From positions 1-20,873 of IMG/VR virus record IMGVR_UViG_3300028392_000337: 20,873 nucleotides of DNA; one strand, given 5' to 3'. Of the stretch, positions 1 to 20,873 are shown piece by piece. The position numbers and the translations under genes are program-made. This DNA is from a virus. The notes under the pieces are model-generated. The model saw nothing but the letters and a program-made list of their open reading frames with translations, did no database searches and was not told where the DNA came from. Position 1 is the stretch's first letter. Every line of letters begins with the position of its first letter.

Positions 1-188
1 TCACGATTCAATACTTGAAGCCTGACTCTGCGCCACGCTGCATCGTATCCTCGCGCTGCGCTTGAGCCTCGGTCGAATCTTCTGTCGCCTCGCCGAGGGT
101 TTTTTTGTAGCCACTTTTCTTGGCAACTATTACACCGGCTGGGGTTATTTTGTGGAAGACCACAATCAAGGCAGATGGTCTTAGGCAT
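1..188 (-). CDS. HNH endonuclease, N-terminal part (runs off left edge)
   Basis: Start codon at 188; the frame stays open for 62 codons to the edge of the window. Seen: an N-terminal Cys4 zinc ribbon (C6, C9, C19, C22), a basic linker, and the motif RGYDAAWRR at about residues 46-54 followed by R-x-x-V-L. That layout is the usual front end of phage HNH endonucleases, in which the catalytic H-N-H core follows directly. The core itself lies outside the window. The start overlaps the end of the upstream gene by 8 bases. In phages with cohesive ends such HNH proteins sit beside the terminase genes and assist DNA packaging, so terminase is expected just beyond this edge (inference). A second frame here (GTG at 163, stop at 8) is open but shows no recognisable motif. 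Confidence 0.85.
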   Translation of the reverse strand, partial: MPKTICLDCGLPQNNPSRCNSCQEKWLQKNPRRGDRRFDRGSSAARGYDAAWRRVRLQVLNR

Positions 189-390
189 CGTCTTCTGTGC
201 CATCGAAGTCAGCCTTAAACACAACCTCATCGGACTCTTCAGTGTTCTCTGGGTCAAAGGTTGTGCGGTACATTTCCACAGCTGTGCCAGCAATACGAAC
301 AAGGATGGACTCGAACGCTTCGAGGCTTTGGCTTGGTGTCTCGTCGTCTACCTCAACAGCAACATCATGAATCTCGCAACGGATCAACAT
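181..390 (-). CDS. Small acidic protein of unknown function (69 aa)
   Basis: I do not recognise a family. The protein is strongly acidic (many D and E, especially in the last 25 residues, ending TEDDA), has no membrane segment, and has one cysteine near the N-terminus (MLIRCEIHDV). A GGAG ribosome site lies 7 bases before the ATG, inside the end of the upstream gene, with which it overlaps by 26 bases. The downstream HNH gene starts within its last codons. Position between a promoter-operator region and an HNH gene suggests a small regulatory or packaging-linked protein, but that is only context. Confidence 0.7.
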   Translation of the reverse strand: MLIRCEIHDVAVEVDDETPSQSLEAFESILVRIAGTAVEMYRTTFDPENTEESDEVVFKADFDGTEDDA

Positions 391-538
391 GAGTCATCTC
401 CAGTCGCTTGTCTAAGAGTTCGTTCACAATATCGGCAAACTTTGACCAGTCAGCAGTTCGAGCTGCGGTGTCTGAAAGGTGGCCAAGTGCCTCGTCTATT
501 TCTTCAACGGTAACTGGCTCGTCTAAGTTGACCGCCAT
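365..538 (-). CDS. Small helical acidic protein of unknown function (57 aa)
   Basis: Translated from ATG at 538, with GGAG six bases upstream. The predicted protein begins MAVNLDEPVTVEEIDEALGH, is mostly helical and acidic, and contains the segment WSKFADIVNELLDKRLEM. No domain is recognised. It is the first gene after the promoter-palindrome region at 602-648, and its end overlaps the start of the next gene by 26 bases, which supports translation of both from one message. The good ribosome site and clean tandem arrangement are the main evidence that it is real. Confidence 0.6.
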   Translation of the reverse strand: MAVNLDEPVTVEEIDEALGHLSDTAARTADWSKFADIVNELLDKRLEMTHVDPLRDS

Positions 539-558
539 GTCTTACTCCGTAAATGACG

Positions 559-587
559 AAAGACCCCGACGGATTGTCAAGGTCTTT
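559..587 (-). terminator. Hairpin in leader of the leftmost operon
   Basis: On the minus strand, arms AAAGACCTTGAC and GTCGGGGTCTTT can pair over 12 positions (two G-U pairs) around a five-base loop AATCC. It lies between the promoter candidate (618-648) and the ribosome site of the 57-aa gene. There is no clean T-run after it on the minus strand, only CGTCATTT, so it may be an attenuator or a stabilising 5' hairpin rather than a full terminator. Read on the plus strand the pairing has two C-A mismatches. Confidence 0.45.
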
Positions 588-601
588 TCTTTTCGGGCGC
601 T

Positions 602-619
602 CTGAGTGAATACACTCAG
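602..619. promoter_or_regulatory. Perfect palindrome, candidate operator
   Basis: CTGAGTG-AATA-CACTCAG (plus strand): two perfect 7-base arms around four bases. It abuts and overlaps by two bases the proposed -10 box at 618-623 and would cover the transcription start, a classic repressor position. No other copy was noticed in the window. Confidence 0.55.
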
Positions 620-648
620 TGTAGCACACCGTTCGGAAGTCGTGTCAA
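618..648 (-). promoter_or_regulatory. Promoter candidate for the leftmost genes
   Basis: Minus strand: TTGACA at 643-648 (-35), a 19-base spacer, and TACACT at 618-623 (-10) preceded by TGC, an extended -10. The -35 overlaps the stop codon of the gene at 645-1412. The spacer is longer than the ideal 17, partly offset by the TGn extension. Transcription would start near 611, inside the palindrome. Confidence 0.55.
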
Positions 649-1412
649 ACTGAATGAGCCGACCGAACTCGGTTGAATGCTTGCAGGTCAATCAACTGAC
701 CTTTGCGCTTGAGTTTGTGCTTGGTGACTACATTGCGAACCTGTCGCTCGCTAATACCTGTCCACTGTGCGACCGCTTCAGTGTCAAGCCAAATCTCGAT
801 GCCAGGTGTGGTAGTTGCGACGGCGATGAGTCTGGCAGGTGTCCACGAACTCTTGCACTTCTTGCAGCTGACAGGTTCGAGCAGGTCGTCACCTTTGACG
901 GCAATGAGTGCGTTGCAGGTTGAACCGTCGTCATTGGTGGTAGGGCATGGGATGCGCTTGACAGGATCGAGGAAGCGTCGTGCAGCGGTCATTCCGGTCG
1001 AATGGATGTCGGCTATCTCTCGGGCGAACTCGTCAACCCATTCCTGCTCAAGTGTCCAGTCAAGATGCGACAGGTGGAATCTGACAGTGAAGGCAACTTC
1101 AGCCTCGACTGTGGGTTGCTTTGGCACTAGGGCAACAGGTGACAGGTTGCGGTCTTCCCGAATAACCTTCTCCCATTCGTGCAAGGTGTTGAGGATGGCT
1201 TGACCTGCCACGAAGTCTAGGGCTGAGATGTTGACCCCGATTGTCATCTCTCCTGTGTTTGTGCCATGTCCACCTCGTTGAGGTTGTAGGCAGTAGTGAG
1301 CCTCTTTGTGAAGTGCTGGCAGGTCGGCGAGGCGCTGGCGTAGTCGTATGGAACAACCGCCACAGAGGATGAATCCGCTTTTGTGTTCTCGGTTACAGAT
1401 TCGGCACTTCAC
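645..1412 (-). CDS. Zinc-ribbon and helix-turn-helix DNA-binding protein (255 aa)
   Basis: Starts with GTG at 1412, sharing one base with the stop of the upstream gene (TAGTG); a longer in-frame version would run 90 bases into that gene and is not needed. Seen: an N-terminal Cys4 zinc ribbon (C3, C6, C17, C20), a helical middle with a Trp-rich stretch, a second Cys4 knuckle (C156, C166, C183, C186), and a C-terminal helix-turn-helix at about 208-235 (WLDTEAVAQWTGISERQVRN) of the MerR or excisionase type. This architecture is common in actinobacteriophages near the replication genes; its biochemical role is not established. Likely a phage DNA-binding regulator or replication accessory (inference). 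The next promoter begins inside its stop codon. Confidence 0.85.
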   Translation of the reverse strand: MKCRICNREHKSGFILCGGCSIRLRQRLADLPALHKEAHYCLQPQRGGHGTNTGEMTIGVNISALDFVAGQAILNTLHEWEKVIREDRNLSPVALVPKQPTVEAEVAFTVRFHLSHLDWTLEQEWVDEFAREIADIHSTGMTAARRFLDPVKRIPCPTTNDDGSTCNALIAVKGDDLLEPVSCKKCKSSWTPARLIAVATTTPGIEIWLDTEAVAQWTGISERQVRNVVTKHKLKRKGQLIDLQAFNRVRSAHSV

Positions 1413-1786
1413 TAGAATGGCGGCCTCTCTGTCGTGACTAGCTCGTAACGGCTGGCGAAGTAGTTCGGGTGTCCTGTTGCAATCATGCCCGTCGGGTCGC
1501 ATTCGTGCAAAGCCAGAATTGTCTTGTGGTCATGATCGTCGGGCTGGATGTTGAACTGGCTTCGAACGCTGGCTCTGAATCCTTGGTCGTGTCGTCGTAT
1601 CTGGTAGGTGCGCCGCCCTGACAATCTCGCCTGAATCTCACCAAGCAGGTCGAGTGGCTCAACTCCGAGTGTGGTCAGGATTCCCCCGACCCACATCGTC
1701 CAGGTTGGCGACTGACATCTGTGGCATGAATCTGGTTTGGCGGTCGTACTGACCAGATGCTCGAAATAGGTAAGGCGGCTGTTCAT
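1412..1786 (-). CDS. Actinophage conserved protein with CxxC motif (124 aa)
   Basis: ATG at 1786 is preceded by AAGGGG five bases upstream. Seen: a CxxC pair at C21-C24 (CHRCQSP), a middle segment with LLGEIQARLSGRRTYQIRR, and a later H-x-C (LHEC). The combination of a CxxC knuckle, a GRRTY segment and a late His-Cys pair resembles a family of small uncharacterised actinobacteriophage proteins usually found beside the zinc-ribbon/HTH gene, as here. Zinc binding is likely; function unknown. Its last base is the first base of the downstream gene, so the two are probably co-translated. The repeat array at 1815-1884 is directly upstream. Confidence 0.75.
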   Translation of the reverse strand: MNSRLTYFEHLVSTTAKPDSCHRCQSPTWTMWVGGILTTLGVEPLDLLGEIQARLSGRRTYQIRRHDQGFRASVRSQFNIQPDDHDHKTILALHECDPTGMIATGHPNYFASRYELVTTERPPF

Positions 1787-1814
1787 TTATCCCCTTTCCC
1801 CCTTTCCTAGACCG

Positions 1815-1884
1815 CTTACCTCCTTTATAGGAGAGGTAAGGCGTTCCTGTTTTTTATAGGTAAGGGGAGGTAAGGGCAGGTAAG
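1815..1884. repeat. AGGTAAG repeat array (iteron or operator candidate)
   Basis: AGGTAAG occurs at 1834-1840, 1858-1864, 1868-1874 and 1878-1884, the last three at an exact 10-base period, one helical turn. An inverted copy at 1815-1821 forms an 8-base perfect stem (CTTACCTC with GAGGTAAG, 1815-1822 and 1833-1840). TTTATAGG is also repeated at 1824-1831 and 1853-1860, giving TATAAA on the minus strand twice. The array fills the gap between the primase-helicase gene and a small zinc-ribbon gene. It could be a replication origin, an operator over the promoter of the downstream genes, or both. Confidence 0.6.
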
Positions 1885-1894
1885 GCGGCAATTT

Positions 1895-4057
1895 TCAGGC
1901 CAATTTTGCGTCGATTGCGAACGGATGTGAGGGGTCATAATGCTGTTTTGTGGAGGTATTGCCTACCTGTTTTGCCACAATTTTGCCAGCGTCGACGACG
2001 TACTTATATGCCTTTTCACGGTACTCGGTACTCTTTCCCAGCCTCTTCTTAAGGTCGCCAGTGGTGATTCCTGGGTTCAGTTGAACTATCTCAACAATCT
2101 GGGTCATGATGTTCTCGATGGTCTGGTCTGTCCTTGTGATGGCCTTCTCAACGGTCAGGTGACGGCTGTGCTGGTCGTAACTGAGGACGTGCTGTTCCAT
2201 GTCCACATCTCGCCCGTGAGCCTTCAGGAAGCGTTGTCCTTCGTCATTTCGGGTAAGTAGCCACCTGACATCTGCCCAGTCGTCGAATCGGGATGCACCT
2301 CTGGCTCGTTCGATGCCTGATTCTGACGCTCGACCGGTGTGTGCTGCGACAATGAGGTTGTCGACTCCTGCCTCGTACTTGATAACGTCTAGCGTATCTA
2401 AGAATGTTCCCATGTCGCTGTTGCTGTTCTCGTCACCTGATCCGACGAAGGCTCGGGCTAGTGGGTCGACTATCCATGTCTGAGCGTTGAAGCCTTTGAG
2501 GATGTCAATGACTCGTTCTTGCACGAAGTCACTTGTCATGGGCATCCGTAAGCCTCGCAGGTGGACTAGCTTGACTCGGTCGGTGTTGATGATTCCGACT
2601 TCTCGCATCCACTGGCGGTATTGCCTAGGCTCAACCTCATAGTTGAAGATGACCACATTCCCGTCATGATCGTTGACCCCGTACTTGCCCAAGAATGGGT
2701 GGTCGTCAACTAACGCCTTGACCACATTGTTGATGAGTGTGGTCTTGCCTGACTTGTATTCGGCGGTCAGGGTGATGTTGCCACCGGTCGGGAACACTTC
2801 GTTGATGACATACTTGGCTTCCTCGTCTGGTTGTTCTAGTTCGATGGTGAGGTTGTCAAAGATGTCTGGCAGTTTGAACTTGGCGAGGTTGTCTTCATCT
2901 CGTAGGTGTTCCTTGGCTTGCTTGCGTATCCGCTGGCTCTGGATTTCAGCTGCGAGCATCAGGTCATAGCCTCGGTTGTCACTCTCAATGACTTCACCTG
3001 TGTCTGGGTCGACGTTTGTGGGCATCTGGAACGCTGGCAGGGAATAATCTGGAACAACGGCAATGCTTCCATATCCTTGACCCCTGAGCGCCTTGGTGGA
3101 CTGTTTGAAGGCATCTTCTGATAGTGAACCGAAGGTGAACAGCGTGAACACAGCCCACTTTGAATAGGGCTTCTCTTGCTCGAACTGGGTTGAGGTGCTG
3201 AACACATAAAGGTTGTCAGATTCGGTGCGACCGGTCGTGGCGCTAATGCCGTGATCCTTGCCCGGTCTAGTCCATTGGGTTTCACCTGAGCGCATGGTCA
3301 TGATTTTCTTCCAGCCAGCAGGAATGAGCAGTTCATCCCAAGTGGTTCGGGCGTTGTAGTCATCACCTGGGCTGAGGTTGCCATCTGTCACCTTGGTGGT
3401 GATGGATCGCACGATTTCTTCTTGAACTGGCATCTCATCAAAGAGCATGAAGAGCAGGTGCAACTCTTGGCGCTCGGCTTCAGTGAACGTCACAATGTCT
3501 TTCGGGGTCTTACCTTCAAGCCTGACCCACGGCTTGCCTGATGGGTGGACTGTGCCACCTGACGGGGCGACGATGACGAACCCACCTTCGCCTCGGGTTT
3601 CAATCCAGCATTCGGGGTTGTCGTTCGCACCTGGTCGTTGGGCAAGTTTGGTGTTGCCTGGCACTGTCCCGTCGATACGGTAGAGCCAATGAATGCCGCC
3701 TGATGGGGTCATCTCAATGTAAGTGGATTGCAGCTTGTCCCAGATGTCGCCAATCTCGGCCTTGTGGGCAAGTTCTCGGGCCTCATCAAGGATTCCAGCG
3801 GCGACTGCTCTGCCTTCGAGTTCGAGCATTTCAAGGTTGCCACTGACAGCGCCTGTGATGATGCCAAACCCTTGAGCGGTTGTTGCCCATGTGACCAGTT
3901 GTTCTGGCGTTGTCATGTCGGTCTGTGCCTGTTTCCATGAACCTGCTGGTGCTTTCGAGCCGTCTTCTCGAACTGGCACGACGTTGACACCTGCGAGCAG
4001 GAACTCTAGGGCGCTGTGTAGTGGTGAGGTTGTCGGTTGTGGGTCGGGGTTGTTCAC
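1895..4057 (-). CDS. Bifunctional primase-polymerase / RepA-like helicase (720 aa)
   Basis: Two domains. The N-terminal primase-polymerase domain (about 12-200) has E79-x-E81 in NLEMLELEG as the likely metal-binding pair, PSGGIHWLYR with H123, and ETRGEGGFVIVAPS, matching the three motifs of archaeo-eukaryotic-type prim-pol proteins. The C-terminal RecA-fold ATPase (about 415-640) has Walker A AEYKSGKTT (432-440), Walker B TWIVD (D531), AAHTGR (H573) and RARGAS (585-590), as in RepA/AAA_25 helicases. A small winged-helix-like tail follows (about 650-700). It would synthesise primers and unwind the phage DNA. GTG at 4057 is chosen because it overlaps the upstream stop as GTGA; a GTG ten codons earlier has no ribosome site. 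No phage DNA polymerase is visible, so host polymerase is probably used. Confidence 0.93.
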   Translation of the reverse strand: MNNPDPQPTTSPLHSALEFLLAGVNVVPVREDGSKAPAGSWKQAQTDMTTPEQLVTWATTAQGFGIITGAVSGNLEMLELEGRAVAAGILDEARELAHKAEIGDIWDKLQSTYIEMTPSGGIHWLYRIDGTVPGNTKLAQRPGANDNPECWIETRGEGGFVIVAPSGGTVHPSGKPWVRLEGKTPKDIVTFTEAERQELHLLFMLFDEMPVQEEIVRSITTKVTDGNLSPGDDYNARTTWDELLIPAGWKKIMTMRSGETQWTRPGKDHGISATTGRTESDNLYVFSTSTQFEQEKPYSKWAVFTLFTFGSLSEDAFKQSTKALRGQGYGSIAVVPDYSLPAFQMPTNVDPDTGEVIESDNRGYDLMLAAEIQSQRIRKQAKEHLRDEDNLAKFKLPDIFDNLTIELEQPDEEAKYVINEVFPTGGNITLTAEYKSGKTTLINNVVKALVDDHPFLGKYGVNDHDGNVVIFNYEVEPRQYRQWMREVGIINTDRVKLVHLRGLRMPMTSDFVQERVIDILKGFNAQTWIVDPLARAFVGSGDENSNSDMGTFLDTLDVIKYEAGVDNLIVAAHTGRASESGIERARGASRFDDWADVRWLLTRNDEGQRFLKAHGRDVDMEQHVLSYDQHSRHLTVEKAITRTDQTIENIMTQIVEIVQLNPGITTGDLKKRLGKSTEYREKAYKYVVDAGKIVAKQVGNTSTKQHYDPSHPFAIDAKLA

Positions 4058-4362
4058 GCCAGAATCTTTGCCGAGTTGCAGGGCCACATCACGAGGTTGC
4101 CGTACTGGTCACGACATTCGCCACAGACTATTCCGAGTGAACTCTTGTGTGCTTGATGCAACTTTTGTAGGCGACTAATCTTCAGCGCTCTGGTCACCTC
4201 GTCGAATGTCTCTTTCTTTCGCAGGTCAGCATTGTCCTCTGCCATCTGAGCCAGAATTGCCCGTCGCATTGCCCGAACACTTTCGAGCGCGGTGTCGACT
4301 TCTTGGGTGGCTTTGGCGAGGCTCGCCTGAACTCGGTCGTGAATGTTGGTGTTCTCGCACAT
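4054..4362 (-). CDS. Coiled-coil protein with C-terminal zinc knuckle (102 aa)
   Basis: Start ATG at 4362 with GAGGA upstream. The first 70 residues are predicted as long charged helices (ATQEVDTALESVRAMRRAIL). The C-terminus carries CGECRDQYGN and WPC, a CxxC plus later cysteine pattern that recurs in small actinobacteriophage proteins of unknown function and probably binds zinc. It ends in a GTGA overlap with the primase-helicase gene, so translation of the replication protein is probably coupled to it. A role as a replication accessory is plausible from position only. Confidence 0.75.
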   Translation of the reverse strand: MCENTNIHDRVQASLAKATQEVDTALESVRAMRRAILAQMAEDNADLRKKETFDEVTRALKISRLQKLHQAHKSSLGIVCGECRDQYGNLVMWPCNSAKILA

Positions 4363-4364
4363 GG

Positions 4365-4688
4365 TTAGTCCTCATCTTTGTGATTGATGTTGTCGCAGAA
4401 TCGGTCATGCTTGATGCGACCGTTCACGACCTTACAGAAGTCGCCGTCAGCGCAGGGCGAGGCTGTCAGTGTTGGCGTGAATGTCAGACTCGTGCCGGTC
4501 TTTGTGGTGTTGTCAATCGTAAAGTTCGGCAGACTGACACAGTGAGCGTGAACATCGAGGTGTTCAAGAACTGCGGTGATGGCTTTTCGGGTGCAGTCGT
4601 AGCAGTAGGCGAGACCGCCATCTGGGCATCCTTGCCGAACCAAAGCCATCAAGGCTTCACAGGCTTTTTCAGGTATTTCAATGGTCAT
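4365..4688 (-). CDS. Cysteine-rich protein of unknown function (107 aa)
   Basis: ATG at 4688 is preceded by AAAGGA with a six-base gap. The protein has seven cysteines, including CYDC at about 29-32 and further cysteines in TASPCADGDFCK and DRFCDN. The N-terminal half is helical, the middle Thr-rich. I recognise no family; metal binding is likely. It is the first gene after the strong hairpin at 4706-4752 and lies two bases from the next gene. Confidence 0.7.
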   Translation of the reverse strand: MTIEIPEKACEALMALVRQGCPDGGLAYCYDCTRKAITAVLEHLDVHAHCVSLPNFTIDNTTKTGTSLTFTPTLTASPCADGDFCKVVNGRIKHDRFCDNINHKDED

Positions 4689-4705
4689 GGTTTGTCCTTT
4701 GATAG

Positions 4706-4752
4706 TTGAAAGGCTCGGCGCGACCTTCCCCTGCCGACACCGAGCCTTTCAA
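4706..4752 (-). terminator. Strong intergenic hairpin (13-bp perfect stem)
   Basis: TTGAAAGGCTCGG (4706-4718) and CCGAGCCTTTCAA (4740-4752) are perfect inverted copies around a 21-base loop. It follows the ssDNA-binding candidate by 10 bases and precedes the next ribosome site. No T-run follows on the minus strand. Actinobacterial terminators often lack one, so it may be a terminator, a partial attenuator or an RNA-processing hairpin. Confidence 0.7.
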
Positions 4753-4762
4753 GTTGTTGGTG

Positions 4763-5227
4763 TTACTTGCTCGCTGTCAGCTGAGCGATGAGTGCCGCGA
4801 TGGCAGGATCGTTCACATCGGCCACTGGCGTGGTTGCAGGTGCAGTTGCCGTTGGCGCAGGTGCGCTGATGTTGCCAGTTGCCTTTGCCTGAACATAGGC
4901 GACAGCCTTTGCGGTGTCACCGTCGTTGGCGGCTTCAAGTACCCAGGGCGCAGACTGTCCGGGGCGAGCGATGCCCTGACTCATTCTGCCGAGAACCTGA
5001 GCGCCAATGTTTGACTTTAAGTTGGCGATAAGTCCACGACCGAAGAATAACACGTCATGGTATTCCTCGTTAGTGTCTAGGTCGACTACGTCAACAGCGA
5101 TGGCTGATGACTCGCCGAATGCGGTCGTGATGGATTCCTTGAACTCAAGTGGAGTGACAAGGAGAAGGTGGCCGAGTAGGTCGGCCGGCTTGACAGAGTC
5201 TGACCCTGTCGATGGAGCTGCAAACAT
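4763..5227 (-). CDS. Putative single-stranded DNA-binding protein (154 aa)
   Basis: ATG at 5227 with AAGGA seven bases upstream. Residues about 17-105 look like an OB-type beta barrel: LGHLLLVTPLEF, then AIAVDVVDLD, DVLFFGRGLI, and VLGRMSQGIARPGQSAPWVL. A flexible Ala-Pro-Thr linker follows, with a short hydrophobic tail (IAALIAQLTASK) rather than the acidic tip of bacterial SSB. This core resembles proteins annotated as ssDNA-binding in actinobacteriophages. It lies between the nuclease block and the primase-helicase, which fits a role in replication or recombination. The match is by pattern only, so the call is moderate. Confidence 0.6.
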   Translation of the reverse strand: MFAAPSTGSDSVKPADLLGHLLLVTPLEFKESITTAFGESSAIAVDVVDLDTNEEYHDVLFFGRGLIANLKSNIGAQVLGRMSQGIARPGQSAPWVLEAANDGDTAKAVAYVQAKATGNISAPAPTATAPATTPVADVNDPAIAALIAQLTASK

Positions 5228-5251
5228 AAGTTTGTCCTTCGTTGTGTTTAT

Positions 5252-5271
5252 CCGTTGACGGTTGTCAGCGG
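5252..5271 (-). promoter_or_regulatory. Small imperfect hairpin before the SSB-like gene
   Basis: Minus strand CCG-C-TGAC-AACC-GTCA-A-CGG forms a short stem with one mismatch, about 25 bases upstream of the ATG at 5227 in a 48-base gap. It could modulate ribosome access; no T-run and no promoter boxes were recognised. Confidence 0.25.
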
Positions 5272-5275
5272 AATC

Positions 5276-5470
5276 CTAGTTGGTGAGATTATCGTCGGTG
5301 TGCTTGTCGTGCGGATCACCGAGAACATCCCAAGGGTCGAACGTGAGATAACTCTGACGAGCATCTTCATCGGCGCTGAATCTTCCGAGCGCCTGAAAGA
5401 ACAGGGCAGCGCTGAAACCTGTCAGCAAGCCCACTGACCCTGCAACAATAACCGTGAGCAGTGTTTTCAC
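5276..5470 (-). CDS. Small membrane protein (64 aa)
   Basis: GTG at 5470 is chosen because AGGAGG lies exactly six bases upstream and GTGA overlaps the stop of the nuclease gene; an ATG six codons earlier has no such site. Seen: one N-terminal hydrophobic segment (LLTVIVAGSVGLLTGFSAAL, about 4-23) followed by an acidic soluble tail rich in Asp (DEDARQ, DPWDVLGDPHD). It would sit in the host membrane with the tail in the cytoplasm or outside. No family recognised. Translation is coupled to the Cas4-like nuclease. Confidence 0.7.
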   Translation of the reverse strand: MKTLLTVIVAGSVGLLTGFSAALFFQALGRFSADEDARQSYLTFDPWDVLGDPHDKHTDDNLTN

Positions 5471-6216
5471 TTTGAGCCTCCTGGGCATCCGATAGCGAGG
5501 TTGTCTGACCCTGGCATGAACCAAGGACAGAAGGTGCAATTCCGTGAGGTTGAGGCTGGCACGAGTTCCCAGCGCTCAGGATGTTCTTCAGGGTCAAGCA
5601 TAGCCAGCAACTCAACGGTTGAGTCTAGGCGCAGCATTGCCTCGATTGCCACATCCTTGTCGTAGTCGCCGACCCAAGTGTGCATTCCGGTCAGCATTCC
5701 CCCGAGTGGGTAGAACGCCAGCGCAATCTTCTTGACCTCGTATCCTTGCTGTTCCAACCCGTAGCCGTAGACATTTAACTGGATCACTTGCTGTTCAGTT
5801 GGGCCGTCAGCCTTTCGGGTTTTCATGCTGGTCGCGCCGACACATTTGTGGTCGATGACTGTTCCAGTCTTTCGGTCGAACAGGTCAAGTGTTCCTGACA
5901 GTCCAGGTCGAGCCTCGACTCGATGTTCCACAAGCCAGTCAGCGTCACCGTTGGCAGCTTCGAACGCCTCAGCCAACCACGCATGAATCGCTGTTCCACT
6001 GATGCTCGGCCAAGGGTCGGAGTAGTCATTGACTTTGGCAACTTGCACCATCTTGTAAGCCAACTTCCGCAGACACGGGTCACCGATTTCCGACGGCCCA
6101 ATGTTGACCACTTTAGATCGTGGACTGTTCGCCGACTTGGCACGAATCACATTGGTGATGATGTCCTTGAGTGCCTGTTCAGGTGTCACTGGCGAGGCAA
6201 AGGTGATGGCGCTCAT
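5467..6216 (-). CDS. Cas4/RecB-like PD-(D/E)XK exonuclease with Fe-S cysteines (249 aa)
   Basis: Seen: IGPSEIGDPCLRKL with C48, H78 in GTAIHAWL, D111 in GTLDLFD, D122-H-K124 in VIDHKC, and Q146-to-Y150 in QLNVY. These are the RecB-nuclease motifs including the QxxxY helix. C48 together with C227, C230 and C244 (NCTFC...GC) gives the four-cysteine pattern that holds a 4Fe-4S cluster in Cas4 and AddB nucleases. It should degrade DNA ends to leave single-stranded tails for recombination. Phage Cas4-like proteins are known in the absence of CRISPR, and no CRISPR array or other Cas gene is present. It shares TGATG with the upstream coiled-coil gene and GTGA with the membrane protein after it. Confidence 0.9.
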   Translation of the reverse strand: MSAITFASPVTPEQALKDIITNVIRAKSANSPRSKVVNIGPSEIGDPCLRKLAYKMVQVAKVNDYSDPWPSISGTAIHAWLAEAFEAANGDADWLVEHRVEARPGLSGTLDLFDRKTGTVIDHKCVGATSMKTRKADGPTEQQVIQLNVYGYGLEQQGYEVKKIALAFYPLGGMLTGMHTWVGDYDKDVAIEAMLRLDSTVELLAMLDPEEHPERWELVPASTSRNCTFCPWFMPGSDNLAIGCPGGSK

Positions 6217-6539
6217 CAGTAGGTCTCATTCCCCGTCAGGATAGTGAACCGTCGAGTGAGTGAACGCTTGGTCACTACATCGAGCGCCTGTTGTGGCAGG
6301 ATTTCGCGCAACTTCTTCACGTCAATGCGCTCGGATTCCACAACTGCCCAACGGACAACAGGCTGACCATTCACAGTGCCAATCTCATGAGCGCCAAGTG
6401 CTGCCTCAATGTGGCTTCGTGCGATGTCAATCTGTTCGGCAATCTGTGCAGCCTCTAACTTGAGGCGCTTGTATTCGTCAACCCAGCGAGCAATCTCAGG
6501 GTCAAAGTCAATTTCGATGTTGTTGATTTCGACGCTCAC
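6216..6539 (-). CDS. Exonuclease-associated coiled-coil protein (107 aa)
   Basis: The N-terminal half is a charged helical coiled coil (ARWVDEYKRLKLEAAQIAEQ, about 17-36, continuing to about 48). The C-terminal half has RWAVVESERIDVKKLREILP and then TKRSLTRRFTI. A short coiled coil followed by an 'R-x-D-x-x-x-L ... P ... S-x-x-R-R-F' ending is typical of small proteins encoded directly beside phage YqaJ- or RecB-like exonucleases, as here. It probably assists or anchors the nuclease (inference). ATG overlaps the previous stop as ATGA. Confidence 0.65.
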   Translation of the reverse strand: MSVEINNIEIDFDPEIARWVDEYKRLKLEAAQIAEQIDIARSHIEAALGAHEIGTVNGQPVVRWAVVESERIDVKKLREILPQQALDVVTKRSLTRRFTILTGNETY

Positions 6540-6721
6540 AGTTCGATCCCCATCTCTCGGGCAAGACCTGCACCGATAAGCGCACCGGTCTGATTGTCGG
6601 CAGTGATGTCAGCCATCAACTTCTCAGCTGCAATCTTCAGGTTGCGAAGGGTTACAAAATGGCCGACCTTGTAAGCGGTGAAAGAGGTGACCACGATGGT
6701 CAGCCAGAATAACGGGTTCAT
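6536..6721 (-). CDS. Small single-span membrane protein (61 aa)
   Basis: ATG at 6721 overlaps the stop of the second WhiB gene as ATGA. One membrane segment near the N-terminus (MNPLFWLTIVVTSFTAYKVG), followed by a helical tail (LRNLKIAAEKLMADITAD). A tandem Shine-Dalgarno-like repeat (AAGGACAAGGACAAG) sits just before the start, inside the WhiB reading frame. A longer in-frame version starting 34 codons earlier would overlap WhiB coding sequence and is rejected. Function unknown. Confidence 0.65.
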   Translation of the reverse strand: MNPLFWLTIVVTSFTAYKVGHFVTLRNLKIAAEKLMADITADNQTGALIGAGLAREMGIEL

Positions 6722-7134
6722 TTCTTGTCCTTGTCCTTGGTTGTTTGTGTTCCTTGGTTCTTCCACTTGGCGAATGAGGCTGGCAGAATGCCAACCTCGT
6801 CGCAAGCGTCTTGCAATGACCAACCCATTTCTATGAGTCGAATCACTTCTTTACTGTTGCCACGCCTGACTCTACTTCTGTGAGCCGACATTTTCCGACG
6901 GTCTTCGGGCGACACTCCGCCGAAGTATCCGTTGAAATCTTTGTTGCTGAGTGCCAGGTCAAGGCATTCCTGACGAACTGGGCAGTCCTTGCAGATGGCT
7001 TGAATCATCGGCTCTGACGCTTCGACATCTTCGAGTGAGGTCGGGAAGAACAGGTCAGGAAAGATGGTGTTGGCACAGTTGGCGGTTTCCCAGCGTTGAG
7101 CATTGCCGAATGCGAAGTTGAAGTTGGTCTTCAT
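6718..7134 (-). CDS. WhiB-family regulator with C-terminal helix-turn-helix (138 aa)
   Basis: Four conserved cysteines C20, C48, C51 and C57 (ICKDCPVRQEC) hold the 4Fe-4S cluster, followed by the WhiB turn GYFGG (69-73) and the basic SPEDRRK. A C-terminal extension at about 95-125 (EVIRLIEMGWSLQDACDEVG) looks like a second helix-turn-helix, which most host WhiB proteins lack. WhiB proteins bind the principal sigma factor and tune transcription in response to redox or nitric oxide; phage copies can displace host WhiB proteins. Its last residues, KDKDKK, are encoded by the Shine-Dalgarno-like repeats of the next gene. ATGA overlap with the resolvase gene. Confidence 0.92.
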   Translation of the reverse strand: MKTNFNFAFGNAQRWETANCANTIFPDLFFPTSLEDVEASEPMIQAICKDCPVRQECLDLALSNKDFNGYFGGVSPEDRRKMSAHRSRVRRGNSKEVIRLIEMGWSLQDACDEVGILPASFAKWKNQGTQTTKDKDKK

Positions 7135-7478
7135 TTCCCTGTACCTGACCTGTCAAGCAAGTCCACAGCTTGTTCCAGTGGCATGATTGCCCACCAGTTG
7201 CCAGTGTTAGTTGATCCAACCCCGACAGGTTTCACCACAAGGATTCCGACCTGTGCCTTCGAGTTGACTTTCTCAGCTGCCAACTCTTTGAGCCATGCAG
7301 GGATGGAGTAAGTCTTGTGAGCCTTCACCTCGATGCACACACTTGGCAGACCGGCAACGTCACCTTTGTCATTGACACCTGCCAGCGCCCTGCGCTCGGC
7401 GTGAACGTAGCCACGAGCGATGAGGTAGTTGACAACAGCAGTCTCGGCTGATGTGCCTTTGGCCTTGTTCTTGCTCAT
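7131..7478 (-). CDS. Hjc-like Holliday junction resolvase / PD-(D/E)XK nuclease (115 aa)
   Basis: Catalytic pattern: E12 in GTSAETAVVNYL, D40 in GDVAGLP, and E50-V-K52 in IEVK, the layout of archaeal Hjc-type resolvases and related small actinobacteriophage nucleases. Length fits the family. It would cut branched recombination or replication intermediates before packaging. ATG at 7478 is chosen because it overlaps the stop of the micro zinc-ribbon gene as ATGA; a longer in-frame version begins inside that gene. It lies between two WhiB genes in a fully overlapping gene chain. Confidence 0.85.
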   Translation of the reverse strand: MSKNKAKGTSAETAVVNYLIARGYVHAERRALAGVNDKGDVAGLPSVCIEVKAHKTYSIPAWLKELAAEKVNSKAQVGILVVKPVGVGSTNTGNWWAIMPLEQAVDLLDRSGTGK

Positions 7479-7573
7479 CGGGTGAAGCCTGAGCATCGAG
7501 GACAGAGCCAAATCTTTGCCTTCTCGTACCACTGAAGTTCTCGGCAGCAGTCACCACATAACGGGTTGTTCAT
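7475..7573 (-). CDS. Micro zinc-ribbon protein (32 aa)
   Basis: Begins MNNPLCGDCCRELQ and ends LCPRCSGFTR, giving CxxC (C6, C9, with C10 adjacent) and CxxC (C24, C27), a complete minimal Cys4 zinc ribbon. Start and stop each overlap their neighbours as ATGA (WhiB upstream, resolvase downstream), filling the gap exactly. That fit plus the cysteine pairs is strong evidence of a real gene despite its size. It could bridge protein partners or bind nucleic acid; no function is known to me. Confidence 0.8.
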   Translation of the reverse strand: MNNPLCGDCCRELQWYEKAKIWLCPRCSGFTR

Positions 7574-7923
7574 GCGACTTGCTCCTGTTCGGCTAAGCGC
7601 TTTGCTCGACGTTTGCGAGCGTCGATGGCGTATTGAGTCTGACTCTTCATCGCCTCGGTCGTGTATTGGGTCTGAATCTGAACTGCCTTGATGCCCAAAT
7701 CTCGGCGCAACTTTTGACGGGTGACAACTCCTGTCCCTGCCCAGACACCGTCAACCTCGACGTGCAAGGCGTAGGTGAGGCAAGCCTTCACCACCGGACA
7801 ATCGGCACACATCTTCTTGATGGTCTGGCAGGTGTTCACGCCAGTTTCAGGAAAGAACAGTTCGGTGTCTATGCCTACGCACGAACCTTCTGACAGGTCT
7901 GGAAACTCGTATGGATCACTCAT
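7570..7923 (-). CDS. WhiB-family transcriptional regulator (117 aa)
   Basis: C15, C39, C42 and C48 (MCADCPVVKAC) match the WhiB 4Fe-4S pattern; C32 is an extra cysteine. GVWAGT (59-64) is the G-[IV]-W-G-G turn with one change, followed by a basic tail (ARKRRAKRL). The segment QTQYTTEA is nearly repeated as QTQYAIDA (84-91 and 95-102), a short internal duplication before the basic tail. Like other WhiB-like proteins it should act with the host sigma factor, here probably shifting transcription to phage genes. It is preceded by a 10-bp perfect inverted repeat at 7943-7985. Confidence 0.93.
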   Translation of the reverse strand: MSDPYEFPDLSEGSCVGIDTELFFPETGVNTCQTIKKMCADCPVVKACLTYALHVEVDGVWAGTGVVTRQKLRRDLGIKAVQIQTQYTTEAMKSQTQYAIDARKRRAKRLAEQEQVA

Positions 7924-8018
7924 GCGACACCGCCCAAAGGTAGGTGGCGCTCAACCTCGTAGGACAAGTGCAAGGGAGCGCCACCAGTGTGAGCGTTCGA
8001 ACTCTCAAGTCCAATCAT
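7920..8018 (-). CDS. Possible 32-aa protein upstream of WhiB
   Basis: ATG at 8018 opens a frame beginning MIGLESSNAHTGG and ending LPLGGVA, whose TGA overlaps the WhiB ATG. The overlap is the pattern used throughout this operon, but there is no ribosome site, no recognised motif, and a 10-bp inverted repeat runs through the frame. It may equally be an untranslated leader. Confidence 0.35.
   Translation of the reverse strand: MIGLESSNAHTGGAPLHLSYEVERHLPLGGVA
7943..7985 (-). promoter_or_regulatory. Perfect 10-bp inverted repeat upstream of WhiB
   Basis: GGTGGCGCTC (7943-7952) and GAGCGCCACC (7976-7985) are exact inverted copies around 23 bases. The proximal arm ends 20 bases before the WhiB ATG. 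No T-run follows. It could be an RNA hairpin controlling WhiB translation or a protein-binding site for WhiB autoregulation. Confidence 0.5.
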
Positions 8019-8035
8019 AGCGAAATAAGGCGACA

Positions 8036-8191
8036 TCACTTCTCGCCCTGCAATGCACGTTCCAAGCGTTCGGTGATGTATTCCAGTGCAACAGCACCGT
8101 CGGGTGAGATTCGCAGGTTGTGCTTGAGTTCACGAAGCACGTCATTGACCTGCAACAACTTCTCTAACATGGTGACAGTTTCGGTTGTCAT
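8036..8191 (-). CDS. Small helical protein (51 aa)
   Basis: Starts at ATG 8191, overlapping the upstream stop as TAATG. Predicted all-helical: METVT-type start (MTTETVTMLEKLLQVNDVLR), then LKHNLRISPDGAVALEYITE and an RLERALQ helix. No cysteine, no membrane segment, no family recognised. Tight coupling with the genes upstream supports translation. Confidence 0.6.
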   Translation of the reverse strand: MTTETVTMLEKLLQVNDVLRELKHNLRISPDGAVALEYITERLERALQGEK

Positions 8192-8316
8192 TACTTCCAA
8201 CTCCTAGGTTCACAGAAGGCAAGAAATAGGAAGGCTGTCACAGCGAAAGCCTCAACTGCGTTCTTGACCTTGCGACCACGAGGAGTCCAAGGGGCATTGT
8301 TCCAAGCGTTAAACAT
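8191..8316 (-). CDS. Tiny membrane protein (41 aa)
   Basis: ATG at 8316 overlaps the upstream stop as TAATG, and its own stop overlaps the next ATG the same way. A short basic N-terminal region (TPRGRKVKN) is followed by one hydrophobic segment (VEAFAVTAFLFLAF). The longer in-frame version begins inside the upstream gene. Small early-operon membrane proteins in phages can block superinfection or alter the host envelope, but nothing in the sequence proves that. Confidence 0.55.
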   Translation of the reverse strand: MFNAWNNAPWTPRGRKVKNAVEAFAVTAFLFLAFCEPRSWK

Positions 8317-8483
8317 TATGCGCTCACCTGAATCTTTTCGTCTTTGCCCGATACGGTAACCCAGCCAACAAGTGTGAATCCACCGCAATGCTTGATTGAA
8401 TGTTCGGCGGCGTTAACCCACCATGCCTGATCTACGTTTGCCCAGTTCTTGAGCAGCTGTGACAGTTGAGTTTCGATTGTCAT
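8316..8483 (-). CDS. Small protein, first gene of the early operon (55 aa)
   Basis: ATG at 8483 follows a tandem Shine-Dalgarno-like repeat (AAGGACAAAGGACAAAG). The protein begins MTIETQLSQLLKNWANVDQA and ends with a beta-rich stretch (TLVGWVTVSGKDEKIQVSA). No family recognised. It is the first gene after the promoter candidate at 8528-8555, with about 40 bases of leader. Confidence 0.6.
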   Translation of the reverse strand: MTIETQLSQLLKNWANVDQAWWVNAAEHSIKHCGGFTLVGWVTVSGKDEKIQVSA

Positions 8484-8527
8484 TTCTTTGTCCTTTGTCC
8501 TTGTCGGTTGTCCTACCGACACTTAGA

Positions 8528-8555
8528 ACACTACTCGCTTGGAATCCAATGTCAA
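8528..8555 (-). promoter_or_regulatory. Promoter candidate for the regulation/recombination operon
   Basis: Minus strand: TTGACA at 8550-8555, a 16-base spacer, and TAGTGT at 8528-8533 (fits TAnnnT). The spacer contains the palindrome TTGGATTCCAA, a possible operator. It points at the genes from 8483 leftwards, in a gene-free stretch, with a terminator-like hairpin behind it. Confidence 0.6.
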
Positions 8556-8584
8556 GGATTTTGGCAAAGTATTTTTGATAACTC

Positions 8585-8619
8585 TTTTGTTATATTTCAC
8601 GCCTAGGAATATAACAAAA
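8585..8619. repeat. Perfect 12-bp AT-rich inverted repeat
   Basis: TTTTGTTATATT (8585-8596) and AATATAACAAAA (8608-8619) are exact inverted copies around 11 bases. It lies 30 bases upstream of the -35 box and immediately after the terminator stem. Its T-run is shared with that terminator. Either a second hairpin of a double terminator, read in both directions, or a regulator-binding site above the promoter. Confidence 0.6.
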
Positions 8620-8674
8620 ACGACCCCTGTCCGGGCTCAAAGGATGTGAAATCGAGCGCCGCAACAAGGGTCGT
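8620..8674 (-). terminator. Rho-independent terminator candidate after the sugar-modification block
   Basis: On the minus strand ACGACCCTTGT (8674-8664) pairs with ACAGGGGTCGT (8630-8620) over 11 bp with one G-U, and TTTTGTTAT follows at once. The 33-base loop can form a smaller GCTC/GAGC stem. A further small hairpin GGGC-TTAAG-GCCC sits at 8678-8690, just after the stop codon at 8705. Confidence 0.7.
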
Positions 8675-8704
8675 CTTGGGCCTTAAGCCCTATTCAGTTA
8701 TGTG

Positions 8705-8986
8705 TCACAGTCGGTCTGCGTTGACCAGTTCCCCTGCAATAGCCAAGTACGCTGCACCGTCAATGTATGAGTCCATGTTATCTGGGTTTCCCGATAGACG
8801 TGCAAGTTTCAACCCTGCCATGCAGAGTGCCACTTGGAAAGGTTCGACCCTGTAGCCAAGGATCACTGACCAGATTCGGGCGATGTTGTCGTGGTTGATG
8901 TACGGCTCGCCATGCTGAAGGTTGCGGTCGTTAGTTGTCAGCGCTGTTGCCTGGTCGAGGATGTCCTTGCGGTTGAGGTCTTTCAT
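8705..8986 (-). CDS. DUF6378-like phage protein (93 aa)
   Basis: Short all-helical protein: RKDILDQATALTTNDRNLQH, then ARIWSVILG, EPFQVALCMAGLKLARLSGN and DNMDSYIDGAAYLAIAGEL. The order 'DR-x-x-x-x-G, W-S, V-A-L-x-M-x-x-L-K-x-A-R, P-x-x-x-D-S-x-x-D-x-A-x-Y' matches the family often called DUF6378 in phages, which has a helical fold reminiscent of MazG-like nucleotide pyrophosphohydrolases; its reaction is not established. ATG overlaps the epimerase stop as ATGA. Last gene before the terminator candidate. Confidence 0.75.
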   Translation of the reverse strand: MKDLNRKDILDQATALTTNDRNLQHGEPYINHDNIARIWSVILGYRVEPFQVALCMAGLKLARLSGNPDNMDSYIDGAAYLAIAGELVNADRL

Positions 8987-9852
8987 CTTTGCTCCCCTAA
9001 TGCCATCAGGATTCCCTGTTCCAAACTAATCTTCGGCTCATAGTAACTGAGCATGAACTCAAGATTGCCAACCCGATACTGAACCCCGACAGGCTCGGCG
9101 GTGAGGTGTTCGATTGGCGCATGATAGCCAGAAGCCAGCATGACCAGTTCGGCCAGTTGGTTGAATGAGGTTGCTCGACCGCTGCACAAGTTTGACACCT
9201 CGATGCCAGCGTCAACTCCAGCCATCACTGCACCCACAATGTCGTCGATGTGAATGAAGTCCCGAACTTGCTTCCCGTCACCCCACACTTGAAATGGTGT
9301 CTGGCGGTTCAGTCCTCGCTCGATGAACTTCGGGAACGGATAGTCCAAGTCTTGATCCGCGCCATAACCTGAGAACGGTCGGAACACCGACACCTTCAAG
9401 CCTTGTTCCCTGGCATGACTTGCCAGCATCTCGCCGGTCAACTTTGCCCAACCATAGGTGAGGTCAGGATTCTGGATGTTGCTCAAGTCAATGTCGGTTT
9501 CCTCAAGTTGAACTTGCCAACCCAATTCTTGCAATACGACCGGATAGGCGGCAGAGCTGCTGAAGTAGACAATGCGTTCAGGTTTCGTGCGTAAAGCCCA
9601 GCCGAACATTTCAGCGTCAATGGACAGGTCAACCGCTAGCGCCAGCGGTGAGCCTTCAATCATTCGTCGACCACCAACAACAGCCGCCAAGTGAATGACT
9701 AGGTCGAACTTGGTGTTGTCGGTTCGAAAGAAGTCGCGAGCATCTACTCCGTTGACAATGTCCACGCCAACAATGACATGATTACTTGAAGCGAAGTGTC
9801 GGTGAAATGCTCGACCTACGAAGCCAGCGTCACCTGTGATGAGTATTTTCAC
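8983..9852 (-). CDS. NAD-dependent nucleotide-sugar epimerase/dehydratase (289 aa)
   Basis: Extended short-chain dehydrogenase. Seen: GDAGFVG (G7, G10, G13) for NAD binding, D31 after the second strand, HLAAVVGG, YFSSSAAYP with the catalytic Ser/Thr region near 98-100, and Y133-x-x-x-K137 (YGWAK). Later FRPFSGYG and DFIHIDDI are substrate-side motifs of GalE/dTDP-glucose dehydratase relatives. It would convert a nucleotide-linked sugar in the cytoplasm; the exact sugar cannot be read. The ATGA overlap with a glycosyltransferase upstream suggests that enzyme uses its product. Length is slightly short for the family (usually 300-340). Confidence 0.9.
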   Translation of the reverse strand: MKILITGDAGFVGRAFHRHFASSNHVIVGVDIVNGVDARDFFRTDNTKFDLVIHLAAVVGGRRMIEGSPLALAVDLSIDAEMFGWALRTKPERIVYFSSSAAYPVVLQELGWQVQLEETDIDLSNIQNPDLTYGWAKLTGEMLASHAREQGLKVSVFRPFSGYGADQDLDYPFPKFIERGLNRQTPFQVWGDGKQVRDFIHIDDIVGAVMAGVDAGIEVSNLCSGRATSFNQLAELVMLASGYHAPIEHLTAEPVGVQYRVGNLEFMLSYYEPKISLEQGILMALGEQR

Positions 9853-10529
9853 GCGCTAAGTCTTTCCACTAGCTGATGGTAATTGTCGCTTGCAATGTAG
9901 GTGTTGAACGCTTGCAGGTCTGCGCTGTAGAACTCGCTTGAGTTTGTTTCATGATAAGAATCATCCCACTCACTCTTGCCGATTACTGGGTGCAGATGCT
10001 CGATGACAGTTTCGGGCAGGTATCGGATGGCGTTCAAGTCTTGACCTAGTCGAAGCCAGAAGTTGTCCAGATACAAATGAGCGAAGCAGTCAGGAATCAT
10101 GCCGTTCAGTTCTTCCACTATGCTTCTCGTCATCCCGACGGCTGTTGGCAGTCCTTCCCCATGAAACAAGTCGTCACCATAGACAAGCCCTGTGACAAGG
10201 TTGTCAAGGTTTGTGCGCCACACTTTGTCCCACTGCAAGGTTCGAGGTCGATGGTCATCACCAACGAAGATGAAATACTCCCAGCGCTCATCTGTGACCA
10301 GTTGCCTTGCAGCGTTGTTGAGTGGGTCGGCCATGCCTTTGCGACCACGTTCGAAGATCAGCACCTCGGTGAAGTTATTTTCGAGCCACAGGTATTGCTC
10401 AAGTGTTTCGTCATCCTCGTCGACTACAACAAACAGACGTGACATTGTTTCGGTGTCAATGAGTGACTGTTGCAACTCTTTGATGTTGTGCGGTCGATGT
10501 CGACTTGGCACGATGATTGCGGTGTTCAT
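9849..10529 (-). CDS. Family 2-like glycosyltransferase (226 aa)
   Basis: GT-A type fold: first strand AIIVPSRHRPHNIKEL, FVVVDEDD, then GMADPLNNAARQL and VGDDHRPRT, where D91-D92-H93 is the metal and nucleotide-sugar binding motif. LYLDNFWLR (D155) is a candidate catalytic aspartate and VIEHLHP is a frequent late motif of the class. No membrane segment, so it acts on soluble or DNA/virion targets. It sits in an overlapping run with a sugar epimerase and a metallophosphoesterase. Acceptor unknown: virion protein, phage DNA base or host surface are all possible. Confidence 0.85.
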   Translation of the reverse strand: MNTAIIVPSRHRPHNIKELQQSLIDTETMSRLFVVVDEDDETLEQYLWLENNFTEVLIFERGRKGMADPLNNAARQLVTDERWEYFIFVGDDHRPRTLQWDKVWRTNLDNLVTGLVYGDDLFHGEGLPTAVGMTRSIVEELNGMIPDCFAHLYLDNFWLRLGQDLNAIRYLPETVIEHLHPVIGKSEWDDSYHETNSSEFYSADLQAFNTYIASDNYHQLVERLSA

Positions 10530-11722
10530 CTTTGCTCCCCTGCTAGAACTGACAAATCTCGGCGAGGATCGTAACCCTCACCCATAACAAATGACACGAT
10601 TCCGGTCGGCGATTCCAGACCAGCCCTATCCCTGAACCAAGGTGAGCCGCCATCCATCGCTGGAATCTGGATGTGTAGGCGAGGGCCGACTTGAGCGACC
10701 TTGTAATGGTGATAGTGGGCAGTGAGTAGAACGTCAGCGTCACCCACTGGCGTTCGCCCTGTCGCCTGTCCTTGCCACCACTTGACTGCATCTCGGGACT
10801 GATGACCATGCGCCAGCCCAAGGATTGACCCTGACACGTTCAGCGCCAAAGTCTGATGGTCGCTGTCGGGATAACGGAACTGGACATGAGCGAGCGCAGG
10901 GTTCTCGGCGCAAGCATCCTGCACAGCTGAGACCACTTCAATCTGCCACGAGTCGGTGGCCTCACCGATGACATACCGTTGCGCTTCGTCGTGGTTGCCA
11001 GGGACAACTGGCACGATGAGGTTGTCGGTCAATGGTGCAAACGCCTTGATCCATGCAAGAAGCATTCGACGGGCAACCCTGACCTGTTGGGTGGTGCTGA
11101 GGTCTACTCGTCCAAGAATCTTTGAGTTCTGGCTGACGTTGCCTTCGATGCAATCGCCCATCTGTGGCAACACGACAGTTCCCACTGGTCGACCTATGCG
11201 AATAAGGTCTCGGTGTCGCTGGACAGATTCCTCGATGCCGGTCAGAACACGCCTCACAGTGCCTTCTGTGCCGTCTCCTGCATCCTTACCCCACTGTGTA
11301 TCGCCGATAGCGTAGACAGCGCTCAGATTGCCTGTGTGTGCCTTTATTCGGGCGTGTGGTCGCCACCTTTCCACATGGTCAATGAGCGCTTGAAGGTCGG
11401 TGTCGTCAGCTGACGAATGAACCTGCTCAGCTGGGACAATGTTGACTCTGGCAGATTCCAGCCAGTCGCCGTCATACTTCTGCCACCTCGAACGCCGAAC
11501 GCCAGTGACACGCCATGCAGTTGGGTCGAGGTCGAAGTCGCCCAGCAGGTCAACGGCATCTGGCAATTCACCGGCGGTTCTGGGTGTGGACACAAAGAAA
11601 CCGCCCGAAGCAGGGTCAACCTCAAGTCGAGGTCGCCATGCTTCGGGCGTATTGGTGGTGCGAGTATCAGAGCCAGATTGACCGGCGCTGGCAAGTTTGG
11701 AAAGGTCGTCAGACAAGGTCAT
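10526..11722 (-). CDS. Calcineurin-like metallophosphoesterase (398 aa)
   Basis: Metal-site motifs in order: GDTQ (D141, with Gln where His is usual), GDCIEG (D190), GNHDE (N243, H244), AHGH (H305, H307) and AHYHHY (H336, H338). This is a complete two-metal phosphoesterase site. The N-terminal 125 residues are specific to phage versions and contain LLGDFDLDPTAWRVTG. Related genes are common in actinobacteriophages, usually beside the small HTH protein found here; nuclease or phosphatase activity is possible. Start ATG at 11722 is chosen for its ATGA overlap; TTG at 11737 and GTG at 11731 are alternatives. Confidence 0.9.
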   Translation of the reverse strand: MTLSDDLSKLASAGQSGSDTRTTNTPEAWRPRLEVDPASGGFFVSTPRTAGELPDAVDLLGDFDLDPTAWRVTGVRRSRWQKYDGDWLESARVNIVPAEQVHSSADDTDLQALIDHVERWRPHARIKAHTGNLSAVYAIGDTQWGKDAGDGTEGTVRRVLTGIEESVQRHRDLIRIGRPVGTVVLPQMGDCIEGNVSQNSKILGRVDLSTTQQVRVARRMLLAWIKAFAPLTDNLIVPVVPGNHDEAQRYVIGEATDSWQIEVVSAVQDACAENPALAHVQFRYPDSDHQTLALNVSGSILGLAHGHQSRDAVKWWQGQATGRTPVGDADVLLTAHYHHYKVAQVGPRLHIQIPAMDGGSPWFRDRAGLESPTGIVSFVMGEGYDPRRDLSVLAGEQR

Positions 11723-11973
11723 TGTGGACACCGACAACCGTTGGATTCCCCACGATTGCGGTGACGACTTACAGTGACAGCGCTCACCTTGAAGCCTCGG
11801 TTGGAAAGAACCTGAGCAAGGTCGGTGTGGCGTATCTTGTCATTGAGTAGGGCAGCGTTTAAGGCTTCACGTTCATCGTCGGAAAGACCGACAAGTGAAT
11901 TGCCAATTGCACATAAGCGACGAGCGACAGTCTTGGCGACGTGTAGGTCATTCAGTTCGGCTATCAAGTCCAT
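11719..11973 (-). CDS. Small helix-turn-helix protein (84 aa)
   Basis: Helical, with DLAQVLSNRGFKVSAVTVSR at 51-70 as the helix-turn-helix and a terminal RHRNRGESNGCRCPQ. The endings 'RHR...C-x-C' follow the HTH in a known group of small actinobacteriophage proteins that are sometimes annotated as small terminase-like or HTH DNA-binding, and are encoded just before a metallophosphoesterase. Probably binds DNA at a specific phage site. The perfect 5-1-5 palindrome CTTAGACTAAG at 11977-11987 lies just upstream of its ATG. Weak ribosome site. Confidence 0.75.
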   Translation of the reverse strand: MDLIAELNDLHVAKTVARRLCAIGNSLVGLSDDEREALNAALLNDKIRHTDLAQVLSNRGFKVSAVTVSRHRNRGESNGCRCPQ

Positions 11974-11976
11974 AGA

Positions 11977-11987
11977 CTTAGACTAAG
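11977..11987. promoter_or_regulatory. Short palindrome before the HTH gene
   Basis: CTTAG-A-CTAAG, in the 21-base gap between the holin stop and the HTH start. A possible self-regulation site for the HTH protein, but short enough to arise by chance. Confidence 0.2.
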
Positions 11988-11994
11988 CCTTGAA

Positions 11995-12207
11995 CTACTT
12001 CGTGCCAATTCCGAACGCTGAATCCTTAGGGTTCAAGGCACGAACCAACACAGGGACAAACGAAGCCCACACTGCGTTGCCAATCTTCACTAGGTCATTG
12101 TGAGTCATGGTGAATGGTGTCACGTTGAGCGACATCATCACAGTGATCACACAGGCCAGCAAAGACTGAGCATAAGTCGCCAGGACTGATTGAAGTTTCG
12201 GGTTCAT
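11995..12207 (-). CDS. Holin (70 aa)
   Basis: ATG at 12207, three bases after the endolysin stop region. Seen: a hydrophobic helix at about 12-28 (YAQSLLACVITVMMSLNV), a short turn, and a second amphipathic to hydrophobic segment (IGNAVWASFVPVLVRALNPK, 42-61), ending KDSAFGIGTK. The final 'W-x-x-F-V-P-V-x-x-R-x-L-N-P-K-D' stretch is typical of actinobacteriophage holins. It would form membrane lesions that release the endolysin at the end of infection. A longer frame extends upstream but runs antisense to the codons of the endolysin in another frame and has no motif. Confidence 0.8.
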   Translation of the reverse strand: MNPKLQSVLATYAQSLLACVITVMMSLNVTPFTMTHNDLVKIGNAVWASFVPVLVRALNPKDSAFGIGTK

Positions 12208-12209
12208 AA

Positions 12210-12629
12210 TCACGCCTTCGTTGGCATCTTGCCGAGCTGTAGGTCTACGTCGTTGTATTGAGAAGCCCAGCCGAGAAGTTCCTTGCCCCAGACTCGCGTG
12301 AAATAGTCGACGTGCTGTTCGCCAATGTAGCCAGCGCTCGGAGTATCGGTTGAGATGAGAACTCCCACACGATCCGATTGAATCGCCACATGGCCATACA
12401 GACCGCCAGCAAAGAAGACAGGTGCGCCGATAGGACACTTGCTCATGTCGGTGTGGCGATGATTCTTTGGGATGTGATTCCATGCGTCGATGGCGCTGGC
12501 GTATTTGACCGGCAATCCCCAAGCGTTCTGACAGGTCTTGTGACAACGACCGATTTCAATCTTCTTGTGTTGCAGCATCCATGCGTGCATATGAGCGAAA
12601 GCTTGTGAACCTGTGATTCTTGAAAACAT
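12210..12629 (-). CDS. Endolysin, Cys/His peptidase (NlpC/P60 or CHAP type) (139 aa)
   Basis: ATG at 12629 with AGGAG five bases upstream. Seen: RCHKTCQNAWGLP (C29 most likely the catalytic cysteine, C33 an extra one), KYASAIDAWNHIP, PIGAPVFFAGGLYGHVAI with H80 as catalytic histidine, TRVWGKELLGW. The order matches single-domain lysins of actinobacteriophages. It would cut peptide bonds in the host cell wall. Only the catalytic domain is present, with no cell-wall binding domain and no signal peptide, so it depends on the holin encoded next. Confidence 0.85.
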   Translation of the reverse strand: MFSRITGSQAFAHMHAWMLQHKKIEIGRCHKTCQNAWGLPVKYASAIDAWNHIPKNHRHTDMSKCPIGAPVFFAGGLYGHVAIQSDRVGVLISTDTPSAGYIGEQHVDYFTRVWGKELLGWASQYNDVDLQLGKMPTKA

Positions 12630-12637
12630 AAAGACTC

Positions 12638-12937
12638 CTAGTCGATGTGGTTGTCGAACTCACCCTGAAGGTGAGCAAGTTTGTCGCCGATGATGATTTG
12701 GCGTTGTTCAATCTTGTCAATCTTGCTTGACATCTCATTGACCGCTTGACGTAGACCGCCACCGTTTGGCCCGAACTGCGCAGCGATGAAGTTCAACCTG
12801 TCAGAGATTCTCAGTTGTTGACTTTGAAACTCATTCTGGCGTGATTCAATTCGTCGCCAAATACCGAAAGCGCCAGCAAGAATTGCTGCAAAGAAACTGA
12901 CGATGCTGACCAGGCTTGAGGTGTCGGACAAGTTCAT
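12638..12937 (-). CDS. Membrane-anchored coiled-coil protein of the lysis cassette (99 aa)
   Basis: One N-terminal membrane segment (LVSIVSFFAAILAGAFGIW, 9-27) followed by a long charged helix and the motif FGPNGGGLRQAVNEMSSKID, then another coiled-coil stretch. The 'P-N-G-G-x-L-R-x-A-V' segment recurs in membrane proteins next to actinobacteriophage lysins. It may be a second holin, a spanin-like helper or a holin regulator. ATG at 12937 is preferred; TTG at 12952 is in frame but inside the upstream gene. Confidence 0.65.
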   Translation of the reverse strand: MNLSDTSSLVSIVSFFAAILAGAFGIWRRIESRQNEFQSQQLRISDRLNFIAAQFGPNGGGLRQAVNEMSSKIDKIEQRQIIIGDKLAHLQGEFDNHID

Positions 12938-12941
12938 GAAA

Positions 12942-13196
12942 TTACTTCTCAATCACAGCGACATAAACAGTCGTAGTGCCGGTGTTGGTCACTGCATACA
13001 TCGGGCCAGTGTGAGTGTTGAAAGTAATCTTGTCGCCTGAATCTAACTTCAGACCGTTGGAAGTTGTCACGCCAGCATCGCCGACATAAAGGATTCCACC
13101 TGCGGTGTGAAGATGAACTTCTTCGGCTGCGACTGAGTCGGCAACAATCTGACTTGCGGTTGTAGTGATTGAGTATTGTGCGGATGTAATAGCCAT
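12942..13196 (-). CDS. Small beta-rich protein (84 aa)
   Basis: ATG at 13196 overlaps the stop of the zinc-ribbon gene as TAATG. Alternating hydrophobic and Thr/Ser residues (ILYVGDAGVTTSNGLKLDSG, MYAVTNTGTTTVYVAVIEK) indicate a small beta sandwich or barrel. Proteins of this sort in phage structural modules are often decoration or tail-tip parts; no specific family is recognised. It is located between tail tip and lysis genes. Confidence 0.65.
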   Translation of the reverse strand: MAITSAQYSITTTASQIVADSVAAEEVHLHTAGGILYVGDAGVTTSNGLKLDSGDKITFNTHTGPMYAVTNTGTTTVYVAVIEK

Positions 13197-13342
13197 TAGG
13201 ACTCCTTGGTTTCGGTTGGTGTCTTGTCGGTGATTTCCTGATGGCATCCGCCACAGATCACAAGTTCGGCAGGGTCAGGGAACTGCACAGTGAAGCCGTC
13301 GTTGTGACAGTCGGGAGTGTGGCAGGTTAAGTTCCAAAGCAT
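13196..13342 (-). CDS. Small zinc-ribbon protein (48 aa)
   Basis: ATG at 13342, stop overlapping the next ATG as TAATG. Begins MLWNLTCHTPDCHNDGF, then LVICGGCHQEITDK: two cysteine pairs (C7, C12 and C30, C33) make a Cys4 zinc ribbon. A ribosome site AGGGGA lies seven bases upstream. Very similar mini zinc-ribbon proteins occur next to tail-fibre genes of actinobacteriophages; their role is unknown. The gene fills exactly the space between the lectin-like protein and the small beta protein. Confidence 0.8.
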   Translation of the reverse strand: MLWNLTCHTPDCHNDGFTVQFPDPAELVICGGCHQEITDKTPTETKES

Positions 13343-13350
13343 GAGTTCCC

Positions 13351-13812
13351 CTAGTTGTTGTCAGCCGCAGCTGAGGTCATTTGAATGGCGTGGTAATGCA
13401 GATAAGTGTTCGTGATTGTGACAGCAGTTGGACTGACATTCAACACTCTGGCGGTAAAGCCTGAAGTCGTGACGCTAGCAACGCAGGTCGCCGCATAAGG
13501 TGTGCCTGAACTTGAAGTGATTTCAGCAGTCAAAGTCAGGATTGGATTCTGAGTGAATCGTGTGGATCGAGTAAAGGTGACCGTCACCGAAGCGCCAGTG
13601 TTCTGTGCCATGTTGGTTGCGTAAGTGATTTTATCGGTCGAGGTTGCAAATGGGACAGGTCGAAGCACCGAGTCAGACATGGACAAGAACGACAACTGGT
13701 TTGGATAAGTTGTCGAATAGGTCTGGTTGATGCCGGTCTTAAGGGTAGTCAGGTCGGCAGCTGAAAGAGCGTTACCGTCCGTGAAGACTGTGCTGACTGG
13801 AAGGTTGGCCAT
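13351..13812 (-). CDS. Tail tip protein with H-type lectin-like domain (153 aa)
   Basis: ATG at 13812 is chosen because TAGGAG stands five bases upstream; the open frame continues 16 codons upstream but would overlap the baseplate gene. The N-terminus (MANLPVSTVFTDGNALSAAD) resembles the attachment segment of actinobacteriophage tip proteins. The C-terminal 85 residues have the H-type lectin pattern: VTVTFTRSTRFTQNP, then ILTLTAEI, ATCVASVTTSGFTARVLN and a final YLHYHAIQM. H-type lectins bind sugars, so this is the best receptor-binding candidate in the window. Fold assignment is by pattern only. Confidence 0.65.
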   Translation of the reverse strand: MANLPVSTVFTDGNALSAADLTTLKTGINQTYSTTYPNQLSFLSMSDSVLRPVPFATSTDKITYATNMAQNTGASVTVTFTRSTRFTQNPILTLTAEITSSSGTPYAATCVASVTTSGFTARVLNVSPTAVTITNTYLHYHAIQMTSAAADNN

Positions 13813-13820
13813 GTTAACTC

Positions 13821-15278
13821 CTACAAACTGGATGGACTTAGATTGAAACTGCAACGCCAATCCGATGGACTGATGTCGTGGTTGATGGACTCAACACAGC
13901 AAGTATAGGTAGATTCGTCACGATACGGAATTGTGCGCTTCACTGTTACTCGATCACCAAGTTCAGTCAGCAATAGCGAAGTCCACTCGGTTGAACCTAA
14001 GCCATAAGGGTTGAACCCGATGGATTCGATTCGATAAGACGGGATGGCCCAATGGTTTGCCATGTTGGTGGCAATAGTTTTCATGTCGATGTCACTGTAA
14101 TTGAAACTTGTCAAAGTTCTACTGATTGAGCCATAACGACTAGCGCTTGCACCATTAGTTACGGTGACAGATTTTGGGTCGCTTCCATCCTGATACTTGT
14201 CAACCGTAAGGGTAATGGTGTTGTTGACATACTTGTCGCCACCAGTGACCGATACCTCGTCATACTCAATCGTTTCTGCGGTCTGTTGATCGCTGAAAGT
14301 GTTTCGAGTGCTGCGGTTGTAAAGGTATGCAAACGGATGAAATGTTGGTTTGCCAGAACGGTCAATAAAGAATCGACCCATCTCGGATAGGGCAATGGTG
14401 TTGCAAGCATCCCAAGCACTTAGGAATTGTTTGATGTTTCCATTGTTGTAGGTGCTGGAATATAGCAAACGATAGGCGGAATTCCACCCAACACCGTTGA
14501 GAATTTGACCAATCTGAGTGTCAGCTGCAATCGGGGTGTCAGGGGTTGAAATGTAGGCAACACGCTTAGACAGCAAAGTGATTGCATCAGCGCAAGTCAA
14601 CGTCACACTTGGCGAGAATCCCTGCTCAATCTGAACATCCTCGATGTAACCAGAATAGATTGGGTACTCAGTGCCAGAACTGTATTGAGCAGTAATCTGA
14701 ACGCCAGTTCCACCAGCAAGCAACGGCCCTAGGTCTTGCCCCATGTAACCCTTGAAAGCTACGCCTGTGCCAGATGAAACGCCAACATTTCCCCAGGCAA
14801 CAGTGAAAGTTCCAGACCCCATTGACACAATCGGCAAGTTGTAAAAGTTTAGCGAATTACCTGAAGCAATGTTTAAGCCCTGAACCGACACGATGTCATC
14901 AACATGGAACGGTTGCCAACTGCCCGAATAGGTGTAGGTGTAGGTCGAGGTTGTTCCATTGCCGGTGGCGGCCGTTACTGAACCAAAGCCACCACCAGGA
15001 AACTGTGGGTCATAGTTGCCCGACAGGTTGTCAAAAGTAACCGTCGCCTGTCCAGATTGAAAGGACTGATCCTCACGAGTGCGACCTCGACGAATACTGA
15101 TTGACCTCATGTCAGTGCTAGGCAACTGAATCTTTGTAGTGAAAGGTGCATCTGGTACACCAAGAACGTCAGAGCCACCGAGCAAAGAATACGATAAGAT
15201 GAACTTGCCTGAAGTTCGGTTCGAGGTGTCAAGGTAGATGCGAACAACTGGCGCATTTGTGCCATCAAGTAACGCCAT
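13821..15278 (-). CDS. Minor tail protein / tail hub or baseplate protein (485 aa)
   Basis: The first large gene after the tape measure, the usual place for the distal tail or hub protein. Seen: early beta segment (VVRIYLDTSNRTSGKFILSY), ISIRRGRTREDQSFQSGQAT, DNLSGNYDPQFPG (a recurrent tail protein motif), a Gly/Ser/Thr-rich insertion at about 105-150, then YSGYIEDVQIE and VTLTCADAITLLSKR, as in hub proteins that share the T4 gp27-like fold. The C-terminal third is beta-rich with many Tyr and Asn. A single large gene appears to combine distal tail and hub functions that are split in many siphoviruses. Confidence 0.8.
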   Translation of the reverse strand: MALLDGTNAPVVRIYLDTSNRTSGKFILSYSLLGGSDVLGVPDAPFTTKIQLPSTDMRSISIRRGRTREDQSFQSGQATVTFDNLSGNYDPQFPGGGFGSVTAATGNGTTSTYTYTYSGSWQPFHVDDIVSVQGLNIASGNSLNFYNLPIVSMGSGTFTVAWGNVGVSSGTGVAFKGYMGQDLGPLLAGGTGVQITAQYSSGTEYPIYSGYIEDVQIEQGFSPSVTLTCADAITLLSKRVAYISTPDTPIAADTQIGQILNGVGWNSAYRLLYSSTYNNGNIKQFLSAWDACNTIALSEMGRFFIDRSGKPTFHPFAYLYNRSTRNTFSDQQTAETIEYDEVSVTGGDKYVNNTITLTVDKYQDGSDPKSVTVTNGASASRYGSISRTLTSFNYSDIDMKTIATNMANHWAIPSYRIESIGFNPYGLGSTEWTSLLLTELGDRVTVKRTIPYRDESTYTCCVESINHDISPSDWRCSFNLSPSSL

Positions 15279-15281
15279 AAC

Positions 15282-17036
15282 CTAGACCCCCAGAATGTTT
15301 GGATTCAAACCTTGACGACGCATCAGGATTCCAATGTTGTCACGAACACTGACAGCCAAGTCATGCTCTTTGATTACTGAACCGTGAACATGAACTGTTA
15401 CCTTTGTCCCGAAGCCTCCGCGTGACAGTGGAACAACTGCCTCAGGGCCAGCCTCGCCAATCATCGCAACAGTTGGACTGTTCACGATTCCCCCAGTAGC
15501 AAGTTTGGGAATGCTCGGAATGTTCGGAATGTTCACGCCAACTTTGCCCAAGCCTGGGATATTAATTTTGACTTTGTTTGCCTTGTCAATGACCATGTTC
15601 AGTTTGCCGATAATGAAATCGACAATGCCAATCCAAATGTTGAAATAGCCTTTGATGATATTTCCGACAGCTGAGAATGCTCCATGCACAATGTTTGCAA
15701 TTCCGTTGAAGATGCCTTTCATGGCATTCATGAAACCGTCAAACTTTGCCTTTACCGCATCCGTAACCTTGTGAACAATCTCTTGCACCTTCTCAAAGAT
15801 TTCTTTCCAATGCTTCTTGAGATAAAAGGCTGCAGCGACAAGTAGACCAATGGCAAGAATGATTCCGCCAGTTGCAAGAATCATGGCAGCGTTGGCAGCA
15901 ATCCAAGCGGCAGCAGTCGAGACAGCCGAAGCGATACCTGCAGCACCAACAACTGCGTAATACTGAATCTTGAAAGCAGTCCACTCGATTGTCTTCGCCA
16001 TGTCGACAGCAAACGATTTCGCTGAAGCAATAGTCGCAAGAGTCAACTTGGTGATGTATGCACCGATAGCGCCCACAAGAATTGTTCCAATAGCAATGGC
16101 CAAGTATTTGGTCACCGTTCGATGCTTATCAAGATAAGTGATTGCGTTGCTAATACCGTCAACCATTCTTGTCAGAATAGGAATCAACTTCTCGCCAATA
16201 GTCACAAAGACTTTGTCGGTATTTGCTTTCAGGCGCTCCATCTTCCCTGCAAGAGTTTCGGAGGCAGCCGTAGCCTGACCACCAATCTTCTCTTTCAAGA
16301 CGTTCATAATCTGAGTGCCGGCCTGAGCCGTCGCATTCACCTTGTGTTGCGCCTCAACAAGTTTGTCGTGAGCGCGAGCCAACTGTTCAGAACTCACCTT
16401 CGTCTTCTTGTTGTTATCGTGCGACTTTTCAACAAGTTGGTTGTATGCCTTCTGAGCCTTCTCCAAACCTGTGTGAGCCTTCTGTAAAGCCTGAGCACCG
16501 CCAGCAGCAACAGGCAAATCAATGCCCAAAGACTTCAACGGCTTCAAGAAACCCTCATGAGCCTTAGCCACAGCAATGGCAGCCTGAGCCAACGGGATAT
16601 GCTTCATGCGAGCAAGGTCAGCTGCAATGCTCATGTCCTTGAGAGCCTTTTGAGGTGATCCAAGAGCAGTGGTCAGATTCGCCATAGCATCTTCAGTTTC
16701 ATTGTCAGTGAAACCAAGGTCACGCATCTTTGAGGACATTTCCTCAATCTGTGGAGCAACCTTTTCAAACTCCACGCCAGAGTTCTTCACCGCAGTTTGA
16801 AGGCGAGTATGTGCAGCCTCAAACTCCATCGCCATCTTCACAGATTCGTAACCGACACCTGCAGCGACAGCACCCAAGCCCAGCAGTGCACCCTTACCGA
16901 CAGCCGCAACTTTCGTGAATGTCGTCTTTGAGGTCGCTTCAGTTTCACGCATCTCAGCGCGAGCCTCACCCATCTTGGCAGAGAACTCACCGATGGACGC
17001 TTTCAGTTCAACGAATACTGGTGGCAACATACCCAT
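15282..17036 (-). CDS. Tape measure protein (584 aa)
   Basis: Longest gene of the tail block after the primase, and mostly helical. Seen: coiled coil at 10-45, Ala/Gly-rich hydrophobic stretches at 48-62, 311-329 and 361-407, long charged helices at 185-235, and a C-terminal SPTVAMIGEAGPEAVVPLSR segment (520-539) that is a hallmark of tape measure proteins. It sets tail length and carries the membrane-active region used at DNA entry. At about 1.5 angstrom per residue the tail would be near 90 nm (estimate), short for a siphovirus. Start overlaps the preceding stop as TAATG. Confidence 0.93.
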   Translation of the reverse strand: MGMLPPVFVELKASIGEFSAKMGEARAEMRETEATSKTTFTKVAAVGKGALLGLGAVAAGVGYESVKMAMEFEAAHTRLQTAVKNSGVEFEKVAPQIEEMSSKMRDLGFTDNETEDAMANLTTALGSPQKALKDMSIAADLARMKHIPLAQAAIAVAKAHEGFLKPLKSLGIDLPVAAGGAQALQKAHTGLEKAQKAYNQLVEKSHDNNKKTKVSSEQLARAHDKLVEAQHKVNATAQAGTQIMNVLKEKIGGQATAASETLAGKMERLKANTDKVFVTIGEKLIPILTRMVDGISNAITYLDKHRTVTKYLAIAIGTILVGAIGAYITKLTLATIASAKSFAVDMAKTIEWTAFKIQYYAVVGAAGIASAVSTAAAWIAANAAMILATGGIILAIGLLVAAAFYLKKHWKEIFEKVQEIVHKVTDAVKAKFDGFMNAMKGIFNGIANIVHGAFSAVGNIIKGYFNIWIGIVDFIIGKLNMVIDKANKVKINIPGLGKVGVNIPNIPSIPKLATGGIVNSPTVAMIGEAGPEAVVPLSRGGFGTKVTVHVHGSVIKEHDLAVSVRDNIGILMRRQGLNPNILGV

Positions 17037-17527
17037 TACAAAAGACCTCCACGTCGCTCAACTGCTTTGCCCCACGCCTTCTGATAGACGGCCGGCATCT
17101 TAGGCTCAGCCTTCTCAACGGCTGGCTTAAAAAAGGGAAACTTGCGCTCCAGTTCGTGCTTCTTCAAATTGTTGACCTTGCCACCAATACCGACACCGCC
17201 AGTAAGCCACTTGCCAATCTTTCGCGGACGACGGACACCACCCAAACCACCAAGCAGAGCACCCGAAAACTTGCCAGGGCCACCAGAGCGAGGATTGTTT
17301 GTGTTACCGCCTGGAGCAAGCCTGACGGTCTTCTGATACACGCGAGACTTTCCACGCTCAGTCCATCGAGGAGCGCCCTTAATGTTCTTGCGAACCTCAC
17401 GCTTCACCAGATTCTGCTGAGCCTTCAATGCTTTCACAGTGGCAAAGTCGACGTTGCGCTCAATCTCTTTCGTGGTCGTTTGGAAGCGGTCAACACCATG
17501 CATCGTCAATGAAATGAAATCAGGCAT
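17036..17527 (-). CDS. HK97 gp10-like tail completion protein (163 aa)
   Basis: ATG at 17527 overlaps the end of the frameshifted chaperone frame (ATGCCTGA); a longer version starting at 17611 would run through that frame. Seen: MHGVDRFQTTTKEIERNV, an amphipathic helix ALKAQQNLVKREVRKN, then KGAPRWTERGKSRVYQK and GGPGKFSGALLGGLGG. The 'P-R-W-x-x-R-G ... P-G-K-x-x-G-A-L' layout is that of HK97-gp10-family phage morphogenesis proteins. Usually this gene lies before the tail terminator; here it lies between chaperone and tape measure. Strongly basic C-terminus. Confidence 0.65.
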   Translation of the reverse strand: MPDFISLTMHGVDRFQTTTKEIERNVDFATVKALKAQQNLVKREVRKNIKGAPRWTERGKSRVYQKTVRLAPGGNTNNPRSGGPGKFSGALLGGLGGVRRPRKIGKWLTGGVGIGGKVNNLKKHELERKFPFFKPAVEKAEPKMPAVYQKAWGKAVERRGGLL

Positions 17528-18136
17528 TCGCTTCCTCCATCTGCTTATTTTTGACGCGAGCATAAGTGTCATCGATCGCAAGAAGCCAGTCCAAAGTTGA
17601 TGCTGGCTCAAGTTCGAGCTGAGACGGAGTGCACCCCATCAGTTTGCAGAGCCGATACGTTCGAAGATGCTCAGGAAGCGAACCTCGAACAGTGCCGCCC
17701 TCAAGCGCTCGCTCTAAACGCTTAAGGGCTGACCAGGGGAATCTTCGTCAGTATCCAAACCAAAGTTCGGCATCATGTCAGTGATGTTGTCAACGACAGA
17801 CTTTTGAAGAATCTCATAGTCACTAGCTTTCAAGTTCAGCACAGAGTCCAAAGACACTGGCGACTCGAAAGACCACGACTCCACGCGAGCCACAATCAAC
17901 ACATCGTTCAGATCGTTGAAAGTGTCCAACACGTCAGGGTCGATTGTTGCCGCAACTTCTGCAGCCTTAGCCTCGTCAGTCAGGTCGGTGGGCGCAGACT
18001 TTAACGCTTCACCGGCCTGACCTTGAGACACTCTCATCATTGCCTTCTCGACAGGTCGGCGGAGTCTGACCGGCACGTCTTGAGGCTGGCGAAGGATTGC
18101 CCAAGCGCCATTGGTGAGTTCTAGTTTTTCCGACAT
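17520..18136 (-). CDS. Tail assembly chaperone, -1 frameshift product (about 205 aa)
   Basis: The -1 frame relative to the chaperone is open from 17747 to a stop at 17520-17522 and has no good start of its own. Switching frames at T-TCC-CCT (17735-17741) gives 134 residues of the first protein plus 71 more, beginning WSALKRLERALEGG and including PSQLELEPASTLDWLLAIDD. That ending with TLDWLLA is typical of the longer (GT-like) chaperone of siphoviruses. The TGA at 17748-17750 in the -1 frame and the zero-frame stop at 17714 confine the shift to about 33 bases. The product would recruit the tape measure and tail tube during tail assembly. Confidence 0.75.
17714..18136 (-). CDS. Tail assembly chaperone, short form (140 aa)
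   Basis: ATG at 18136 with AGGGGA six bases upstream. The gene lies between tail tube and tape measure, the standard position for the first tail chaperone (lambda G counterpart). Mostly helical, with RQPQDVPVRLRRPVEKAMMR early and an acidic C-terminus (GLDTDEDSPGQPLSV). It is not a virion part but assists tail assembly. Ribosomes that shift frame near 17735-17741 make the longer product. Confidence 0.85.
   Translation of the reverse strand: MSEKLELTNGAWAILRQPQDVPVRLRRPVEKAMMRVSQGQAGEALKSAPTDLTDEAKAAEVAATIDPDVLDTFNDLNDVLIVARVESWSFESPVSLDSVLNLKASDYEILQKSVVDNITDMMPNFGLDTDEDSPGQPLSV
17735..17741 (-). promoter_or_regulatory. Predicted -1 ribosomal frameshift site
   Basis: T-TCC-CCT on the minus strand, codons shown in the zero frame. 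On slipping back one base, the Pro tRNA at CCT re-pairs with CCC; the Ser tRNA pairs less well with TTC. It is a run of C rather than a textbook X-XXY-YYZ heptamer. It is the only run-type site in the allowed interval between 17714 and 17750. Confidence 0.6.
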
Positions 18137-18160
18137 GTTTATTCCCCTGTCTTAATCGAA

Positions 18161-19168
18161 TTAGATTGCAGCGTCTTGTGAGACAACTGTGATGGTGAGT
18201 GGTTCGGAAGGTGTTCCAGTGGTGCTTCCATCGTATGCAGTGAAAGACACATCCAAGTCGACAGGGCCAGGGCCAGTCACGTTTGGTGTGTCAGCGTCGT
18301 ACTTGACGTTTGGAAGGCTGATGGTGATGGTTTCATACGTTGTACCCGAAATCAGTGCGCCTTGAAGCGTCACAACAATCGCAGCGCTTGCATCAGAGAT
18401 GAATTTGCTGAGGATGACAGTGTCAGTGAACTCAACCTTCATCTTGCCCGAAATCTTGCGGAAGCCATTCACAATCTGCTCCTGCTTCACGCCAGTTCCG
18501 TCCAGGTTGTAACGGTCAGTCTTGATGGCATTGTCAACAGTCAGCGTGAAATCCTTCACATTGATGGCTGCAGTTCCATCGATGGTGACAGTTCCACCAG
18601 CAAACGTGTAAAGGCTCGAAGCGCCAGAGATGGTGTATGACGGAGTCTGAGCTGCAGTCGAGGTGGAGAACTTTGCAGCGTCAATGGTGAACTTAGCTTT
18701 AGCAATGTCACCGTTAGCAACCGACAACTCGAAGCCAGAAATCTTGCAACCTGACAGAGTCTTGGTGGTGTACGAGCCAGAGTAATTCGGAATCTTCACC
18801 TGCATGGAGAAGTTGTCACCTAATGGATCACCGAAAGTGTAGGCGGCCGAGTAGACACCGCTGGACACTGTAGTTGGTGTCACCTGGTTAGCCATAGCCA
18901 AACCAAACAACAAACCTGTTCCACGCGTAGGCAGGTCAATTTCGAAATCACCCGAAGCGTCAGACGTGACAAGAACACGACGGCCAGCACGCATCGTGAC
19001 ACCGCCACCACGAAGACCCATGCCTTCTTTGATGTTCTTGTTGAACTTCAAGTTCTCGTTATTGAACTCGTAAAACTTTGAGTTAGTAATTGAAGCAGGG
19101 AACACGCCAAACGACGATTCACCTGTGAAGATTCCCAGCGAGGAAGCAATACCAGCACCGACAGCCAT
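18161..19168 (-). CDS. Major tail tube protein (335 aa)
   Basis: Beta-rich protein in the position of the tail tube, right before the chaperone. Seen: GIFTGESSFGVFPASITNSK, a loop region GLRGGGVTMRAGRRVLVTSD, ASGDFEIDLPTRGTG, then GLLFGLAM. 'G-x-F-x-x-x-S ... D-A-S-G-D-F-E-x-D' fits the Phage_tube_2 class of tube proteins. The C-terminal part (about 150-320) has repeated beta strands (FTLTVDNAIKTDRYNLDGTG, VNGFRKISGKMKVEF) common in this class. It polymerises into rings that form the tail. Probably the most abundant tail protein. Confidence 0.88.
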   Translation of the reverse strand: MAVGAGIASSLGIFTGESSFGVFPASITNSKFYEFNNENLKFNKNIKEGMGLRGGGVTMRAGRRVLVTSDASGDFEIDLPTRGTGLLFGLAMANQVTPTTVSSGVYSAAYTFGDPLGDNFSMQVKIPNYSGSYTTKTLSGCKISGFELSVANGDIAKAKFTIDAAKFSTSTAAQTPSYTISGASSLYTFAGGTVTIDGTAAINVKDFTLTVDNAIKTDRYNLDGTGVKQEQIVNGFRKISGKMKVEFTDTVILSKFISDASAAIVVTLQGALISGTTYETITISLPNVKYDADTPNVTGPGPVDLDVSFTAYDGSTTGTPSEPLTITVVSQDAAI

Positions 19169-19171
19169 GTC

Positions 19172-19369
19172 TTATTCTCCTTGTGCAGTTTCTGCCGACT
19201 GAGCCGGCTTTGATGTGGACTTCGAGGTGGAAACTTCCCACACCGAAACTTGAGCAACGAAACCTTCAACAAGACTGTCGTCGATTTCAATAGATTCGCC
19301 AGCCTTGATGATGGCGTTGAGGTCAGGGACTTCAAGGTCATCTGACGTGATGTTCTTCAGGGTTGCCAC
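19172..19369 (-). CDS. Small protein between tail terminator and tail tube (65 aa)
   Basis: Start is GTG at 19369, five bases after AGGAG; the longer open frame through 19600 belongs to the antisense shadow of the neighbour and has no motif. The protein begins MATLKNITSDDLEVPDLNAI and has IEIDDSLVEGFV, then a Ser/Lys/Thr-rich tail ending AETAQGE. A short beta-type protein, likely a virion or assembly component by position. No family recognised. Confidence 0.7.
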   Translation of the reverse strand: MATLKNITSDDLEVPDLNAIIKAGESIEIDDSLVEGFVAQVSVWEVSTSKSTSKPAQSAETAQGE

Positions 19370-19377
19370 AGTGACTC

Positions 19378-19836
19378 CTATGTTCGGGCTTTGTAAGTGA
19401 TAGTGAATGAAATAACAACCGCCACACCAGCATTCGTCTGGCGGTATGACGTGGTGCTCTGGGCAATACCTGCAAACAGGCAAGAACCGCTCAGAGACGG
19501 GTCTAGGCGAATGGCAGTATCGACAGCCGACATGAGAGCGAACGCTCGCGTGCGACGGCTTGTGAGGTCTGTCGTGCCATCCCAAGAAGCAAGGAAGCAA
19601 TCCACGCTTCCGTCCTCAAACATCTTCTTCGCACCAATTTGGTCATAGGTTTGAGTCAGCGACACGGCTGTCACGTCACCATCGTCCGAGCCATCGTGAC
19701 CAATCGCGATGAAGTCGCCAGGAAAGGTTGAGTCCACCTCAATACCGTCAAAGATGCGGACAGTCGACAAATCTGACGAAGCCTTCAGCTGCGAAATTAT
19801 GCCAGCAACTACGGCTGGGAAAGCAGTGGTAGCCAT
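19378..19836 (-). CDS. Tail terminator candidate (152 aa)
   Basis: Begins MATTAFPAVVAGIISQLKAS, continues with FPGDFIAIGHDGSDDGDVTA, and ends with a beta strand, AVVISFTITYKART. The order N-terminal helix, beta strands, then the final strand, together with its place between the head-tail connector and the tube gene, fits tail terminators of the gpU class. It would cap the tail tube and join it to the head. Its ATG follows the connector's stop directly with no gap. Confidence 0.65.
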   Translation of the reverse strand: MATTAFPAVVAGIISQLKASSDLSTVRIFDGIEVDSTFPGDFIAIGHDGSDDGDVTAVSLTQTYDQIGAKKMFEDGSVDCFLASWDGTTDLTSRRTRAFALMSAVDTAIRLDPSLSGSCLFAGIAQSTTSYRQTNAGVAVVISFTITYKART

Positions 19837-20685
19837 TTAAGCGATACCCGGCAGACTGGCAGGATCGAGCAACTCCATCGCACGACGTGGAAGAGAATAT
19901 GTCGGAGTGGAGTAGAACTCATCACCTGCACCGTTACGGTTCATGATGTTGACAGCACCTCGTTGAGTTGACCAAAGGTGGCGAAGGATTTCCAGCACAC
20001 CTTGCTGAACTGCTGGCGGAGTCACCGTGTAGCCAGCGATGTAGGTCACGGTCACAGCATTCACGCCAGAAGCCCAGAAGCCATAAGCGCCAAACGACGA
20101 TGAAGCCGAGATGGTTGAGGTGGTCAGGCGATAGAGTCGCTGACCGGTGTCGTCCAACTTGTATTGGCTTGAATCCAAAGTCACGCCAGACTCGACAACC
20201 GTCGTGATACTAATCGCACGAGGTGAGCGCAGACGAAGAACGTCAGTCTGACCGTCATAAGTTTCGACGATCGTGCGACGGCCAAGGACAGCGCCAACAT
20301 AATTCTCGGCAAGGTCTTGGGCAGCGTCGATGAAGCGGCGAATCTCATCCTCGTCAGCTGACGCAGCAGGGATGTTGAGATGGCTCAGCGCCATGTCATA
20401 ACTTACGACCGGCAGAGTTGTCAGGTCACGGACACTGAACTCGTCAGTAAACGCTGAAGCATTCGTGCCAGTAGCCACCCAACGAATCAGGTGACGACCA
20501 GACAGCGTCGGAGTGTACGCCACATCATAAAGACCAGCATCCGAATTAGTAACGCTAGGCGTGACTGAAGTGCCGTCAGGAAGAGTGATCGTACACACCA
20601 CAGAAGTCGCATTCTGCGCTGTCCCTGCACTATTAGTGATAGTGATGCCAAGAGCGGCAACATCACCCAAGTCATAAGATGCCAT
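19837..20685 (-). CDS. Head-tail connector with N-terminal Ig-like domain (282 aa)
   Basis: Two parts. Residues 1-86 form an Ig-like beta domain: GDVAALGITITNSAGTAQNA, then DAGLYDVAYTPTLSGRHLIR and ATGTNASAFTDEF. Residues 88-282 resemble the HK97 gp6-like adaptor: DEDEIRRFIDAAQDLAENYV and GRRTIVETYDGQ, then VTYIAGYTVTPPAVQQGVLE and a helix RHLWSTQRG. The 'Y-x-A-G-Y ... P-P-x-V-x-x-G-V-L-E-I-L-R-H-L-W' stretch is diagnostic. The adaptor forms a ring under the portal. The Ig-like front end may decorate the virion. Preceded by a gene cut at the window edge. Confidence 0.8.
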   Translation of the reverse strand: MASYDLGDVAALGITITNSAGTAQNATSVVCTITLPDGTSVTPSVTNSDAGLYDVAYTPTLSGRHLIRWVATGTNASAFTDEFSVRDLTTLPVVSYDMALSHLNIPAASADEDEIRRFIDAAQDLAENYVGAVLGRRTIVETYDGQTDVLRLRSPRAISITTVVESGVTLDSSQYKLDDTGQRLYRLTTSTISASSSFGAYGFWASGVNAVTVTYIAGYTVTPPAVQQGVLEILRHLWSTQRGAVNIMNRNGAGDEFYSTPTYSLPRRAMELLDPASLPGIA

Positions 20686-20688
20686 CAG

Positions 20689-20873
20689 TTATCTCGCTTT
20701 CATTGTGGCGGTCTGAACAGTTCGAGGTTTCGTGCTCGCCGAAGAAGTAGAGCGAGGCTTCGCCGAAGCAGTAGAAACAGTTCGAGGTTTCGAAGTGGCG
20801 ACAGGTTTCACCGTGAAAGTCATCGTGCCTGACGTTGTCGCCTGGTTGTAGGTGAGGTGAGAGTTGTAGGCGA
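20689..20873 (-). CDS. Unidentified protein, C-terminal 60 residues (runs off right edge)
   Basis: Open minus-strand frame ending in TAA at 20689-20691, three bases before the connector start. The visible part has a beta-like stretch (NSHLTYNQATTSGTMTFTVK) and then a tail of repeated basic units: KPRTVSTASA, KPRSTSSAST, KPRTVQTATM, ending KAR. Three KPR units at 10-residue spacing, separated by Ser/Thr/Ala, suggest a disordered, positively charged tail that could touch DNA or capsid. By position it is a head protein, possibly the major capsid or a small gene after it; it cannot be named. Confidence 0.75.
   Translation of the reverse strand, partial: AYNSHLTYNQATTSGTMTFTVKPVATSKPRTVSTASAKPRSTSSASTKPRTVQTATMKAR
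20716..20792. repeat. 60-base-spaced direct repeat encoding KPR units
   Basis: AACAGTTCGAGGTTTCG occurs at 20716-20732 and 20776-20792, exactly 60 bases apart, with a diverged copy between them (AGAGCGAGGCTTCG). It corresponds to three 30-base units encoding KPR-Ser/Thr decapeptides, a recent in-frame duplication. Confidence 0.7.

Follow-up and report, generated by a model that had tools for sequence, protein, structure and literature searches.

The minus strand of a 20.9-kb actinophage contig (the window, that is, the whole stretch of DNA analysed) carries, from WhiB1 to a Cas4-like nuclease, seven genes overlapping by 4 or 1 bases (Table 1). These genes probably make up the module that serves a tailed phage of actinobacteria for early recombination and replication, and two WhiB-type regulators would belong to the same transcription unit. 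Their order was kept in diverged relatives, and profile comparisons identified the coiled-coil partner proposed in the first-pass annotation, here CC, as a separately encoded protein homologous to the domain at the C-terminus of YqaJ/RecE exonucleases.

Gene organization and coding status

The run of seven overlapping genes at 5467-7923 reported in the first-pass annotation was recovered in full from the ORF coordinates and junction sequences. Neighbouring genes are joined four times through ATGA and once each through GTGA and TGATG, and TM2 forms an eighth member of the run, overlapping the Cas4-like gene by GTGA. The Ka/Ks values of 0.04-0.42 across the seven genes and TM2 indicate purifying selection. 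Phage genes commonly overlap by four bases; it is the low Ka/Ks together with the order kept across diverged contigs that marks this run as more than a chance arrangement. The overlapping genes would be co-transcribed, and the functional unit extends past 5467-7923 into TM2, p870 and the primase-helicase gene.

Scans for sigma-70 promoters and terminators gave no signal above shuffled sequence, and a search of Rfam gave no match. A small ORF at 7920-8039 is probably not a gene, as its codon pattern corresponds to a Ka/Ks of 0.7-1.1; the hairpin described below sits in that DNA.

Table 1. Features of the module, listed in the direction of transcription.
Feature	Position	Strand	Description	Basis
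Hairpin	7943..7985	-	19 nt upstream of WhiB1	10-bp outer stem, 2-nt bulge, 5-bp inner stem, 11-nt loop
WhiB1	7570..7923	-	WhiB-family regulator, 117 aa	Pfam Whib 7.9e-14; PHROG 472 8e-17
Micro zinc ribbon	7475..7573	-	32 aa, CxxC...CxxC	Homologues in related contigs
Hjc-like	7131..7478	-	Hjc-type PD-(D/E)XK nuclease, 115 aa	PHROG 244 7e-25
WhiB2	6718..7134	-	WhiB-family regulator with C-terminal extension, 138 aa	Pfam Whib 1.4e-13
TM1	6536..6721	-	61 aa, weakly hydrophobic N-terminus, conserved C-terminal LARE-x-x-IE motif	
CC	6216..6539	-	107 aa, GTG start	PHROG 1956 1e-16; positions 265-364 of PHROG 434 RecE-like
Cas4-like	5467..6216	-	Cas4/RecB-type Fe-S PD-(D/E)XK exonuclease, 249 aa	PDDEXK_1 3.7e-06 (above cut-off); PHROG 1674 3e-68
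TM2	5276..5470	-	Small membrane protein, 64 aa, GTG start, conserved acidic C-terminal tail	Hydropathy 2.04
p870	4763..5227	-	154 aa, PHROG 870	AlphaFold2 topology; weak Foldseek matches
Second inverted repeat	4704..4754	-	13-bp arms, 25-nt loop, between p870 and next gene	Conserved in L004, L006, L036
Prim-Pol/AAA helicase fusion	1895..4087	-	730 aa	Pfam Prim-Pol 1e-14, AAA_25 6.6e-21

Two nucleases of the module

The proposal that the run encodes two complementary nucleases, one for end resection and one for junction cutting, was borne out by the family matches, which identified a Cas4/RecB-like and an Hjc-like protein. Homologues of the Cas4-like protein were found in 369 phage records, 342 of these spanning at least 80% of the protein. 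It contains the nuclease motifs H, GxxD, (D/E)xK and QxxxY, and residues H78, D111, D122, K124, Q146, Y150, C48 and C230 were invariant in 15 homologues. The arrangement of one N-terminal and three C-terminal cysteines (C48, C227, C230, C244) was present in five of five close sequences, and in phage Peas the cysteine pattern is partly lost.

A Cas4-like protein of a Campylobacter phage stimulates host-derived spacer acquisition (PMC5704561), which offers a precedent for nucleases that act on host DNA or disturb CRISPR adaptation. Such host-DNA degradation or counter-defence is very unlikely here, however, since the CRISPR Cas4 models matched weakly (TIGR00372 17.6 bits against a cut-off of 65; best PADLOC match 1.6e-06), no Cas protein was present among the neighbouring proteins scanned, and the neighbours are replication and recombination genes. 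PADLOC found no defence system; weak matches of DrmC to the WhiB2 tail and of mads_8 to the helicase were not taken as defence.

The Hjc-like protein has the active-site residues E, D and E-x-K, and E12, D40, E50 and K52 were invariant across 18 sequences. All nine of the top PDB matches to its predicted fold were Hjc enzymes of archaea, the best at E 6.6e-3 and prob 1.00. The likeness to archaeal Hjc lies in the predicted fold and active-site layout; in a profile comparison the sequences do not reach ordinary significance (E 0.16). The protein is probably a Holliday-junction resolvase and within the module would resolve joint molecules.

WhiB regulators and small proteins

The four-cysteine sets attributed at first pass to both WhiB proteins and the Cas4-like nuclease were all present and kept in close relatives. 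Both WhiB proteins scored above the Pfam Whib cut-off (52.4 and 51.6 bits, cut-off 23.6), and the alignment revealed in each the four-Cys cluster site (C15/C39/C42/C48 in WhiB1 and C20/C48/C51/C57 in WhiB2) and the glycine-aromatic turn. In 16 IMG/VR contigs WhiB2 comes immediately after Hjc, with no gap between them. WhiB1 (Ka/Ks 0.20-0.26) is confined to the close lineage and was not detected in more distant relatives keeping the rest of the order. Phage WhiB(TM4) acts on transcription of phage and/or host promoters, and by analogy the two WhiB proteins of the module most likely govern transcription from promoters of the phage, the host or both.

Host WhiB proteins are Fe-S/NO-responsive regulators and Fe-S-type cysteine sets are kept in three proteins of the module, which would fit a redox-linked switch whereby the clusters of the WhiB proteins and the nuclease sense the oxidative or NO state of the host and couple it to recombination or takeover. 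The absence of WhiB1 from the otherwise retained order of more distant relatives makes this improbable, as does the general view of Cas4/AddB-type Fe-S clusters as structural. Moreover, in a parallel module (see below) YqaJ replaces the Cas4-type nuclease, and therefore such modules do not always include an Fe-S nuclease.

The micro zinc ribbon was likewise found as annotated at first pass, with its CxxC...CxxC set kept in close relatives. It has homologues in L003-L006, L036 and L057 and weak ones in L037-L040, its Ka/Ks is 0.04-0.29, and no family match was obtained in Pfam or PHROG searches. As to the membrane protein placed in the run, a small protein is indeed encoded (TM1, conserved in L003-L007, L036, L037 and L040), but it is weakly hydrophobic, with a best 19-residue hydropathy mean of 1.26 versus 2.04 for TM2, and is possibly a membrane protein. 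TM2 is conserved in L003, L004, L006, L007 and L036.

CC as a detached exonuclease domain

In hhalign comparisons CC matched the YqaJ C-termini at 99.4% (E 2.5e-21) and the YqaJ N-termini at 0.1%. With hmmsearch, eight YqaJ proteins were matched at residues ~208-331 (1e-12 to 5e-23), and neither the first 210 residues of these proteins nor 200 shuffled C-termini gave a match; the reverse search, with a YqaJ protein as query, recovered free CC genes. The homology covers ~95 C-terminal residues of YqaJ/RecE exonucleases and none of the nuclease part. No solved relative of CC was found by sequence.

In each of the ten isolate phages examined (Reyja, Vagabond, Fionnbharth, Boilgate, Bock, Guillsminger, Milly, GMA4, Madraxi and TPA4), a Cas4-type exonuclease gene lies downstream of a free CC gene. 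By its homology and this linkage, CC may serve the Cas4-like exonuclease as an accessory subunit and form a complex with it; the Cas4/RecB-like nuclease would then resect double-stranded ends, helped in trans by CC. For phrog_1956, a widespread actinophage family annotated as 'hypothetical protein' near Cas4 exonucleases, this suggests a function as an end-resection accessory domain acting in trans.

The gap between CC and Cas4 is 207-643 bp in four contigs (L007, L036, L059, L060), and in L007 a DNA methyltransferase-like gene lies between the two. In L041, which reads Hjc-Cas4-p870, neither CC nor WhiB was detected in between, and in the L008-L019 group and phage Peas Cas4 is present with no CC detectable nearby. 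Two possible Cas4-CC fusions were rejected: Jollymon gp82, annotated 'Cas4 exonuclease' with CC fused, was assigned by Pfam to YqaJ and so was not counted, and in the 475-aa Cas4 ORF of L041 the C-terminal part alone matches, the rest overlapping a methyltransferase-like frame in GC-rich DNA.

Conservation of gene order

A gene order not conserved in related phages had been named at first pass as an argument against the operon. The operon withstood this check: of 15 IMG/VR contigs in which Hjc and Cas4 could both be seen, 14 have the order Hjc-WhiB2-CC-Cas4 (Cas4 identity 96% to about 52%). In a related group (L061-L073), YqaJ with CC fused lies upstream of the same Hjc. The run in L065 reads YqaJ - SSAP (phrog_3290) - SSB - Cys-rich mini-protein - Hjc - ... 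- WhiB - WhiB, and a recognised SSAP was present only in this parallel YqaJ module. Two different exonuclease types thus replace one another in resolvase-WhiB neighbourhoods that are otherwise alike.

Overlapping genes and mosaic composition are general in early phage operons, and inserts occur between members in L003, L007, L036, L047 and L059. The genes could accordingly be an ordinary mosaic neighbourhood sharing a long early transcript, with no partnership of CC with Cas4 or of Hjc with WhiB. We regard this as unlikely, because the same order persists over wide divergence, the CC-Cas4 linkage held in ten of ten isolates, the same CC domain is fused to another exonuclease, and the Hjc-WhiB linkage also occurs beside a different exonuclease.

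p870 and downstream replication genes

In the contigs of conserved order that extend that far, the gene next after Cas4 is p870, and a homologue directly follows the exonuclease also in Arthrobacter phage Peas. The AlphaFold2 model (structure predictions were built with alignment rows from IMG/VR) has the element order E-E-E-H-E-E, an OB-like topology, at pLDDT 75. Foldseek gave weak PDB matches to PRD1 SSB P12, PrgE, SSB and RPA (E 0.07-0.6), and the top match (E 0.06) was to a ribosomal protein. Sequence searches gave neither an SSB or SSAP family nor a solved relative, only phrog_870/14234, which have no assigned function. Because of the OB-like predicted topology, p870 is probably an OB-fold ssDNA-binding protein, and phrog_870 can be marked as a probable new family of this kind. 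In the proposed module p870 would coat or anneal ssDNA and the Prim-Pol/helicase, found downstream in L004, L006, L007, L038, L041, L047 and L049, would carry out replication.

A conserved hairpin at the operon head

The hairpin preceding WhiB1 shows covariation at 8 of 15 pairs, and paired cells made up 97.5% of its alignment versus 35-47% when slid. Its covariance model matched L007, L036, L059 and L060; matches in L097 were tape-measure repeats and not the hairpin. The loop sequence CTTGTCC is invariant; as CUUGUCC it is complementary to GGACAA, the core of a leader motif (AAGGACAA) that these phages carry shortly before several starts. The early transcript might thereby carry its own translation regulator. 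The fuller scheme, a conserved structured RNA heading the operon as such a regulator plus an exonuclease of two subunits, the Cas4-type nuclease and the detached YqaJ C-terminal domain, is doubtful. If the hairpin does act on the leader motifs, it would open a way into the still unexplained start-associated sequences of actinophages.

Comparison with known systems

The earlier statement that no described system has such a combination is too strong, because published WhiB-Cas4 neighbourhoods and the gene orders of phages Reyja and DirkDirk come close to it. WhiB genes adjoining Cas4-family exonuclease and replication genes are known in actinophages, and in Microbacterium cluster EK WhiB lies <10 kb from a Cas4-family exonuclease (100%) and from primase/helicase genes (PMC8612146). 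In Gordonia phage Reyja, WhiB overlaps a CC homologue that is followed by gp38 and the Cas4 exonuclease; WhiB-CC-Cas4 is common to both phages, whereas no Hjc or micro zinc ribbon was seen beside WhiB in the Reyja stretch, and its CC homologue is annotated only as a hypothetical protein. Mycobacteriophage DirkDirk has the order resolvase-WhiB-WhiB.

Cluster K mycobacteriophages (TM4 group) also carry a CC homologue upstream of the Cas4-family exonuclease, WhiB and RusA-like genes in a long early operon, and start-associated sequences with inverted repeats. Unlike in our operon, however, DnaQ-like and other genes separate CC from Cas4, and the SAS/ESAS differ in sequence and are multi-copy, whereas our hairpin is single-copy. 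In pairs of YqaJ/RecE with RecT or another SSAP, such as Arthrobacter phage RedFox gp40-gp41 and Klebsiella phage ST512-KPC3phi13.3, an exonuclease containing the CC domain adjoins an ssDNA-handling protein, and RedFox has a resolvase nearby, like the Hjc of the operon. Here, in contrast, the exonuclease is of Cas4/RecB type with the CC domain in a separate gene, and the ssDNA-binding candidate is phrog_870 and not RecT. The gene families of the operon have already been seen in actinobacterial viruses and their combination is partly known, but one member without a name, CC, is by its homology a part split off from another kind of phage nuclease.

Organisation and conservation of the gene run

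The first-pass annotation described seven overlapping genes, and we found all seven on the minus strand, with neighbours sharing either 4 bases (ATGA or GTGA) or 1 base (TGATG). The gap between TM2 and p870, the phrog_870 gene that follows it, is 48 bases. Compared with close contigs, the seven genes together with TM2 have Ka/Ks values of 0.04-0.42, the zinc ribbon among them 0.04-0.29.

Features on the 20,873-base IMG/VR virus record
Feature	Position	Strand	Remark
WhiB1	7570-7923	minus	
Zinc ribbon (32 aa)	7475-7573	minus	
Hjc-like	7131-7478	minus	
WhiB2	6718-7134	minus	
TM1	6536-6721	minus	
CC	6216-6539	minus	
Cas4-like	5467-6216	minus	
TM2	5276-5470	minus	GTGA overlap with Cas4-like
Prim-Pol/AAA helicase gene	1895-4087	minus	downstream of p870
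Conserved hairpin	7943-7985	minus	just upstream of WhiB1, operon head
AAGGACAA leader motif	e.g. 8500, 8493, 6736, 6730, 5237, 4697	sense (minus)	before several starts
Second inverted repeat	4704-4754	minus	loop of 25 nt between 13-bp arms; located after p870, before the next gene

Related contigs were gathered by scans with Cas4, p870 and Hjc, followed by profile annotation. The order Hjc - WhiB2 - (TM1) - CC - Cas4 - (TM2) - p870, with p870 scored where the contig extends to it, was observed in 14 of the 15 IMG/VR contigs in which both nucleases are in view, and thus the proposed gene order recurs in relatives; however, these contigs are related and were retrieved via the module's own proteins, so that the count is no test of independence. 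In the sole exception, L041, profile annotation found neither WhiB2 nor CC between Hjc and Cas4. WhiB1 occurs in the close lineage only; weak similarity to the zinc ribbon reaches as far as L037-L040, and some contigs carry inserts between module members. A cytosine DNA methyltransferase-like gene in L007 (7348-7995) is placed exactly between CC and Cas4 with the overlaps kept. In most contigs of a more distant group (L008-L019) Cas4 is followed directly by WhiB, and CC was not detectable near Cas4 in this group.

A conserved DUF6378 protein gene (8705-8986, minus strand; Pfam 4.8e-26) precedes the module here and in almost every related contig, the distant group included. Further upstream (8983-10529, minus strand), an NAD-dependent epimerase and a glycosyltransferase-2-like protein, the latter weakly resembling TET-associated glycosyltransferases, suggest a possible sugar modification of DNA or surface.

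Nucleases and WhiB proteins

The Cas4-like protein matched PDDEXK_1 and phrog_1674; over 15 homologues (28-96% identity) its active-site positions did not vary and its cysteines were kept in nearly all. The Hjc-like protein matched phrog_244, and its residues E12, D40, E50 and K52 were invariant among 18 sequences. The best nine PDB matches of its predicted structure (pLDDT 82) were archaeal Hjc structures (probability up to 1.00, E from 0.007). Nuclease and resolvase activities are predictions from sequence and model. Both WhiB proteins scored above the Pfam cut-off, and the C-terminal extension of WhiB2 (residues 95-130) showed weak, below-cut-off helix-turn-helix-like similarity (Pfam HTH 0.014-0.085).

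CC is homologous to the C-terminal domain of YqaJ exonucleases

PHROG placed CC in a family without known function, with an unexpected second match to a RecE-like family, in its C-terminal part. Eight YqaJ exonucleases, drawn from IMG/VR contigs and from phages of Arthrobacter, Gordonia and Klebsiella, were searched with a profile of 15 free-standing CC proteins: it matched their final ~95 residues (E 1e-12 to 5e-23), nothing in their first 210 residues, and none of 200 shuffled YqaJ C-termini. Profile-profile comparison gave 99.4% (E 2.5e-21) against YqaJ C-termini versus 0.1% against N-termini, and the reverse search with a YqaJ protein as the query retrieved free CC genes of Gordonia phages. 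Moreover, a Cas4-type exonuclease lies downstream of free CC, within about 3 kb, in 10/10 isolate phages examined, several of which are mutually related (cluster K). This implies that one exonuclease type has the domain in cis, whereas for the other it lies in trans, close by, and we infer that CC and the Cas4-like exonuclease form a complex. Gp82 of Gordonia phage Jollymon (L029, 3140-4153) is labelled a Cas4 exonuclease in its record, but Pfam identifies it as YqaJ (4.5e-23); the annotation is probably wrong.

A parallel YqaJ module

In contigs found via Hjc (L061-L073, 47-58% identity), a YqaJ exonuclease with fused CC lies upstream of Hjc, and WhiB lies further downstream wherever the sequence extends far enough. 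The order in L065 is YqaJ (Pfam 4.8e-10), SSAP (phrog_3290, 8e-39), SSB (Pfam 1.9e-25), a small Cys-rich protein, Hjc, two small ORFs and two WhiB genes. This recognised exonuclease-SSAP-SSB set beside the same Hjc and WhiB is the strongest argument that the genes under study constitute a recombination module. The proposal of a redox-linked recombination or takeover module is partly supported, namely in its recombination part. A redox circuit running through the Fe-S proteins as a constant feature of the module is unlikely, since YqaJ can replace the Fe-S nuclease.

The position of p870 makes it a candidate for handling ssDNA. Strands and helix follow an OB-like order in its model (pLDDT 75), its weak PDB matches are mostly OB-fold proteins, PRD1 SSB P12 and PrgE among them, and in Arthrobacter phage Peas p870 also comes after the exonuclease.

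A conserved hairpin and a leader motif

Conservation of the region at the operon head exceeded that of nearby synonymous sites. The hairpin consists of a 10-bp outer stem, a 2-nt bulge, a 5-bp inner stem and an 11-nt loop. Inverted-repeat scans of relatives revealed the same design, 23-nt spacing and loop heptamer CTTGTCC in L007 and L059; pairing in these two was thereby selected, but the common spacing, loop and position were not. The hairpin is present in L003-L007, L036, L057-L060 and others with an invariant CTTGTCC loop; L060 was added by a covariance model, which, run also on L037-L040, L047 and a set of isolate phages, gave no match there. Two-sided changes occurred at 8/15 pairs, and 97.5% of alignment cells were paired versus 35-47% when slid. 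The RNA fold of the single sequence has only a moderate advantage over shuffled versions (z -1.9), and an equally open reading of the inverted repeat is a DNA operator.

GGACAAG is complementary to the loop. The sense strand carries seven copies of AAGGACAA, most of them immediately before a start, and the antisense strand none (0.57 expected on each). The hairpin loop could hypothetically pair with the AAGGACAA leader, and the motif may also simply be a ribosome-binding site. A terminator or a further regulatory hairpin are possible roles for the second long inverted repeat, which is conserved in L004, L006 and L036.

Comparison with known systems

The open-access papers searched contained no report of the CC identity or of the hairpin, which is not proof of novelty. 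The component families are already known, as are WhiB-Cas4 neighbourhoods (PMC8612146), and according to work cited there, phage WhiB(TM4) acts as a dominant negative regulator. The run is best read as a recombination/replication module of a kind known from actinophages, here in a version whose exonuclease is split. Its AAGGACAA leader motif resembles the start-associated sequences with inverted repeats, as yet unexplained, of cluster K and EF phages (PMC3203893, PMC7302621).
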